The position numbers and the translations under genes were made by a program. The notes under the pieces were generated by a model, which saw only the letters and a program-made list of their open reading frames with translations, was not told the origin of the DNA and did not search any database. Positions 1-64,000 of a stretch of 64,000 nucleotides of DNA are shown here, piece by piece. The stretch is from contig NZ_CP076326.1 in assembly GCF_018771565.1 (NCBI RefSeq), forward strand, positions 930,001 through 994,000. Direction: 5' to 3'. Within the stretch, counting starts at the first letter, position 1. Each line of letters opens with the position of its first letter. This DNA comes from Thermoflexus hugenholtzii. GTDB taxonomy: Bacteria; Chloroflexota; Anaerolineae; Thermoflexales; Thermoflexaceae.

Positions 1-533
1 TCAAGCGCTCTATCCTCCGGCGGCTGGTCGATCGAGGATGCCGGGTTACGGTCGTGCCCGCCTACACGCCCGCGGCGGAGGCCCTCCGCCTGCGGCCCGA
101 TGGGATTGTCCTCTCCAACGGGCCGGGGGACCCCGCCGGGTTGCCGGGGATCGTGGAGATCGTGCGAGGGCTCCTCGAAACGGGGGTTCCGCTCTTCGGC
201 ATCTGCCTGGGCCATCAGCTGATCGCCCGGGCCATAGGCGCCCGCACCTACAAGCTCCCCTTCGGCCACCACGGGAGCAACCACCCGGTCCTGGACCGGA
301 CCACCGGTCGGGTCCAGATCACCGCCCAGAACCACAATTACGCCGTGGACCCCGATACCCTGGACCCGGATCAGGTGGTGATCACCCATCTCAATCTGAA
401 CGATGGGACGGTGGAGGGGCTGGCGCTGCGGGATCGGCCGGTGTTCTCCGTGCAATACCATCCGGAGGCCAATCCCGGCCCCCACGACGCGGATCCCATC
501 TTCGATCAATGGGTAGAAACGCTGGGACGTTAG
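1..533 (+). CDS. carA: Carbamoyl-phosphate synthase small subunit, C-terminal part (5' truncated by window)
   Basis: This is the glutaminase subunit, which releases ammonia from glutamine for CarB in arginine and pyrimidine synthesis. The reading frame is open from base 3 to a TAG at 531-533, so only the class I glutamine amidotransferase domain is in the window. Visible motifs are LSNGPGDP (oxyanion region), GICLGHQ with the nucleophilic Cys, and the QYHPEA stretch with the catalytic His and Glu near the end; QNHNYAV is also typical of CarA. It lies about 210 nt upstream of carB on the same strand, the usual carAB order. Identification is secure; the N-terminal CPSase domain is outside the window. 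Confidence 0.96.
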
Positions 534-538
534 TCGCT

Positions 539-655
539 CGTCGGTATGGAGCGATCTTGATCACCCTGGATCGGCAGCAACTGGAGCGGGGATCATCCAG
601 CCTGAGCGTTCTCACCCCGGCAGATGCGCTCAATCTCTTAGAACAGCCAGGCTGA
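539..655 (+). pseudogene. Possible 3' remnant of a PIN-domain (VapC-like) gene
   Basis: Just after the carA stop, a different frame reads [15 protein letters not shown] followed by [15 protein letters not shown] and a TGA at 653-655. This resembles the last strand and helix of PIN-domain toxins, where a TxDxxxxxR segment is followed by a TPxEAL tail. No N-terminal PIN part or start codon is present: upstream, this frame only shadows carA. It could therefore be the decayed tail of a toxin gene. The resemblance is by eye over fewer than 40 residues and may be chance. Confidence 0.3.
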
Positions 656-692
656 GAAATGTAAAGCGTCAGCGCGAAAACGCTGTGGAATG

Positions 693-718
693 GGGCGGGC
701 GTTGGAAAACGCCCGCCC
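693..718 (+). terminator. Perfect 11-bp GC hairpin with GGAA loop before carB
   Basis: The arm at 693-703 (gggcgggcgtt) pairs perfectly with 708-718 around a GGAA (GNRA) tetraloop, followed by a short ATTT. It lies 26 nt upstream of the carB start. It could be a weak intrinsic terminator or attenuator between carA and carB, or a structured leader. The short T-run makes full termination uncertain. Confidence 0.45.
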
Positions 719-744
719 ATTTGTGCGGCGAGGTGGAACTCCGG

Positions 745-3700
745 ATGCCGCGGCGCACCGACATCCGCTCCATCCTGGTCATCGGCTCCGGGCCGATTGT
801 GATCGGCCAGGCGGCCGAGTTCGACTATTCGGGGACCCAGGCCCTCAAGGTCCTGCGGCGGGAAGGCTATCGGGTGATCCTGGTCAACTCCAACCCGGCC
901 ACCATCATGACCGATCCCGAGATGGCCGATGCCACCTACATCGAGCCCCTGGTCCCGGAGATCCTCGAGCGGATCATCGCCCGAGAGCGGCCGGACGCCT
1001 TGCTCCCCACCCTGGGCGGCCAGACCGCCCTGAACCTGGCCATGGCGTTGCACGAACAAGGGGTCCTGGAGCGCTACGGGGTGGAGCTCATCGGCGCCTC
1101 GCCTCAGGCGATCCGCATCGCGGAGGACCGCCTCGCTTTCAAAGAGGCGATGGAGAAAGCCGGCCTGGAGGTCCCCCGCAGCGTCCTGGCCCGCTCCGTG
1201 GAGGAGGCGCTGGCCTTCGCCGAGCAGGTGGGCTACCCGGTGCTCATCCGCCCTTCCTTCACCCTGGGCGGCACCGGGGCCGGCGTCGCCCGTTCCCGGG
1301 AGGAGCTGATGGATCGCGTGGATCTGGCGCTGCGCCTTAGCCCCGTCGGCTCGGCCCTCATCGAGGAGTCCCTTCTGGGCTGGAAGGAGTTCGAGCTGGA
1401 GGTGATGCGGGATCGCCACGACAACTTCGTGGTGGTGTGCTCCATCGAGAACCTGGACCCCATGGGCATACACACCGGGGATTCCATCACCCTGGCCCCG
1501 GCCCAGACCCTCACGGACAAAGAGTATCAGCGCATGCGGGACTGGGCCCGGGCGGTGATGCACGCGGTGGGAGTGGAGACCGGCGGCTCCAACGTCCAGT
1601 TCGCCGTGAACCCCCGCGATGGCCGGATGCGGGTCATCGAAATGAACCCGCGGGTTTCCCGCTCCTCCGCCCTGGCCTCCAAGGCCACGGGCTTTCCCAT
1701 CGCCAAGATCGCCGCGCTCCTCGCAGTGGGCTACACCCTGGACGAGCTTCGCAACGAGATCACGCGGCGCACGGTGGCGGCCTTCGAGCCGGCCATCGAT
1801 TACGTGGTGGTGAAGATCCCCCGGTGGACCTTCGAGAAGTTCCCCGGCGCCGATCCGACCCTCGGCCCCCAGATGAAATCCGTGGGGGAGGTGATGGCCA
1901 TCGGGCGGACCTTCAAGGAGGCGCTCCAGAAGGCGATGCGGGGGTTGGAGATCGGGGCGAAGGGCTTTGAGGGATTCCCGCCTGAGCGGCGGCCCTCCGA
2001 TCTGCGGGCTGCCCTGGCCTGCCCGAACCCGGATCGTCTGCGGGCCGTCCACGACGCTCTGATGGCCGGGATGCCGGTCCAGGAGGTCGCCGCCCTCACC
2101 GGATACGACCCCTGGTTCGTCGTTCAGATGGCGGAGCTGGTCGAGCGGGAACGGGAGCTGCGCCGCTACACCCTGGCCACGGTCCCGGCAAGCCTGTTGC
2201 GCCAGGCCAAGCGGGAGGGGTTCTCGGACGCCCAGCTGGCGGCCTTCTTCGGCTGCACGGAGGAGGCGGTCCGCCGCCGCCGAGAAGCTCTGGGCATCCG
2301 CCCACGCTACGCCCAGGTGGACACCTGCGCGGCGGAGTTCGAGGCTTACACGCCCTATCTTTACAGCACCTACGAGGAGAGCGACGAGGCCCCGCCGACG
2401 GATCGCCCCAAGGTGGTGATCGTCGGCAGCGGCCCCAACCGCATCGGGCAGGGGATCGAGTTCGATTACAGCTGTTGCCAGGCCGCCTTCGCCCTGCGGG
2501 AGCTGGGAATCGAATCGATCATGGTGAACTCCAACCCGGAGACGGTGAGCACGGACTACGACACCTCGGATCGCCTGTATTTTGAGCCGTTGGCCCTGGA
2601 GGATGTGCTGAACATCGTCGAGCGGGAGCGGCCCCTCGGCGTCATCGTGCAGTTCGGGGGGCAGACGGCCCTCAACCTCACCATGCCCCTGCACCGCGCC
2701 GGGGTGCCCATCCTGGGCACCTCCCCCGACGCCATCGACCTGGCGGAGGATCGAGGGCGGTTCAGCGCCCTGTTGCGGGACCTGGACATTCCTCAGCCGG
2801 AGCATGGGACGGCGACGTCCGTCGAGGAGGCCCTTGAGGTCGCCCGGCGCATCGGCTACCCGGTTCTGGTCCGGCCCAGCTACGTCCTGGGCGGGCGGGC
2901 CATGGCCATCTGTTACGATGAGGAGACCTTGAAGGCCTATATGGCCGAAGCGGTGTGGGTCTCCCCGGAGCGACCGGTGCTGATCGATCGCTTCCTGGAA
3001 GATGCCTACGAGGCGGAGGTGGATGCGGTGGCGGATGGGAAGCGCGTGGTCATCGGGGGCATCCTCCAGCATATCGAGGAAGCAGGGGTGCACTCCGGAG
3101 ATTCCGCCTGCGTGCTGCCGCCCTACAAGATCTCCCGCTATCACCTCCAGATCATCGAGGAATACACCGAGCGGATCGCCCTGGCCCTGGGGGTGCGGGG
3201 GCTGATCAACATCCAGTTCGCGATCAAGGACGACATCGTCTACGTCCTGGAGGCCAACCCGCGGGCCTCCCGCACCGTACCCTTCATCAGCAAAGCCACC
3301 GGGGTTCCCCTGGCCCGCATCGCCACCCGGGTGATGCTGGGGCAGTCCTTAGAGGAGATCGGCTTCACCCGTTCGCCGGAGGTCCGGGCGTTCTTCGTGA
3401 AGGAGGCGGTCCTTCCGTTCCGCAAGCTGCCGGGCGCGGATGCCATCCTGGGCCCTGAGATGAAATCCACCGGCGAGGTGATGGGCTGGGCGGAGACCTT
3501 CGGCCACGCTTTCGCCAAGGCGGAGATGGCCGCTGGGGACGCCCTGCCTCTCCACGGGACGGTGTTGCTCTCTGTGAACGACTTCGATAAGGGGAGCGTG
3601 TTGAAGATCGCCCGGGACTTCCACCGTCTGGGCTTCCGGTTGATGGCCACCCGGGGCACGGCGGAAGCCCTGCGGCGCGTGGGGTTGCCGGTGGAGGTGG

Positions 3701-3963
3701 TAAACAAGGTAAGCGAGGGCTCTCCCCACGTGGTGGACGCCATCCGGGAAGGGCGGGTGCAGCTGATCCTGAACACCCCCCTGGGCCCGCGGGCCTATAC
3801 CGACGGCATGCGGATCCGCCAGGCGGCCGTGCGTTACGGGGTGCCGCTGCTCACCACCCTCTCCGCCGCCGCCGCAGCCGTCCAGGCCATCCGGGCCATG
3901 CGGGAGCGGGATTTCACGGTGATGAGCCTGCAGGAGCACTACGCCCGAAAGCGCAGCGCATGA
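745..3963 (+). CDS. carB: Carbamoyl-phosphate synthase large subunit
   Basis: CarB makes carbamoyl phosphate from bicarbonate, ammonia and two ATP. The 1072-residue product has the family's usual length and internal duplication: two ATP-grasp halves, each opening with a GSGP-I-IGQ nucleotide-binding segment (near residues 13 and 560), and a C-terminal MGS-like allosteric domain ([16 protein letters not shown] onward). The ATG at 745 begins [17 protein letters not shown], matching the standard N-terminus, and has a gaggtgg ribosome site; the longer upstream extension in frame is not typical. It forms a probable carAB operon with the gene before it. Confidence 0.97.
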
Positions 3964-3994
3964 GGAGTTCCACCCTGGAGGAGACGGGTCGAAG

Positions 3995-4501
3995 ATGAAG
4001 AAAAGGGGGATCTCCATGGATCTCGGGACCGCTGTCGTGCTGATCCTCGCGGCGGTGATGGTGGGCGTTGCCTATGCGCGGGGCGGGGAGGTGGCGGCGG
4101 CCGGATGGCGGGGGGTGGGGCGGGCCGTGCGCGACTTCCTACCGCTCTTCCTCGGGATCTTCATCCTCATCGGCTTCTCGGAAGTCCTGATCCCCCGTGA
4201 GGTCATCGCGCGGTGGCTGGGGCCCAGCTCGGGCTGGCGAGGGATTCTGATCGCCAGCGGGGTGGGGATGCTGATCCCCGGCGGGCCCTTCGTCTCCTTC
4301 CCCCTGGTCGCGATGCTCTATCGGGCCGGAGCCGGCATAGGCGCGGTGGTCGCCTTCGTCACCGCCTGGTCCCTCTGGTCCCTCACCCGGCTGCCCCTGG
4401 AGTTCGCCCTCCTGGGCCCGCGCCTGATGATGGCGCGTCTGATCTCCACCCTGTTCATGCCCCCGCTGGCCGGATGGATCGCCCACCTGCTCTTCGATTG
4501 A
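3995..4501 (+). CDS. Small predicted permease (UPF0718/DUF318-like, half-size)
   Basis: This is a 168-residue integral membrane protein with about five hydrophobic segments. A glycine/proline-rich motif, GMLIPGGPFVSFPLVAML, sits in the middle; such motifs occur in the predicted permease family related to YraQ, of which this would be a half-length member. The substrate is unknown. The ATG at 3995 has a ggaggag site about 11 nt upstream; a second ATG at 4016 is possible. It starts 31 nt after carB and may be read with it, but nothing ties it functionally to carbamoyl phosphate. Confidence 0.75.
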   Translation: MKKRGISMDLGTAVVLILAAVMVGVAYARGGEVAAAGWRGVGRAVRDFLPLFLGIFILIGFSEVLIPREVIARWLGPSSGWRGILIASGVGMLIPGGPFVSFPLVAMLYRAGAGIGAVVAFVTAWSLWSLTRLPLEFALLGPRLMMARLISTLFMPPLAGWIAHLLFD

Positions 4502-4578
4502 CCCTTGTCGACCTTGGGATGAGATCCGGGGAGGGGGAAGCGGCGCCGCTTGACTACAGATCGGCAAAGGCTAAAATC

Positions 4579-4598
4579 TTAATTGATCGATCAATTAA
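4579..4598. promoter_or_regulatory. Perfect 20-bp palindromic operator upstream of tetR gene
   Basis: The sequence TTAATTGATCGATCAATTAA is a perfect palindrome in an otherwise GC-rich region, about 85 nt before the TetR-family start codon. Such AT-rich, even-length palindromes near a TetR-family gene are typical self-binding sites, so it probably autoregulates the repressor and the downstream exporter. Binding itself is inferred. Confidence 0.7.
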
Positions 4599-4682
4599 TT
4601 TTGAGGCTTTTGAGGCGCGGCATCGGAGGACACGCAGGCTCCTCCGGCCTGAACTTTTTCACACATCCGGCGGGGGGAGGAG

Positions 4683-5324
4683 ATGGGCAAGGGGGCTGGC
4701 CGGCATCGGGACCGGGATCGTGAGGCCATGCGTCAGCGCATCATCGAAGCCGCCTTCCGGGTTTTCCTTCGCAAAGGCTTTCGGGGGACCTCCAACCGGG
4801 AGATCGCCCGGGAGGCGGGGATCTCGCCGGGCCTGATCTACTGGTATTTCCGGAACAAGGAAGACCTCTTCCGGGCCGTGGTGGAAGCCAAATCCTTCGC
4901 CCTCCCCTTGAGGCGCCTGGCCCGCACGATGGGGACGGCTCCGCCCCCGCAGTTCCTCGCCGGGGTGATGGAGATCGTCCTCTCCCTGTATGAGGACCCG
5001 GCCATGATCGCGGCATTGCAGTTGCTGCTGCCCGAGGCGATCCGCAACGGCCGGGTCCGGCGGGTCCTCGTCAGCCGGGCGATCCGCCCGGGTATGGAGG
5101 CCATCGCCGCTTACCTGGCCGCGCAGCAGGCCAAAGGGACCGTGCGCCCGTTGGATCCCCGGGTCGGCGCCCGCCTCTTCATGGGCCTCATGTTCTCGCA
5201 GGTCATCCTGGGCCATCTGCTGCGCCTTCGGTTCCCGGTGCCGGCCCGTCAGCTGTTCGCGGAGGCCCTGGAGGTGTATCTACATGGGATCCTGAACCCG
5301 GAAACCGGGGGAGGTTCGGCGTGA
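4683..5324 (+). CDS. TetR/AcrR-family transcriptional regulator
   Basis: This is a 213-residue one-component repressor. An N-terminal helix-turn-helix (IIEAAFRVFLRKGFRGTSNREIAREAGIS) runs into the family signature GLIYWYFRNKEDLF; the remaining ~150 residues are a divergent helical ligand-binding domain. The ATG follows a strong ggggggaggag ribosome site. A perfect palindrome at 4579-4598 is its likely operator. It immediately precedes an ABC exporter on the same strand and probably controls it in response to an exported compound. The ligand cannot be read from the sequence. Confidence 0.93.
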   Translation: MGKGAGRHRDRDREAMRQRIIEAAFRVFLRKGFRGTSNREIAREAGISPGLIYWYFRNKEDLFRAVVEAKSFALPLRRLARTMGTAPPPQFLAGVMEIVLSLYEDPAMIAALQLLLPEAIRNGRVRRVLVSRAIRPGMEAIAAYLAAQQAKGTVRPLDPRVGARLFMGLMFSQVILGHLLRLRFPVPARQLFAEALEVYLHGILNPETGGGSA

Positions 5325-5427
5325 GGAGAGGCGAAAGGTTTTTCGCCCCTGCCTTGATCGAGTGCAGGGGCGCCGCGCCGCAATGCCTTTGCATGGCGCG
5401 ATCCTCCTCTGGGAGATGAAGGCCGCG

Positions 5428-6549
5428 ATGTTCCAGCGTATCGGGGCGGTGATCTACAAAGAAGTGTTGCACATCGTGCGGGATCCCCGCACCCTGGCGG
5501 TGATGTTCATGATCCCCGTGGTCCAGCTCTTCCTGCTGGGCTACGCGGCGACCACCGATGTGAAGCACGTGCCCATGGTGGTCCTGGACTGGGATCACAC
5601 TCCCCAGAGCCAGGAGCTGGTGGACGCCTATCGGGCGGTGGATGTCTTTCGCATCATCGGCTATGTAGAGCGAGAGGAGGATCTGGCGCGGCTGTTGGAT
5701 GCGGGGATCGCCCAGGCGGCCCTTCTGATCCCGAAGGGATACGGGGCGGATGTCCTGGCCGGCCGCCTGGCCACAGTGGGGCTGATCATCGACGGCAGCG
5801 ACCCTGCGGTGGCCAGCAACGCCTACGCGGCGGCCCTCTCCATCGCCCAGAACCACTCCACGCAGATCCTCCGGCGGACGCTGAACCTGGACCCGCGGCG
5901 GATGCCCGGCCTGGATCCGCGCCCCCGGGTCTGGTATAACCCGGAGATGCGCAGCGCCAACTATATGATCCCGGGCCTGATCGGCGCCATCCTTCAGTTC
6001 CTCACCATGCTCCTCACGGCCCAGGCCATCGTCCGGGAACGGGAGCAGGGGACGATGGAGCAGCTCATTGTCACGCCCATCCGGCCGGTCGAGCTGGTGG
6101 TGGGGAAGGTGGCCCCTTACGTCCTGATCGCCTACATCGATTTCGCCATCATCCTGACCCTGGGGGCCCTCTGGTTCCGGGTGCCCTTCCGGGGAAACCT
6201 GGGTCTGCTCCTGGCTCTCTCCGGGTTGTTCCTGCTTTCCTCCCTGGGGCTGGGGCTGCTGATCTCCACGGTGGCCTCCACGCAGCGGGAGGCGATGTTG
6301 CTGACCTATTTCCTCCTCCTGCCTTCCATTTTCCTGGCCGGCCTTCTCTTTCCCATTCAAGCGATGCCTCAGGTCCTCCAGTGGATCAGTTATCTGATCC
6401 CTCTCCGCTACATGCTGGTGATCCTGCGCAGCATCATCGTGAAAGGGGTAGGCATCGAGCCGTTGTGGGATGAGACCGTTGCTCTCCTCCTGTTCGGGAT
6501 AGCGGCCATGGGCCTGGCGGCCCGCCGCTTCCGGAAGCGGCTGGAATGA
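5428..6549 (+). CDS. ABC-2 type transporter permease (YhhJ/YbhR-like)
   Basis: This is the membrane subunit of an ABC exporter. It has one N-terminal membrane segment (TLAVMFMIPVVQLFLLGYA), a large extracytoplasmic domain (about residues 45-190) and a C-terminal group of five hydrophobic helices. It contains the EREQGTMEQLIVTPIRP coupling motif typical of ABC-2 permeases. Started at the ATG at 5428 it is 373 residues, the usual length for YhhJ-type proteins; longer in-frame starts at 5362 and 5383 would add a non-family extension. It follows the TetR gene by about 100 nt. The downstream ATPase is separated by a 380-nt repeat island, which is unusual for a coupled operon. Confidence 0.88.
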   Translation: MFQRIGAVIYKEVLHIVRDPRTLAVMFMIPVVQLFLLGYAATTDVKHVPMVVLDWDHTPQSQELVDAYRAVDVFRIIGYVEREEDLARLLDAGIAQAALLIPKGYGADVLAGRLATVGLIIDGSDPAVASNAYAAALSIAQNHSTQILRRTLNLDPRRMPGLDPRPRVWYNPEMRSANYMIPGLIGAILQFLTMLLTAQAIVREREQGTMEQLIVTPIRPVELVVGKVAPYVLIAYIDFAIILTLGALWFRVPFRGNLGLLLALSGLFLLSSLGLGLLISTVASTQREAMLLTYFLLLPSIFLAGLLFPIQAMPQVLQWISYLIPLRYMLVILRSIIVKGVGIEPLWDETVALLLFGIAAMGLAARRFRKRLE

Positions 6550-6930
6550 ATCTGTTCTTGTAGGAGCGGCTTTAGCCGCGACCTCCTGCGTCATCAAAGA
6601 CGGAGGTTCGGGACGAAAGCCCCTCCTACGTAAGCCGAAATTCATTTCGGCATCCTGGCTCTAAGAGCGACTTCCGCCACGACCATCGAAGGCAGGGATT
6701 GGGGTTTAAAACTCGATCTCGACGTCTGCAGACGGTCAGGTGTTCTCTGTACCGGCTGAGTCGAAATAAATTTCGACTTACAGAGAACCTTGCGTCATCG
6801 AAAACCGAAGTTCGGGGCTAAAGCCCCTCCTACAGAAGCGGCTTCAGCCGCGACCCTTGCGTCATCGAAGACCGAAATTCGGGCTGGAGCCCTTCCCGCA
6901 AGAAGATCAATATCTCATCTTCAGCGAATT
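6550..6930. repeat. Island of REP-like palindromic repeats
   Basis: No gene is visible here. The stretch holds palindromes of the type TAGGAGCGGCTTTAGCCGCGA and GGGGCTAAAGCCCCTCCTACA, alternating with a TGCGTCATCGA spacer. There is also a nested hairpin at 6742-6788: outer arms gttctctgta/tacagagaac and inner arms agtcgaaat/atttcgact. The same family, in opposite orientation, forms the tandem array at 59675-60115. The repeats run almost to the start codon of the next ATPase gene, leaving no clear ribosome site for it. Confidence 0.85.
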
Positions 6931-7860
6931 ATGGCTGGCGAAGCGGTGTGGGTCGAACATCTGGAGAAACGATTCGGGGCAGTGCATGCCCTCCGGGATC
7001 TCTCGTTCGTGGTGGAGGACGGAGAGATCTTCGGGATCATCGGGCCGGACGGGGCGGGGAAGACCACGCTGCTGCGTCTCCTCGCCGGGGTCCTGCGGCC
7101 GGATGCAGGGACGATCCGGGTGCTGGGGCGGGATCTGCTGCGTGAGCCCGAGCGGATCCGTCGATCCCTGGGTTACATGCCCCAGAGCTTCAGCCTCTAT
7201 GGAGATCTCACAGTCCGCGAGAACCTATCTTTCTTCGCGACGATGTATGGATCGCAGGACCCCGAATGGATCCGGCGGATGCTGGGCTTCGCCCGCCTGG
7301 AGCCGTTCCTGGATCGCCGGGCGGCGCAGCTCTCCGGGGGCATGCAGAAGAAGCTGGCCCTGATCGGGGCGATGGTCCACCGGCCCCGCTTGCTGCTCCT
7401 GGACGAGCCCACCACGGGGGTGGACCCGCTGTCGCGGCGGGAGCTCTGGGATCTGCTCAGCGAGTTCCACGTGCAGGGAGTGACCATCATCGTCACCACC
7501 CCGTATCTCGATGAGGCGGAGCGCTGCACCCGGATCGCCCTGATGCACCAGGGACGGATGCTGGCCGTGGATGCACCGGGGAGGCTCCGGTCTGCGTTCC
7601 GTCATCCGGTGCTCGAGATCCTCGCTCAGCCGGTCCTGCGGGCCCAGGCGGCCCTGGCCGCCCATCCGGCGGTTCTGGAGGCTGTGGTCCTGGGAGATCG
7701 GGTGCGGGCGGTGGTCCGGGAGGACGGGGTGGCCCTTTCCGAGCTCGTCGCAGCGCTGCGGGCGCTTCCGGGGATCGAGGTCCAGGAGGCCCGCTGGGCC
7801 CCTCCGCGTCTGGAGGAGGTGTTCGCCTACCTGATGCGTCGGGAGGGAGGCCGTGGCTGA
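6931..7860 (+). CDS. ABC transporter ATP-binding protein (first of two)
   Basis: This is a 309-residue nucleotide-binding subunit of a multidrug/lipid-type exporter. Walker A reads GPDGAGKTT (Asp where most have Asn, as in the first ATPase half of RbbA-like proteins). The signature is LSGGMQKKL, Walker B is LLLLDEPTTGVDP, and the C-terminal ~90 residues form a small regulatory region. The ATG at 6931 starts MAGEAVWVEHLEKRFG, the normal N-terminus; upstream in-frame sequence is only translated repeat DNA. Its stop overlaps the start of the second ATPase, so the two are translationally coupled and probably form a heterodimer. Confidence 0.93.
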   Translation: MAGEAVWVEHLEKRFGAVHALRDLSFVVEDGEIFGIIGPDGAGKTTLLRLLAGVLRPDAGTIRVLGRDLLREPERIRRSLGYMPQSFSLYGDLTVRENLSFFATMYGSQDPEWIRRMLGFARLEPFLDRRAAQLSGGMQKKLALIGAMVHRPRLLLLDEPTTGVDPLSRRELWDLLSEFHVQGVTIIVTTPYLDEAERCTRIALMHQGRMLAVDAPGRLRSAFRHPVLEILAQPVLRAQAALAAHPAVLEAVVLGDRVRAVVREDGVALSELVAALRALPGIEVQEARWAPPRLEEVFAYLMRREGGRG

Positions 7861-8824
7861 GGTGGTGGTCCGAGCGGAGCGCCTGACCCGACGGTTCGGC
7901 GCGTTCACCGCCGTGGACCATATCTCCTTCGAGGTCAGGCGGGGGGAGATCTTCGGCTTCCTGGGGCCGAACGGGGCGGGGAAAACCACCACCATTCGCA
8001 TGCTGCTGGGGTTGCTGGAGCCCACAGAGGGCCGGGCATGGGTGCTCGGGTATGACGCCGCCCGGGAGACCGCGCGCATCCGCCCGCGCGTCGGTTACAT
8101 GAGCCAGCGGTTCAGCCTGTATCCCGATCTCTCCGTGGAGGAGACGCTGCGGTTTTATGGGGCCGCTTATGGATTGCCCGTCCAACGGCTCCGGGAGCGG
8201 ATCCCGACGTTGCTGGAGCGGCTGGATCTGGCCGGGCAGTCCCGGCGTCTGGTCCGTCACCTGGCGGGAGGCTGGCGGCAACGGATGGCCCTGGCGGTGG
8301 CCCTGCTCCACGAGCCGGAGATCATGTTCCTCGATGAGCCCACCGCGGGGATGGACCCCCTGGCCCGCCGGGAGATCTGGGCGTTGCTTTACCAGCTGGC
8401 CGAGCGGGGGGTGACGATCTTCGTCACCACGCATTATATGGATGAGGCCGAGCAGTGCTCCCGCCTGGCGCTCATCCACAACGGGCGCCTGCTGGCCCAG
8501 GGAACCCCTTTCGAGCTCAAGGAGCGGGCGGGGCCGAGGGGGATCGTCGCGGTCTCCGCCACGCCGCTGGAGCGGGCTTTCCTTCTCTTGCGGGACTGGC
8601 CCTTCTTCCAGCACGTCGCCTTCCACGGCGCCCGGATCCACGCCTATCCCCGGGATCCGGGGCTCTCCATCGAGGAGATCCGCCGCCGTCTGGAGGAGGC
8701 GGGCCTGGAGGAGATCTCCGTGGAGTGGATCCGTCCTTCTCTGGAGGATGTGTTCCTCTGGCTAGTGGATCAGGCAGCGCAGGAGGCGGAACTCCCCTCG
8801 CGGTCAGGAGGTGCGCTTCGATGA
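7853..8824 (+). CDS. ABC transporter ATP-binding protein (second of two)
   Basis: This is a 323-residue ATPase subunit. Walker A is GPNGAGKTT, the signature is the variant LAGGWRQRM, Walker B is IMFLDEPTAGMDP, and the switch His lies in VTTHYMDEAE. The GTG start at 7853 overlaps the end of the preceding ATPase by 8 nt, and its TGA overlaps the next ATG (ATGA at 8821-8824). This tight coupling supports a single exporter complex with the two ATPases, the upstream permease and the two HlyD-type adaptors. The set resembles an unfused version of the YhiI-RbbA-YhhJ system. Confidence 0.93.
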   Translation: MAEVVVRAERLTRRFGAFTAVDHISFEVRRGEIFGFLGPNGAGKTTTIRMLLGLLEPTEGRAWVLGYDAARETARIRPRVGYMSQRFSLYPDLSVEETLRFYGAAYGLPVQRLRERIPTLLERLDLAGQSRRLVRHLAGGWRQRMALAVALLHEPEIMFLDEPTAGMDPLARREIWALLYQLAERGVTIFVTTHYMDEAEQCSRLALIHNGRLLAQGTPFELKERAGPRGIVAVSATPLERAFLLLRDWPFFQHVAFHGARIHAYPRDPGLSIEEIRRRLEEAGLEEISVEWIRPSLEDVFLWLVDQAAQEAELPSRSGGALR

Positions 8825-10077
8825 ACGGACGCAAACACCTCGGATGGTGGTTGGGGTTGCTCGTCCTGCTCAGCGCCTGCCGGCCGGGGGCCGCTCGGCC
8901 GCTGGTGGTCTCCGGTTATCTGGAGGCGCGGATGGTCGACGTGATCGCGGTGGAGGGCGGTCGGGTGCTTCAAGTTCGGGTGGAGGAAGGGGATGTCGTC
9001 CGGCCCGGGCAGCCTCTTGTGGATCTGGACCCGGCTTTTCTGGAGGCCCAGATCCGAATGGCCGAGGCCCAGGTGGCGCAGGCCCGGGCCGCGCTGGAAG
9101 CGCTGGAGGCGGGGCCCCGGGAGGAAGATCTGCGGGAGGCGGCCGCGCGGGTGGATCAGGCCCAGGCCCTGCGGGATGGCGCCTATCAGGCCTGGCAGGA
9201 CGCGCAGGCGATGCTCCGGGAGCCTCAGGATCTCCTGCTCCAGCGGGAGGTGGCCGCCGCGCAGGTCCGGGCAGCCCAGGCGCGGCTGGAGCAGGCGGTG
9301 GCGCTGAAAGACATCGCGGAGCGGTTGAAGAGCCGGGCCGAGGCGGCGATGCGGGAGTGGGAGCGGCTTCCCCCCGCTCTCCGTCCGCCGTTGCCTGCGG
9401 AGGTGCGGAACGCGGCCTATGCTTACTGGTCGGCCTGGGCGGAGGTGAACCGGGCCGGCGCCGCCTACGATGGAAGCCGTGCCCTTCTGGAATACCTGGA
9501 TGCGGTGATCCGGGATCCGATCGCGTTGCGGACGCAGGTGGTGGAGGCGGAGGGGCGGTATCGGGCCGCGGAGGCTGTGCTGGAGGCCGCCCGGGCGCAG
9601 CAGGCGGCCCTCCGGGCGGGCGCCTCGCCGGAGCAGCGGGAAGCCGCGCGGGCACGCCTGCGGCAAGCGGAGGCGGCCCTGGAGGCCCTGAAAGCCCGCC
9701 GCTCCCGCTTCCAGCTTCTCGCTCCTCGGGGAGGGATCGTGGCGTTGCGGGCGGTGGAGCCCGGCGAGCGGGTGGCCCCCGGGACCCGGGTGCTGCAGCT
9801 GATGGATCTCCAGACTCTGGAGCTGGTCGTCTACATCCCGGAGGCCGCGCTGGGTCGGGTGCGACCCGGTATGAAAGTCCCGGTGACCGTGGAGGGGTTC
9901 CCGGGCGAGCGGTTTGAGGGGGTGATCGTTCATATCGCCGAGGAGGCTTCCTTCATCCCGCGCAACGTCCAGAGCCCGGAGGAGCGGGCGCGCCTGACCT
10001 TCGCGGTGCGCATCCGCCTGGAGAACCCGGACGGTCGTCTGAAGCCGGGAGTGCCCGCGGACGTTGAGATCCCTTGA
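8821..10077 (+). CDS. HlyD-family membrane fusion lipoprotein (first adaptor)
   Basis: This is a 418-residue periplasmic-adaptor-type protein. It begins with a lipoprotein signal ending in LLSAC (Cys20 the likely lipidated residue). A split biotinyl-lipoyl hairpin follows (VIAVEGGRVLQVRVEEGDVV and LLAPRGGIVALRAVEPGERV), separated by a long Ala/Glu/Arg-rich coiled coil (about residues 75-290), then a beta-barrel domain. It is coupled by ATGA overlap to the second ATPase. It should link the inner-membrane exporter to the cell envelope. If the host has a single membrane, the adaptor would act outside it. Confidence 0.9.
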   Translation: MNGRKHLGWWLGLLVLLSACRPGAARPLVVSGYLEARMVDVIAVEGGRVLQVRVEEGDVVRPGQPLVDLDPAFLEAQIRMAEAQVAQARAALEALEAGPREEDLREAAARVDQAQALRDGAYQAWQDAQAMLREPQDLLLQREVAAAQVRAAQARLEQAVALKDIAERLKSRAEAAMREWERLPPALRPPLPAEVRNAAYAYWSAWAEVNRAGAAYDGSRALLEYLDAVIRDPIALRTQVVEAEGRYRAAEAVLEAARAQQAALRAGASPEQREAARARLRQAEAALEALKARRSRFQLLAPRGGIVALRAVEPGERVAPGTRVLQLMDLQTLELVVYIPEAALGRVRPGMKVPVTVEGFPGERFEGVIVHIAEEASFIPRNVQSPEERARLTFAVRIRLENPDGRLKPGVPADVEIP

Positions 10078-10090
10078 AGGAGGATCCCGA

Positions 10091-11326
10091 ATGCGTCGCT
10101 TCGCTCTGGTGCGGATGCTCCTGATGATCGGGATCATCGGCGGGATCGGGGGGTGGGCTCTTCTGCAGTCCCCTCGAAGCGCAGGGGGGGCGGAGGTGCG
10201 GTTCTCCGGCACCCTCACGGGTCGGAGCGTTCGCCTTTCGACAGAGGCAGGAGGAACGGTGCGCTGGCTGGCCGATGAGGGGACGACGGTGAAGGCGGGA
10301 GAGATCGTCGCCGAGCTGGAGGATCCGGTCCTCCAGCAGCAATTCCAGGAAGCGGAGGCGGCGGTGGAGGCGGCCCGGGCGGAGCTCGCCGCGCTGGAGG
10401 CGGGGGCCTCACCGGAGCAGCTCGCTGCCCTCGCCGCGCAGGTCCGCCAGGCGGAGGCGGAACGCGCCATGGCCGAAGGGCTCTGGCGGATGGCCCTGCG
10501 CCAGCTGCGGACGCCTCAAGACCTGGAGCGCCAGATCCTGGAGGCCCGGACGGCGCTGGCGGCGGCGGAGCAGGGGGTGGAACGGGCCCGGGCCGACCTG
10601 GAGAAGACGCGGGCGGAGCGGGATCGCCTGCCCTTCGATCAGCGGGAGATCGCCGACCAGCAGGTGGCTGCGGCGGAAGCGGCGTTGCGGGCGGCGGAGG
10701 CAGAGCGGGATGCAGCCCGGGCCCGGCTGGAGAGCCTCCTTCGGATCCGCCAGCGGCCTCTCGCGTTGCAGGCCCAGGTCCATGCGGCGGAGGCTCAGGT
10801 CCGGGCGGCAGAGGCCGCCGTCCGGGTAGCCCAGGCTCGGCTGGACCGCGCCCGGAACGGGCCTGCGCCGTGGGAGCGGGATGCGGCCCGGGCGGCCGTG
10901 GCCCTGGCCGAGGCGCGACGGGATCTGTTGCGCTTACAAATCGAACGGTTGCGCCTCACCGCACCGTTCACCGCGACGGTTTCCGAGCATCTGGCCCGTG
11001 TCGGAGAAACCCTGGGGGCTGGACAACCTGTCCTCAGCCTCAGCTCCGTGGATCCCCTGGAGATCACGATCTATGTGTCGGTGGGGCAGGTGGGGCGGCT
11101 GCGCGTGGGCCAGCCTGTGAAGGTTCAGGTGGATGCCTTCCCCGGCGAAATGTTCCCCGGTGTGATCGCCCGCATTGCACCGGAGGCGACCTTCACCCCC
11201 CGTAACGTCCAGACCCGGGAGGAGCGTCAGGCCCTGGTCTTCCCGGTGACCGTGCGGGTGCCCAACCCGGAGGGACGGCTGAAGGCCGGGATGCCTGCCG
11301 ATGTCTTGCTTCCCCTTGGGCCCTGA
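10091..11326 (+). CDS. HlyD-family membrane fusion protein (second adaptor)
   Basis: This is a 411-residue paralogue of the preceding adaptor. An N-terminal membrane anchor (MLLMIGIIGGIGGWALL) replaces the lipobox. A lipoyl half with WLADEGTTVKAGEIVAELED precedes a long coiled coil, the second lipoyl half (LTAPFTATVSEHLARVGETL) and a beta-barrel domain. The ATG at 10091 has a perfect aggagg site starting right after the previous stop; an earlier in-frame start at 10064 would overlap the upstream gene and lacks this support. Two different adaptors for one permease is unusual and may mean a mixed adaptor ring or two alternative complexes. Confidence 0.9.
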   Translation: MRRFALVRMLLMIGIIGGIGGWALLQSPRSAGGAEVRFSGTLTGRSVRLSTEAGGTVRWLADEGTTVKAGEIVAELEDPVLQQQFQEAEAAVEAARAELAALEAGASPEQLAALAAQVRQAEAERAMAEGLWRMALRQLRTPQDLERQILEARTALAAAEQGVERARADLEKTRAERDRLPFDQREIADQQVAAAEAALRAAEAERDAARARLESLLRIRQRPLALQAQVHAAEAQVRAAEAAVRVAQARLDRARNGPAPWERDAARAAVALAEARRDLLRLQIERLRLTAPFTATVSEHLARVGETLGAGQPVLSLSSVDPLEITIYVSVGQVGRLRVGQPVKVQVDAFPGEMFPGVIARIAPEATFTPRNVQTREERQALVFPVTVRVPNPEGRLKAGMPADVLLPLGP

Positions 11327-11362
11327 ACGATCCCGAGGGCAGGGAAGCCGCGCGTTCCGCCT

Positions 11363-11629
11363 TCAGGCGCGGAAGAAAGAGGGAACGAAGGGAACTAGCG
11401 CATCCCAGCCTTCGGTGATCACGCGCTCCCGGGTGGCCGGATCCAGCGTCAAGGTCACGGTCTCCCCTTCCGTGCGGATCACGAAGGTGACCGTCTCCCC
11501 GTTGTTGGGAATGATCTGGGTGATGCAGGGACGATCCACGCCCATCGGGTGTTCCGCCAGGAAGGCGAAACACCGGACGCAGAAGGGGAGACTGCCCGTG
11601 CAGATGTCCCGATCGATGTAAATCTTCAT
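11363..11629 (-). CDS. Small cysteine-containing protein of unknown function
   Basis: This is an 88-residue protein with no family I can name. The start MKIYIDRDICTG resembles the opening of small ferredoxins. Cys10, Cys17, Cys20 and Cys35 are the only cysteines and could bind a metal or cluster, but the spacing is not the standard CxxCxxCxxxC. The rest is predicted beta-rich (TVTFVIRTEGETVTLTLD). The ATG at 11629 has a ggaggac ribosome site; a longer in-frame start at 11662 is less likely. It is convergent with the exporter operon. Confidence 0.75.
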   Translation of the reverse strand: MKIYIDRDICTGSLPFCVRCFAFLAEHPMGVDRPCITQIIPNNGETVTFVIRTEGETVTLTLDPATRERVITEGWDALVPFVPSFFRA

Positions 11630-11829
11630 GGCGTCCTCCCCATCCTCATGCCGAACGAGCATGCGAAGCCTGTAGAACCCAGCGATGCGATTTCATGGAT
11701 TCCCGTTTTCAGTATCCCGCTTGAGGAGGTCTCCGGATAGTGAGTTCCAACAGGGGGAAGGGGTGAAGATCGGCAGGGGGATCGGGAGGGGGACGACAGG
11801 AAGCCGCCCCCCTCCCGGAGGTGGGATGT

Positions 11830-12990
11830 TCAGCGGGTCCATTCGGCCTGGGCGGCGGCGACGCCGGCCCCGGGGGTGACGGGGTGCCCCAGGCGGCGCA
11901 GGGCGATCTCGATGGCGCTGAGGGTCTGGAGGAGGGCCGGCAGGCCGATCTCCCCCATATGGCCGACCCGGAAGGAGCGGCCCCGCAGGGCGGGGTGGAT
12001 GGCCCCGGCCACCGTCACCCCAGCCGCTTCGATCTCCCGGATCAGGCGATCGTCGATCCCATTGGGGTAATAGATCACGCTCAGGGTGACGGCGGCCCAG
12101 GCGGGATCCCGGGGCACCATCTCCAGCTCCATCGCTCGCAATCCGGCCCGGAAGGCGCGGGCGATCCGCTCGTGGCGGGCCCATCGCGCCTCCATCCCCT
12201 CGGCGCGGATACGGCGGAGGGAGACGGCCATGGCGGCCACCAGGTTGACGGCGGGCGTGGCGAAATAAGCGGGACGGCCGGCCTGGAAGGCCTCCATCAC
12301 CGGGAGCCACTTCCCCCAATCGGCGTAATAAGACCGCGTCCGGGTTCGCCGGCGTCGATAGGCCTCCAGGGCGGAGGGGCGGACGACGACGATGGCCAGA
12401 CCGGGCGGCACAGCGAGCGCCTTCTGGGATCCGGTGAGGGCGACATCGACCTCCCAGGCGGTTTGGTGAAAGCGTTGCCCGCCCACCGCGCACACGCCGT
12501 CGACGACCACCAGGGCGCCGTAGCGGTGGGCCAGGGGGGCCCAGCGCTCCACCGGCACCACGACCCCGGTGGAGGTGTCGACGTGGGTGAGGGTGAGGAC
12601 CTTCGCCCCCTGCCGCAGCGCCGCTTCGATCTGGGTCTCATCGGGCAGGGCGCCGGGCTCCGCCGTCACCCGGATGACCTGCGCGTCCAGCCATTCGGCC
12701 AGCTCGGCCATCCGGGCGGCGAAGTAGCCGGTGTCCACGACCACCACCCGATCCCCCGGTTCCACCAGGTTGGCCAGGGCCATCTCCATCGCCAGGGTTC
12801 CGGACCCAGGGATCAGGAAGGGCTGGCCGTCGGGGGCGTCAAAGACTTCCCGAAGGCCGTCCAGGGACTCCTGCATCAGGACGGCGAAGGCGGAGGACAT
12901 GTGGCTGAGAGGTGGGCGGGCCATCGCGGCCAGGACCTCGGGGTCCACCTCGACGGGACCGGGGATCATGAGCAGGGTGCGTGGCGTCAT
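11830..12990 (-). CDS. Class V PLP aminotransferase (alanine/serine-glyoxylate type)
   Basis: This is a 386-residue fold-type I PLP enzyme of the alanine-glyoxylate / serine-glyoxylate / serine-pyruvate aminotransferase group. The N-terminus LLMIPGPVEVDPEVL and the HMSSAF segment are typical. VVVDGVCAVGG carries the Asp that contacts the PLP nitrogen, and GSQKAL carries the Schiff-base Lys190. A C-terminal Arg in SFRVGHMGE binds the substrate carboxylate. A gaggagcg site precedes the ATG at 12990. It stands alone, with no photorespiratory or methylotrophic serine-cycle genes nearby, so the exact amino donor remains open. Confidence 0.92.
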   Translation of the reverse strand: MTPRTLLMIPGPVEVDPEVLAAMARPPLSHMSSAFAVLMQESLDGLREVFDAPDGQPFLIPGSGTLAMEMALANLVEPGDRVVVVDTGYFAARMAELAEWLDAQVIRVTAEPGALPDETQIEAALRQGAKVLTLTHVDTSTGVVVPVERWAPLAHRYGALVVVDGVCAVGGQRFHQTAWEVDVALTGSQKALAVPPGLAIVVVRPSALEAYRRRRTRTRSYYADWGKWLPVMEAFQAGRPAYFATPAVNLVAAMAVSLRRIRAEGMEARWARHERIARAFRAGLRAMELEMVPRDPAWAAVTLSVIYYPNGIDDRLIREIEAAGVTVAGAIHPALRGRSFRVGHMGEIGLPALLQTLSAIEIALRRLGHPVTPGAGVAAAQAEWTR

Positions 12991-13096
12991 GGATGGCGCT
13001 CCTCAGGAAAAGATAGAACCCGGAGGGCGAGACCGGCCATATCCGCACACCGCCCTCCGGGGGACGGTCTGCGTCAGGGAGGGCGAGGCTGGACCT

Positions 13097-14554
13097 TTAC
13101 CGCGCTCCCTTTCGGGAAGCCGTCTTTTTTCGCCTGGAGACGGGGGGGCCGCCTTTCCCCCAGATGACCCGTCCGTAGGAGAAAACCAGGTGGAAACCCA
13201 GATCATAGATCCGTTCCCGCACCTCGGGACGGGCCCGATAGCAGAAGCATACAGGGACGATGAGACGCTCTTTCTTCTCCTCACCCTGGCGGGTCAGATA
13301 CTCCGAGATCAGGGGCAGCTTTTTAGCGAACCGCTCCACCTCCCCGACGGTGATGTTGTATTTGGCCTCCCCCACGATCCAGATTTCGTATTTGGGGCGG
13401 GCGGGGTCGTAGGCCCGGCCCATGATATCGACTTCCAGCTCGTGGTTGTCCCAGCGCAGGAAGGTGCGTTCCAGGACGTCCACCTTCCATCCCAGCTCCC
13501 GGGTGAAGGTGTCGTGGATGACGATGTAGGCGGCGTCCTCGAGATCGCCCCCGATCACATCGCTCAGGGCGCCGACCTGGCGGGTCATCTGTTCCATCAG
13601 CCGCTCCAGTCGGGCGATGCGTTCTTCCGCCTGGGCCTGGGCTTCGGCGAGGCGGGCGAGGGCTTCTTCCAGGCGGCGCTGGCCCTCTTCCACGCGAGCG
13701 AGGCGCTCTTCGGTGCGGATTTGGGCTTCCTCCAGGCGGCGCTGGTTCTCCTCCAAACGGGCCACGCGTTCTTCGGTGCGGGCCTGGGCTTCGGCCAGGC
13801 GGGCGAGGGCCTCTTCCACGCGGGCGAGACGTTCTTCGGTGCGGATTTGGGCTTCTTCGAGGCGGGCCACGCGTTCTTCGGTGCGGGCCTGGGCTTCGGC
13901 CAGGCGGGCGAGGGCCTCTTCCACGCGGGCGAGGCGTTCTTCGGTGCGGATTTGGGCCTCTTCGAGGCGGGCCACGCGTTCTTCGGTGCGGGCCTGGGCT
14001 TCGGCCAGGCGGGCGAGGGCTTCCTCCAGGCGGCGTTGGCTCTCCTCCACGCGAGCGAGGTGCTCTTCGGTGCGGATTTGGGCTTCTTCGAGGCGGGCCA
14101 CGCGTTCTTCGGTGCGGGCCTGGGCTTCGGCCAGGCGGGCGAGGGCCTCTTCCACGCGGGCGAGACGTTCTTCGGTGCGGATTTGGGCTTCTTCGAGGCG
14201 GGCCACGCGTTCTTCGGTGCGGGCCTGGGCCTCGGCCAGGCGGACGACGGCTTCTTCCAGACGGGCGTGGGCCTCGATCAGACGGGTGAGGGCCTCTTCC
14301 ATTCGCGCATGGGCCACCGTCAGGCGCGCCAGGCCCTCTTCCACAGATCCGTAGCCCTTGGTCAGCTGGTTGACCTCCGTCTGCAGCCCACCCAGGCTTC
14401 CTTCCAGCCACCGGCGCAAGTCCGCGATCCCCTGGTCCCCGCGGGCCGCCAGGTGATCCAGGGCCTTGAGGAGGGTGTCCACGGCCGCTTCGTCAAACAC
14501 CCTGCGGAGGATGGCGCGCAGCGTGTCCTGCTCTTCCCGGGAGAGCGCTTGCAT
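13097..14554 (-). CDS. Repeat-built coiled-coil protein with C-terminal PD-(D/E)XK nuclease-like domain (DUF3782-like)
   Basis: This is a 485-residue protein. Residues ~1-70 form a helical head; residues ~90-325 are an almost perfect heptad coiled coil made of repeated units such as RVARLEE, AQIRTEE and ALARLAE. The last ~160 residues are globular, with NHELEVDIMGRA and IVGEAKYN, which supply the D and ExK of the PD-(D/E)XK fold seen in DUF3782-type proteins. Nuclease activity is not certain; such proteins are common in thermophiles and their role is unknown. At DNA level the coil is a 105-bp tandem repeat, so its length probably varies between strains. Confidence 0.88.
   Translation of the reverse strand: MQALSREEQDTLRAILRRVFDEAAVDTLLKALDHLAARGDQGIADLRRWLEGSLGGLQTEVNQLTKGYGSVEEGLARLTVAHARMEEALTRLIEAHARLEEAVVRLAEAQARTEERVARLEEAQIRTEERLARVEEALARLAEAQARTEERVARLEEAQIRTEEHLARVEESQRRLEEALARLAEAQARTEERVARLEEAQIRTEERLARVEEALARLAEAQARTEERVARLEEAQIRTEERLARVEEALARLAEAQARTEERVARLEENQRRLEEAQIRTEERLARVEEGQRRLEEALARLAEAQAQAEERIARLERLMEQMTRQVGALSDVIGGDLEDAAYIVIHDTFTRELGWKVDVLERTFLRWDNHELEVDIMGRAYDPARPKYEIWIVGEAKYNITVGEVERFAKKLPLISEYLTRQGEEKKERLIVPVCFCYRARPEVRERIYDLGFHLVFSYGRVIWGKGGPPVSRRKKTASRKGAR
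13625..14285. repeat. 105-bp in-frame tandem repeats (five heptads each)
   Basis: The word cttcggtgcgggcctgggct recurs at 13771, 13876, 13981, 14107 and 14212, giving periods of 105, 105, 126 and 105 bp. 105 bp equals five heptads, and the 126-bp interval carries one extra heptad (SQRRLEE). Frame is always kept, so the array expands or contracts the coiled coil without disrupting the gene. Confidence 0.93.
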
Positions 14555-14584
14555 AGGGATTCCCTCAGTGAAGGGACCTCTTTA

Positions 14585-15715
14585 TCAGTTTAACACATCT
14601 TGAGCCGGATGGTGCGATGCGGCGAGGGCTTCGGCCGCGCGGATCCGCTTCCCCAGCGCCGGGTGGGTGTAGAAGATCCATTCCACCCAGGGCTCCGGAT
14701 CCAGCTCCGCCAGGTTCTGCTCGCCCAGCTTCCGCAAGGCCGTTGCCAGCGCCATCGGTCGTCCGCACAGGCGGATGGCCTCTCGATCCGCCTCCCATTC
14801 CCGCCAGCGCGACCACGCGTTCACCGGGATCATCCAGATCAACCGGAACAGGAGAGCGCCGATGGCCAGCGCGGGCAGGCTGGATGGGTGATCCAGGCCG
14901 GGGAGGCCCAGGGCCCGGACCCCCAGGGGCAGCCCTTGCGCTCCGATGAAGAACCCGGCCAGGCTGATGAGGCTCTCCAGGGCCAGGCCCAGGGGGATAT
15001 CCCGATGCAGATGATGGGCCAGCTCGTGGGCCAGGATCGCCTCGATTTCGTCGGGGGTGTAGCGCGAAAGCAGCGTGTCCCCGATCACGATCCGTCGGGT
15101 GGGCCCCAGCCCCATCAGCCCGGCGTTGGCCGCCCGGGTCCGCCGGCTCATGTCGATCACATAGGCGCCTCGCACCCGGATGCCGGCCCGCTGGGCCAGA
15201 CGGGCCAGCCGCCCGGCGAGCTCGGGATCCTGGAGGGGCTGGAACCGGTAGAACAGGGGGGCGAGGAGCACGGGGGCGAGCTGGGCCAGCACAACGGTGA
15301 AGCCGATCCAGGCGGCTCCTACGGGAAGCCACCAGGTGTGGGGCCAGCGTCGGAAGGCGAGGTAGAGCCCGCCGATCAGAGGCAGGCCGATGGCGGCGCT
15401 GATCCCTCCGGCCTTGAGGTAATCGAGGAGCCACGCGGCGCGCGTCTGGGTGGAGAGGCCGAAACGGTGGGGGAGGAGGAACCCGCCGTAGAAATCGATG
15501 GGGAAGGAGAGCAAGGCCCATCCCCCTCCGAACAGGAAGGCCATCCCCATCGCGTCCAACGGGGGCGGGAGGCGGCGGGCCAGGGCCTCGCCGAGGCCGA
15601 GGGCCAGGCCGCTTCCCAGCCAGGCCATGGCGTAGGCGGCGAACAGGGCGATCTCCGCCGCCCACAGGCGACGGCGCAGCCGGGCGTAACGCCGGGCCTG
15701 CTCCTCCCGGTCCAT
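14585..15715 (-). CDS. M48 family zinc metalloprotease (Ste24/HtpX-like)
   Basis: This is a 376-residue membrane protease. Several hydrophobic segments occupy residues 20-155. The cytoplasmic catalytic part has AHELAHHLHRD (zinc His230 and His234, catalytic Glu231) and the family segment NAGLMGLGPTRRIVIGDTLL. A second zinc ligand is expected in REWEADREAIRL. This architecture resembles CAAX-type Ste24 proteases used in membrane protein quality control. It starts 15 nt after the stop of the metallo-beta-lactamase-fold gene upstream and is probably co-transcribed with it. Confidence 0.9.
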   Translation of the reverse strand: MDREEQARRYARLRRRLWAAEIALFAAYAMAWLGSGLALGLGEALARRLPPPLDAMGMAFLFGGGWALLSFPIDFYGGFLLPHRFGLSTQTRAAWLLDYLKAGGISAAIGLPLIGGLYLAFRRWPHTWWLPVGAAWIGFTVVLAQLAPVLLAPLFYRFQPLQDPELAGRLARLAQRAGIRVRGAYVIDMSRRTRAANAGLMGLGPTRRIVIGDTLLSRYTPDEIEAILAHELAHHLHRDIPLGLALESLISLAGFFIGAQGLPLGVRALGLPGLDHPSSLPALAIGALLFRLIWMIPVNAWSRWREWEADREAIRLCGRPMALATALRKLGEQNLAELDPEPWVEWIFYTHPALGKRIRAAEALAASHHPAQDVLN

Positions 15716-15730
15716 CGCCTGCTCCCCGGA

Positions 15731-16363
15731 TCAGCGCTCCGGCTTCAGGATGACCACGGTGCCCGGATAGAGGGAGCGGAAGCGCTCGGCGTCGGCCTCG
15801 GAGCCGGCCACTCCGGCTCCGTAATGCATGGGGATGGCGACCTTCGGCCGGATGGCTGCGGCGGCCTGGGCGGCCTCCTCCGCCGTCATCACGTAAGTCC
15901 CGCTGACGGGGAGCAGGGCGATATCGCAGCGGATCTCCTTCATCTCGGGGATGAAGTCTGTGTCCCCGGCGAAGTAGAGACGCTCCCCTTCGATGGTGAG
16001 GATGAAGCCCAGCCCGCCGGCCTCCCGGGGGTGGAATCGTTTGTTGATGTTGTAGGCCGGCACCGCTTCGATCTCCACGCCCTTCACGGAGAGGCGCTCG
16101 CCGGGGCGCATGGCCTGGGCGCCTTTGATTTTGGCGGCCGCTGCCGGGCTGCTGATGATCACGGTGTCCGGCTGGCGGAGCCGGTTGACGTCCTCCGGAG
16201 AGCAATGATCGAAGTGCTCGTGGCTGATCAGGATGAGATCCGCTTTCGGCGCGTCCGCAGGGACCTGCCAGGGATCCAAATAGATCACCGGCGGTCCATC
16301 GATGCGGAAGGCGTCATGACCCAGCCAGTGGATCCGGCTCAACAGGCGAGGGCGCGTTTCCAT
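15731..16363 (-). CDS. Metallo-beta-lactamase-fold metal-dependent hydrolase (UlaG/UPF0173-like)
   Basis: This is a 210-residue cytoplasmic hydrolase of the beta-lactamase_2 type. The binuclear metal site is visible as SHEHFDH (His48, His50, Asp52, His53), FAGDTDF supplies the bridging Asp, and IPMHYGAG the distal His. The substrate is not predictable; relatives include L-ascorbate-6-phosphate lactonase and phospholipase-D-like enzymes. It is the first gene of a two-gene unit with the M48 protease. Confidence 0.9.
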   Translation of the reverse strand: METRPRLLSRIHWLGHDAFRIDGPPVIYLDPWQVPADAPKADLILISHEHFDHCSPEDVNRLRQPDTVIISSPAAAAKIKGAQAMRPGERLSVKGVEIEAVPAYNINKRFHPREAGGLGFILTIEGERLYFAGDTDFIPEMKEIRCDIALLPVSGTYVMTAEEAAQAAAAIRPKVAIPMHYGAGVAGSEADAERFRSLYPGTVVILKPER

Positions 16364-16464
16364 GAGGAACCTCCCTCTGATGCTTGGGGACCGTCCATCG
16401 AGCCGCCGAATGGTTCATGGCAAACTATAGAGCCAGTCAGGCAGGAAAAGCAAACCGGGGCCGC

Positions 16465-17985
16465 TTATCGTCTTGCGAGATACAGGGTGCAGAGGCCCAG
16501 GTTCTCACCCGGTTCCATCTCCTGCTCCACGAATGCCTCGATCCGCGCTGGGCGCAGGTTCCATTCCCAGCGCCAATAGCACACCCAGCGGATGCGCCCC
16601 TCCCGGATGGCCTGCATGGTCTCCTCCTGGCCGGCCCGGCCGAAGGAGGTGGCCGTGGGGATGTCAAAGGGCGTTGGGTTGCGCAATCCGGTCTGCAGAT
16701 AATAGAACCCGGCGGTGGGGAAAAGCAGGAACACAGAGGGCTCGGGAGCCCGTTCGCGCAATCGTGCGCTCTCTTCCATGATCTGCGCTTGCAGGGCAGG
16801 GGCGATCAGGACGCCCCCGAAATGGGGAAGGGAAGAGATCGTCAGACGGCCCTGGAGGAGGCGCAACGGCGGGATCATCAACGCCACGATCAGGCCCAGG
16901 ATGAGCAGCGCGCCGATCCCGCGTTCGAGGACGATTTTCCACGGGCGGATCGACCATGCGCTCCATCCGCTGATCATTACTGTCAGCAAAGCCGGGACGG
17001 CATAAATGAGGTGCGCATAATCGGCTCGGGGAAAGATGCCCAGGAAAGCGGCCGCTGCAAAGAGGCCCGAGGCGATCCATGGGGCGCGCCCGGATGAGGG
17101 CGGAACCAGGAAGCCGCCGATCCAGAAGAAACCGGCCAGGAAAGGCAGGAGGAATGAAAAGGATCTCAGGGCCCACAGCCCCTGTTCCAGGGTGGAATGG
17201 GGGGAAAGGGCTTGCAGACTGCGAAGGATTCCTGCAAGCCCTTCCGTATAAGGGATCCCGGAGAGGCGCAGGTAAGTTGTCTTGTTGAGCGCGCCGTAAT
17301 CCATGAACTTCGGCCCCCCGCCGCTCAGCCAGACCGGCAGGAACGTCAGCGCGAGCGTCCCCAGAAAGGCGAGCCCGAGGGAGCTGCTCTCGATCCACAG
17401 CCGGCGGAGGGGAGGGCGTTCTTCCCCGCGCCGGATCAGGAAGCTCCCCAGGATCGCCAGAAACGCGTAGCCGCCGATGTTCTGTTTGGCGGCGAAACTC
17501 AGCCCGGCGGCTGCTCCCGCCCAGGCGAGGAGGCGCCGGCGGGCCTGCGCGTCACTGGCTCCCAGCGCGGCGGTGGTGGCATCGAAAGCGGCCATCAGGA
17601 AAGCGTTGGCCAGAGATTGATAGGGCGCGTGGGGCGCAGGGGGTGCCAGCAGCAGGTTCGCCCCGAGGAACAGCATACAAGCTCCTGGGCCTGCCCCCAT
17701 CCGCTCCAGGATACGCATCCCGAAGAGCAGCGCGGCCGTGTAGCCGGCGGCCACCACCGCCTTCACCGCGAGGATCTCCACACCGATCAGGGAGATCAAG
17801 GGCGCGGTGAAAGCCACAGCGAGAGGGCCGGCCCCGTAGAATACGTCCCGGTAAAGCACCTCCCCCTCATGGACCCGCCGCATCACCTGCAGGAACCACG
17901 CCTCATCCCCCCGGTTGATCCCCGCCGCCATGTTCAGATACAGGCTGATCAGGAAGAGCCCGACCGTTAGAGCCGCTCTTTTCAT
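16465..17985 (-). CDS. Polytopic membrane glycosyltransferase-like protein (GT39/ArnT-like)
   Basis: This is a 506-residue protein with about ten hydrophobic helices and a C-terminal soluble tail. Near the N-terminus NRGDEAWFLQVMRRVHEGEVLYRDVFYGAGP carries an acidic Asp-Glu pair in the first extracytoplasmic loop, the site that holds the catalytic Asp in GT-C enzymes using polyprenyl-phosphate sugars. The ATG at 17985 overlaps the methyltransferase stop by ATGA; the longer in-frame extension upstream is shadow. It is the last gene of a glycan cluster and probably transfers a sugar supplied as a lipid-linked donor. The acceptor is unknown. Confidence 0.83.
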   Translation of the reverse strand: MKRAALTVGLFLISLYLNMAAGINRGDEAWFLQVMRRVHEGEVLYRDVFYGAGPLAVAFTAPLISLIGVEILAVKAVVAAGYTAALLFGMRILERMGAGPGACMLFLGANLLLAPPAPHAPYQSLANAFLMAAFDATTAALGASDAQARRRLLAWAGAAAGLSFAAKQNIGGYAFLAILGSFLIRRGEERPPLRRLWIESSSLGLAFLGTLALTFLPVWLSGGGPKFMDYGALNKTTYLRLSGIPYTEGLAGILRSLQALSPHSTLEQGLWALRSFSFLLPFLAGFFWIGGFLVPPSSGRAPWIASGLFAAAAFLGIFPRADYAHLIYAVPALLTVMISGWSAWSIRPWKIVLERGIGALLILGLIVALMIPPLRLLQGRLTISSLPHFGGVLIAPALQAQIMEESARLRERAPEPSVFLLFPTAGFYYLQTGLRNPTPFDIPTATSFGRAGQEETMQAIREGRIRWVCYWRWEWNLRPARIEAFVEQEMEPGENLGLCTLYLARR

Positions 17986-18704
17986 CTCTGGTCCCCGCGG
18001 AACAGCTGAAAGGGCAGAAGCGATCGCCAGAGGGGCGCCTGTTCCAGGAGTCGCTCCAGGCGACCTCCCCAGGGGTGGTTCGACAGGAATGGGGGGAAGA
18101 AGCCGTAGTGGGCGATGGCGGTCAGCCGTAGCCCGGCCGGCTCCATCGCCTTCGAAATCACGGAAGGGCGCATGTTTAGGATCCCCCGCTCTGCCGCCCA
18201 CGACATCCCCGGTGTGATCAGGATCTGAAGATAGTAAAGGGGGTTGAGGGGGTTGGGCTCCAGGAAAACCACCCGCCCTCCCGGTCGCAGAAGCCGAGCC
18301 ATAGACGCAAAGGCCTGGCGCAGGTCCGCCAGATGATGCAGGACGAAGAATCCTACCAGCGCGTCATAGCGTCCGTGCAGCTCGGGAGGACAGCGGTGGA
18401 TGTCTGCGCAGTAGACCGGGATGCGGTATCGTCCGCCGTCGAATTCCTGCATCCGTTCGATCAGGAAGGGGGAGAGCTCCAGCCCCTCCACCCGGAGGCC
18501 GCGCTCGGCCAGCAGGAAGGCATGACGGCCCATCCCGCATCCCACATCCAGAATTCGCTCCCCCGGCCGGAGATCGCCGAAGCGGATGACCTCATCCACC
18601 TGACGGATCACGTAGGGTGTCCGCTCCGGCCACATCGTGCGCTTGATGCGACGTCCGAAATATTCCCGCTGGAGCTGGTTATGGATCTCGATGCGCTCCG
18701 ACAT
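17982..18704 (-). CDS. Class I SAM-dependent methyltransferase
   Basis: This is a 240-residue methyltransferase with the standard motif I (ILDVGCGMGRHAFLLAERG), an acidic ribose-binding residue after VEGLELS, and a post-motif region VGFFVLHHLAD...LRPGGRVVFLEPNP. The C-terminal part may contact membrane lipid or glycan substrates. I chose ATG 18704 (MSERIEIHNQ) with a ggaggag site; ATG 18773 is an alternative that would overlap the GT2 gene by about 95 nt. It sits between a GT2 and a GT39-like gene, so a methylated sugar or lipid is the likely product. Confidence 0.88.
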   Translation of the reverse strand: MSERIEIHNQLQREYFGRRIKRTMWPERTPYVIRQVDEVIRFGDLRPGERILDVGCGMGRHAFLLAERGLRVEGLELSPFLIERMQEFDGGRYRIPVYCADIHRCPPELHGRYDALVGFFVLHHLADLRQAFASMARLLRPGGRVVFLEPNPLNPLYYLQILITPGMSWAAERGILNMRPSVISKAMEPAGLRLTAIAHYGFFPPFLSNHPWGGRLERLLEQAPLWRSLLPFQLFRGDQR

Positions 18705-19479
18705 CGGCGCGCTTCGCTCCTCCAGAGAGATGGGTGCGCGGTTCTGGAAAGGCGAACGCGTCGGAGAGGCCAAGGAAGCGGGCTGGGTTACGTTTCAGCG
18801 CCCAGGCGGTGCGGAGGATGCGCCAGGCGAGCTGACAGCGCATGCCAGTCGTGTAGGCGGAGCGGCCGATTGGGCGAGGGGAGCGGTGGATCGGAACGAC
18901 CAGCGCGGGGAAGCCCGCACAGGCGATCAGCGTGGGCAAATGCGGCTCGGGCGCATCCCAGCGTCGCAGGGCCTCCGCCACTTGGCCTTCCATGAGGCAG
19001 AAGGTCCCCGCATCCACCGGAGCCCCGCAGATCCAGTGGAGGGCCCGCTTGAAGAGCCACGAGGTCAGCATCCGATCCAGCCGCTCGTATCGCCCGCGTC
19101 GTCCGGCGAAGACCACAAGGGCTCGGCCCTGCGCTTCCTCCATCACCTTTCGGAGAAGCGGAATGGCTTCCGGCGGGTCCTGCAGGTCCGCATCCATCAC
19201 GACCACATAACGCCCCCGGGTTTCGTGCAGGCCAAGCCAGATGGCCCGGTGCTGCCCGACGTTCCGAGGGAGATCCAGGATCCGGATCCGGGGATCCCGG
19301 GCAGCGAGCTCCCGCAGCACCCTTAGGGAGCCCTCGGGACAGGCATCGTGGACGGCGATCAGTTCCCAGGACCAGCCCACCCCGTCCAGGACGGATTGCA
19401 GGCGTGCATACAGGGGGTAGAGGGTTTCCCGGTTTCGGAAGACCGGAATGACCAGGCTGATCTCAGGTCGGATCTCCAT
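18679..19479 (-). CDS. GT2 family glycosyltransferase (polyprenyl-phosphate sugar synthase type)
   Basis: This is a 266-residue GT-A enzyme. It opens with SLVIPVFRNRETL and has the metal-binding motif VVMDADLQDPPEAIP, characteristic of dolichol-phosphate mannose synthase and ArnC-type enzymes that load a sugar on a polyprenyl phosphate. Unlike ArnC it has no C-terminal transmembrane pair. The real start is ATG 19479 (MEIRPEISLVIP); the longer open frame upstream shadows the epimerase gene, which it overlaps by 17 nt. It would supply the lipid-linked donor to the GT39-like protein downstream. Confidence 0.9.
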   Translation of the reverse strand: MEIRPEISLVIPVFRNRETLYPLYARLQSVLDGVGWSWELIAVHDACPEGSLRVLRELAARDPRIRILDLPRNVGQHRAIWLGLHETRGRYVVVMDADLQDPPEAIPLLRKVMEEAQGRALVVFAGRRGRYERLDRMLTSWLFKRALHWICGAPVDAGTFCLMEGQVAEALRRWDAPEPHLPTLIACAGFPALVVPIHRSPRPIGRSAYTTGMRCQLAWRILRTAWALKRNPARFLGLSDAFAFPEPRTHLSGGAKRADVGAHRDP

Positions 19480-20413
19480 GGCGCTGCATCCATTCCAGGG
19501 TCCTTCGCAGGCCGGCGGGCAGATCCCACCGGGGTGACCATTGCAGACGGCGTTGGGCCTTCCGGATATCCGCAACCCAGCAGGAGGTGTCTGGCGGGCT
19601 GGGAGGATGGGCGCCGATCCGCAGGCGAAGGGATCGGCCGGTGATAAATTCCACCCATGCGGCCACCTCCTCGTTGGTCCACTGGATGCCGGTGCCGATG
19701 TTGAAGGCTTCCCCCGGCCGGACCGATCGCGTGGCGGCGCGCAAGCATGCCTCCGCCACGTCCTCGACGAAGACGAAATCATGCCGGTAACCGGACGCGG
19801 TCAGGCGGACCTCCTCCCCGCTGAGGGCTGCGCGGAGCAGCGTGGGGATGAGCTGCTCCGGAGGCTCGCCGGGCCCATAGACGTAAAATGGGCGAAGGAT
19901 AACCGCGGGCAGTCCGAAGGCCCGGGCGTAAAAAGCCACCAGCAGGCTGGCTGTGGCCTTCGCAACCCCCCGGTCAGTTGTCGGGCGCAAGGGATCCCGC
20001 TCACGGATCGCCCGGGGATACGGGCCGTATTCCAGGGAGCTTCCGATGTGGATCAAGCGGGCGATCCCCACATCCCGCGCCGCCTCCAGCACGTGCGCGG
20101 TGCCCATGAGACTGGACCGCAGGAGCTCCAGGCGTTCCTCCGGCGTGCGTGGGTGCCCGCGCCGGACGGCGAGATGGAAAATCCAGCGGGGGCGCACGTT
20201 CGTTACCACCTCCCGCACCTCTCCCGCATCCAGGAGGTCCCCGCGGTGGATCGAAACCTGATCCATCATCCCGGCCAGGCGCCTGAGATCGGTGCCCGGT
20301 CGGACGATGAGGTGGACCCGCGCGCCGGCCTCCAGCAGGCGGCGCGTCAGGTGGGAGCCGATGAAGCCAGCCCCACCGGTGATCAGGATAGGCGCGCCCT
20401 GGAGATCGGCCAT
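19463..20413 (-). CDS. NAD-dependent epimerase/dehydratase-like protein lacking the catalytic Tyr
   Basis: This is a 316-residue extended SDR protein. The dinucleotide site ILITGGAGFIGSHLTRRLLEAG is intact, followed by the HLAV, SSLEYGP and RPFYVYGPGEPP segments typical of nucleotide-sugar epimerases. However, the usual YxxxK reads RGVAK: the Tyr codon is replaced by CGG, while Lys is kept. It may therefore be inactive, or use another general base. ATG 20413 (MADLQGAPILITGG) is the natural start. It overlaps both neighbours (aldolase upstream, GT2 downstream), placing it firmly in the glycan operon. Confidence 0.88.
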   Translation of the reverse strand: MADLQGAPILITGGAGFIGSHLTRRLLEAGARVHLIVRPGTDLRRLAGMMDQVSIHRGDLLDAGEVREVVTNVRPRWIFHLAVRRGHPRTPEERLELLRSSLMGTAHVLEAARDVGIARLIHIGSSLEYGPYPRAIRERDPLRPTTDRGVAKATASLLVAFYARAFGLPAVILRPFYVYGPGEPPEQLIPTLLRAALSGEEVRLTASGYRHDFVFVEDVAEACLRAATRSVRPGEAFNIGTGIQWTNEEVAAWVEFITGRSLRLRIGAHPPSPPDTSCWVADIRKAQRRLQWSPRWDLPAGLRRTLEWMQRHGDPT

Positions 20414-21225
20414 AAACTCACCATCCGATTGCGGTTTGAAAAGAAAGCGTCCGCTTCCTCGATGGCGCGCAGAAGCTCCTGATGCATAGCCTCCCGTGCC
20501 GGAAGCGGTTGCCGGAAAGCCTCCCGCAGCGCCTCCAGGATCCGTGGGATCTCCATCCGTGGATCCCGGCCCACGATATCCCGCAAGAAGGAACGCCGCA
20601 GGAACGAGAATGAACACCCCAGTCGGGCCATCTCCGCGATCAACAGGCGACAGGGGATGGGAAAACCGCGATCCGGAAGAGTGAGCCCCGCGAAGCCGAA
20701 GGGGATGGGGAAGGCGGACCGGACCCGCCCCACAATTCCATCTGGGATCGCCCGGAACGGGTTGGGGGTTCTTCGCTCGATGGCCAGATCGTGCAGCCCC
20801 AGGTAAGCCCGGGTGAGGGGGAGTTGAGCCAGGCGCTCGCAAATGGCCACTGCCTCTCGCGTTTCGATCAGGATCCCGACCCCACATCGCCCCTTCGCCC
20901 ACTCCAGGACACGCTCCACTTCCTCCACAGAGCGAACCATGGGGAGCAGGATCTCATCAGCACCGGCCTGCACAGCAGCCTCGATTTCCTTTTGGGTCCA
21001 AGGGCCGAAGGCGTTGATCCGGCACAGGACACGGGCAGCCGTGCAGGCACGAACCCGTCGCAGGTCCTCCAGGGTGTCGTGGTTGATCTGGGTGTCGAAT
21101 CCAGCTTGACGCTCCGCTTTGCCGATATATTCCCAGTCCACCACCGCTCCTGCTGCTCCACCCTCTACAGCGGCGCGGATTAGATCAACATCGGTAGAGA
21201 ACAGGAAAAGAGCGAAGTCCGTCAT
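20383..21225 (-). CDS. HpcH/HpaI-type aldolase / citrate lyase beta-like protein
   Basis: This is a 280-residue TIM-barrel protein. GAVVDWEYIGKAERQAGFDTQINHDTLEDLRRV, INAFGP, EILLPMVRSVEEVE and GILIETREAV follow the pattern of HpcH/HpaI aldolases and CitE-like enzymes, which bind Mg2+ and a pyruvate or acyl-CoA-like substrate with paired Glu and Asp. Its place at the head of a sugar/lipid operon suggests it makes or splits an acidic sugar or hydroxy acid used for decoration; that is inference. It overlaps the epimerase gene by 31 nt. Confidence 0.83.
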   Translation of the reverse strand: MTDFALFLFSTDVDLIRAAVEGGAAGAVVDWEYIGKAERQAGFDTQINHDTLEDLRRVRACTAARVLCRINAFGPWTQKEIEAAVQAGADEILLPMVRSVEEVERVLEWAKGRCGVGILIETREAVAICERLAQLPLTRAYLGLHDLAIERRTPNPFRAIPDGIVGRVRSAFPIPFGFAGLTLPDRGFPIPCRLLIAEMARLGCSFSFLRRSFLRDIVGRDPRMEIPRILEALREAFRQPLPAREAMHQELLRAIEEADAFFSNRNRMVSLWPISRARLS

Positions 21226-21277
21226 TCTGGATCAGGGTGTCGAAGGTCCTATATCGAACATCGGGCAGCGTAGCATC

Positions 21278-22027
21278 TTAGCACGCCTTGCGTGCCAAGG
21301 CCAACAGGGTGGATCCCCAGGGCCAAGGGATGTGGCGGCCAATTCCGATCTCGAGACGGAGGAGATGGGAAAGCATGCTGTTGAGGAGCGAAGGGGGGCG
21401 TTCCTCGATTTCCTGCAGCGAAGGGCGGAAGCGCCCCAGCCATCGGGTAAGGGCGATTAGAGGAAAGAGAAGGAACATATAAAAGCGCAGATCCACGATG
21501 CAGAATCCCGCTTCTTGGAGACGCTGGCGGAGCAACGCTCGGGTGTAACGGCGGCGGTGGCCGGCAGCCTCGTCCCGAGCGCTCCAGAGGCCAGGCACGG
21601 CAGGCACGGCGAGGATCAGCCATCCCCCCGGGGTTAGAACCCGCCACGCCTCCTGCAAAGCCTGCCGATCGTCCAGATGCTCCAATACGTCCAGACATAA
21701 GATGAGAGACACGCTCGCTGCCCGGAACGGAAGGCGCTCCGCGTCTCCCTGCACGCCGGAGAGGGTGGGATGGTAGGCGCGAAGCCGGGCCAGGGCTGGA
21801 GCCAGCGAATCGAGGCCAATTGAGCGGACTCCCTTTGAGGCCAACCAACGGACCATCCATCCGGTTCCGCAACCAATATCCAAAACCCTCTCGCTGTGGG
21901 AAAGAGCAATGCGAGTCAGCCAGCTTTCAATATAAGCCTGGCGCCCGCGAAACCAGAAGTGCCACTCCTCCATACGCGCGATGCGTTCCAGGCGCTCGGG
22001 GCTGAACGAGTGGGTAGCACCTTCCAC
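21278..22027 (-). CDS. Class I SAM-dependent methyltransferase (Methyltransf_11 type)
   Basis: This is a 249-residue methyltransferase. Motif I is VLDIGCGTGWMVRWLASKG, the acidic residue lies in IGLDSLAPAL, and motifs II/III are ILCLDVLEHLDD and LTPGGWLILAVPAVPGLWS. The N-terminal EEWHFWFRGRQ and the RRRYTRALLRQRLQEAGF segment are typical of methyltransferases near polysaccharide loci. A hydrophobic stretch (YMFLLFPLIALTRWLG) may attach it to the membrane. It lies 23 nt after the hydrogenase maturation protease gene on the same strand, and so may be at the tail of that transcript or the start of the glycan unit. Confidence 0.88.
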   Translation of the reverse strand: MEGATHSFSPERLERIARMEEWHFWFRGRQAYIESWLTRIALSHSERVLDIGCGTGWMVRWLASKGVRSIGLDSLAPALARLRAYHPTLSGVQGDAERLPFRAASVSLILCLDVLEHLDDRQALQEAWRVLTPGGWLILAVPAVPGLWSARDEAAGHRRRYTRALLRQRLQEAGFCIVDLRFYMFLLFPLIALTRWLGRFRPSLQEIEERPPSLLNSMLSHLLRLEIGIGRHIPWPWGSTLLALARKAC

Positions 22028-22050
22028 TGGTTAGCGTCTCTCCTGCGAGA

Positions 22051-22533
22051 TCAACAGGATGTTTGGGTGAGGCGAGCGATCAGGCGCTCCAGCCGGCGGA
22101 GGAGGCGGCGGGCGCCGGCCTCCACGGCGGGGGACAGCCCCTCTCCGAACCCGAAGTCCGCCCCGATGATCCCATAGAGGATCACCCGTCGGGGGGACGG
22201 CCCCAGCGTCCGGGCCAGGGCGATGGCTTCCACCAGATCCAACCCGTGGGTGGAGAACCCGCGTGGACGGAGATCCGTCCGGAGGCGCTCCTCTCGGATC
22301 CGAAGGAGTGTTCCGGGCGGCGCATCGGCCTCCACCGCGTCCACAATCCAGGCGATCTCCGCCCCCTCCCATGCCTCGGCCAGCCTCATCGGGTCCGGGA
22401 GCTCCATCCGGATGGCCCGGAGATCCGGCCAGCTCCTTCCTCGAAGCTGAGCGGCCACCCACGGGCCGACCCCATCATCCCTTCGCATCGGATTCCCGAG
22501 GCCGATGAGCACCCAACGGGGACCCGCGTTCAT
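22051..22533 (-). CDS. Hydrogenase maturation protease (HycI/HyaD family)
   Basis: This is a 160-residue endopeptidase that trims the C-terminal tail of the NiFe large subunit after nickel insertion. The start [20 protein letters not shown] is the family hallmark, with the nickel-sensing Asp in RRDDG; a second conserved acidic residue is in IVDAVEA, and the His in STHGLDL completes the metal site. The ATG at 22533 overlaps the stop of the large-subunit gene (ATGA), the usual arrangement of a dedicated protease with its substrate. Confidence 0.92.
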
Positions 22534-23828
22534 TCCTCCACAAGCTCCAGCCGCAGGAAGTGCGTGGCGCAGGAGATGCAGGGATCGTAGTTCCGGATGG
22601 CCTGCTCGCAGCGCCATGTGAGCGCATCCCGGGGCAGGGAGAGCAGCTGCGGCACCAGTTTGCGCAGATCGTCCTCGATGCGGCGCTGGTTCTGGGAGGT
22701 GGGCGGGATGATCCGCGCTTCCTCGATGAGGCCCTCCGCGTTGACCCGATAGCGGTGATACAGAAGCCCCCGTGGAGCCTCGCTGGCCCCAAAGCCGGTC
22801 CCCGCCCGGACCTCGAAGGGCTCAAAGGGGCGATCCGGCGGCTCATAACGGTCGATGAGGCGCAGGGCCTCCTCGCAGGCGTGGATGACCTCGATGCCGC
22901 GGACGAGAAGACTGCGGAAGGGGTTGCGCACCGGTGGCGTCAGACCGATGGATACCGCCACCTCCCGGGCCAGGGGGGAGAGCTGGGAGAAGTTCAGGTT
23001 GAACCGGGCCAGGGGGCCGACCATATAGCTGCCGCGCCCCCGGATCACCGCGTGCAGGGCGTTGCTGTAGGGCACGTGGATCTCCTCGATGATCTCCTCA
23101 AAGGCGGAGACCGGGGCCAGCAACCCGTGGCTGAAACGAACCTGACCCTCCAGGATGGCGTATTCCTCGGGATGATAAAGGGCCACGAACTCGTAATCCT
23201 CCTCGAACTCCGGGAACTCCAGACCGGCCATCCAGCGGAGGGCTTCGATCATGAGATCGCGAGCGCGGGCAAGCTCCTCTTTGTGTTCCAGGAGGGCGCG
23301 GCGCGATGGGACGGAATAGAATCCCCCGACGCGGACGTTGATGGGGTGAACCTCGCGGCCGCCGATGCGGGCCATCAGGGCGTTCCCCGCCTTCTTGATC
23401 TGAAGCCCCTTCTGCACCCAATCCGGATGATCCCGGGCCATGTGGAGGGCGCTCTCATAACCCAGGAAGTCCGGCAGGTGCAGCAGAAACATGTGGAGGG
23501 CATGGCTTTCGATCCATTCCCCGTAGTAAAGCAGCAACCGCAAGTCCCGGAGGGAGCCTCCCACGGACAGGCCGAGGAGGCTTTCCAGGGCGTTGCACGC
23601 GCTCATCTGGTAGGCCACGGGGCAGATCCCGCAGATCCGCGCCGTGATGTCCGGCGCCTCCTCCAGGCGGCGGCCTCGCAGGAAGGCCTCGAAGAACCGC
23701 GGGGGCTCATAGATCTCCAGGCGGAGCTCACGCACCTGTCCGTTATGAACCCGCAGGTGCAGGGCGCCTTCCCCTTCCACCCGCGCCAGGGCCTCAACCC
23801 GAACGGTCAGCTTCCGCGATCCCGGCAT
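22530..23828 (-). CDS. hydA: Group 3b NiFe hydrogenase large (alpha) subunit
   Basis: This is the 432-residue catalytic subunit of a cytoplasmic NAD(P)-linked sulfhydrogenase-type enzyme. The NiFe ligands are visible: RICGIC (Cys66, Cys69) near the N-terminus and DPCISCATH (Cys417, Cys420) near the end. The short tail FLRLELVEE after His423 is the part removed by the maturation protease encoded next. ATG 23828 gives [21 protein letters not shown]; longer open frame upstream shadows the delta gene, which it overlaps by 35 nt. The subunit order beta-gamma-delta-alpha matches the Pyrococcus hydBGDA system. Confidence 0.95.
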
Positions 23829-24597
23829 AGCGCTCTCCTGCCTCCTTGAAGGCGGGTGCATAGGCGTTGAACGTGCGGAGCAGCCGCACCAGGTCCGGCG
23901 CGGCCAGCCCGCGCGCGAGCAACCAGTCCCCCAGGCTGTGCGGGTTGGGGGTCTCCATCGGACCGAAGCATCCATAGCAGCCGCGGCGATACGCCGGGCA
24001 CAGGGCCCCGCAGCCGGCCTGGGTGATCGGGCCCAGGCAAGGGGTGCCCTGGGCGACCATCACGCAAACCGTCCCGCGGCGCTTGCATTCGACGCACACG
24101 CTGTAGTTCGGGATTTGGGGCCGTCGTCCGTTCAGGAAAGCGCTGATCAGCTCCAGCAGGGGGCCTTTCCCGATCGGGCAGCCCCGCAGCTCGAAATCCA
24201 CCGGCACGTAGGCGGAGGCGGGCAGGGATTTCTCCAGGGTGCGGATGTATTCCGGTCGGGCGTAGACCTGCTCCATGAACTCTCGCACATCGGCGAAATT
24301 GCGCAGGGCCTGGATCCCACCGGCGGTGGCGCAGGCCCCGATGGTCACCAGGAAGCGGCTCTGGCGCCGGATCTCCCGGATCTGTTCCACCTGCTCCGGG
24401 GTGGAGATGCTTCCCTCCACCAGGGAGAGGTCGTAGGGCCCGCGCACGACTGCCCGGGAGGCTTCCAGGAAGTATGCGATCTCCAGCTCATCCGCCAGGG
24501 TGAGCAGCTCATCCTCGCAGTCCAGGAGGGTCAGCTGGCAGCCATCGCAGGAGGCGAACTTCCAGACCGCCAGCTTGGGCTTGCGACGACGCGCCAT
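23794..24597 (-). CDS. hydD: Group 3b NiFe hydrogenase small (delta) subunit
   Basis: This 267-residue subunit carries the iron-sulfur clusters that conduct electrons from the NiFe site. The proximal cluster ligands start with [12 protein letters not shown] (Cys17, Cys20), and further cysteines follow in GACATAGG and [10 protein letters not shown]-terminal Cys-rich stretch ([32 protein letters not shown]) serves two additional clusters. There is no Tat signal, as expected for a cytoplasmic group 3 enzyme. It overlaps the alpha gene by 35 nt and starts 43 nt after the gamma gene. Confidence 0.94.
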
Positions 24598-24640
24598 CGC
24601 GTCCTCCTTCCCGGTTTTGGATCGAAACGAACGCGAGCCC

Positions 24641-25504
24641 TTACAGCTCCCGCACCTCCAGGAGCGGGCGGACGCGGCCCAGGGGGAACACCGGGCCGTC
24701 CCGACAGATGAAGACGGGGCCGAACTGGCAGTGGCCGCAGAACCCCAGGGCGCACTTCATGTTCCGCTCCAGGGACAGGAAGATGCGCTCCGGGGGCACC
24801 TTGCGATCCTCCAGCTCGCGGGCCGCCACACGCATCATGACCTCGGGGCCGCACATCAGAATGAACGCCTTCCGGAAATCCAGCAACCGCTCGGCCAGAG
24901 GGAGCAGCGTGGTGACCACCCCGATGTGCCCCCGCCAGGCTTCGTCCCCGCGGTCCACCGTCACGAAGACCTGCAGATCCAGCCGCCCCCGCCAGCGTTC
25001 CAGCTCCGCCGGATACAGCAGGTCAGCGGGCGTGCGGGCTCCATAGAGGAGCACCACCTGCTCGTATTCGGAGCGATGAGCCAGGATGTGCTGGAGGGCG
25101 GGACGCAGGGGTGCCAGCCCGATGCCCCCGGCGAGGATCAGGATGTCGTGCCCCCTGGCCTCCTCAAGGGGCCAGCCCTTCCCGAAGGGACCCCGCACGC
25201 CCACCACGTCGCCTTTCCGGAGCCGAGCCAGGGCCCGCGTGACGGATCCGACCGCCCGCACCGTGTGCTCCAGGTCTCCGCTGCGGGGATGGACCCCGCT
25301 GATGGAGATCGGGACCTCGCCGATGCCGAACAGGTAGAGCATGTTGAACTGGCCGGGCTGGAAAGCCGGTGGGCGGCCCTCCGGAGGGCGCAGGCGCAGC
25401 GTCACCGTATCCCCGGTCTCCCGGCGGATCCCGGTGACCGGATAGGGGGCGGGGAGGAAGCGTTCCAGCGTCGGCGCCGATGGGTGGGTGGTAGAAGAGA
25501 TCAT
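24641..25504 (-). CDS. hydG: Group 3b hydrogenase gamma subunit (FAD/NAD(P)-binding diaphorase)
   Basis: This is a 287-residue ferredoxin-reductase-fold subunit that exchanges electrons with NAD(P)H. Residues ~15-105 form the FAD-binding barrel ([22 protein letters not shown]), and ~110-230 the nucleotide domain ([24 protein letters not shown]). The C-terminal [19 protein letters not shown] holds a 2Fe-2S motif with CX4CX2CX8C spacing. ATG 25504 overlaps the stop of the cNMP-binding gene (ATGA); the in-frame extension upstream is shadow. The cofactor preference (NADP is usual in group 3b) is not decided by the sequence. Confidence 0.94.
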
Positions 25505-25980
25505 GGCGTCCTCCGCTCCGGCGGGGCATAGAGATCCAGCAGCTGCAGGCGGGTCGCTTTCAAGCGGCCGGCGACCACGGCGAGCAGGCGGCTCAGGATC
25601 CAGGCGGCGAGGGCGCAGTCCTGGCTCATCCGGGCCCGGAGGGCGGCGGCGTCCAGGACCACGGCGGTGGTTTCGGCGAGGGCGCGGGCGTCGAACTCCC
25701 AGCGGTAAGGCGGGAGCGCCCACGACCAGCCGACCACTTCCCCCGCGCTCACGGTTTGCAGGCGCAGGGTTCCCCGCTCGGGCACGAACATCTCGATGGC
25801 CACCAGGCCATCCACGATGAGGAAGAAGGCATCGGCAGCACGTCCCTCCCGCAGCAGCAGCGCGTCCGGCGGGTAGGTCTGCAGCCGCGCCATCTCCGCC
25901 AGGACCTCTTTCCAGGCCTCCTCCATGTCGTGGGTGAAGGGATGCTGGCGCAGGGCTTCCAGGATCGCCGCTTTGGACAT
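25501..25980 (-). CDS. Cyclic-nucleotide-binding-domain protein inside the hydrogenase operon
   Basis: This 159-residue protein is almost entirely one CRP-like cNMP-binding beta-barrel ([26 protein letters not shown], then [29 protein letters not shown]) plus a C-terminal helix. No DNA-binding helix-turn-helix follows, so it is probably not itself a transcription factor. The position in the operon, between beta and gamma and joined to gamma by ATGA, suggests it senses a ligand and regulates the enzyme complex directly. Similar stand-alone domains occur in other bacterial group 3b loci. The canonical phosphate-binding RxxR/SA motif is altered, so the ligand may not be cAMP. Confidence 0.87.
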
Positions 25981-25984
25981 CGGA

Positions 25985-27139
25985 TCACCTCCTCTCCGCC
26001 TCGAGGGTGGCGCCGTCGGTCCTGCGGATGGCGGCCACCTCTTCGGTCAGATCGATCCCTACCGGGCACCAGGTGATGCAGCGCCCACAGCCGACACATC
26101 CCGAGGTCCCGAACTGCTCCCACCAGGAGGCCAGCTTGTGGGTCAGCCACTGGCGGTAACGGGCCTTCGCGCTCTGGCGGATGGGGCGGCCGGCGGTGTA
26201 GGTGAACTCTGTGGTGAAGCACGAATCCCAGCGGCGCACCCGCTCGGCCCGGGTGCCGGTGAGATCGCTGATGTCCTCCACAGTGAAGCAGAAGCAGGTG
26301 GGACAGACCATGGTGCAGTTCCCACAGGTGAGGCAGCGCTGGGCCACCTCCTCCCAGCGGGGATGCTCCAGGTTGCGGTAGAGCAAGGCGGGCAGGTCGG
26401 TGGTGTCCATCTGCCGGCCCATGGCGCGGGCGGTGGAGGCGAGTTGCGCCTCCACCGCGGCCCGGTCGGCCTCGGTGGCGGGGGCGCAGGGGATGCCGGC
26501 CATCAACGCCGCGCCCCGCTCCGTCCCGATCTCGACGATGAAGGCCTCCGCCAGCTCCGTGAGGATGAGGTCCGCGCCCGGTGGGGCCTTGGGCCCGGTG
26601 CCCATGGAGGCGCAGAAGCACGTGCCGCCGGCGACGGCGCACTGCACTGCGATCAGGAAAACTCCCTCCCGGCGGGCCTGATACGCCGGGTCCACATACG
26701 GCCCGCTCATGAACACCCGATCCAGGATCGCGATGGCGTGAAGCTCGCAAGCCCGGACCCCCAGGAACGCATAGCGGGGCGCAGGATCCGAGGGGGCGAT
26801 CCACTCGAACCCCGCGCCGTTGCGGCGAGCCCGGCCCAGGGAGAGGACCGGGGGATGCAGGAAGCGCTTCCAGGAATAGGGTCCCACCGCATAGCCGAAG
26901 AAGGAAGAATCCTCCCGACGCTTCAGACGATAGCGTCCGCCGTCCTGCTCATCCGTCCATCCAATGGGGAGATCCGAGATCTGGTGGATCTCATCGTAAA
27001 CGATGGCCCCTTCCCGGATGCAAGGGCCGATGACGGTGTAGCCCTGCCGGCGGAGCGCATCGATCAGGTCCTGCAATCGGGCTTTCTCCATCCGCCACAT
27101 CGAGCTCGGAGTGGGGATCGGGGCTTCGGGGTTTGCCAT
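25985..27139 (-). CDS. hydB: Group 3b hydrogenase beta subunit (4Fe-4S electron-transfer subunit)
   Basis: This 384-residue protein belongs to the sulfhydrogenase beta / anaerobic sulfite reductase A family. The N-terminal two thirds have the family's [17 protein letters not shown]. Two ferredoxin-type cluster motifs close the protein: [14 protein letters not shown] and [12 protein letters not shown]. It passes electrons between the delta clusters and gamma, and in archaeal homologues is linked with sulfur reduction. ATG 27139 has a strong gggaggag ribosome site; the alternative ATG 27163 is less supported. It is the first structural gene of the operon and is preceded by a CRP/FNR-type palindrome at 27244-27263. 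Confidence 0.94.
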
Positions 27140-27243
27140 GGCGCTCTCCTCCCTGGAAACCAAAGGCTGGGCGGAAGTCCGGGCGCTCCCTTACTATGAT
27201 GCGCTTTCCCGCCTGGGGAAGCCAGTGAGAAAGCACAGGACAA

Positions 27244-27263
27244 ATTGTGATTTTGTTCACAAT
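27244..27263 (-). promoter_or_regulatory. Perfect CRP/FNR-type operator upstream of hydrogenase operon
   Basis: The sequence ATTGTGATTTTGTTCACAAT is a full palindrome with six-base spacing, matching the CRP consensus TGTGA-N6-TCACA exactly. It lies ~105 nt before the beta-subunit ATG, in the gap after hypE. On the minus strand a -10-like CATAGT at 27198-27193 with no good -35 places the operator roughly 60-70 nt upstream of a likely transcription start, a class I activator position. No CRP-family regulator with a helix-turn-helix is encoded in this window. Confidence 0.75.
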
Positions 27264-27277
27264 CCGTAGGCTTCTGC

Positions 27278-28327
27278 TTAACAGATTCGGGGGAGGGGTT
27301 CGCCGGCGGGCATGCTGACCACCCGGAAGCCGCCCACCCGGGTCCGCAGCAGGACCAGGTGGCGGGGGTCCTCCACGACCTCTCCGATCACGGTGGCTTC
27401 CTGGCCCAGGGGGTGGGAGCGCATGGCCTCCAGCACCCGCTCCGCGTCCTCCCGGGCGACGATGGCCACCAGCTTCCCTTCGTTGGCCACGTGGAGGGGA
27501 TCCAGGCCCAGCAACTCGCAGGCGCCCTTTACTTCATCCTGGATCGGGATGCGCGCTTCGTCCAGCTGGATGCCCACGCGGGAGCTCATGGCGATCTCGT
27601 TGAGGGCGCTGGCCAGGCCGCCGCGGGTGGCGTCGCGCATGCAGCGGATGCGGGGGCTGGCGCGGAGCATGGCGGCCACCAGGGTGTGAAGCGGCGCGGT
27701 GTCGGATCGGATGGGCTGTTCGAACTCGATTTGCTCCCGGGCCAGCATCACCGCGATGCCGTGGGCGGCGATGGGGCCGTTCAGGAGCACCACGTCCCCG
27801 GGCCGGGCCTGGTCTGCGGAGAGCGTCCCCTCGTATTCCACGACGCCGAGGCCGGTGGTGGTGATGAAGATCTTGTCCGCCTTCCCCCGGTTGACCACCT
27901 TGGTGTCGCCGGTGACGATGGGGACGCCGGCCTCCGCGGCAGCCTGGCGCATGGAGTCCACGATCTGACACAGGGTCTCGATGGGCAGGCCCTCCTCCAG
28001 GATGAAGGCGGCGCTGAGGAACAGGGGGCGCGCCCCGCTCACCGCCAGATCGTTGATGGTCCCGTTGACCGCCAGCCGGCCGATGTCGCCCCCGGGGAAC
28101 ACGATGGGGTCCACGACGAAGGCGTCGGTGGTGAAGGCCAGCCGCAGCCCGTCGACCGTCATGACGGCGGCGTCGTTGAGCACGCGCATATCCGGCGGCA
28201 GGAGGAGGGGGCGGAACACCTTCTCGATCAACTCGTGCATCAACCGACCCCCGCTCCCATGGCCCAGCAACACCGTGCGGTAAGACAGGGGTGGGATGGG
28301 GCAGGCGCCCAGGCTTTCCGCGCGCAT
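27278..28327 (-). CDS. hypE: Hydrogenase maturation factor HypE (carbamoyl dehydratase)
   Basis: HypE receives a carbamoyl group from HypF on its C-terminal Cys and dehydrates it to the thiocyanate that becomes the CN ligand of the NiFe site. The 349-residue AIR-synthase-fold protein has LGHGSGGRLMHELI, NDAAV, TTDAFVVDPIVFPGGDIG and ends in the essential PRIC. ATG 28327 has a ggagcg site; ATG 28342 is a possible alternative. It starts 4 nt after the enoyl-CoA hydratase stop, so hypE is coupled to a gene not normally part of the pathway and separated from the other hyp genes. Confidence 0.95.
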   Translation of the reverse strand: MRAESLGACPIPPLSYRTVLLGHGSGGRLMHELIEKVFRPLLLPPDMRVLNDAAVMTVDGLRLAFTTDAFVVDPIVFPGGDIGRLAVNGTINDLAVSGARPLFLSAAFILEEGLPIETLCQIVDSMRQAAAEAGVPIVTGDTKVVNRGKADKIFITTTGLGVVEYEGTLSADQARPGDVVLLNGPIAAHGIAVMLAREQIEFEQPIRSDTAPLHTLVAAMLRASPRIRCMRDATRGGLASALNEIAMSSRVGIQLDEARIPIQDEVKGACELLGLDPLHVANEGKLVAIVAREDAERVLEAMRSHPLGQEATVIGEVVEDPRHLVLLRTRVGGFRVVSMPAGEPLPRIC

Positions 28328-28331
28328 GGTC

Positions 28332-29186
28332 TCACGCTCCATGAAACCGGGGTTCTCGCTTCTCGAAGAACGCCGAGAGGCCCTCGGCGAAGTCCGGCGT
28401 CTCCGCGATCTCCACCAGGTGTCGCAGCTCCTTGGCCATATGGCTGTCCAGCCGGTCGATGCCCAGGGCTTCGTTGATGAGGGCCTTGGTGATAGCCCAG
28501 GCCCGGGTGGGCCCGCGGGCCAGCCGCTGGGCGATGGCCTCCACCTCCTGATCGAACGTCTCGAAGGGGAAGATGCCGTTGATCAGGCCCCAGGCCAGGG
28601 CCTCCTGGGCGGTGAGGCGCGGGTTGAGGAAGACCATCTCCATCGTCCGCCGCAGGCCGATGAGGCGGGGGAGAAGGAAGGTGGTGCTCTCCGCCCCCGT
28701 GAGGCTGGTTTTGGAGTAGGCCCATTCGAAGGCGGCGCGATCGGAGGCGAAGACCAGATCACAGGCCATGGCCAGGCCCAGGCCGCCCGCTGCCGCCACC
28801 CCTTTGACGGCGGCGATGAAGGGCTTGGGCGCGCGGCGGATCTCGGAGATGGTGCTGTGCAGATACTCCAGGATCTCCTTGAAGCTCCGTCCGTATCCAC
28901 CCTCCACCGGCCGGGCCTCGGGTTGCAGGTAGGAGAAATCCTCCGGATGCTCCCGCTCCCGGACGTATTTCAGGTCCGCCCCGCTGCAAAAGGCCCGATC
29001 CGTCCCGGCCAGGATGACGCAGCGGATCGCGGGGTCGCGGGCGAGCTGCAGGGCCGCCTTCCGCAGGTCCCGCGCCATCGCCACGTCCAGGGCGTTGAAC
29101 CGCTCCGGACGGTCCATCTGGATGATCCCGATCGCATCTTTCCGTTGTATCCGAATGTGATAGAGTTCGACGACAACGGGTTCCAT
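28332..29186 (-). CDS. Enoyl-CoA hydratase/isomerase family protein
   Basis: This is a 284-residue crotonase-fold enzyme. DRPERFNALDVAMARDL is the family N-terminal signature, AFCSGADLKYV and GVAAAGGLGLAMACDLVFAS form the oxyanion hole, and TGAESTTFLLPRLIG corresponds to the second catalytic segment, with Glu in GAEST. The substrate acyl-CoA cannot be read. ATG 29186 (MEPVVVELYHIRI) has a ggggagcg site. Its position just ahead of hypE in a hydrogenase locus is unexpected; read-through could make hypE expression depend on it. Confidence 0.9.
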   Translation of the reverse strand: MEPVVVELYHIRIQRKDAIGIIQMDRPERFNALDVAMARDLRKAALQLARDPAIRCVILAGTDRAFCSGADLKYVREREHPEDFSYLQPEARPVEGGYGRSFKEILEYLHSTISEIRRAPKPFIAAVKGVAAAGGLGLAMACDLVFASDRAAFEWAYSKTSLTGAESTTFLLPRLIGLRRTMEMVFLNPRLTAQEALAWGLINGIFPFETFDQEVEAIAQRLARGPTRAWAITKALINEALGIDRLDSHMAKELRHLVEIAETPDFAEGLSAFFEKREPRFHGA

Positions 29187-29567
29187 CGGGCGCTCCCCGG
29201 GTTCTCGGAGATACATGCAGGGCCTTCCCCAAGCCCAGATCTCTTCCTTGCCCATCGTCCACAGGGAGATCAAAATCCGTGCGGATCCGATTCAGGATGA
29301 TACTACAGGAAAACCAGGCCGAGCAGTGAGGAAGCCGGTGGATCAGGACGCCCGCAGGGCGACGCGATGCGGCCAGGCAATTCCCCTGGGAAGGGAGGGT
29401 AACGGGCGCGCTGCGATCCTCGTGAAGCGGTTTGCCGCGTGGGAGGCACCTTCATTGGAGATGGCGGTGCGTCAGCCAATGCAACGTGTGCTCCGGGAGG
29501 CCGGGATGTGGATGAGGAAGCGGAGCGCAGCGGAACAACCCGGCTTCTGGAGGTTACATCCAGCGCT
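29187..29567. other. 381-nt stretch without a recognisable gene
   Basis: It lies between the DUF2283 gene and the enoyl-CoA hydratase start, both on the minus strand. Open frames here lack family resemblance and ribosome sites. It probably contains the promoter of the hydratase-hypE unit, but I see no convincing -10/-35 pair, repeat or hairpin. Confidence 0.5.
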
Positions 29568-29804
29568 TCATGCTTTCACAGAAGTCCTTTGAGTCAGGAT
29601 CAAATGAACAACGGGAAGAGCCCTCAACTCCAATTTGGATAGATCGATGATCTTGCTGGCCTCCTCAATCTCAATCCCTATAACACGATTGTGCTCGTCA
29701 AAGTCCAGCACAATCCCTGGGGCGATCTCCTCTGATTCAGTACTTACTCCTTCAATCAATTTGATATACAACATGTCGGTCTCAGGGTGATATTCGAAAA
29801 TCAT
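29568..29804 (-). CDS. DUF2283 protein (possible antitoxin)
   Basis: This is a 78-residue protein. MIFEYHPETDMLYIKLIEG, then SEEIAPGIVLDFDEHNRVIGIEIEEASKIID, is the complete DUF2283 pattern (small beta-rich proteins). The ATG at 29804 follows a ggggagaag site; the longer frame upstream overlaps the neighbour. It starts 13 nt after the stop of a DUF4258 gene. Pairs of DUF4258 and DUF2283 genes recur in thermophiles and cyanobacteria and look like toxin-antitoxin modules, with this the probable antitoxin. That role is inference. Confidence 0.88.
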   Translation of the reverse strand: MIFEYHPETDMLYIKLIEGVSTESEEIAPGIVLDFDEHNRVIGIEIEEASKIIDLSKLELRALPVVHLILTQRTSVKA

Positions 29805-29817
29805 TGTCTTCTCCCCA

Positions 29818-30048
29818 TTAAGGCCTGAAGCGGCGGTCGAAAAAAGCGTTATGCACGGTCTCCCCATCCGGTTCTGTCACGACTCGAAGGTACTTGTCTA
29901 CCTCGGCCACATACCCCCAATAACGGATACGCCCGTTGGGCTGCACTTCGGTACGAATAGGATTCTTTAGAACGTGCTCAATCCATTCCATCTTAAGGTA
30001 AGGCCGACGAACCATGACACTTGTTCTGAAGTAAGTCGTCGTTTTCAT
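29818..30048 (-). CDS. DUF4258 protein (possible toxin partner)
   Basis: This is a 76-residue protein with the DUF4258 features: RRPYLKMEWIEHVLKNPIRTEVQPNGRIRYWGYVAEVDKYLRVV, and the terminal VHNAFFDRRF. The predicted fold is a short helix plus beta-sheet resembling RelE-like toxins; a His (EWIEHVL) and the C-terminal RR residues could be functional. It directly precedes the DUF2283 gene. Both genes sit inside a hydrogenase maturation locus, between hypD and the hydratase-hypE pair, probably as an insertion. Confidence 0.85.
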   Translation of the reverse strand: MKTTTYFRTSVMVRRPYLKMEWIEHVLKNPIRTEVQPNGRIRYWGYVAEVDKYLRVVTEPDGETVHNAFFDRRFRP

Positions 30049-30051
30049 CTA

Positions 30052-30207
30052 TCACGATCTGGATGTAGTATAGCTGCCTAACGATGGATGGTCGGAAATC
30101 CGGGATTCCCAGCCAGCTGGAATCTTATAAGGCCTATCCTTGATGCCATACTCAGCAGCCAGATAGGCGTAATGTTGCCGAAGCAATGCGATGATCTCCT
30201 CGCGGTT
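30052..30207 (-). pseudogene. Possible remnant of a MNT-type nucleotidyltransferase antitoxin gene
   Basis: From a TTG at 30207 the frame reads LNREEIIALLRQHYAYLAAEYGIK, which resembles the N-terminal helix of small nucleotidyltransferases just before the catalytic GS motif. The sequence then departs (DRPYKIPAGWESRISDHPS) and ends shortly after LGSYTTS, without the GSxxRGE...D.D site. It may be a decayed antitoxin fragment adjoining the DUF4258/DUF2283 pair, or a short unrelated protein (a GTG start at 30258 is also possible). Confidence 0.3.
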
Positions 30208-30276
30208 CAAGATTTCACCCCGTGGGGAACACACAGGATATGTGCGACCTGACGGCACTATAGCAGAGGAGAGCCC

Positions 30277-31446
30277 TCATGTCAAGTCTGTCCCTTCCAG
30301 CTCCCTCATTCCCTTAGGCCCTGTGATGTGCCCCCCGTATTCATACCAGATGCGGCAGGCTCCCTCGCTGCTCACCATGCAGGCGCCTACGGGGTTCTCA
30401 GGCGTGCACTCTTTGCCGAAGAGCCGGCAATCGTAGGGCGTGGCGATGCCGGCCATGATGTTGCCGCAGAGGCATTCCTGGGTGAGACGGGGCGGGGCGT
30501 CGCCCAGCCATTCGGAGAGCCGGATCTCGAAGCGGGCCCGAGCGTCCACCCAGGCGTATTTCCGCCGCAGGCGCAGGTTGCCGTTGGGAACATAGGCGAT
30601 GCCCCGCCAGACCCCGCTCTCGGTCTCGAAGACCTCCCACAGCAGCCGCTGGGCATTGCGGTTGCCCTCCGGCGTGACGCAGCGCGGATAGGCGTTGACC
30701 ACCCGTTTCTCCCCCCGGCGGATCAGTTCCACCAGTTGCACCAGGGCGCTCAGGATGTCCAGGGGCTCGAAGCCGGCCACCACCACCGGGATGCCGTGGC
30801 GTTCCACGAAGCGCTCGAAGATCTTCCACCCGGTGATGGTGGCGGCGTGGCCGGCGGCCAGGAAGCCCTGCACCCGGGTCTGGGGCATCTCGGCCACGAT
30901 CTCCATCACCGGCGGGATGTATTTGTGGGCGGACAAGACGGAGAAGTTCTTCGGGGGGCCGGAGAGGATGACGGCGGCGGTGGCCACCGCGGTGGTCTCA
31001 AAGCCGGTGGCGAAGAAAACCACCTCGCGGTCGGTCTCCCGGGCGATCTGCAGCGCCTCCCACGGGCTGTAGATCACCCGGACGTCCGCGCCCTCCGCTT
31101 TCGCCTCCGCCAGGGACTTGCGGGTCCCGGGCACCCGAAACATGTCCCCGAAGGTGGCCAGGATCACCCCCTGCTCGGCCAGGTAAACGGCCTCGTCCAC
31201 CTCCGGCATGTCGGTCACGCACACCGGGCAGCCGGGCCCCATGATCACCCGGAGGTTGGGCGGAAGCAGGCTCCGGAGGCCGAAGCGGGCGATGCTCTGC
31301 TCGTGGGTGCCGCAAACGTGCATGATCGAGATGGGCTCCGGTAGATCCCGGCACAGCCGATCCAGGGCCTGCCGGAAGGCCTGCACCCGTTCCGGATCCC
31401 GGAACTCCAGCCGTTCGGAAGGCTTCGCGATGCGCGCCCGGATCAT
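30277..31446 (-). CDS. hypD: Hydrogenase maturation factor HypD
   Basis: HypD is the 4Fe-4S scaffold on which the Fe(CN)2CO group is assembled with HypC. The 389-residue protein has the conserved MHVCGTHEQ, MGPGCPVCVT, FATGFETTA and C-terminal ECLCGNIMAGIATPYDC...CTPENPVGACMVSSEGAC cluster residues. Its ATG overlaps the hypC stop by ATGA. It ends the hypA-B-F-C-D unit, after which the toxin-antitoxin-like genes begin. Confidence 0.96.
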   Translation of the reverse strand: MIRARIAKPSERLEFRDPERVQAFRQALDRLCRDLPEPISIMHVCGTHEQSIARFGLRSLLPPNLRVIMGPGCPVCVTDMPEVDEAVYLAEQGVILATFGDMFRVPGTRKSLAEAKAEGADVRVIYSPWEALQIARETDREVVFFATGFETTAVATAAVILSGPPKNFSVLSAHKYIPPVMEIVAEMPQTRVQGFLAAGHAATITGWKIFERFVERHGIPVVVAGFEPLDILSALVQLVELIRRGEKRVVNAYPRCVTPEGNRNAQRLLWEVFETESGVWRGIAYVPNGNLRLRRKYAWVDARARFEIRLSEWLGDAPPRLTQECLCGNIMAGIATPYDCRLFGKECTPENPVGACMVSSEGACRIWYEYGGHITGPKGMRELEGTDLT

Positions 31447-31724
31447 GGCCCTTCCTCCACCGAGCGCAGCTCATCCCGGATCTCGGCGCGCAGCAGATCC
31501 TCCTCCGTCGTCCGGAGCAGGGCCTCGTAGAAGGCGAGGGTGTTCTCCACCTCCTCCGGAGGGATGCGGCGGATGGCGAAGCCCACATGGACCAGGACGT
31601 AGTCCCCCGGCGAGACGGGCTCGTCCACAACGTGGAGCAGCACCGGCTTGCGCACGCCCCAGAAGTCCACCAGGGCCGTCATCTCGTTCACTTCCACCAC
31701 CTTCCCTGGCACGCCCAGGCACAT
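31443..31724 (-). CDS. hypC: Hydrogenase maturation chaperone HypC
   Basis: HypC shuttles the Fe(CN)2CO moiety and binds the large-subunit precursor through its Cys2. The 93-residue product begins MCLGVPGKVVEVNEMTALVDFWGVRKPVLLHVV, typical of the family. Two ATGs are adjacent (31727 and 31724). The aggagg site is only 3 nt from the first but 6 nt from the second, and only the second puts the essential Cys at position 2, so 31724 is chosen. A ~20-residue C-terminal extension (LLRTTEEDLLRAEIRDELRSVEEGP) is somewhat longer than usual. Confidence 0.95.
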   Translation of the reverse strand: MCLGVPGKVVEVNEMTALVDFWGVRKPVLLHVVDEPVSPGDYVLVHVGFAIRRIPPEEVENTLAFYEALLRTTEEDLLRAEIRDELRSVEEGP

Positions 31725-34132
31725 CATACACCTCCTGTCGGAAACGGATCGGAAGCGCCCTCCAGACGGGCCGCGGCGATCAGGATCTGGCCCAGGCTGA
31801 TTCCCCCATCGTTGGGCGGGACCTGGCGGTGCAGGAGGACGGTGAAGCCTTCCTCTTCCAGACGTCGGGCGGCCTCTTCGGTCAGATAACGATTCTGGAA
31901 GCAGCCGCCGGTCAGCGCCACCCGCGTCTCCCCCACGGCCCGGGCCACGGCGACGATGGCCTCCACCAGGGCCCGGTGAAAGCGCGCGGCGATCTTCTCC
32001 CGCTCCACGCCGCGCCGCAGGTCCTCCCGGATCGCCTCCAGGAGGGGGCGCCAGTCCAGGATCCAGGCGGGCTCTCCCCTGGAGTTTTCGACCAGGGGAA
32101 GCGGATAAGCGCGCCGCTCGGCGGGATCGGCGAGGAACTCCAGCGCCATGGCAGCCTGGCCTTCGAAGCTCACCTGCTGGTGCAGATCCAGCATGGCCGC
32201 CACCGCGTCGAACAGCCGCCCCATGCTGGAGGTGCGCGGAGCGTTCAGCCCGCGGGCGATCATCCGGGCCAGGGCCTGGCGTTCGGCCGGGCGCAGCGCC
32301 CGCACCGGCGGGAGGTCCTCCCATTCCATCGCCGCCTCGCCCGCCATCTCCCACAGCAGCGCGAAGGCGACCCGTCGGGGCTCGTAGACCGCCGCGTCCC
32401 CTCCGGGCAGGGAGAAAGGCCGCAGGCTGGCGACGCGCCGGAAGCCGGAGGCGTCCCCCCACAAGAACTCGCCGCCCCAGATGGTCCCATCCGGTCCGTA
32501 GCCGGTGCCATCCCAGGTGACCCCCAGGGCCGGGCCTTCCACGCCGTGATCGGCCAGACAGGCCGCCAGATGGGCGTGATGGTGCTGGATCGGGAGAAGG
32601 GGCAACGGAGAGGGAAGCCGGACCGGCAGGGGGAGGTCCCCGGCGGCGGCCTGTTGCGCCCAGATCGTCGAGGCGTAGTCCGGGTGCAGATCGTGGGCGA
32701 TGGCGACCGGCTCCGCCTCATACAGGCGGAGGAAATCCACGATCATGCGCTCGAAGGTCCGGAGGGCCTCCGCCGTGTCCAGGTCTCCGATGTGGGGGCT
32801 CAGGAAGATCTGGCGGCCGACGCTGAGGGCGATGGTGTTCTTGAGGTGCCCGCCCACGGCCAGCAAGGTGGGCAGCGGCCGGCTCAGGAGGATGGGCAGC
32901 GGCGCGAAGCCGCGAGCCCGACGGAGGATCCGGGGCTCCCCCCGCATCCAGACCATCACGCTGTCGTCGGCGTGGCGGGCGATGGGGCGGTTGTGGATCA
33001 GAAAAGCGTCGGCGACGCGGGCCAGCCGCTGGAAGGCCTCCCGCTCGTCGGTGCAGATGGGCTCGTCGGTCAGGTTGCCGCTGGTGGCCACCACGGGGAA
33101 GTCCAGCTCCCGCAGCAACAGATGGTGCAGCGGCGTGTAGGGGAGCATCACCCCCAGGTAGGGGTTCCCGGGGGCCACGTTCGGGGCCACCGGGGCTCCG
33201 GGCCGGCGGGGGAGCAGCACGATGGGGGCCTCCGGCCCGGCGAGCAGCGCCTCGATCTCCGGCGAGGTCTCGCACATCGCGCGAACCTGATCGAGGTCCC
33301 GGGCCATCAGGGCGAAGGGCTTGTCGCGGCGGGGCTTGCGAGCTCGCAGCCGCGCGATGGCCTCCTCGTTCCGCGCGTCGACCATGAGGTGGAATCCCCC
33401 CAGCCCTTTGACGGCCACGATCTGGCCCGCGCGCAGAGCGGCCGCTGCCCGGCGCAGCGCCGCGTCCCCCCGGGCGATCCGGCGGTATTCCCCCACCTGA
33501 AGGGGGAAGTCCGGGTGGTCCTCCCCATCCGAATCGGCGGAGGGCTCCCGCGCGTAGAACGCGAGGGTCGGGCCGCAGCGCGGACACGCGTTGGGCTGGG
33601 CGTGGAACCGGCGGTCCAGCGGGTTCTCATACTCCGCCTGGCAGTCCGGGCACATGCGGAACCGGCGCATGGTGGTGTGAGGCCGGTCGTAGGGCAGGGC
33701 CTCCACGATGGTCCAGCGCGGTCCGCAATCGGTGCAGTTGGTGAACGGATAGCGATAGCGGCGATCGGCGGGGTCCAGGATCTCGGAGAGGCAGCGCGGG
33801 CATGTGGCGATATCCGGGAGGATCAGGACCGTTTTCTCCCCTTCGCCCTCGCTGTGGCGGATCTCGAAGCCGGCGTAGCCGGCCGGGTCCAGAGGGAGGG
33901 CATGAAGATGATGGATGCGGGCGCGGGGAGGGGCTTCCCGGGGGAGGCGCTCCAGGAAGCGCGCCAGGGCGTGCGGGGGGCCTTCCACCTCGATGAACAC
34001 CCCCTGGGGATCATTCCGGACCCACCCGGCCAGGCCCAGCTCGGTGGCCAGCCGGTAGATGTAAGGACGGAACCCCACGCCCTGCACGGCGCCCTGGATC
34101 TCCACCCGCAGCCGTCGCCGTTCAGCGGCCAT
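31724..34132 (-). CDS. hypF: Hydrogenase maturation factor HypF (carbamoyltransferase)
   Basis: HypF makes carbamoyl-AMP from carbamoyl phosphate and transfers the carbamoyl group to HypE. The 802-residue protein shows the full domain order: acylphosphatase (VQGVGFRPYIYRLA), two zinc-finger-like motifs (CPRCLSEI...CTDCG; CPDCQAEY...CPRCG), a YrdC-like domain (IVAVKGLGGFHLMVDA), and a Kae1/TobZ-like domain with HHHAHLAACLADHGVEGPALGVTWDGTGYG and ALTGGCFQNR. ATG 34132 has a gaggggat site and overlaps hypB by 11 nt; ATG 34153 is possible. The substrate is made by the carAB genes at the other end of the window. Confidence 0.95.
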   Translation of the reverse strand: MAAERRRLRVEIQGAVQGVGFRPYIYRLATELGLAGWVRNDPQGVFIEVEGPPHALARFLERLPREAPPRARIHHLHALPLDPAGYAGFEIRHSEGEGEKTVLILPDIATCPRCLSEILDPADRRYRYPFTNCTDCGPRWTIVEALPYDRPHTTMRRFRMCPDCQAEYENPLDRRFHAQPNACPRCGPTLAFYAREPSADSDGEDHPDFPLQVGEYRRIARGDAALRRAAAALRAGQIVAVKGLGGFHLMVDARNEEAIARLRARKPRRDKPFALMARDLDQVRAMCETSPEIEALLAGPEAPIVLLPRRPGAPVAPNVAPGNPYLGVMLPYTPLHHLLLRELDFPVVATSGNLTDEPICTDEREAFQRLARVADAFLIHNRPIARHADDSVMVWMRGEPRILRRARGFAPLPILLSRPLPTLLAVGGHLKNTIALSVGRQIFLSPHIGDLDTAEALRTFERMIVDFLRLYEAEPVAIAHDLHPDYASTIWAQQAAAGDLPLPVRLPSPLPLLPIQHHHAHLAACLADHGVEGPALGVTWDGTGYGPDGTIWGGEFLWGDASGFRRVASLRPFSLPGGDAAVYEPRRVAFALLWEMAGEAAMEWEDLPPVRALRPAERQALARMIARGLNAPRTSSMGRLFDAVAAMLDLHQQVSFEGQAAMALEFLADPAERRAYPLPLVENSRGEPAWILDWRPLLEAIREDLRRGVEREKIAARFHRALVEAIVAVARAVGETRVALTGGCFQNRYLTEEAARRLEEEGFTVLLHRQVPPNDGGISLGQILIAAARLEGASDPFPTGGV

Positions 34133-34796
34133 GATCCCCTCGACGCGCCTCAAGTTGCGCCGTCAGCCATCCCACCCACTCGTCCACGCCCTGGCCGGTC
34201 CGACACGAGAGGAGGAAGAGAGGGATCCCCGGGCGGAGGATCGACAGGCCGTTCTGGAAGGCGGAGAGGTCGAAGTCGATGTAGGGCATGAGGTCCGCTT
34301 TGTTGAGCACAACGGCGTCGGCCTTCTGGAACATCCCCGGATACTTGTAGGGCTTGTCGTGTCCTTCCGGGACGCTGGCGACCACGATGCGGAGATGGGC
34401 GCCCAGGTCGAACTCCGCCGGGCAGACCAGGTTCCCCACGTTCTCGATGAACAGCAGGTCGAGGTCGGGAAGGGGGAGATGGGAGAGGGCGGAGCGGATC
34501 ATGGGGGCGTCCAGATGGCACGCCCCGCCGGTGTTGATCTGCACCACCGGGACGTTTCGGGCGGCGATGCGCTCGGCGTCCAGGGTGGAGGCGATGTCCC
34601 CCTCGATCACCCCGGCGCGCAGGGAAGGGGGGAGGCGCTCCAGGGTGGCGAGGATCAGGCTGGTTTTGCCGGCCCCGGGGGAGGACATCAGGTTGACCGC
34701 CAGGAGGCCGGCGGCGTCGAAAGCCGCTCGGTTCTCTGCGGCGACCGCGTCATTGGCGCTGAGGATGGCCTTCACCACCGGGATGTGGGTCGCCAT
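34122..34796 (-). CDS. hypB: Hydrogenase nickel-insertion GTPase HypB
   Basis: This is a 224-residue SIMIBI GTPase acting with HypA to deliver nickel to the large subunit. The P-loop is SSPGAGKTS, the metal-binding region INTGGACHLDA holds the conserved Cys-His, FIENVGNLVCPAEFDLG is the family hallmark, and NKADLMPY gives guanine specificity. No N-terminal His-rich nickel-storage tail is present. The start overlaps hypA by 47 nt. Confidence 0.96.
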   Translation of the reverse strand: MATHIPVVKAILSANDAVAAENRAAFDAAGLLAVNLMSSPGAGKTSLILATLERLPPSLRAGVIEGDIASTLDAERIAARNVPVVQINTGGACHLDAPMIRSALSHLPLPDLDLLFIENVGNLVCPAEFDLGAHLRIVVASVPEGHDKPYKYPGMFQKADAVVLNKADLMPYIDFDLSAFQNGLSILRPGIPLFLLSCRTGQGVDEWVGWLTAQLEARRGDHGR

Positions 34797-35139
34797 CTTC
34801 TACCTCGATGCGCTCCACGATACAGCGGTTCCCGCCTGCGATCCGGATGTCCGGGCTGCCGCAGAGGGGGCAGGCGGGCAGGAGCGGGGGCTCCACGGGG
34901 AACGCGCCGCCGCAGGTCTGACAACGCCCCTCTCCGGGCTCCCTGCGGATGCGCAGGAGGGCGCCTTCGGCGAGGGTGCCTTCGCTGAGCCGTTCGAAAT
35001 AGAAGCGGATGGAGTCATCGACGTAGCCGGTCAGCGCGCCCACCGTCAGCTCCACCGCAGTGACCTGGCGCGCCCCGGCGGCCTCCGCCGCCTCCAGCAC
35101 GATGGACAGGAGGGCCTGGGTGATCGCCAGCTCGTGCAT
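34750..35139 (-). CDS. hypA: Hydrogenase nickel chaperone HypA
   Basis: This 129-residue protein starts MHELAITQALL, where the N-terminal amine, His2 and Glu3 form the nickel site. The C-terminal half has the structural zinc motif CQTCGG...CPLCGS. A short Gly/Pro/His-containing tail (DGDPHPGGEGHPQRQ) extends over the hypB start and is longer than in many HypA proteins. It is first in the hypA-B-F-C-D unit and divergent from the HIT gene. Confidence 0.95.
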   Translation of the reverse strand: MHELAITQALLSIVLEAAEAAGARQVTAVELTVGALTGYVDDSIRFYFERLSEGTLAEGALLRIRREPGEGRCQTCGGAFPVEPPLLPACPLCGSPDIRIAGGNRCIVERIEVEDGDPHPGGEGHPQRQ

Positions 35140-35307
35140 GGGCGTTTTACTCCCATGACGGAGTATACATCTGCTTTTCTCTCAGGGGCACAATGAGGAA
35201 CATCACGCCCAGGGCCCGGGGGCGGTTTCCGACGAGGCAAGGGGTCGATAAAATCAAAGGTCGGGCTCCCGGGTCGAGAGGGAGACTTTCATCGAGGAGG
35301 TCTGTCG
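35140..35307. promoter_or_regulatory. Divergent promoter region between hypA and the HIT gene
   Basis: On the minus strand a -10-like TATACT (35167-35162) lies about 20 nt before the hypA ATG, giving a very short leader. On the plus strand TAAAAT (35249-35254) with a weak -35 (TTTCCG, 35226-35231, 17-nt spacing) faces the HIT gene. Both are sequence matches only. Confidence 0.4.
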
Positions 35308-35742
35308 ATGAGCGGGTGCGTGTTCTGCGACATCGTGGCGCGCCGGCAGCCGGCGGAGATCGTCTATGAGGACGAGCGGACGATGGCCTTCTTGGACATC
35401 AACCCGGCCAACCCGGGCCACACCCTGGTCATCCCCAAGCGCCACGCGGCCACGATTTTCGATATCGATGAGGAGGACGCGGCGGCGGTGATGCGCACGG
35501 CCGTTCGGGTGGCCCGGGCGATCCGCCAGGCCTTCTCCCCGGACGGCCTGAACCTGGTTCAGAGCAACGGACGGGCGGGGGGCCAGGAGATCTTCCACCT
35601 TCACGTGCATGTGATCCCCCGCTGGGTGGGGGATGGGTTGCGGCTGGCCCGGCCGCCAGTGGTCCGCCGGGAACGTCCCCTCTCCGAGGTCGCCGCGGAG
35701 ATCCGGCGGGCGCTGGCGCAAATGGGCGAACCAGGAGCCTGA
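35308..35742 (+). CDS. HIT family nucleotide-binding hydrolase
   Basis: This 144-residue Hint-type protein has CVFCDIVARRQPAEIVYEDE at the start and the histidine triad HLHVHV (His97, His99, His101). It probably hydrolyses nucleoside phosphoramidates or adenylated compounds. A ggaggt site precedes the ATG. It is a single gene, divergent from the hyp operon. Confidence 0.94.
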   Translation: MSGCVFCDIVARRQPAEIVYEDERTMAFLDINPANPGHTLVIPKRHAATIFDIDEEDAAAVMRTAVRVARAIRQAFSPDGLNLVQSNGRAGGQEIFHLHVHVIPRWVGDGLRLARPPVVRRERPLSEVAAEIRRALAQMGEPGA

Positions 35743-35854
35743 TCTTTCCCTGCAGCGGGCGAGAAGGCGATGAGGTTTCCGAGGGAGACCCTTGCTGGAT
35801 CTCAAGGGGAAACGATGCGGGCCAACTCCAGGTTCAGCGGGGGAAGCGATCCCA

Positions 35855-35896
35855 GGGCGGGCCGGGGACGGGTTGGGACCCTGCACAGGCCCGCCC
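35855..35896. terminator. GC-rich inverted repeat after the HIT gene
   Basis: GGGCGGGCC (35855-35863) pairs perfectly with 35888-35896 around a ~24-nt GC-rich loop, between two converging genes. There is no T-run, so it would be a factor-assisted or structural terminator at best. Confidence 0.3.
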
Positions 35897-35968
35897 CCAG
35901 CCCCATTCCCCGGAACCCAGGCGCTTTGCGAGCGGATCGAAAGGCTGCCCTCGAATACTTTTTATGGC

Positions 35969-36367
35969 TTACGGTGTAACTTCCCCTTTCTCCAGTTTCT
36001 CTAACTGACGAAAATGTTGCTCACGCTCGATTTTGGCCCCCTGGATGATTTCGATGGCTTTATTGTGATCATAGCCGCCTAAAATCAGGAAGTAATACCC
36101 ATGCCACCAGAAATCTGGCTCGCAAGTCGGAGATGATAGTCGTTCTAATATTTCTATTTTCTCTGATGGTTCCTCTGATGGCCAAAGATTTGGGTTCTCA
36201 TGGGCACGCTGAGCCAGCTCCCGAAGCTGGGCATGGGGGAAGCAGCGAGGGGGGTCCAGTTCGGCCTGGGGAGGTGTAGGACCAGCGACCGGGCCTGCCC
36301 CCAGGCTGCCCAGACCCAGCGCCAGGGCCAGCAGGAGGCGTCCCCCAACCGCGCGCAGCCTGAACAT
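35969..36367 (-). CDS. Small secreted protein of unknown function
   Basis: This 132-residue protein starts with a clear signal peptide (RLLLALALGLGSLGAGPVAG). The mature part is hydrophilic, with two Cys (Cys42 and Cys82 region: PPRCFPHAQ, SPTCEPDFWW) that could form a disulfide, and a charged C-terminal helix (KIEREQHFRQLEKLEKGE). No family recognised. A ggagg site precedes ATG 36367. About 30 nt upstream lies one of three copies of a shared promoter module, linking it to the genes at 37534 and 42635. Its AT-rich 3' part contrasts with the GC-rich surroundings. Confidence 0.8.
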   Translation of the reverse strand: MFRLRAVGGRLLLALALGLGSLGAGPVAGPTPPQAELDPPRCFPHAQLRELAQRAHENPNLWPSEEPSEKIEILERLSSPTCEPDFWWHGYYFLILGGYDHNKAIEIIQGAKIEREQHFRQLEKLEKGEVTP

Positions 36368-36400
36368 GGCTTTCCTCCCTCATTGGGATTTCCTGAACTC

Positions 36401-36479
36401 ATTGTCCTCAGCCGCTCCACGGTGCGCAGCCGTATTTTCCACAGGGGAGAGCCTGTGAATTTCCTCAGGGGGTTCCCTG
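36401..36479 (-). promoter_or_regulatory. Shared promoter module, copy A
   Basis: Read on the minus strand from 36479: a CAGGG...CCCTG hairpin, the invariant CCCCTGAGGAAA, the inverted repeat CACAGG-N6-CCTGTG (36457-36440), then GGAAAATACGG, a -35-like CTGCGC (36429-36424), exactly 17 nt, and a -10-like GACAAT (36406-36401). Predicted start ~36394, about 27 nt before the ATG of the secreted protein. The same layout is found at 37364-37441 and 42518-42596. Confidence 0.7.
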
Positions 36480-36531
36480 GGGAAGACCCCGGCATCCGGA
36501 TGCAGTGGGGCGTCCGGAGCGCGCGAATCCT

Positions 36532-37194
36532 TCACCCAGACCCATGCGCCTCCGGCGAATCGCCGGATGGGATCCGGAGCCATCCCCGGCGGATCGCCTC
36601 GCAAACCGCCGCGGCCTGGCTGTTCACCCCCAGCCGCTGGAAGATCTGGTTCAGGTGGTAGTCCACGGTCCGCGGGGAGATCCCCAGGCGTTCGGCAATG
36701 GCCCGGCGGGTAAGCCCTTCGGCCACCAGAGCCAGGACCTCCCGCTCCCGTTCGGTCAGCCCTTCCGATCCCCGGGATGATTGCTCCCGGGCGCGAGCGA
36801 GGATCTCCGGGCTGAAGGCGGTCAGGCCCCGCGCCACGCTTCGGACCGCTGTGACGATCGCTTCGAGGCCTTCGTGTTTGAGGAGGTAACCCTCCACGCC
36901 GAGGGCCAGCGCCTGGCGGACCAGGTCCGCCTCCTCGTAGGCGCTCAGCAGCAGGATGCGGATGGGCCAGCCGCGTTCCCGGATCTGCCGGGCGAGGGCG
37001 AGGCCGTCGCGACGGGGCAGGCGGATGTCGAGGATGGCCACATCGGGGCGGAGGGCCTCCAGCAGCGCCAAAGCCGTTTCTCCATCCCCTGCTTCCGCAA
37101 CCACCTGCATCCCGGGCTGCTGCTCGAGCAACACCCGCAGGCCCAGACGCAGGGGCGGGTGATCATCCGCCACCAGGATGCGGATCGGCTCCAT
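36532..37194 (-). CDS. NarL/LuxR-type response regulator
   Basis: This 220-residue two-component regulator has a receiver domain with acidic pocket ADDH and phosphoacceptor Asp56 ([12 protein letters not shown]), the switch Ser/Thr in LLSAYEE and Lys in YLLKHEG. A LuxR-type DNA-binding domain follows ([40 protein letters not shown]). ATG 37194 is the natural start; longer open frame is shadow. No kinase gene adjoins it; the nearest is the orphan kinase at 45410. It lies exactly between two copies of the shared promoter module, making it a candidate regulator of that set. That link is inference. Confidence 0.93.
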
Positions 37195-37363
37195 CTCCGA
37201 TTGTCGCCCCCCGGATTCGTCCGCTCTAACTATAGCATATCCAAAGGGGGACGGCCAGGCGCCCTGGGACGGCGTGTGGGCTTCCACCCGCAACATCGGC
37301 GAGAAGCCCCGAGGGACCGCTTCCGGATTCGAAGTTCTGAGCATGGGGCCCTGGTCATCGTTC

Positions 37364-37441
37364 CAGGGTTCCCCTGAGGAAAAGCACAGGGGGGCCCCTG
37401 TGGAAACCACGGTTGTGGGCGAATCGGAAGACGAGTAGAAT
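37364..37441 (+). promoter_or_regulatory. Shared promoter module, copy B
   Basis: In order: CAGGGTTCCCCTGAGGAAA, a perfect inverted repeat CACAGG-ggggcc-CCTGTG (37385-37402), GGAAACCACGG, a -35-like TTGTGG (37413-37418), 17 nt, and a -10-like TAGAAT (37436-37441). Predicted start ~37448. It faces the low-GC membrane gene at 37534. Confidence 0.72.
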
Positions 37442-37533
37442 ATAAGCGAAAAGGCTTGCTGTTGTTTATCACAGCTTATTTGATCAAAAATGAATAAATA
37501 TCTGTTTATTCGTATTTTTTACTAGCAAACGGT

Positions 37534-37983
37534 TTGGTTTTTCTCGTTTTGACTTGGTTCTTTTTGTGCTGGTTTGTGAGTCTCACGGTTGGAAGGCTTC
37601 TGGCGCCGTGGGATCAATGGCTCCGTTTCGCTCCTCCACCTAACACCTGGGAGCGCCAATTGAATGATTTCTTTAGCCAAGATGTCGTCCAGATCATGAT
37701 TGCCATGCTTATTGTTGTATTAAGCGGAATTTTGTTCTTGTTTGGGATCTTCCGTAATCCTCAAAATCGAATTCTGTTGCCTTTGGCTTTCGCGCTTACC
37801 AACCTTCTCTATCTCATACTTTCCTTTCTGATTATCATACTCACAAACTTGATCGATCTGCGGTTGATCCAATCTCAATCATCCGTAGATATCGGATATC
37901 ATCGAATTTGGCCCGAAATTTTGCTTCAAGGAATCCTCCTCGGTTTACTTATTTGGATTCAATATAAAATATCGACCGGCTAA
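37534..37983 (+). CDS. Low-GC small membrane protein of unknown function (5' end uncertain)
   Basis: The 149-residue open frame has about four hydrophobic segments: FLVLTWFFLCWFVSL, VQIMIAMLIVVLSGILFLFG, LLYLILSFLIIILTNL and ILLQGILLGLLIWI. Base composition is strikingly AT-rich against its neighbours. The frame can only start at TTG 37534 with no ribosome site. An ATG at 37490 in another frame reads [11 protein letters not shown] and stops at 37523, after a run of six T at 37515-37520; a -1 slip there would join it to the long frame. The gene may thus be frameshifted, use programmed slippage, or start at TTG. Copy B of the shared promoter module precedes it. Confidence 0.6.
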   Translation: MVFLVLTWFFLCWFVSLTVGRLLAPWDQWLRFAPPPNTWERQLNDFFSQDVVQIMIAMLIVVLSGILFLFGIFRNPQNRILLPLAFALTNLLYLILSFLIIILTNLIDLRLIQSQSSVDIGYHRIWPEILLQGILLGLLIWIQYKISTG

Positions 37984-38052
37984 AATCAATTTTTGACCAA
38001 AATATTAAATCTTAATACCCGAAAAATCAGCTAATTCGATGGGAAAAGACCG

Positions 38053-39966
38053 ATGGCTCGCATTCTGGAGGCCCCTGGGTGCATCCCGGTGATCCTGGTT
38101 CTGTTGGCCCATGGATGGGGTGCCCTCAGTTTGCTCGCTTTCGGATTACGGGCGGACGGATGGGTGCTCCATCCGGTCGCGGTGCTCTACATGGCGGGCA
38201 TCGTGCTCTTTGGGGCAGCCTGGCTTTTCCGAGGACCCCCTGCGACGGAGCGGCCGCTTCGACTGGTTCTTCCCCCGATGCTGACCCTTTCCCTTCTCCA
38301 CGCCTGGACGGCGACAGCGGATCTGGGCGGAGCCCGATACGCTCCGTATGATCCCTCAGAGCCCCGGGATCTCCTGATCCTCCTGCATGTCGGGATCGCC
38401 GCGCTCATCGCCGGGATGGCGGCCCTCTACCGCTGGCCGGAGCTGCTCCGGGCCGGCGTGCTGGCCCAGGGCATCGTGCTCCTGCTGGACCCCGGGCTCT
38501 GGGCCGCTTTGGTCCACGGAGGGTGGCCTGTGTGGTCCGCTTTCCCATCCCTCACCCTGCTCCCCGTGCTGTATGGGCTGGGAGCGGCGGCCCTCAGTGT
38601 TTCGTTCCCCCGGCGGGCCGGGATCGGGATCGGGGCGGGCCTGGCGTTCGGGCTGGTCAGCCTGGGATGGGCCGCTGGGCGGGGCGCCCTGGTGTTCCGT
38701 GAACCCTTTGAAGCCGCGTTATGGGGAGGCCTCGCCCTGGCCGGATGGGCCCTGATCGCTCCGATGCCGGCCCTCGCCGCCCTCGCGGTCCTCCCCAGGG
38801 ATGCGGAAGAGCCCCCGCGCTTCCCCTGGGAGGCCTACGCGCTCTTCCTGTGGTTCCCGACCGCGATCGCGGCGGATCTTCTGACGCCCGGGGGCGATGG
38901 ATTGCCGGCCGCCGGATCCGTCCAGCCGTGGGTGGATCCCGATCAGGTGGTCCCCGATGCATGGTGGCCGACGATCTACTGGGCTGGCGCGCTGCTCACG
39001 TGGATCCACCGGCTGGCTCCGTTGATCCTCCTTCCATCTTTCATCGAAGGATTTCGATGGATTCGAACCCGCCGGTGGCGGGCGCTGTGGCCGGTCTCCC
39101 CCGCCGGCGCGGCCGTCCTGGGCGGGGTGGCGTTGATCGGGACAGCGCTCTGGCCTCCGGCGATAGGGGATCCGGATGATCCGCTCCTGTTCTTCTCTCC
39201 TCTGTGGGTGCTGATGTGGATGCTGTTTGGGCTCCTCGGCTGGGTGCTGGCAGCGCGGGGCCTGGAACACGCCCACGGTCCCTGGTCCCGCTGGTTCTGG
39301 CGGAGCGCCTTCTTCCTCTTCGCCGGGTTGTGGCTGGGCCTGGTGGTCTGGATGATCGGAGCCTTATCCGGATGGGGACGAGGGTTAACCCCTGGCCCGA
39401 GCACGATCTTCGCCCACCGGACGGCCGGAGCGTTGCTGCTCCTATATGGGGTGGCCGGAGCCGCCGGTCTGACGGCAGGGTTTCGAGCCGTGTGGGAGTG
39501 GATCCTCCAGGAGTCCCCCGGGCGAGGGAAGGCGTTCCTTCGAGCCGGCATCGCGCCGGCTCTCCCCCTCCTCCTGCTGGGGGCCTTCGTCGGGTGGATG
39601 ACCACCCTGCCGGTCCTTCGAACCGTCCCCCCGGCTGGGGCGCGCGAAGTGCCTCCGGATATCGTCATCGTGGTGGAGCTCGGCCCTCCGCGGGGCGGGC
39701 GGATCCGGGAGCTCCTCTTCGGATCCGGAGGCGGAGGTGGGATCTCCGTTCGATATGCGGATACCGGGGAAACGATCCCGGGCATCACGCGCTGGCAGGA
39801 CATGGAGCTCTCTTTCGATCCGGAGTTTCCTCTGCGCCCTCAGGCCCCGGTGGAGGTGCGGATCTTCCGATGGGGTGAGCGCCCTTATCGGTTCCGCTTC
39901 ACCACGGGAGGTTCGGGGTCTTCGCCTGTTCCTTCCTTGCATGACCCGCTGGCTTTCCCCCGCTGA
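38053..39966 (+). CDS. Large polytopic membrane protein of unknown function
   Basis: This is a 637-residue protein with roughly a dozen transmembrane helices in the first ~530 residues and a final ~100-residue soluble domain. That domain carries a glycine run (GSGGGGG) and a beta-rich segment (VEVRIFRWGERPYRFRFTTGG), probably extracytoplasmic. His residues occur within or near helices (LLHVG, TWIHRLAP, LLHAW), so haem binding cannot be excluded, but no oxidase or transporter signature is recognisable. Codon use is GC-rich, unlike the low-GC gene just before it. The leader between them (37984-38052) is very AT-rich. Confidence 0.82.
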   Translation: MARILEAPGCIPVILVLLAHGWGALSLLAFGLRADGWVLHPVAVLYMAGIVLFGAAWLFRGPPATERPLRLVLPPMLTLSLLHAWTATADLGGARYAPYDPSEPRDLLILLHVGIAALIAGMAALYRWPELLRAGVLAQGIVLLLDPGLWAALVHGGWPVWSAFPSLTLLPVLYGLGAAALSVSFPRRAGIGIGAGLAFGLVSLGWAAGRGALVFREPFEAALWGGLALAGWALIAPMPALAALAVLPRDAEEPPRFPWEAYALFLWFPTAIAADLLTPGGDGLPAAGSVQPWVDPDQVVPDAWWPTIYWAGALLTWIHRLAPLILLPSFIEGFRWIRTRRWRALWPVSPAGAAVLGGVALIGTALWPPAIGDPDDPLLFFSPLWVLMWMLFGLLGWVLAARGLEHAHGPWSRWFWRSAFFLFAGLWLGLVVWMIGALSGWGRGLTPGPSTIFAHRTAGALLLLYGVAGAAGLTAGFRAVWEWILQESPGRGKAFLRAGIAPALPLLLLGAFVGWMTTLPVLRTVPPAGAREVPPDIVIVVELGPPRGGRIRELLFGSGGGGGISVRYADTGETIPGITRWQDMELSFDPEFPLRPQAPVEVRIFRWGERPYRFRFTTGGSGSSPVPSLHDPLAFPR

Positions 39967-40012
39967 TCCGTCTCTTCCCGAAGCAGCTCGGAAGGCGGGG
40001 CCTTTTTCCCGC

Positions 40013-40735
40013 TCACTGCGATGGGAGGAGCTTCGACGCGGCCGCTGCGTCCACCAGCCACAGCACGCGGCCCTGCCCCGGGCGGACCCCCTGCGCAGGC
40101 CAGCGGAGGGGATCGAAAGGTCCCTCCCACACGGCCCGCAGGATCTCCGCTTTGCGCGCCCCGGTCACCAGGAAGACCACCCGACGCGCCTGGTTCAGGA
40201 TCGGCAGCGTCAGGGTCACCCGCGGTGGATCCGCTTCTGGCACGGCGGCCACCCAGCGCCTCGGCTCCGTCACCGCCGGATGAGAGGGGAACAGGGAGGC
40301 CGTGTGGCCGTCCTCCCCCAGGCCCAGGAAAACCAGATCGAAGCGCGGGGGCGCTTCCCTGAAGAACGATCGCAAAAGCGCCTCATAGCGGACGGCGGCC
40401 GTCTCCGGGTCCCCCTCGCACGGGATCGGATGGACCTGATGGGCGGGGATGGGGACGTGGCGCAGGAGGGCCTCGTGGGCCATCCGGGCGTTGCGGCGCG
40501 GATCCTCGAAGGGGACGCATCGTTCGTCGCCCCAGAAGACGTGCACGGCCTCCCAGGGGACCGCATCGCGGCATTCCGGGCAGGCCAGCCGTTCGTAAGT
40601 CCGGCGTGGGGTCTGCCCGCCGGAGAGGGCGACGACGAACCGTCCGGTGTTTCGAACAGCCCGTTGCGCGGCGCGGACGAAGAGGGCCGCCGCCGCCTCG
40701 CTGAGCGCTTCTGCATCGGCGAAGATGCGGATCAT
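40013..40735 (-). CDS. pgl: 6-Phosphogluconolactonase
   Basis: This 240-residue enzyme hydrolyses 6-phosphogluconolactone, the second step of the oxidative pentose phosphate pathway. [47 protein letters not shown] and [19 protein letters not shown] are the family hallmarks. The true start is ATG 40735 ([11 protein letters not shown]), which overlaps the zwf stop (ATGA); the longer open frame upstream shadows zwf. Confidence 0.95.
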
Positions 40736-42258
40736 TTCGATGTCGCTCCATCGGCCTCCAGGATGGTGGGGAGATCCCAGGATCGACCGTCGCGGGCGAT
40801 GAGGGCCTCCGCGGCCGAGGGGCCCCACGTGCCGGCTGGATAGTTCGGGAAGTCCGCGGGGGGCTGGGCGGACCAGGCCTCCAGGATGGGCTGGATCACC
40901 TCCCAGGCCGCCTCCACCCAGGCGGCGTCCAGGGATTGGGTGGTGTCCCCCCGGATGAGATCCAGGAGCAGGGTCTCGTAGGCCTCGGGCGGGCGGCTCC
41001 CGAACATCTCCTCGTAGAGAAAGTGCATGTCCACCGGCTGGAGGCGCATCACCGGCCCCGGGATCTTGGCCTGGAAGCGGAAGAGGACGCCCTCCGCCGG
41101 TTGCAGGCGCAGGATCAGGCGGTTGGGCTGCCAGGAGCGGACGGCGGACTCCGGGAACGCTCGGTGGGGAACCGGCCGGAAGGTGATGGAGACCTCCGAA
41201 GCCCGGACCGGGAGGCGCTTGCCGGTGCGCAGGTAGAAGGGCACTCCCTGCCAGCGCCAGTTGTCGATGAAGAGCTTCAGGGCCGCGTAGGTTTCGGTGT
41301 TCGATTGGGGATCCACGCCGGGCTCCTCCCGATAGGCCGGGATCTCCTCCCCGGCCAGGCGGCCCCGTCCATACTGGCCGCGCACCGCGTAGAGGTGGAC
41401 CTGATCCGGAGGGATGGGGCGGATGGCCCGCAGCACCTCGAGCTTCTTGTGATGGATCTCCTCCGGCGTGAGGGAGACGGGGGGCTCCATGGCGATCAGG
41501 CAAAGGATCTGCAGCAGGTGGCTCTGGACCATGTCGCGGAGGGCGCCGGTCTGGTCGTAGTAGCCGCCCCGGTGTTCGACCCCCACCGTCTCGGCGACGG
41601 TGATCTGCACGTGGTCGATATACTGGCGGTTCCACACCGGCTCGAAGAAGGCGTTGGCGAAGCGCAGGGCCAGGATGTTCTGGACCGTGTCCTTGCCCAG
41701 GTAGTGGTCCAGGCGGTAGATCTGGCTTTCCGTCAGAAACTGGCGCAGGCGCGCGTTGAGCCGGCGGGCGGAAGGCAGGTCGTGGCCGAAGGGCTTCTCG
41801 ATCACCACGCGGTGGCGCGAGGGGTCCTTCACCAGGCCGGCCGCGCTCAGGTGGTCCACGATGGTCTCCGTGACGCCCGGAGGAACCGCCAGATAGAAGA
41901 TATGATGGGTCACCTCCAGGTCCGCGCCATCCATGGTCTGGAGCCGCTGGCTCAGGGCCGCATAGAGGGCGGGGTCATCGTAGTCGCCCTGCAGATAGAA
42001 GAGGCGTTCTGCGAAGCTCATCCAGGTGGATTCATCCGGGCGATGGCGGGCAAAGCGCTGGACGCCGTCCAGAAGACGGGCGCGGAAGGACGCGTCGTCC
42101 ATCGCGCTCCGCGCGATGCCGAGGATCGCCCAGCGCGCCGGCAGCCAGCCGTCGCCGTAGAGATCGAAGAGGGCGGGGGCCAGCTTGCGCCAGACCAGGT
42201 CGCCGCTGGCGCCGAAGAGAACGAGGGCGATGGGCGGGTAAGAGACGGGTGGTTTCAT
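40732..42258 (-). CDS. zwf: Glucose-6-phosphate 1-dehydrogenase
   Basis: This 508-residue enzyme oxidises glucose 6-phosphate and makes NAD(P)[20 protein letters not shown] is the dinucleotide site and [22 protein letters not shown] contains the catalytic His region, with the usual EKPFGHDL segment. It is translationally coupled to pgl. The NADPH made here could be exchanged with H2 by the group 3b hydrogenase. No gnd gene lies beside it. Confidence 0.96.
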
Positions 42259-42517
42259 CCTGAGCCGCCGGGTTCAGGTTTCGCAAGACATGATACCAGC
42301 GAGTCAGGCGCATGGCGCTGCGGCCAAGCAGCCTTTTTCACTGAAGGGGATCGTGGACGCAGGCCATATGCCCTGAATGGGCTTGAAGAATGGGGCTCCC
42401 CCTCGGCTTCCTGGTCCAGGCGTTCCCGCGGAGCATTTCTTCAGGTTTCCCCTTCGCATCGCCTGGCGCCCAACGGGTTTGCGGCGCTCTGGGAGAGCAG
42501 GCCCCTGGTGGTTTCCA

Positions 42518-42596
42518 CAGGCTGGCCCCTGAGGAAAGACACAAGGGGGAACCTGTGGAAAATACGGTTGTGAAACCGAAGCGCGAAGGCTAAGAT
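42518..42596 (+). promoter_or_regulatory. Shared promoter module, copy C
   Basis: In order: CAGG...CCCCTGAGGAAA, an imperfect inverted repeat CACAAG-ggggaa-CCTGTG (42540-42557), GGAAAATACGG, a -35-like TTGTGA (42568-42573), 17 nt, and a -10-like TAAGAT (42591-42596). Predicted start ~42603, about 32 nt before the ATG at 42635. Spacing from the first CAGG to the -35 is 50 nt, against 50 in copy A and 49 in copy B. Apart from this module, the 376 nt between zwf and the 42635 gene show nothing recognisable. Confidence 0.72.
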
Positions 42597-42634
42597 GAGG
42601 GTGACTTCCACAATCTCTAGATGGGAGGAATCCG

Positions 42635-43096
42635 ATGAAGGCCCGCGACGCTATAAAGGGGGTTTTGGGGTTGATTCTACTAGGGATCTGGGTCACCGAT
42701 CCAACAGGTCCGTTTGCTCAGGCGGACAGCCCTCTGCCTCCTTCACCTGCTCCGGTTGCGGAGGATCCTGGTGGTGGAGGTGGATGGCTGTGGGCTCAGA
42801 TGATCGAGAAAGCGGATGGAAGCATAAACAAAACTTATCCAAGTTATTATTATCAAGGACAATATTATTGCGATAATGACGCTGATATTGATTATACGTT
42901 AGTATATAACATGAATTATGGGCAAAATCCCGATAGCTTGAGGTATTATTCAACAGATCGATTTATCATATGGTTTGGACCATCAGCTCTTAAGGGGTAT
43001 TCGTATACTTGGGACAAGGTTCATGTTTGTGTTGGAACATTGATTGATTTATCTCCACTTTCTTCTTTGATGAATGCAGTCTACCTTCACCAATAA
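42635..43096 (+). CDS. Low-GC secreted protein of unknown function
   Basis: This 153-residue protein has a signal peptide (AIKGVLGLILLGIWVTDPTGPFAQA), a Pro/Gly-rich linker (PLPPSPAPVAEDPGGGGG), and a Tyr/Asn-rich domain (YPSYYYQGQYYCDNDADIDYTLVYNMNYG) with two Cys that may pair. No family recognised. The 5' part is GC-rich like the chromosome, but the rest is strongly AT-rich. A gggagg site precedes the ATG. Copy C of the shared promoter module drives it, and the next gene, a membrane protein, starts 13 nt after its stop. Confidence 0.8.
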   Translation: MKARDAIKGVLGLILLGIWVTDPTGPFAQADSPLPPSPAPVAEDPGGGGGWLWAQMIEKADGSINKTYPSYYYQGQYYCDNDADIDYTLVYNMNYGQNPDSLRYYSTDRFIIWFGPSALKGYSYTWDKVHVCVGTLIDLSPLSSLMNAVYLHQ

Positions 43097-43109
43097 GGAG
43101 GAGTTTTAC

Positions 43110-43694
43110 ATGCATATTCTTTTATTCGGTATATTCTGGTGGTTATGGGGTGGTATTGTTTGGAATATTATATTTATTTTGCGGCTTGATCGATCATTGT
43201 TTGGAATAATCTACTGGGCTGGCATAGGTGGGGTGTGGACTTTGCTTAAAAGACGACGTCGGTTTCGCTATCCTCTTTGGTGGGGATGGTTTTTGGGTAT
43301 TGGAGCCGGGATAAGTAGCGGGGCACTCTGGATGAGATGGGAGCGGCTCTTGCAGGATACTCTTAATGTTGAATTATTGGCATTATTGGAATTTGTATTG
43401 TTTGGATTGATGCTGGGCATTTTTCAAGGACCTCTCTTTTCTTCAAAAATCCTTTCTTGGAAAACAATAGCATGGGCTGCAGCTACCGCGTTGAGCTGGA
43501 CTATCGGTGGCCTTATTCTGTGGATGATCGCTTCTCAGATTGGATATCTGTGTCCGGGATTTGATTGTTTCTCAGAATTTCACGAATCTATTCGTAAGAT
43601 CTTATGGTGGATAATTGTGGCAGTGACATTCATTGTAACAAGCAGTGTAATATCTTTGATTCAGGATATGATGATGCAGCGTTGGTCTGGATAG
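43110..43694 (+). CDS. Low-GC membrane protein of unknown function
   Basis: This 194-residue protein has about five hydrophobic helices, many Trp residues (FWWLWGGIVWNIIF, YPLWWGWFLGIGAG) and a basic cluster, LLKRRRRFRY. Near the end a short loop, YLCPGFDCFSEFHE, contains two Cys. No family recognised. ATG 43110 has an aaggagg site. It is probably co-transcribed with the secreted protein gene ahead; the pair may be an exported peptide and its membrane partner, but this is only suggested by arrangement. Confidence 0.75.
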   Translation: MHILLFGIFWWLWGGIVWNIIFILRLDRSLFGIIYWAGIGGVWTLLKRRRRFRYPLWWGWFLGIGAGISSGALWMRWERLLQDTLNVELLALLEFVLFGLMLGIFQGPLFSSKILSWKTIAWAAATALSWTIGGLILWMIASQIGYLCPGFDCFSEFHESIRKILWWIIVAVTFIVTSSVISLIQDMMMQRWSG

Positions 43695-43703
43695 GGAAGC
43701 CAT

Positions 43704-43728
43704 GTGTGAAAACTCCGTGCCTTCACAC
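43704..43728 (+). terminator. Weak hairpin after the low-GC gene pair
   Basis: GTGTGAA (43704-43710) pairs with TTCACAC (43722-43728), with an 11-nt loop and no T-run, just after the stop at 43694. It is a possible terminator or RNA-stabilising stem. The remaining ~230 nt up to the convergent gene at 43956 hold no supported gene. Confidence 0.3.
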
Positions 43729-43955
43729 GAGTACCCGGATCTTCCTTTAAATTGTCATTAATCAAAAGGAGTTACGCAGTTGAGACCCGACTGGGTCATT
43801 TCCACTGCCATATATGGGGTATTTTGGCTGATCACTCTCCATATGTTAGAATTCCTTCCTGTCAACTGCGTAAGTCTTAATAGTTTTTCAGAGGGTCGCT
43901 TGTTCGCAGAAAGGGCAAAGCAAGGTCTCAAGCAGGCTGAAGGATCCGCTCCTCT

Positions 43956-45449
43956 TCACGGCCCGGTGGTGAGCAGGGCCTCGAACTCGGCGGCCGCATC
44001 CCGCAGGCGTCCTTTCCCCTGCAGGCTGAAATCGGCCCACTGGGGATCCCAGTCCAGAAACCAGCAGAAGGCCTCCACCTGGGGCTCCCCCGCGACCACA
44101 GACCATGCCGCCGTCAACCATCCCCGCGGGTAGTTGTGCGCCGGGGGAACGCCTTCATCCGGTGTGTAGGTGTTGGACGATGTGATGTAAACAGGCCGCC
44201 CGCGGGTCGAGGGATATGCGTTGATGATCTCCAGCCAGTCATACAGCGCCCGGAATCCGACCCGCGCCCCCATGGCGTCCCGAAGGTCCAGACGCGGCTC
44301 CTCTGCCTCCGGATAGCCCGCGGCGCGGGCCGCCTCCGGCCGTCCCGGCACGTGGAGCGCGAAACCGTCCGGGCCAGGGTTCCACTGCCCCATCGCCGCC
44401 CTCGCCCGTGCGGCCTCATCGATGAAGGCCACCAGGGTGTTGAAATAGTTCAGCCAGGGGACGTCCACCCGGCTCCGCCGCTCGCCATCCTGATCCCGAA
44501 CATAGGGCCGCACTGGCCCCACCAGGAGGCGCGCCCGGGGATTTGCCGCCCGGAGGACCGCGGCCGCGTTGTCGATGCGGGTGGGCGATTCGCCGTAGCC
44601 GTTGAAGACCCGAGCATACCAGGCCGGGGAGATCGGGCGATCCGGGCTCAGGCGGTTGCTCAGGGCCTCGTTGGGGCCGCTCCCCAGAAAATAGGCGTAG
44701 ACCCCTTGAAGCCGTTCGTCCCGGCCCAGGCGCTCCAGATAGCGCAGATAGCGCGCCAGCCCTTCCAGATCCCCGGGAGGGGGAAGGGTTTGTCCCCGGT
44801 CGTAATCCACTCGCACCAGGACCCGCAGGCCGTGTCGCTGATCCCGCGCCACCCGGGCGGCCAGGGCATCAATCCCCCAATCGGGATCTTCCGCCCGCTG
44901 CGCATAGGTCAGCTCCACCGCCCACCCGGCGCGCCCTTTCCAGTCCCGCTCGGGATGGGGGAAGACCAGTCCCAGTTTGGTGGGCAGGGGAGGAGATGCC
45001 GGGGTGGGCTCCAGATCGCCCAGCGCCAGGCGCCCCCGCAGTCGGCATCCTTCGTGGCAGTCTCGATAAAAGGCGAGCTCCACCGCTTCCGCCGGCATCC
45101 GGAACCGCCAGCGCCAGCGCCAGATCCCGGATGCCGGCATCGCTTCGATCTGCTCCAGGGCCGCCGGCTCGCCGTTCACGGTGAGCAGGATGTAACCCCA
45201 CGGGATGCGATCGATCACCTCCACCCGGACCACATCGTCGGGGCGCGGGGAGGGAGGGTAAACGGAGAAGCGAGGCCAGGGCGCGTCGGAGGCCGGGCCC
45301 AGGCGGAGGATCACCTGGCCGGAAGGGGCCACGATCCCCAGGGCCAGCAGCAGGCCGAGCAGGAGCACGGCTCCTCCCAGGCGGCGAAGAGAAGGCGCCC
45401 ACTTCGTTCTCAGACCGCTTTCGTTGCGGGCAGGACGAAGCGAACGCAT
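43956..45449 (-). CDS. Exported protein with probable glycosidase-like TIM-barrel domain
   Basis: This 497-residue protein has an N-terminal membrane/signal segment (AVLLLGLLLALGIVAPSGQVIL), a beta-sandwich-like region (FSVYPPSPRPDDVVRVEVIDR) to ~residue 150, then a segment WAVELTYAQRAEDPDWGIDALAARVARD...LRVLVRVDYDRGQ. The latter looks like the first strands of a glycoside hydrolase barrel, with YFLGSGPNE at the position of an acid/base Asn-Glu pair. Activity is unproven. ATG 45449 lies inside the end of the kinase gene (40-nt overlap), so the two are co-translated. Confidence 0.75.
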   Translation of the reverse strand: MRSLRPARNESGLRTKWAPSLRRLGGAVLLLGLLLALGIVAPSGQVILRLGPASDAPWPRFSVYPPSPRPDDVVRVEVIDRIPWGYILLTVNGEPAALEQIEAMPASGIWRWRWRFRMPAEAVELAFYRDCHEGCRLRGRLALGDLEPTPASPPLPTKLGLVFPHPERDWKGRAGWAVELTYAQRAEDPDWGIDALAARVARDQRHGLRVLVRVDYDRGQTLPPPGDLEGLARYLRYLERLGRDERLQGVYAYFLGSGPNEALSNRLSPDRPISPAWYARVFNGYGESPTRIDNAAAVLRAANPRARLLVGPVRPYVRDQDGERRSRVDVPWLNYFNTLVAFIDEAARARAAMGQWNPGPDGFALHVPGRPEAARAAGYPEAEEPRLDLRDAMGARVGFRALYDWLEIINAYPSTRGRPVYITSSNTYTPDEGVPPAHNYPRGWLTAAWSVVAGEPQVEAFCWFLDWDPQWADFSLQGKGRLRDAAAEFEALLTTGP

Positions 45450-46489
45450 GTCCCGGTCTCTCCTTCCGTCCGGCTCTCGATCTCCAGATGGGCCTGGTGA
45501 TGGCGCAGGATCTCGGCCACGATGGCCAGTCCCAGCCCGGCCCCTGTCGCCTCCGGGGCCTCCCCGCGATAGAACGGCTCGGTGATGTAGGGAAGATGCT
45601 CCGGGGGGATCCCGGGACCGGTGTCGATCACCTCGCACTGCACCCCTTCGGGGACGGGTCGGAGGATCACCGCGATGCGATCTCCGGGGCGGCTGTAGCG
45701 GATGGCGTTATCCAGCAGATTCAGGAAAACCTGCTTCAAGCGATCCGCATCCCCCCAGACTTCGGGCAACTCTTCTTCAATCTCCAGGCTCAGAGATTGC
45801 TGGCGGGCCTGGGCCTCGGGGAGCTTCTCCGCCACGGCCGCTTCGGCCACCGCGGCGATGGAGAGGGGGCGGAGAGCCAGGGGTTCCCCGCTGCTCAGCT
45901 GACCCAGGTCCAGGACGGCGTGGACCATCCGGATCATCCGGCGGGTCTCTTCCTCGAGGATGCGAAGGGACTGGGATCGGATTTCCGGAGCGACGGCTGG
46001 GAGCTGGAGGACCTGCAGGTGGGTGAGCAGGGTGGCCAGAGGCGTGCGGAGCTCATGGGCCAGCCCGGCCAGGAGCCGCCGCATCGACTGAAATCCGGAA
46101 TAGGCCCCCCGGTCTTCTATTACAAACAGCCACGCGCCGGACGGTTCCGGCACCACCCACCAGCGCAGAGCGCGCTCCCCGGCCAGGGAGACCAGGCGGG
46201 ATCGGCCGACTCCCGTGGCCCGCGCGGCTTGAAGGTCCTCCTCCAGCAAAGCGCGCCAGCCGGCTTCGGGGAGCCTCCCCTGGGGGGCGTTCAGCCCCAG
46301 GATCTGCCGGGCGGCCGGGTTGGCCTCCGTGTAGCGGAGATCCGGGCTCAATCGGAGGACGCCCAGAGGGGCAGGATCCAGGGGAAAGCGAAATCCGGAG
46401 CGGCGGGCGTGCCATCGGCCGAGGAAGAAGACTGCGGCAGTATAGAGGGCCAGGAACACAACCACCCAGCGGAGCTCGACGGCCCACAT
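45410..46489 (-). CDS. Orphan sensor histidine kinase with PAS domain
   Basis: This 359-residue kinase has one N-terminal membrane segment (VVVFLALYTAAVFFLG) and a PAS-like domain (~40-130). The HisKA helix carries LAHELRTPL (His145), and the ATPase domain has the N box QVFLNLLDNAIRYS, G1 VIDTGPGIPPEHL and G2 TGAGLGLAIV. No response regulator is adjacent; the nearest is the NarL-type protein at 36532, which normally pairs with HisKA_3 kinases, so they may not be partners. The upstream neighbour is cvpA, the downstream one an exported barrel protein. Confidence 0.92.
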   Translation of the reverse strand: MWAVELRWVVVFLALYTAAVFFLGRWHARRSGFRFPLDPAPLGVLRLSPDLRYTEANPAARQILGLNAPQGRLPEAGWRALLEEDLQAARATGVGRSRLVSLAGERALRWWVVPEPSGAWLFVIEDRGAYSGFQSMRRLLAGLAHELRTPLATLLTHLQVLQLPAVAPEIRSQSLRILEEETRRMIRMVHAVLDLGQLSSGEPLALRPLSIAAVAEAAVAEKLPEAQARQQSLSLEIEEELPEVWGDADRLKQVFLNLLDNAIRYSRPGDRIAVILRPVPEGVQCEVIDTGPGIPPEHLPYITEPFYRGEAPEATGAGLGLAIVAEILRHHQAHLEIESRTEGETGTCVRFVLPATKAV

Positions 46490-46519
46490 CGCTCCTCCAG
46501 ATCCCCTCCGGCTTCTCCT

Positions 46520-47062
46520 TCAAGGCCATCCCGTCAGGATCGCCGGCAGCGGGTTCATGGCCAGCCGGAGCGGGGCGATGGCGTAGGTCTTAAACAGCGT
46601 CGCCAGGATCGGCAGCGTGCTGGAAGCCTCGAAGTCCCCCCGCAGGGCAGCCGCGATCGGGGCCAGCCGCCAGGTCCACGGCACCGTCAGGCTGTAAAAG
46701 ATCATCGTCAGGACCGCCCCCACGAAGACCAGCCACCAGATGACCCCCAGCACGCCTCCCAGGATGGGATCCAGAAACCCCAGGAAGAGGATCCGCGTCG
46801 CCCGGTAGGAGATGAAGCTTACGATCTCCAGGAGGATGTAGGGGATCAGGAAGAGGACAATGTAAAAGAAAATGGCGGTCTCGACGGTGACCACTCCCAC
46901 GGCGCGCGCGAAGGCGCCCACCAGCGCTGCCTGAAGGCTCACGGCGAACAGAAGCGAGAAGTAGACGAAAGCCAGGCTGAGGGCCTGCTTGATCAGCCCT
47001 CTATGCCCTCCCATGTAACCGCTGGCCAGCGCGCCCAGCACCAGCACCACATCGAACACCAT
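46520..47062 (-). CDS. CvpA family membrane protein
   Basis: This 180-residue protein with four hydrophobic helices begins MVFDVVLVLGALASGYMGGHRGLIKQAL, the CvpA pattern. CvpA proteins are linked to colicin V export, bile/envelope stress and biofilm formation, but the mechanism is unknown. ATG 47062 has an aaggagg site; a 21-residue longer frame is less likely. It is probably the first gene of a unit with the kinase and the exported barrel protein. Confidence 0.85.
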   Translation of the reverse strand: MVFDVVLVLGALASGYMGGHRGLIKQALSLAFVYFSLLFAVSLQAALVGAFARAVGVVTVETAIFFYIVLFLIPYILLEIVSFISYRATRILFLGFLDPILGGVLGVIWWLVFVGAVLTMIFYSLTVPWTWRLAPIAAALRGDFEASSTLPILATLFKTYAIAPLRLAMNPLPAILTGWP

Positions 47063-47193
47063 GGGCCGCCTCCTTTCAAAAGCGGGACACGCTCCCTTCG
47101 GGTTTCGTATCCTGCGGATCCGCAATGTCGAAAGATCGCCTCTATTATAGAAGGAGATGACGTCGAAGGAGATCCGCCACGAGGAGGATGGTC

Positions 47194-48927
47194 ATGGGCC
47201 GGCGGGCGCTTGGGTGGCTTTCCCTCATCCTGATCCTGAGCCTGATAGGCTGGGGCAGCGTTCGGTTGGCGTTGTTCTCCTGGAACAGCGTGGTGGCGTA
47301 TCGAAGCCCCTACCTCGCGGCGGACCTTCCCGCGCCGCCCTCCACGCCACCCCTGACCGAACGGGTGGTCCTGGTGGTCATCGATGGCCTGCGCCAGGAC
47401 ACGGCGGCCGCGGCCATGCCGACCCTGAACCGGCTGGCCGCGCGGGGGGCTCGCTACATCGTCCGGACCGGCGAGCCCTCCCTCTCGTATCCGGGGTGGA
47501 CGGTCATCGGCAGCGGGGCCTGGCAGGGACTCAGCGGGGTCACCACGAACTGGTTCCAGGGCCCGGTCCCGGTGGACTCCATCTTCCGGGAGGCTCACGG
47601 GGCGGGCCTTCGGGTGGTGGGGGCCGGCACGGGTGGATGGAAGGAGCTCTTCGGCCCCTGGTTCGATCGCCTGGAGGTGCCCGATGTGCCCCTGGATCGC
47701 CCCGAGGAGGTCGATCGCCTGGATGAAGCGCTCCTGGCCCGCGGGCTGGACCTGCTGCGGGACCCGCAAGCCCGTCTGGTCCTCATCTACTTCGCCGGAC
47801 CGGACGAATACGGCCACGCCTTCGGGGGCGCTTCCCCCGCCTACCGGGAGATGGTCCGGCGGACGGATGAGCGGCTGGCCCGGGTGGCGGCGGCGATGGA
47901 CCTGAGCCGCGAGACCCTGATCGTGACCACCGATCACGGCCATATCGACACGGGCGGCCACGGCGGCTGGGAGCCCATCGTCAAAGAGGTGCCCCTGGTG
48001 ATGGTCGGGAAAGGGATCCAGGCGGGCGTGGAAGGGCAGGGGACCCAGGCGGACATCGCGCCCACGGTGGCGGCCCTGCTGGGCGTTCCGATCCCGACGC
48101 ATGCGATGGGGCGTCCGCTGCTGGAAGCGCTGGAAGGGCCTTCAGAAGCCCTGGACGCCATCGCTCGGGCCTCCGCGGGACAGCGGGCCGCCCTGATCCA
48201 TCGGGTGGAGGCGGTCCTGGGACGGCCGCCGACCTCCTTCCCGGAGGTGGTCGCGGCGGCGGATCTCCGCGCTTTCGATGAGGCGGCGGCCCGGGCGCTG
48301 GCTCAGGCGTATGGGGAGCAGTTGGCGCGAGATCGCCTGAGGCGGGCTCCCGTGGCCCTCCTCGGCCTGGCGCTGATCGCCATCGGGGCGGTCCTTCTGT
48401 TCCGACCGCCCCATCGCGCCGGGATCCTAACAGGGGCGCTGCTCTTCCTGGGGATCGTGTGGGGGCTCTACTTCGGGCGCGGATACCGATGGTCCCTCTC
48501 GGTGTTCAACACCGAGGCCCAGATCGAGGCCTTCTTCATGGCCCGGGTGCTGGATGCCCTGCTGGGCCTGATGGCGGTGGCGTTGCTTCTTGGGATCTGG
48601 AAAGGACGTCGCTGGGGGGAGGCCTGGGAAGGGATCCTGCGGGCGTATGGGGGGATCGCCCTGCTCTTCGCCTTCCAGGTGTTGCTCTTCTACTGGGCGT
48701 ATGGGGTTTCCTTCCCCTGGGGCCTTCCGGACCTGGGGTGGGGGTTCAAGTATTACCTGGATCTGCTGACCCTGAGCGCCTTCTATCTGAGCCTGCCCGG
48801 CCTCCCGGATCCGGCGGGCGTGCCGATGGCCCTGGTGGGCCCGGCCCTGGGGGCCAGCATCGGCCGCGCGGGGCGCTGGCTCCGGGAGGCCCTGGTCCAT
48901 CGGGGGCCGCGCGAGCAGGCCCCTTGA
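47194..48927 (+). CDS. Membrane-anchored alkaline-phosphatase-fold phosphodiesterase/transferase
   Basis: This 577-residue protein has an N-terminal anchor (LGWLSLILILSLIGWGSVRLAL), a type I phosphodiesterase/PEtN-transferase-like domain and a C-terminal block of about six helices. Metal ligands are visible in VVLVVIDGLRQD, TTDHGHIDTGGHGG and the TQADIAPTVAALLG segment; the Ser/Thr nucleophile region is PSLSYPGWTVIGSG. The layout resembles GPI-ethanolamine-phosphate transferase-like proteins that modify surface glycolipids. ATG 47188 abuts the gaggagg site, so ATG 47194 (6-nt spacing) is the better start. Confidence 0.86.
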   Translation: MGRRALGWLSLILILSLIGWGSVRLALFSWNSVVAYRSPYLAADLPAPPSTPPLTERVVLVVIDGLRQDTAAAAMPTLNRLAARGARYIVRTGEPSLSYPGWTVIGSGAWQGLSGVTTNWFQGPVPVDSIFREAHGAGLRVVGAGTGGWKELFGPWFDRLEVPDVPLDRPEEVDRLDEALLARGLDLLRDPQARLVLIYFAGPDEYGHAFGGASPAYREMVRRTDERLARVAAAMDLSRETLIVTTDHGHIDTGGHGGWEPIVKEVPLVMVGKGIQAGVEGQGTQADIAPTVAALLGVPIPTHAMGRPLLEALEGPSEALDAIARASAGQRAALIHRVEAVLGRPPTSFPEVVAAADLRAFDEAAARALAQAYGEQLARDRLRRAPVALLGLALIAIGAVLLFRPPHRAGILTGALLFLGIVWGLYFGRGYRWSLSVFNTEAQIEAFFMARVLDALLGLMAVALLLGIWKGRRWGEAWEGILRAYGGIALLFAFQVLLFYWAYGVSFPWGLPDLGWGFKYYLDLLTLSAFYLSLPGLPDPAGVPMALVGPALGASIGRAGRWLREALVHRGPREQAP

Positions 48928-48959
48928 GAGCGTCTCTGAGGGAACCGCATCGCTCGCCT

Positions 48960-48990
48960 GGGGTGGCCCCTCCGCCACCCCGGGTTTTTT
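48960..48990 (+). terminator. Strong intrinsic terminator
   Basis: GGGGTGGC (48960-48967) pairs with GCCACCCC (48974-48981) across a six-base loop, followed by GGGTTTTTT. It ends transcription of the phosphatase-fold gene. Confidence 0.88.
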
Positions 48991-49059
48991 GTCATTTAGA
49001 TTTAGACTCCGCCTCGTCTTTTGGTCAGATAGACCTTACGAATGTCAGAATTTCTGATA

Positions 49060-49088
49060 TTGACACTGATTGGAAATCGGATTAAAGT
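49060..49088 (+). promoter_or_regulatory. Possible promoter for the CHRD gene
   Basis: A perfect -35 TTGACA (49060-49065) is followed by a weak -10-like TTAAAG at 49082-49087 (16-nt spacing) in an AT-rich leader. Just upstream are short inverted repeats, GGTCAGATAGACC and TCAGAATTTCTGA, that could bind a regulator. Confidence 0.4.
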
Positions 49089-49142
49089 TAGAACTAAATT
49101 AGACCCAGCGATCGGCCTTCCGAAACGGGAAAGGAGGGTGCC

Positions 49143-49715
49143 ATGGGACGTCTATGGCGGCGATGGGTGGGGATCCTGCTGGTTCTCGGGATCCTGGGGA
49201 TGGCTTCGGTTTCCTCCTCCCGGGCGATGGCTTCCGGAGGGCGGGAAGCCTTCCCGGGGAATTTCGTCGCCGTTCTCTCCGGGGGCGAGGAGGTCCCGCC
49301 GGTGCCGACCCGGGCGCGAGGCGTGGCCCTGTTTGAGGTCGCGCCGGATGGATCGGCGATCCACTACAAGCTGATCGTCGCCAACATCCACAACGTGTTC
49401 ATGGCCCACATCCACCTGGGCGCGCGCGGGGTGAACGGTCCAATCGTGGTTTTCCTGTTCGGCCCTGTGTCGCCGGGCGGGGGCCGTTTCGACGGCGTGC
49501 TGGCGGAGGGGACGATCACCGCAGCTCACCTGACGGGTCCGCTGGCCGGGAAATCCCTTCATGACTTGCTCGAGGCGATGGCCAGCGGCAACGCCTATGT
49601 GAACGTGCATACGGACGATGGCGTAGCGCCGAAGAACACAGGGCCTGGGGATATGGCCACCGGAGAGATCCGGGGGCAGATCGATCATCGGGTCTTTCCA
49701 GCGTTCCGTCCTTAG
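49143..49715 (+). CDS. Secreted CHRD-domain protein
   Basis: This 190-residue protein has a signal peptide (WVGILLVLGILGMASVSSSRAMA) and a single CHRD domain: FVAVLSGGEEVPPVPTRARGVALFEV, IHYKLIVANIHNVFMAHIHLG, and the terminal GEIRGQI. CHRD domains occur in chordin and in many bacterial extracytoplasmic proteins of unknown function; the HIH pair may bind metal. An aaggaggg site precedes the ATG. It opens a run of secreted proteins. Confidence 0.92.
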   Translation: MGRLWRRWVGILLVLGILGMASVSSSRAMASGGREAFPGNFVAVLSGGEEVPPVPTRARGVALFEVAPDGSAIHYKLIVANIHNVFMAHIHLGARGVNGPIVVFLFGPVSPGGGRFDGVLAEGTITAAHLTGPLAGKSLHDLLEAMASGNAYVNVHTDDGVAPKNTGPGDMATGEIRGQIDHRVFPAFRP

Positions 49716-49803
49716 TCGCCTCGCTCCGGTGGGCCAACCGGATCGCTGGGATCTTTCCTCATCGATCCTGCGTGGAAGCACCTCCCCTGAGAGGAACCTC
49801 AAC

Positions 49804-49834
49804 GGTGGGGCGGACCTTGGGGATCCGCCCCACC
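49804..49834 (+). terminator. 11-bp GC hairpin after the CHRD gene
   Basis: GGTGGGGCGGA (49804-49814) pairs perfectly with TCCGCCCCACC (49824-49834) around a 9-nt loop. No T-run follows, so it is a likely but weak terminator. Confidence 0.5.
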
Positions 49835-49897
49835 GGCGACTCCCAGGCGCTGCAGCGCTTCGGTTTTCGTGAATCCCGCATGAAGTCGCGTCAGTAA

Positions 49898-49962
49898 GGT
49901 TAAAATAAATTAACCATTTTTGACCGTTTTCGAACCCATGAGTTGCGAGATCGAGATATAAT
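49898..49962 (+). promoter_or_regulatory. Inverted-repeat operator and -10 box ahead of the small-peptide operon
   Basis: The AT-rich gap contains GGTTAA-N6-TTAACC (49898-49915), a good dimer-binding site, and a perfect TATAAT at 49957-49962, 57 nt before the ATG at 50019. No -35 lies at the right distance, which would fit an activated promoter. Confidence 0.5.
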
Positions 49963-50018
49963 TGGGCTGCGAAGGGCGCGATGGCAGGATCCCCGAATCC
50001 TGTGATAAGGAGGGACCC

Positions 50019-50159
50019 ATGGTCCTCCGTCGCTGGATGGGTGCGGGCCTGATGGCCCTGCTGCTGGCCCTGAGTTTCAGCCCCCGCTCGAGCGCTGCGC
50101 CCGTTGTGCCCCCTCGGAAAGGACCGCCGCTTTTGAGCCCTCTCTTCTTGAGGAGGTGA
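50019..50159 (+). CDS. 46-residue secreted peptide
   Basis: MVLRRWMGAGLMALLLALSF is a complete signal peptide, cleaved probably after SSAA, leaving a mature peptide of only about 20 residues rich in Pro, Leu and Arg and ending FLRR. The ATG follows an aaggaggg ribosome site and the TGA is 3 nt before the GYD gene start, so it is properly organised for translation. It could be a secreted peptide or a leader for the next gene. No family recognised; too short for routine gene finders. Confidence 0.6.
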   Translation: MVLRRWMGAGLMALLLALSFSPRSSAAPVVPPRKGPPLLSPLFLRR

Positions 50160-50162
50160 GCG

Positions 50163-50453
50163 ATGCCCCTTTATGCCATTCTCACGCGGCTCTCGCCGGA
50201 AGCCCTCGCCCGCCCGGGGGCGATCCAGGAGCTGGGGGCGAAGGTGAGCGAGGCCCTCCAGGCTCAGGTCCCGGAGGCCCGATGGGTGGCCAGCTACGCC
50301 GTCCTCGGGCCGTGCGATTACCTGGACATCATCGAGGCGCCCAACGAGGAGGTGGCGGCCCGGGCCAGCGCGGTGATCCGCACCCTGGGCCACGCCACCA
50401 CCGAGACCTGGGTGCTGATCCCCTGGGAGCGCTTCAAGGCCATCGCCCCATAA
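50163..50453 (+). CDS. GYD-domain protein
   Basis: This 96-residue ferredoxin-like-fold protein matches the GYD family: MPLYAILTRLSPEALARPGAI, VASYAVLGPCDYLDIIEAPNEE, and the HATTETWVLIPWERF end. Function is unknown; members are often soluble stand-alone domains. The gaggaggtgagcg site lies across the end of the preceding small peptide. Right after it, a 9-bp hairpin (tcgcggcgg / ccgccgcga, 50468-50488, 3-nt loop) separates it from the protease gene. Confidence 0.9.
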   Translation: MPLYAILTRLSPEALARPGAIQELGAKVSEALQAQVPEARWVASYAVLGPCDYLDIIEAPNEEVAARASAVIRTLGHATTETWVLIPWERFKAIAP

Positions 50454-50547
50454 GAGGCAGGGAAGCGTCGCGGCGGAGCCCGCCGCGAAGGACCGTTCGA
50501 CTTCAGTCCATGCCTGCCGTTCCCAAACCCTGTGGGAGGAGGTTCCC

Positions 50548-51438
50548 ATGCGGTTCCGGATCCTGTTGATCCTAACGCTGATCCTGGGGATGGTGGGGCT
50601 GCTCCGCGCGGCCCCCGTTGCGGCTGTGCAATACGGCCAGCCGGATGGATACGGTCACCCCTACGTGGGCCTCGTGGTCTTCTATGATGAACACAAGGTT
50701 CCCCTCTGGCGCTGCACCGGGGCCCTGGTCTCGCCCACGGTGCTGCTGACGGCCGGCCATTGCACCGGCTCCGACCCCGAGCTCGGCTTCGCCCCCTCCT
50801 ACGCCCAGGTCTGGTTCGATCCGGGGCCGATCGCACGGGACCCTGCCTGGAAGCCTGGGATGTCCTGTGAGGGGGGCTCTTTCACCGGCTATCCATGCGC
50901 CGGCGGCTTCTGGGGGACCCCCCATGCCCACCCGGGGTGGACCGGTTATCTGACCATCCCGAACACCCATGACATCGGGGTGGTGACGTTCGATGAGTCC
51001 CTCCCGGCGGAGGCGACGCGGGGACAATACGGCCACATCGCTCCCCAGGGCTACCTGGACGGCCTGGCCACCCGGCGGGGGCTGCAGGATGTGCAGTTCA
51101 CCGTGGTGGGCTACGGCCTGCAGCTGGTGAAGCCGGTGTACCTCGGGGAGCGCACCCGCTATGTGGGGACGGTGAGCCTGGTCAACCTCCGCAGCGCCCT
51201 CACCGATGGCTACAACCTCCACTACTCCAACAGCCCGGGGAAGGGCGTGGGGCCGGGCGGCACCTGCTTCGGCGACTCCGGCGGGCCGGTGCTCCACCGC
51301 GCGGAGGATGGGAAGGAGGTGATCGTCGGGGTCAACTCCTTCGTCCTCAACGCCAACTGCAAGGGCGCCGCCTTCGCTTATCGGACGGATATCCGGGATT
51401 CCCTTGAGTTTCTGGCAGGGTTCTGGGACACACCGTGA
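50548..51438 (+). CDS. Secreted trypsin-like serine protease
   Basis: This 296-residue S1-family protease has a signal peptide (ILLILTLILGMVGLLRAAPVAA). The triad is visible: His71 in LLTAGHC, Asp142 in NTHDIGVVTF and Ser244 in CFGDSGGPV. Cys pairs (Cys56/Cys72 around the His loop, Cys240 with a later Cys) fit the fold. No zymogen propeptide beyond the signal is obvious. A gggaggagg site precedes the ATG. It may process neighbours exported from the same region, but that is only proximity. Confidence 0.93.
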   Translation: MRFRILLILTLILGMVGLLRAAPVAAVQYGQPDGYGHPYVGLVVFYDEHKVPLWRCTGALVSPTVLLTAGHCTGSDPELGFAPSYAQVWFDPGPIARDPAWKPGMSCEGGSFTGYPCAGGFWGTPHAHPGWTGYLTIPNTHDIGVVTFDESLPAEATRGQYGHIAPQGYLDGLATRRGLQDVQFTVVGYGLQLVKPVYLGERTRYVGTVSLVNLRSALTDGYNLHYSNSPGKGVGPGGTCFGDSGGPVLHRAEDGKEVIVGVNSFVLNANCKGAAFAYRTDIRDSLEFLAGFWDTP

Positions 51439-51461
51439 GGGCGATCCCCTTGCGGGTCCTT

Positions 51462-51489
51462 GGGGTGGCGGCCGCGCGGCCGCCACCCC
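51462..51489. terminator. 28-bp perfect GC palindrome
   Basis: GGGGTGGCGGCCGC at 51462-51475 is followed immediately by its exact reverse complement (51476-51489). It lies between the protease stop and the next ATG. In RNA it forms a strong hairpin; without a T-run it may be a stabiliser or weak terminator. Confidence 0.5.
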
Positions 51490-51516
51490 GTCCTCTCCTC
51501 CGATAAGGGGGTTGAG

Positions 51517-54500
51517 ATGTTCACCCATTCCGCACGCTGGATGCGCAGGGCGATGGCGCTGGCGGCGGTGGCGATGATCCTGGTCGGGGCGGTCCCGACA
51601 GGGCCGGCCGCCCCGACCCCGCCGACCAAGCCCACGGTGGATCGCATCATCATCTTCGCCGCGGACGGGATGCGCCCGGACCTGATGGAGCGCTACGCCC
51701 GGGAAGGGTTGATGCCCACCTTCGCTGAGCTCCTGCACCGGGGCGCGGTGGGGGAGAACGGCCTGATCCAGGCCTTCCCGCCCAACACCGGCGTGGGCTG
51801 GTATACCCTGGCCACGGGCACCGGGCCCGGCGAGCACGGCTCCACCAACAACACCTTCCATCGCACCGGAGATGTGTTCACCGGCAGGACCTCCTTCGCG
51901 ACCTTCGGCATCCTCCAGGCGGACACCTTGCTCCAGGCGGCGGAGCGGGCCGGCAAGAAGGTGGCCTCCGTGGAGTGGGTGGGCGCCCGCAACCTGAACC
52001 CACCTCTCCAGGGGCCGGTGGTGGATTTCCGCACCTTTTTCTCCATGCGGGGGGTCCTGGTGAACTATGATCTCCCCGGGCAGCCCGCCGGGGCCCAGGC
52101 CTTCGGTCTGGCTTATGAGCGGGTGGACCTCCGGCCGGCGGCGGGCTGGACGAACCTTCCCCCATCCTTCAGCCCGCCGATGGAGGCGGTGCTGGTGATC
52201 ACCTCCACGGCGACCGCGGTGAACCCCCACCGGACGTATTACGTGCTGATCTACGACAGCACGGATGACGGACGAACCGATTACGATCGAGTGATCCTGG
52301 ACACCGACAAGGATGCGAGCGTGGTGGCCGCGAACCTCCGGCAGGGGGAGTGGGCGGATATCAAGGTCTCCCTCACCGGCTCCCGCGCAGGCCAGACCGC
52401 CGGCTTCTACGTCAAGGTGATCGATCTGACGCCGGACCTCTCCCGCTTCCGCCTTTACTTCACCTCGGTGACCCGGATCAACGCTTCCTTCAACGCCCGG
52501 GGCGCGGAGGGCTCCCAGGCCTTCGAGGAGACCCTCGCGCGGGACTTCCCGACGGCCACGGCGGCGGATTTCGCACCGCTGGAGGCCGGGCTGGTGGATG
52601 AGGAGACTTATGTGGAGCAGGGACTGTTCTGGGAGGACGCCCACCATCGCATCCTGGAATACATCCTCACCGTCGCCCAGCCGGACACGGAGGTCCTCTT
52701 CCTGGGCTATCCCGTCACCGATGAGTTCTCCCACCAGTTCATGGCCCTGGTGACCCCCACGGCGCCCGACGGGACGCCGAACCCGGTCTACGACGATGCG
52801 GACCGGGATGGGATGCCCGATGGCCGGGTGGCGGTCCGGGAAGGCTTCATCCGCCGGGCCTATCAGGGGGCTGACGCCACCCTGGGGCTGGCCCGTCGCC
52901 GGATGCCCGGTGCCGCCGTCTTCGCCTCCTCCGACCACGGCTTCGCCCCCCAGTGGAAAGCGGTCAACGCCCGCCGCGTGCTGTATGAGGCCAGCGTGAA
53001 GGGCGTCTCCCTGCACGCCAGCGGCGCCACGGCCACCGGCAACTGCGGCGCGGCGACCACAGACCTGGCCAAGGCCTGCTGGGCCGGCGGGACGGTGCAG
53101 ATCTACGTGAACCCCTCGTTGCCGTCCGGGATCACCTATGAGGATGTTCGTAACGCGGCCATCGAGGCCTTCGCCAACCTCCGGGATCCAGACCACCCCT
53201 CGGCGAAGGTGGTGGATCGCATCTTCAAGAAAGAGGAGCTCCGGAACCTCCCCGGCGGGGACTCCCTGCATCCGAACCGCAGCGGGGATGTGGTGGTGGT
53301 GCTCTTCCCGCCTTACCAGTTCGATGCCCCCACGCCGGGCGTGAAGATCGCCGACGCCCCCTTCTTCGGGCAGCACGGCTACATGCCGGACCTGGTGGAT
53401 CTGGAGCATAACATCAATATGCGTGCTGTCTTCCTCGCTGCCGGTCCGGGCATCCGCCCCATGCGGATCTCCGGCGTGCGGGCCATCGACTTCGCGCCCA
53501 CCATCGCCTTCTATCTGGGGATCCCTGGGCCGCGCAACGCCAGCGGGCGCATCCTTTATGAGCTCTTCGAGGGGCGGGGCCGCACCCATCACGATGTGAA
53601 ATGGAAGGAGATCACCATCCTGACCGTCAACGACTTCCACGGCAACCTGTTGCCGCGGAGCGAGCGGGCGGACACGGTGGGGCCTTCCTTCTCCATCGGA
53701 GGCGCGGCCTTCCTGAAGGCGTGGTTCGACCGGTTCCGGGCGGAGGCGCGCGGGGAGACCCTCATCCTGGCCGCGGGGGACTCGGTGGGGGCCACCCCGC
53801 CCATCTCCAACTTCTTCGGGGACCGGCCGACGATTGAGATCTGGAACATGGTGGGGCTCCATGCGGATGTTCTGGGGAACCATGAGTTCGACCGTGGGGC
53901 CACCTATCTGCGCACGGTCCTGATCCCGCTGGCCCGGTATCCGTATCTCTCCGCGAACGTGGTGGATCAGAGCACGTTGCGCACCCCGTCGGAGTGGAAG
54001 CCGTCCTGGGTCTTCGAGGTCGATGGGGTGCCCATCGGCGTGATCGGCTTCACCACCCCGGATACCCCTCAGCTGGTCTTCCCCGGCCGGATGGAGAACT
54101 TCATCGTCACCGATCCCCTGCCGGCCATTCAGCGGGAGGCGGACCAGCTGCGCGCCCGTGGGGTCCGGGTGATCGTCGGGGTCGGGCATCTGGGCGCGAT
54201 GGGCCCCCTGGATGCGCCGACCGGGCCGCTGATCGACCTGGCGGATCAGGTGCGGGGGTTCGACCTGCTGATCGGCGGCCACACCCACGCGCTCGTGAAC
54301 ACCATGCGGCCCAACGGGGTCCTGGTCGTCGAGAGCCTGGAATACGGGCGCCGCTTCACCCGGGTCCGGCTGGTGGTGGACGCGGACACGCGGCGTGTGG
54401 TCTACAAGACCGCTGATTATCACCTCCCGTGGAACATCGGCATGGCCCCCGATCCGGCCATCCAGGCCCGTCTGGATGAATTACAGGCGGAGCTCGCTCC

Positions 54501-55176
54501 TATCCTCAACCAGGTCGTCGGCCGCTCGAAGGTCGCCATCCCGCGGGCGGACGCCTGTGGCAACCCGCTGGGCCGCACCTGTGAGTCGAAGATCGGGAAC
54601 CTGGTGACGGACGCCATGCGGTTCACGTATGGGGTGGATTTCGCCATCACCAACTCCGGGGGCCTGCGGGCGGATCTCACCCGGGCGGGCGATGTGGATG
54701 CGGCGACCGGGTTCTTCAACATCCGGCGGGGCTACATCCTGGAGGTGTTGCCCTTCGGCAACGTGGTGGTGACCCTTCAGGTCAACGGGGCGGAGCTCAA
54801 AGCCATCCTGGAGAACGGCGTCTCCCGCATGCCCGCCGCGGACGGCCGGTTCCCTCAGGTCTCGGGCCTGTGCTTCACCTATGACATCGGCGCGCCGGCC
54901 GGCAGCCGGGTGGTGGGCGCCGTGCGCCAGGCGGCGGATGGCTCCTGCACCGGCCCCGCTGTGGACTTCTCCGCCGCGGCGACCTACACCATTGCCATGA
55001 ACGACTTCATGGCCTCGGGCGGGGATGGCTATCCGGTGCTGATCGGCCGGGCCTACACCCGTGAGCTGATGGACCAGGTCCTGGAGGCTTACGTTCAGGC
55101 CACCAGCCCGGTGGCCCCGGCCATCCAGGGCCGCATCGTCTGCACCGGGGCCGGCTGCCCAACCGTGACGCCGTAG
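51517..55176 (+). CDS. Secreted fusion of type I phosphodiesterase/alkaline phosphatase and 5'-nucleotidase
   Basis: This 1219-residue exported protein joins two hydrolases. After a signal peptide (~1-32), residues ~40-690 form an alkaline-phosphatase-superfamily domain: metal ligands in FAADGMRPD (Asp50), SSDHGFAP and GQHGYMPD, and nucleophile region [12 protein letters not shown], interrupted by a beta-sandwich insert (~210-340). Residues ~700-960 are a metallophosphatase ([28 protein letters not shown]). Residues ~990-1190 form the 5'-nucleotidase C-terminal substrate domain ([20 protein letters not shown]). Each half is full length. It may degrade extracellular nucleotides or phosphodiesters in series. 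ATG 51517 has an aaggggg site. Confidence 0.92.
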
Positions 55177-55189
55177 CGGATGCAAACAA

Positions 55190-55221
55190 GCTGGGGGGGA
55201 GTCTACAGGCTCCCCCCCAGC
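55190..55221. terminator. 12-bp perfect hairpin between convergent genes
   Basis: GCTGGGGGGGAG (55190-55201) pairs with CTCCCCCCCAGC (55210-55221) around an 8-nt loop. On the minus strand it is followed by CTTGTTTG, on the plus strand by no T-run. It probably ends transcription from both sides. Confidence 0.65.
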
Positions 55222-55239
55222 CCATTGACGAGGTCTGGA

Positions 55240-56283
55240 TTAAGGAGCCTCCCGCGTCCGAACCCAGGCCGTGCGGAGGATCCAGGCCAGGACGCCGAGC
55301 CCCAGGAGGAGGGTGATCAGGAAGAGGGCCACGCTCCCCCACTCCCCCCGCACGGGAACCTGCCCCAAATCCACCCACCGGCCGATCTCCGTAGCCTGGA
55401 CAACCTGCCGAGCGATGGCGTTGCTCAGGAGCACGCCGAGCTGCGCAAGGACCAGGGCCCCTGCTGTCCCACGACCCGGACGGACCCCATAGAGCCCGGC
55501 GAGCAGGGTCGCAAGGGGCATGCTGAAGGCCGCCGCCCGCTGCAATGCCGCCGGCAGCCGATCCGCCACCGTCGGCGCGTAAAGGCTCCCGGCCAGGCCG
55601 AAGAGCCCCAGGCCGATGATATACAACAAGGGAACCAGCGGCCGGACCTGGGCCGCGAGCTCTGGATCCCGACGTCCGAACCCGGCGAGCCCGGCCAGGA
55701 AGGCCGCCACCGTGCCGAAGGCCATCCCCGCCATCAGCCCCAGCCGGAGGAGCGCCTCCCGATCCAGGGCGAGGGCAAATCCATGGACGGCGCCCCCCGT
55801 CGCCGTGGCGCGGAAGATCCCCATCCATCCTTCGGGCCGGGCGGTCAGCGTCATGGCTGCGGCGAACTGGGCGCCAATCCACGTCAGCAGGAGGGCAGCG
55901 ATCAGGCTGGCGAGCACCCGCCAGCGCCCGAAGGCCGCCAGGTAAACCGCGGTGTAAGCGATGAGGAGCAGCGGGATGATCAGGAACCAGAACCAGGCCT
56001 GCAGGATGGTGGCCGGGTAGAAGAACTGAGGATAGAGGGTCTGCAGGAAGAGCAACGGGACGATCCCGGCGTTGATCCCGAAGGCCATGGCGAAGGGCAT
56101 GGCGGCGATCAGGCGCTCCGCGACATAGGGGCGGAACCGCCAGAGGGCCACCGCGACCGGCAACCCGGCGAGCCAGAGCTGCATGAAGGCCATGTGCAGG
56201 AAAAAGCCGAAGACCTTGAGGGCGAACAGGTAAACCGCCGGGATCGGCATCCCCAGGGGATCAGGCTTCGGGATGGGGGGCAT
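55240..56283 (-). CDS. Polytopic membrane protein, probable second subunit of the bd-type oxidase
   Basis: This 347-residue protein has about nine hydrophobic helices. No clear CydB signature can be read, but it directly follows the CydA-like gene, overlapping its stop by one base, as the second subunit of these oxidases usually does. The N-terminus (PAVYLFALKVFGFFLHMAFMQLWLAGLPVAVALWRF) has a His in helix 1 that might matter for haem packing. ATG 56283 is the coupled start; the longer upstream frame is shadow. Confidence 0.78.
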   Translation of the reverse strand: MPPIPKPDPLGMPIPAVYLFALKVFGFFLHMAFMQLWLAGLPVAVALWRFRPYVAERLIAAMPFAMAFGINAGIVPLLFLQTLYPQFFYPATILQAWFWFLIIPLLLIAYTAVYLAAFGRWRVLASLIAALLLTWIGAQFAAAMTLTARPEGWMGIFRATATGGAVHGFALALDREALLRLGLMAGMAFGTVAAFLAGLAGFGRRDPELAAQVRPLVPLLYIIGLGLFGLAGSLYAPTVADRLPAALQRAAAFSMPLATLLAGLYGVRPGRGTAGALVLAQLGVLLSNAIARQVVQATEIGRWVDLGQVPVRGEWGSVALFLITLLLGLGVLAWILRTAWVRTREAP

Positions 56284-57614
56284 CACGGCCCTCCTTTCTG
56301 CAACGCGACAAGATAAGCGATCAGGGCCTCCCGCTCCGCTTCGTTCCCCAGCCACGGCGGCATGGCCGGGTTGGTCCGATGCAGATGCCGGACGGCATCG
56401 GCGATGATCTCCGGGGTCCAGGGCTGGATCAGAGGGCGCATCCCGTTGTAGCCATCCAGGGCGTGACACGCGGCGCAATGATAGTTGTAAAGGGCCTCCC
56501 CGACCTGAACCTTCTGGGGCTCCGGAAGGCGGGCCGGATCCCGCAGGGCCTCCTCCGGCAACCCCAGGTTCTCCTGCAGATACTGTTGCAGCCAGGGGGA
56601 ATGGGCGATGAGGCCATCCCGTTGCAACGTGGGGACCTCTGCGACGCGGACGCCCGGGGAGAAAATATAGCCCTCAATGCGATACGGTTTGCGCGCTCCT
56701 TCCCGGAGGAACTCCCCGCTGGTGATGGCCACCGCCCCGATGAGGAGCATCAGCAGCGCCTCCGGCGGGTTGATCCAGCGGCCGCCCCGCAGGTGGCCCA
56801 GGCCGAAGGCGGCCAGGGCGATCAGCGTGGCTCCGAAATTCAAAGCGGTCATGATCAGCAGCAGCGGCGCCCGGACCATGTTCAGCCGCGCGTGATCCGG
56901 CAGCACGGCGAAGTAGCCGAGCCCGCCGATCAGGATGAGCGCCATGCCCGCCATGGCCCAGCGGGAGAAGCGGGGGATCATCTCCTCCCGCAAGGGCTCC
57001 GGGGCCCGAAGGGAGAGGTGCACCCCAATCCACAAGGCGGCGATGGCCAGCGACCCACCGGTCCGGATCAGCACCTGGGGCAGGAACGACGGGTTGAAGA
57101 AGGCCGTGAAGAAATCCCGCTCCGGGGTCCAGCGGCCCGTCGTGAGCATGAAGGAGGTGATCCCGGTGATGAGCACCAGGCTGAGCCAGGCCGATGCGGC
57201 GTAGATCCAGCCCATCGCCATATGCTCCCGGGGCCGCAGCCGATCCCAGAGGTAATAAAAGGCGAAGGCGGAGACGATCTCCAGGACGAAGACCACCCAT
57301 TCGGTCGCCCAGACGAAGACGAAGACGTGGATGAGGGCGCTGGTGCTCTCCGGCGCGGTGAGCCCGATGGTCCACCAGATGCCCACCCCGGTGACGGCCC
57401 CGAAGACAATCGTGAGCAGCACGAAGAAGCGGGCGAGATCCCGCAGGTAAGCCAGGACGTCCGCCCGACGATGCCGGTAGGCCCACGTCACGCCGTCCGC
57501 CAGGAGGAAGCCGCCCCCGACGGCGAACTGCGCAACGATCACATGGGGGATCGCCACCAGGGGGATCAGCATGGGGGCCGTGAGGAAGGGAACCACCCAG
57601 ACCGGATATTCCAT
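56283..57614 (-). CDS. Cytochrome bd-family oxygen reductase subunit I fused to cytochrome c
   Basis: This 443-residue membrane protein has the CydA pattern: IPHVIVAQFAVGGGFLLAD with His24 (haem b595 ligand position), TEWVVFVLEIVSAFAFYYLWDRL with the paired Glu residues, and AASAWLSLVLITGITSFML. After helix ~9 comes a soluble C-terminal cytochrome c domain: CAACH (Cys380, His384) with likely axial Met418 in NPAMPP. No quinol-binding Q-loop is apparent, and by eye the b558 His position reads Arg (VLIRTGG). It may therefore take electrons from a cytochrome c or other carrier instead of quinol. Members with cytochrome c tails are known in the bd superfamily. Confidence 0.88.
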   Translation of the reverse strand: MEYPVWVVPFLTAPMLIPLVAIPHVIVAQFAVGGGFLLADGVTWAYRHRRADVLAYLRDLARFFVLLTIVFGAVTGVGIWWTIGLTAPESTSALIHVFVFVWATEWVVFVLEIVSAFAFYYLWDRLRPREHMAMGWIYAASAWLSLVLITGITSFMLTTGRWTPERDFFTAFFNPSFLPQVLIRTGGSLAIAALWIGVHLSLRAPEPLREEMIPRFSRWAMAGMALILIGGLGYFAVLPDHARLNMVRAPLLLIMTALNFGATLIALAAFGLGHLRGGRWINPPEALLMLLIGAVAITSGEFLREGARKPYRIEGYIFSPGVRVAEVPTLQRDGLIAHSPWLQQYLQENLGLPEEALRDPARLPEPQKVQVGEALYNYHCAACHALDGYNGMRPLIQPWTPEIIADAVRHLHRTNPAMPPWLGNEAEREALIAYLVALQKGGP

Positions 57615-57793
57615 CGGGAATCCGCCTCCGTGGCCATGGGATCCGCCGTCCCGCCCGATCCCTGGCGCGTTGCGATGGCCCCCCTGCCGGTTTCCACCGG
57701 TGAATTCCTCTTAAAGCATATCGCGAGATTGGGCGCGCGACCACCGAACGACTACTGAGCCGAAGCGCTCATAGAGGGTGCATCGCTCCGGGA

Positions 57794-59536
57794 TCATCCG
57801 CCCAGCTGCACGCGCTTCTGCATCTGGAACATGGAGAGGATCTCTTTCACCGTGGTCGCGTCCTCCGGGCCTTTGTCCTCCCGGATCCACCCCACCACCC
57901 GTGGGAAGCGCAGGGCATAGCCGGGCTCCTCATCGGCCCGGCCACAGGTGTGGACCGGCGAGCGGGTGATCTCGTCCGCCAGCACCGTCAGCACATAGCG
58001 GGGCTCCACCCATACGTCGGGCTCCAGCAGCGAATCCACGCGGGCCGGCCGGTGCTCCACGCGGATGGCATCCAGCATCTCCCGGAGCCGCACCCATTCC
58101 TCCTCGGTGAGGCCGCTGCCGATCTTGGCCACCGTCTTGAAGGTGTCCGAATCGGGATCGTAAACCGCGCCCAGCAGGGCCCCGATGCCGAGCTTCGCCC
58201 GCATCCCCCGACCCCGGAAGTAACCCACCACCACGACGTCGATGGTGTCCGTCAGCTCGCCTTTGTAGGAGCGCTTGAGCTTGATCCAGTGGAACCCGCG
58301 GGCCCCCGCCTGATAGGGGGCGTCCAGGCGCTTGGCCACGATCCCCTCCATGCCCCGGGCGATGGCCTCGTCGAAAAACCGCTGGATCGCCCGCGGGTCG
58401 TCCGTGACGATGCGATCCACCAGGCGGATGCGGCCGTCGGGACGGATCCGCCGGGAGAGGGCCTCGAAGCGCGCGGCGTAGGGCTCCGGGGTGTAATCGT
58501 GGCCGTCGGCGTAGAGGAGATCGAAGGCGAACAGGACCAGCGGGTATTCCCGCATCATCTCCTCCACGCCGTGCTTGCGCTTGCGCTGGACCGTCACCTG
58601 GAAAGGATAGATCTCGCCGGTCTCCTCGTTGACGGCCACCGCCTCGCCCTCCAGGATGGCCTCCCGGGCGTCGATCTGCTGGCGGACCGCTTCGATGAGC
58701 TCGGGGAACATGGGGGTGGTGCGCTCCAGGTTTCGGGAGAAGATCTCCACCCGATCCCCGTCCTTGTGGATCTGACAGCGGAACCCATCCAGCTTCACCT
58801 CGACGGCGCACCGGCCCAGCTTCTGGACGATCTCCTCGGCGCTGGGGAGCCGCTCGGCCAGGGCAGGGCGGATCGGATGCCCGACGCGGATGCGGAAGGC
58901 GCGGATCCCCTCGATGCCCTGCTCGAAGAGGGTGCGGGCCACCAGGCCGAGGTCGGAGCACAGGTTATACGCCCGCTCCAGCTCCGGGCGCAGGCTGCGA
59001 TCGCCGGCTATCGCCTTCGACAGGGCGTCCAGGATGGTGGGGTCGCCCACGCCCAGGCGCAGGCGCCCCAGGACGAAGCGGGCGATGTAGCGGGCCTCTT
59101 TGGGGGAGGAGGCCTGGAGGAGCTCCGCCAGCATCCCCACCTTGCGCTCCACGCTGCCCTCCCCGGTGGTCTCGGCGATGCGCAGGAGGGCCTCGTAGAC
59201 CTCCGAGACGCGCAGGCCGGCGGAGCGGGCTTTCCGCTGTCGGAGCAGCTCCTCCACCACCAGCCCCGGATCCCCGCGCTCCTTGTTCAGCCGGCTGACC
59301 TGATCCTCCGTTGTCCCGGTGGCCCGGGCGATCGCCCGCAGGATCAGCTTCTCCGCCATGCCGATCTCGATCCCGCGGAAGGGCGGCAGCAGCTGCTCCT
59401 GGCAGAAGTAGACCACCTTGTCGATCTCCTCCCGATCGCACGCCCGGAAGAGCTCGCTGAGGATATCGAACATCTCCAGGCGCTTGGTCGTGGCCTCCAA
59501 CCGCTCGAAATACTCTACCAGCTCCGCGAACCGCAT
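57794..59536 (-). CDS. lig: ATP-dependent DNA ligase (archaeal LigB/LIG1 type)
   Basis: This 580-residue ligase has an N-terminal DNA-binding domain (1-215) with GRLRLGVGDPTILDALS, an adenylation domain with active-site KLDGFR (Lys248), EGEAVAVNEETG and EGIVAKRLDAPYQAG, KLKRSY (motif V), and an OB-fold C-terminus with RFPRVVGWIREDKGPEDATT. This is the replicative ligase type of archaea and eukaryotes; in bacteria it occurs in some thermophiles beside the usual NAD-dependent LigA, probably in repair. It stands alone. The 179 nt up to the oxidase operon hold no gene. Confidence 0.95.
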   Translation of the reverse strand: MRFAELVEYFERLEATTKRLEMFDILSELFRACDREEIDKVVYFCQEQLLPPFRGIEIGMAEKLILRAIARATGTTEDQVSRLNKERGDPGLVVEELLRQRKARSAGLRVSEVYEALLRIAETTGEGSVERKVGMLAELLQASSPKEARYIARFVLGRLRLGVGDPTILDALSKAIAGDRSLRPELERAYNLCSDLGLVARTLFEQGIEGIRAFRIRVGHPIRPALAERLPSAEEIVQKLGRCAVEVKLDGFRCQIHKDGDRVEIFSRNLERTTPMFPELIEAVRQQIDAREAILEGEAVAVNEETGEIYPFQVTVQRKRKHGVEEMMREYPLVLFAFDLLYADGHDYTPEPYAARFEALSRRIRPDGRIRLVDRIVTDDPRAIQRFFDEAIARGMEGIVAKRLDAPYQAGARGFHWIKLKRSYKGELTDTIDVVVVGYFRGRGMRAKLGIGALLGAVYDPDSDTFKTVAKIGSGLTEEEWVRLREMLDAIRVEHRPARVDSLLEPDVWVEPRYVLTVLADEITRSPVHTCGRADEEPGYALRFPRVVGWIREDKGPEDATTVKEILSMFQMQKRVQLGG

Positions 59537-59674
59537 CGGCCGGTCTCCTGATGCTTGAGAATGGGACTCGCACTCTCATGATAATCCAAACGGGCAAGCG
59601 GGCGCTCCGCTGCGAGTCGTTGTCCTACAGCGCGCCATGGGGTTCAAGCAGGGCGACTGCCCGCCATCATCCTG

Positions 59675-60115
59675 GATGACGCAAGGGTTGCAGTGAAAGC
59701 CGCTTCGGTAACCCGGAACCCCTGGTTCTCGATGACGCAAAGGGTCGCGACTGAAGCCGCTCCTACAAAAAGATGGGTTCTGTAGGAGGGGCTTTAGCCC
59801 CGAACTCTCTGCCCTCGATGACGCAAGGGTTGCGGTGAAGGCTGCTCCGGCAACCCCGAGCTCCTGGTTCTCGATGACGCAGGGGTCGCGGCTGAAGCCG
59901 CTCCTACAAAAAGATGGCTGCTGTAGGAGGGGCTTTCGCCCCGAATCTCCGTCTTCGATGACGCAAGGGTTGCAGTGAAAGCCGCTTCGGTAACCCGGAA
60001 CCCTGGTTCTCGATGACGCAAAGGGTCGCGGCTGAAGCCGCTCCTACAAAAAGACGGTTTCTGTAGGAGGGGCTTTAGTCCCGAACCTCCACCTTCGATG
60101 GCGCAAAGGTCGAGG
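59675..60115. repeat. Three ~140-bp tandem copies of a REP-like double palindrome
   Basis: The word gatgacgcaagggttgc begins at 59675, 59817 and 59957, and a related gatggcgcaaagg at 60097, giving periods of 142, 140 and 140 bp. Each unit contains two palindromes: GGTCGCGGCTGAAGCCGC...TCCTACA and TGTAGGAGGGGCTTTAGCCCCGAA. The family also fills 6550-6930 in the reverse orientation. No gene is visible between the ligase start and 60273; the flanks 59537-59674 and 60116-60223 contain nothing else recognisable. Confidence 0.9.
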
Positions 60116-60223
60116 CTGAATCGGAGCCTCTGTTTATCCACATTCGTGTATTCGTGCCTCATTCGTGGACGGCCTTTCTCCCTCGCCACAAGAGGAGATC
60201 AGCGTCCGGCCTGAAAGTTTGCC

Positions 60224-60229
60224 TATAAT
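60224..60229 (+). promoter_or_regulatory. -10 box TATAAT before the BcsB-like gene
   Basis: A perfect TATAAT lies 44 nt before the ATG at 60273, immediately after the repeat array. No good -35 is found 16-18 nt upstream, so the promoter may need an activator. Confidence 0.5.
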
Positions 60230-60272
60230 AGGGATGCTGAGCCTGCATTCATCTTCCAGAACGGTGGATTCC

Positions 60273-62258
60273 ATGAGCGCGTGGAAGCGATCGGCCAAAC
60301 GGTGGATCCTCGCGCTGTCCCTGGCGGGCTTCGTGCGTTTCCCCTCCCTTTCGATCCCGACGAGTCCCCTTCAGGAGGGTTCGCCGGCGGCATGGGAGAT
60401 CTCCCTCCGGGAGCTGGGGGTTTCGGAGCCTCTGGTGCTGAGCGCGCCTTCCGGGGAGCAGTGGGTGACGATCCCGGTGCCGCAGGGCCTGCGGCCGGTT
60501 GAGCTGACCGGTCGCCTGCGCAGCACGCCCGGCCTGAACGGCGGGCGGCTGGAGATCGGGGATGGCGTGCGCACGTTGACCTGGGTCCCGCTGGGGCTGG
60601 CCGAGCGGACGTTGACGGTCGCCTTGCAGGGGGCGCCGGTGACCCGGGGGCGGCTGACGCTGGTGTGGCGGTTGATCCCCCCGCCGCGGCTGGACATCTG
60701 CGCGGCGGGCTCCAGCGAGCGGGTGGAGCTGGAGGACCTGCGGGTGCGTCTGGAAGGATCCCCGGAGCCGCCCCGGACGATCGCCGGGTTCTGGCCGTCG
60801 GATCTGCGCGCGCTGGAGGTCAACCTTCCCGCAGGTCCCGGGCCGGAAGAGGCGACGGCGGCCTTGCGCCTGGTCGCCCTCGGCGCGCGTTTGGCCGGCC
60901 GGCATCCCCTGACGGTCTCCATCCGGTTGGGGGAGGGGTCCTTTGCGGGCGCAGCGGATCCCTGGCGTCGTCGGATCGAGATCCGCCGGGGGGAGGCTCG
61001 CCTTCGTCTGCGTTTCGATGCGGAAGGCCTTTTCCCGGCTCTGGAGGTCCAGGCCCCGCCGGAGCGGGTGGTGGAGCTGGCGGAGGGGGTGATCCGGTAT
61101 GGGGAGGTGATGGCGTTTCCGGAGGTGATCCCGCAACGGATCGCTCCCGCTGAGGAGGGCATATCCGGGCCGGTGACCCTGGCCGAGCTCGGCTGGCCTC
61201 AGATTCAGATGCGGGGTTCGGGGCCGATGGAGGCCCGGCTGTTCCTCTCCCAGGCGGATCTCGGCGGCCCGGTTCGAGGGGTGCGCCTGCGCCTCGTCGG
61301 CCGCGCCACCCCGGTTCCGGAGGGTGGGACGGCGAGCCTGCTGGTCTTCCTGAACGGGGGGCTGGTGGCGGCGGAACCGCTGCCGGGTGGCGCCTTCGAT
61401 CGGCGGATCGCGTTTCCGGATGGGTTGTGGCGGCGAGACAACACGGTGATCGTCCGGGTGGATTACACGCCGCCGGGAGGGGAGTGTCGCGTGGGGGTGC
61501 ATCCGATCACGGTGTTCATCGATGGGCGCTCGAGCCTGGAGTTCCAGCGGGGGCAGAATCTGCCGCCGGGCTTCGAACGCTTTCCGCAGAGCCTGATGCC
61601 GGCGTTTGGGGTGGGCCTGCGTCCGCTGAACGCGTCGACCCTTCAGGCGGCGGCGGACCTGGTGGTGCTGTTGCAGCAGGCGACGCATCGTCCCCTGCGT
61701 CCGGAGGTGCGTCCATGGGAGGAGGCGGTGCGGACCTCCGGGGGGCTGGTGCTGATCACGGAGGAGGCGGAGGGGCTTGCGGGCCTGGATCTGCCGCTGG
61801 ATCCCCGTCCGTTTCGGTTGGTGGATGTAGATGGGCGGGAGGGGTTCCGGGTGGATCCGGGGCGCGCGTTTCTGGTTCTGGAGGCCTTCGAGGATCGGGG
61901 GAGGGAGGTGCTGGTGCTGACGCGATGGGGGCGGGAGGTGGATCTCGGTCGATGGGTGGAGGGGATGGACCGGGAGCTGGGGTGGTTTGGGTTGCAGGGG
62001 GATGTGTGGCTGTGGCCGGTGGGGGGCGAGCCGGTGGCGTGGCGGGTGCGGGGGAGCGGGTGGCGGGTGGAGCCGCTGCCGCCGGTGGGGGGAGGGGTGT
62101 GGGAGCGGCTCTGGCCGTGGGCGCTGGGGGTGATGCTGGTGGGGGTGCTGGGGTTTTTGATCTGGGCGTATCCGCGGGTCGTGCGGAGGCGGCCGGCGGG
62201 TTTAGAGGGGTCCGGGCGCCCCGCGGATTCGCATAGTCATAAGCCGGAATCTGGATAA
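60273..62258 (+). CDS. BcsB-like exopolysaccharide synthase accessory protein
   Basis: This 661-residue protein has an N-terminal signal/anchor, a large extracytoplasmic beta-rich region and one C-terminal helix (WPWALGVMLVGVLGFLIWAYP) followed by a basic cytoplasmic tail. The repeated jelly-roll-like segments with SLLVFLNGGLVAAEPLPGG and NTVIVRVDYTPPGGECRVGVHPITVFIDGRSSLEF match the carbohydrate-binding region of BcsB, the periplasmic partner of cellulose synthase. The gene precedes a GT2 synthase by 24 nt, the expected partner. ATG 60273 is chosen; the in-frame upstream part translates repeat DNA. Confidence 0.85.
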   Translation: MSAWKRSAKRWILALSLAGFVRFPSLSIPTSPLQEGSPAAWEISLRELGVSEPLVLSAPSGEQWVTIPVPQGLRPVELTGRLRSTPGLNGGRLEIGDGVRTLTWVPLGLAERTLTVALQGAPVTRGRLTLVWRLIPPPRLDICAAGSSERVELEDLRVRLEGSPEPPRTIAGFWPSDLRALEVNLPAGPGPEEATAALRLVALGARLAGRHPLTVSIRLGEGSFAGAADPWRRRIEIRRGEARLRLRFDAEGLFPALEVQAPPERVVELAEGVIRYGEVMAFPEVIPQRIAPAEEGISGPVTLAELGWPQIQMRGSGPMEARLFLSQADLGGPVRGVRLRLVGRATPVPEGGTASLLVFLNGGLVAAEPLPGGAFDRRIAFPDGLWRRDNTVIVRVDYTPPGGECRVGVHPITVFIDGRSSLEFQRGQNLPPGFERFPQSLMPAFGVGLRPLNASTLQAAADLVVLLQQATHRPLRPEVRPWEEAVRTSGGLVLITEEAEGLAGLDLPLDPRPFRLVDVDGREGFRVDPGRAFLVLEAFEDRGREVLVLTRWGREVDLGRWVEGMDRELGWFGLQGDVWLWPVGGEPVAWRVRGSGWRVEPLPPVGGGVWERLWPWALGVMLVGVLGFLIWAYPRVVRRRPAGLEGSGRPADSHSHKPESG

Positions 62259-62282
62259 AGAGGGCCGAAGGGCAAGCCCGGA

Positions 62283-64000
62283 ATGGGTTCGCATAGCCAT
62301 ATAGAGCCAATCGATGGCCTTCGATCCCAGCATTCCAAATCCTCGCAATCCCGAGGCAACGATCTCCAGCCCATGGAAGGCATCCTGGAGCAGACATCTC
62401 ATCGCCCGCTTCGACTGGGGGAGGCACTCATCGCCCGCGGCCTGCTCCGCCCGGAAGATCTGGAATGGGCGCTGGAGATCCAGGCCCGCACCCGGGAGCC
62501 GCTGGGACAGATCCTCCTGTCCCGCGGCCTGGTGCGCCGCTACGACCTCTACCGCACGCTGGCCGAGCTCTGGGGAATCCCCTTTGTGGATCTCCTCCAG
62601 GAGCCTCCCGATACAGAACTGCTCCGCCGGTTCCCCCCGGAGCAGATGCTGGCCCGCCAGTTGATCCCCCTCCGCCAGCTGGAAGAAGGCCTGGAGATCG
62701 CCACTGCCCGCCGGCCAGACCCCATCGTCCTGGAAGAAGCCCAACGCCTATTCGGACAACCCATCGCCCGGATCCGAGCCACCACTGAATGGGATATCCG
62801 GCAGATCCTGCTTCGAGCCTTCCGAACGGAGATCCTCACCACCGCCACCTATGGCCTTTACTACCGCCGGCCAGAGGAGTCCGCCCACACAGTTTTCACC
62901 CCCGGCCAATTCCTGGTCATGACGCTGCTCCTCATCGGAACCCTCCTCGCCCTGGGCATCACCCCCCGGGCAACCCTGATCGCCATCAACGCCGCCATCA
63001 ACATCTTCTTCCTCGCAAGCATCCTCTTCAAATTCGCCGTCTCAATGGTAGGCGCCCGCTACGAGCGTGAGGTCGCAATCCGGGAAGAAGAAATCCGGGC
63101 CTTGAAAGATGAAGAGCTTCCTCGCTACACGATCCTGGTTCCGATATATCGGGAGGCCGAGGTCATCCAGACGCTGCTGGCCAATCTGGCCCGCCTGGAT
63201 TACCCGAGGGAAAAGCTGGAGATCCTCCTCCTGCTGGAGGAAGACGACCAGGAAACCCTGGAGGCGGCCAAAGCCGCGCGCCCTCCCGGAAACGTCTACT
63301 TCATCCGGATCCCAAACGCGATGCCCCGGACGAAACCAAAAGCCTGCAACATCGGCCTGTTCTTCGCCACAGGGGATTACCTGGTGATCTACGACGCGGA
63401 GGATCAGCCGGAACCTGACCAGCTGAAGAAAGCCGTGCTGGCCTTCCGGAAGGGCGGAGAACGGCTCGCATGCGTCCAGGCCGCCCTGAACTACTTCAAC
63501 GCAAGGGAGAACTTCCTGACCCGCATGTTCACCCTGGAGTATTCCTACTGGTTCGACCACATGCTCCCCGGCCTGCACCGGCTGGGTTTGCCGATCCCCC
63601 TTGGCGGGACCAGCAATCATTTCCCCACCGAACGATTGCGCATGCTGGGCGGCTGGGATCCTTTCAACGTCACCGAAGACGCCGACCTGGGGATCCGCGC
63701 TGCCGTGGAGGGCTGGGAAGTCGGAGTCATCCACAGCACAACCTACGAAGAGGCCAACACTCAGGTCGGAAACTGGATCCGCCAGCGCTCCCGATGGATC
63801 AAAGGCTACATGCAAACCACCCTGGTTCACACCCGCAACCCATGGCAGCTGATCCGACGCGTGGGGCTCCGGAAAGCTGCCGGCTTCCTTCTGCTGGTGG
63901 GCGGAACCCCACTGACCTTCCTGTCCGCGCCGTGGATGTGGGCCATGTTCCTGTGGTGGGTCATCACACAAACCCGCGCCCTGGATCCCTTCTTCCCACC
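62283..64000 (+). CDS. GT2 polysaccharide synthase with N-terminal MshEN domain (3' truncated by window)
   Basis: About 572 residues are visible, open to the window end. Residues ~45-175 form an MshEN (GspE N-terminal) domain with two consecutive signature motifs, RLGEALIARGLLRPEDLEWAL and PLGQILLSRGLVRRYDLYRTL; MshEN domains can bind c-di-GMP. Two transmembrane helices follow, then a processive GT2 domain: VPIYREAEVI, DAEDQPEPDQ, VTEDADLGIR and QRSRWIKG (Q-x-x-R-W). This architecture occurs in XagB-type enzymes. ATG 62283 (gaagggc site) is chosen; ATG 62373 begins closer to the domain. It should synthesise an exopolysaccharide under c-di-GMP control with the BcsB-like protein. Confidence 0.9.
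   Translation, partial: MGSHSHIEPIDGLRSQHSKSSQSRGNDLQPMEGILEQTSHRPLRLGEALIARGLLRPEDLEWALEIQARTREPLGQILLSRGLVRRYDLYRTLAELWGIPFVDLLQEPPDTELLRRFPPEQMLARQLIPLRQLEEGLEIATARRPDPIVLEEAQRLFGQPIARIRATTEWDIRQILLRAFRTEILTTATYGLYYRRPEESAHTVFTPGQFLVMTLLLIGTLLALGITPRATLIAINAAINIFFLASILFKFAVSMVGARYEREVAIREEEIRALKDEELPRYTILVPIYREAEVIQTLLANLARLDYPREKLEILLLLEEDDQETLEAAKAARPPGNVYFIRIPNAMPRTKPKACNIGLFFATGDYLVIYDAEDQPEPDQLKKAVLAFRKGGERLACVQAALNYFNARENFLTRMFTLEYSYWFDHMLPGLHRLGLPIPLGGTSNHFPTERLRMLGGWDPFNVTEDADLGIRAAVEGWEVGVIHSTTYEEANTQVGNWIRQRSRWIKGYMQTTLVHTRNPWQLIRRVGLRKAAGFLLLVGGTPLTFLSAPWMWAMFLWWVITQTRALDPFFP

Follow-up and report, generated by a model that had tools for sequence, protein, structure and literature searches.

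The locus described here raises the question of whether a bd-type oxygen reductase can dispense with quinol and draw its electrons from cytochrome c. It lies in a 64,000-nucleotide stretch of the Thermoflexus hugenholtzii genome (the window), in which an original prediction had picked out a single CydA-like gene with a cytochrome c tail and called its product an unusual terminal oxidase. The protein is indeed unusual in having a fused cytochrome c and no quinol site, but its kind is not unprecedented: in the excerpts consulted, the bd superfamily is divided by sequence into families named qOR, OR-C, and OR-N (PMC13189123), only qOR has a quinol site, and two of the three families are described as probable users of a donor other than quinol, such as cytochrome c (PMC8509429, citing Murali et al.). 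A non-quinol donor is also discussed, in passages of PMC10839748 and PMC12324825, for OR-N and for the bd-like oxidases of Nitrospira. We consider it likely, with a probability of about 0.7, that two genes in the window encode a bd-superfamily membrane complex that reduces O2 with electrons from cytochrome c.

The first gene occupies positions 56283 to 57614 on the minus strand as an open frame (residue 1 at 57614) and encodes a 443-aa CydA-like subunit with a C-terminal cytochrome c domain. Residues 1–308 (56691 to 57614, minus strand) constitute a bd-type membrane core, assigned from alignments, hydropathy, and the helices of an AF2 model, with eight predicted helices. The Pfam family Cyt_bd_oxida_I (PF01654) matches best over residues 20–209 (E 2.5e-13; 49.8 bits against a cut-off of 26.2). 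The c-type cytochrome domain spans residues 369–435 (56310 to 56510, minus strand), contains a CxxCH motif at residues 380–384 and Met418, and is matched along its length by Cytochrome_CBB3 (PF13442; E 9.9e-11; 42.3 bits against a cut-off of 27), a stretch recovered again in a genome-level PF13442 search. The gene is thus real and joins a bd-superfamily CydA core to a c-type cytochrome domain. Its product is the only PF01654 protein above the cut-off in its own genome (3.32 Mb, one contig). A second match (G000:C1:997109-997408; E 7.4e-4) fell below the cut-off and was rejected as chance; it sits in a large protein (L002, C1:995609-998908 of the same genome) that by eye resembles an O-antigen ligase with TPR repeats.

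Hydropathy analysis reveals eight hydrophobic segments in the CydA-like protein, with 4 Lys/Arg residues in the even loops and 14 in the odd loops. Both ends should therefore lie outside, and the cytochrome domain is predicted to be periplasmic. The ninth CydA helix is likewise predicted to be missing, by a method crude enough to find seven segments in E. coli CydA, which has nine helices. An AF2 model built from four sequences (pLDDT 60.8, pTM 0.48) also contains eight long helices, with residues 236–321, including the turn between helices 6 and 7 as well as Glu301 and Glu305, below pLDDT 50. In a Foldseek search with this model (pLDDT 60.8), bd oxidase chains fill the first 20 rows, CydA in ten and CydB after them, with nine rows below E 0.001 (best 8.4e-5). 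VIA-align with the same model yields Z scores of 13.5–15.1 to ten CydA chains and 10.1 to the next protein, a polysulfide reductase membrane subunit; for helical bundles, values below about 13 on this scale may carry no meaning. By hhalign, the window protein's family matches an OR-N-like CydA profile at 99.2% (E 1.2e-19) and a quinol-type CydA profile at 97.1% (E 5e-11), against controls of 0.1–0.4% (three reversed profiles), 0.3% (CydB), and 1.3% (COX1). When the protein or its family was searched by sequence against the PDB, mostly c-type cytochromes and no CydA were listed; the relation to CydA is therefore drawn from Pfam, the profile comparison, the ligand pattern, and the fold, and these bear out the bd-type core that had been proposed.

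Ligand positions were compared in an alignment of 20 proteins comprising the window protein, two congeners, six distant full-length relatives, six OR-N-like proteins, four quinol-type CydAs from Chloroflexota, and E. coli CydA, where the labels "OR-N-like" and "quinol-type" were given from motifs and resemblance and are not tied to reference OR-N sequences. Conservation was counted a second time across 11 aligned rows of the window protein's group. The residues marked by these alignments in the core are His24, His96, Glu105, Glu112, Arg184, Glu301, Glu305, and Arg308. In E. coli CydA, His186 and Met393 ligate haem b558, while Glu445 and Glu99 serve the other two haems (PMC6853902, in the sections consulted). 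The active-site positions are kept, with E. coli His19, Glu99, Glu445, and Arg448 corresponding to His24, Glu105, Glu305, and Arg308; E. coli Glu107 corresponds to Glu112, which is Asp in the six distant rows. The retention of active-site His and Glu residues noted in the original prediction is confirmed. All nine group rows of the 20-protein alignment retain the equivalents of His19, Glu99, and Glu445 and are missing those of His186, Met393, Lys252, and Glu257. His24, Glu105, and Glu305 are invariant in 11 of 11 group rows, as are the CxxCH motif and Met418, so that the haem c residues Cys380, Cys383, His384, and Met418 are fixed throughout and the predicted C-terminal CxxCH domain stands. 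His96 and Glu301 are also both invariant in the group (9/9 rows in one comparison and 11/11 in another) and are absent from the OR-N-like and quinol rows.

The quinol-binding side of the protein has fared differently. Lys252 and Glu257 of the Q-loop fall in a deletion in 9/9 group rows, and six residues separate helices 6 and 7 in the AF2 model (within the stretch of pLDDT under 50); the quinol loop is gone, as had been anticipated. The b558 His is lost as well. Its column holds Ile183 in the window protein and His in none of the 11 rows (I, A, I, M, L, M, M, L, L, M, and M). An Arg had been placed here by the original prediction, which was off by one: Arg184 aligns with E. coli Thr187, one past the His186 column. 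This Arg is invariant in the 11 group rows and occurs at the same position in five of the six OR-N-like rows, there after a retained His. The Met393 column contains Asn259 in the window protein and its two congeners and Val, Ile, or Leu in the six distant rows; because the hhalign match to CydA spans only about 190–215 columns, this equivalent is less certain than that of His186, and loss of the b558 Met is a prediction. With both ligands apparently missing, the haem b558 site looks absent, whereas it had been described as altered.

Since neither the b558 His, the b558 Met, nor the Q-loop was recovered in the 20-protein alignment or the 11 rows, cytochrome c, and not quinol, remains the best reading of the electron donor. 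The complex could still be a quinol oxidase whose quinol site is of a new type, independent of the Q-loop, with haem c as an accessory. The membrane location would suit such an enzyme, and the partner subunit described below could form a quinol site that its sequence does not reveal, but the absence of the Q-loop, Lys252, Glu257, and the b558 ligands, together with a cytochrome domain whose CxxCH and Met are invariant in 11 of 11 rows, makes this decidedly improbable.

A tree of 24 rows, with cytochrome tails cut off, separates the window group (13 rows), the quinol rows (5), and the OR-N-like rows (6) with support of 100/100, 100/100, and 81/81, respectively. Within the bd superfamily, the window group is thus a separate clade, apart from both other sets. 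The closer relation of this group to the OR-N-like rows is not firm because long branches meet, as the tree program warns.

A second gene, which the single-gene picture of the original prediction had overlooked, follows directly at 55240 to 56283 on the minus strand and encodes a 347-aa partner subunit. Its start codon, preceded by a AGAAAGGAGGG stretch, overlaps the stop of the CydA-like gene (TGATG). A partner gene adjoins every full-length relative checked. The partner is probably a very divergent CydA paralog that keeps only the active-site His: its His30 aligns with E. coli His19 and is invariant in 10 of 10 partners, and the positions of Glu99 and Glu107 are occupied by Phe100 and Leu107. 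By hhalign, a profile of nine partners matches the OR-N-like CydA profile at 85–88% (E 3e-6 to 6e-6), a pooled OR-N-like and quinol profile at 96.3% (E 2e-9; 318 columns), and a pool of all 20 CydA-like rows at 94.8%, against 0.1–3.2% for seven controls (five reversed profiles, single-sequence CydB, and COX1). High scores come from pooled profiles only; single subgroups match weakly (6.4% for quinol; 27.6% and 7.0% for two OR-N-like subsets of three rows each), and the window protein's own family gives 0.3%. Pfam offers no credible family for the partner, the best candidates being B12D at 0.92 and PRD1_DD at 0.028 in one of ten members, and a PDB profile search gave phage fibre proteins alone, at 0.06. 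Its AF2 model (pLDDT 52) is too poor to interpret; the resulting Foldseek list starts with a CydB and then a CydA chain, at E 0.21 and 0.36. Identification of the partner as CydB was considered and rejected, with no CydB Pfam match in the partner and an hhalign score of 0.1% against E. coli CydB (a single sequence). A search of the whole genome for CydB (PF02322) likewise gave no match, with 10 of 14 control genomes positive.

The two-gene arrangement recurs well beyond this genome. Three close relatives among the named genomes, two labelled Thermoflexus and one Chloroflexota, are 88–95% identical in their best segments. Among 301 genomes drawn from the phylum, 49 contain some match at E 1e-3, and in nine (10 loci) the match covers most of the length with an E value below 1e-30; the partner adjoins the CydA-like gene in all 10 of these long, strong loci. 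Their matched ranges mark the weaker phylum matches as either different CydA-like proteins or isolated cytochrome domains. Among 346 genomes of the class, a set that overlaps the phylum set, 32 have some match and 15 fall below 1e-30, two of these being shorter (to residues 329 and 343). These class matches take in six of the nine listed genus genomes and, in a different family, a protein of 45% identity; completeness is 76–94% for the three genus genomes that gave no match. The partner is also present at L077 (the 45% relative), L078, L079, L081, and L033–L035, and at contig ends in L080 and L042, with L081 and L042 belonging to the 10 phylum-set loci. By eye, the reading frame of the CydA-like gene in L033 (2189–3715; Thermoflexus MAG contig 629H.11) seems to be interrupted close to its start, with the initial residues lying in another frame. 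In another Chloroflexota genome, L045 carries two CydA-like genes about 2 kb apart (3382–4707 and 6709–7986), of which one has the Glu99 equivalent and the other does not; they may be an OR-N-like CydA/CydA' pair.

Both window genes are under purifying selection relative to close relatives. For the CydA-like gene, dN/dS is 0.08, 0.10, and 0.10 against L034, L035, and L044, respectively, and for the partner it is 0.22 against L034 and identically 0.22 against L035; against the more distant L077 both genes come to 0.55, with dS close to 1, from which little can be read. Canonical ligands have been lost and three of the nine genus genomes gave no match, as might befit a CydA that has decayed, lost its function, and acquired a cytochrome domain by chance fusion. 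The low ratios of the CydA-like gene, a fusion and ligand set common to distant families at 28–45% identity, and the constancy of the partner gene render that explanation exceedingly improbable.

An ATP-dependent DNA ligase gene (57794 to 59536, minus strand; PF01068, E 2.5e-58) lies 179 bases upstream of the CydA-like gene on the same strand, and a convergent gene lies downstream of the two-gene unit. A 1238-aa frame at 51460 to 55176 on the plus strand appears by eye to combine a phosphodiesterase/alkaline phosphatase-like half with a 5'-nucleotidase-like half, the latter bearing an NDFHGN motif that we take to be 5'-nucleotidase-like; a similar frame comes after both genes in L034 and L044. 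No sigma-70-like promoter was found between 54900 and 58000. At L078, a gene for a lipoprotein-like c-type cytochrome directly precedes the CydA-like gene. In the wider genome there are 12 Cytochrome_CBB3 stretches, including that of the CydA-like protein, as well as two NrfD proteins; one of these is encoded some 250 bases from a Fer4_11 match, a neighbourhood that would fit an alternative complex III.

The substrate of the complex may be O2 or NO, O2 being suggested by analogy with the superfamily. A cytochrome c-dependent nitric oxide reductase, or an NO/peroxide detoxifier, on a bd scaffold in place of a respiratory oxygen reductase is an unlikely alternative. Eight of 10 distant loci (L038, L039, L040, L042, L043, L079, L080, and L081) have a Crp/Fnr-type regulator gene upstream in the same orientation; these eight are not all independent, as several come from one genus, and in five the Crp/Fnr domains were checked. 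Such a regulator fits NO or redox chemistry as well as O2, but Crp/Fnr proteins also control oxygen-related genes, and the search found none at L041, L078, or L077 or in the Thermoflexus loci. The genome already encodes three COX1-family proteins above the cut-off, so a further oxidase is not needed; one of these, however, may itself be a nitric oxide reductase. By eye, this protein (L068, C1:1372915-1374201 of the same genome) has the active-site stretch GHPAQQ where oxidases have a His-Tyr motif. Three candidate Thermoflexus species are also described with a nitrous oxide reductase in the part of PMC8129789 consulted, which would agree with NO chemistry.

Respiratory O2 reduction with cytochrome c remains our preferred reading, and the retained residues suggest how it might proceed. 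The donor would be a periplasmic c-type cytochrome, itself fed by a quinol:cytochrome c oxidoreductase. Electrons would enter at the His-Met haem c of the C-terminal domain (Cys380, Cys383, His384, and Met418) and pass straight into a putative two-haem site held by His24, Glu105/Glu112, and Glu305, reaching the haem near Glu305 first and then that near His24 and Glu105. Glu305 closes helix 8, immediately ahead of the cytochrome linker, a position that would place haem c over the active site. In quinol bd oxidases this task falls to the Q-loop, absent here, and to the low-spin haem b558, apparently lost. The partner, probably a degenerate CydA paralog, would substitute for CydB, and its His30 may bind one haem. 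A fuller version of this scheme is tentative, and we put it at somewhat under even odds: an enzyme with neither a low-spin haem b nor CydB, in which a fused periplasmic haem c would feed the two-haem site of one CydA, a nearly ligand-free CydA paralog would replace CydB, the clade-specific His96 and Glu301 would give electrons or protons a new route, and the two-haem site would contain b-type haems only. No CydD above the cut-off was found in this genome, which makes haem d doubtful; the best match scores 139.9 bits against 435, covers profile positions 318–524, and is taken for the ATPase part, whereas five of 14 control genomes pass. The complex could in principle do no more than transfer electrons, perhaps between cytochrome c and quinone, without O2 reduction. 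Such a role was once proposed for the bd-like protein of Nitrospina, a nitrite oxidiser, in the part of PMC3578206 consulted, but no quinone site is seen in the alignment of the window group and the two-haem ligands are kept, and we regard a module of this type as very unlikely.

How does the complex compare with known systems? Homology over the active-site core, including the equivalents of His19, Glu99, and Glu445, places the CydA-like subunit within the bd superfamily. It shares the CydA fold and the equivalents of His19, Glu99, Glu107, Glu445, and Arg448 with the canonical CydAB enzymes (E. coli 6rko, Geobacillus 5doq), but differs from them in its fused cytochrome c and in having no Q-loop, b558 ligands, predicted ninth helix, or CydB. 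None of the qOR features (a Q-loop with Lys252 and Glu257; the b558 ligands, with the Met column less sure; a CydB partner) was found. In helix 3, the two Glu residues stand one residue closer together than in E. coli, whose CydA has a Leu101 insertion relative to Geobacillus (PMC6853902, in the sections consulted). The OR-N or CydAA' proteins of Nitrospira and Nitrospina resemble the window complex, in the portions of PMC10839748, PMC3578206, and PMC12324825 surveyed, in having no quinol-binding residues, a proposed cytochrome c donor, and two CydA paralogs proposed to associate. The window protein nevertheless forms a clade separate from the OR-N-like rows, six of six of which keep the b558 His that it lacks and have no letters at the CxxCH columns. 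In the Nitrospina bd-like protein, three helices are described as replacing the Q-loop (PMC3578206, in part); the window protein has eight predicted helices.

The use of a fused cytochrome c as electron entry recalls the caa3-type haem-copper oxidases, terminal oxidases with such a fusion whose catalytic subunit is unrelated to the bd family. A 346-aa frame upstream in L066 resembles by eye a caa3-type subunit II. A literature search gave no title on a cytochrome c-fused CydA or on the Thermoflexus protein among the matches listed, which is no evidence that it is unpublished, and no laboratory test of the cytochrome c-fed bd type was found in the excerpts surveyed. The two-gene candidate, from a thermophile and with its own cytochrome c, would make a convenient test case for a cytochrome c-driven bd active site and bears on whether haem b558 and CydB are dispensable. 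Its most likely published home is OR-C, to which it is likened by the described features of that family. The OR-C family of Murali, Gennis and Hemp (2021) reportedly carries haem c, and the window protein has the corresponding domain within CydA (PF13442, with invariant CxxCH and Met). It also has a CydA core with active-site ligands, no quinol residues, a predicted non-quinol donor, and a branch of its own, and is probably an additional member of this sequence-predicted kind.
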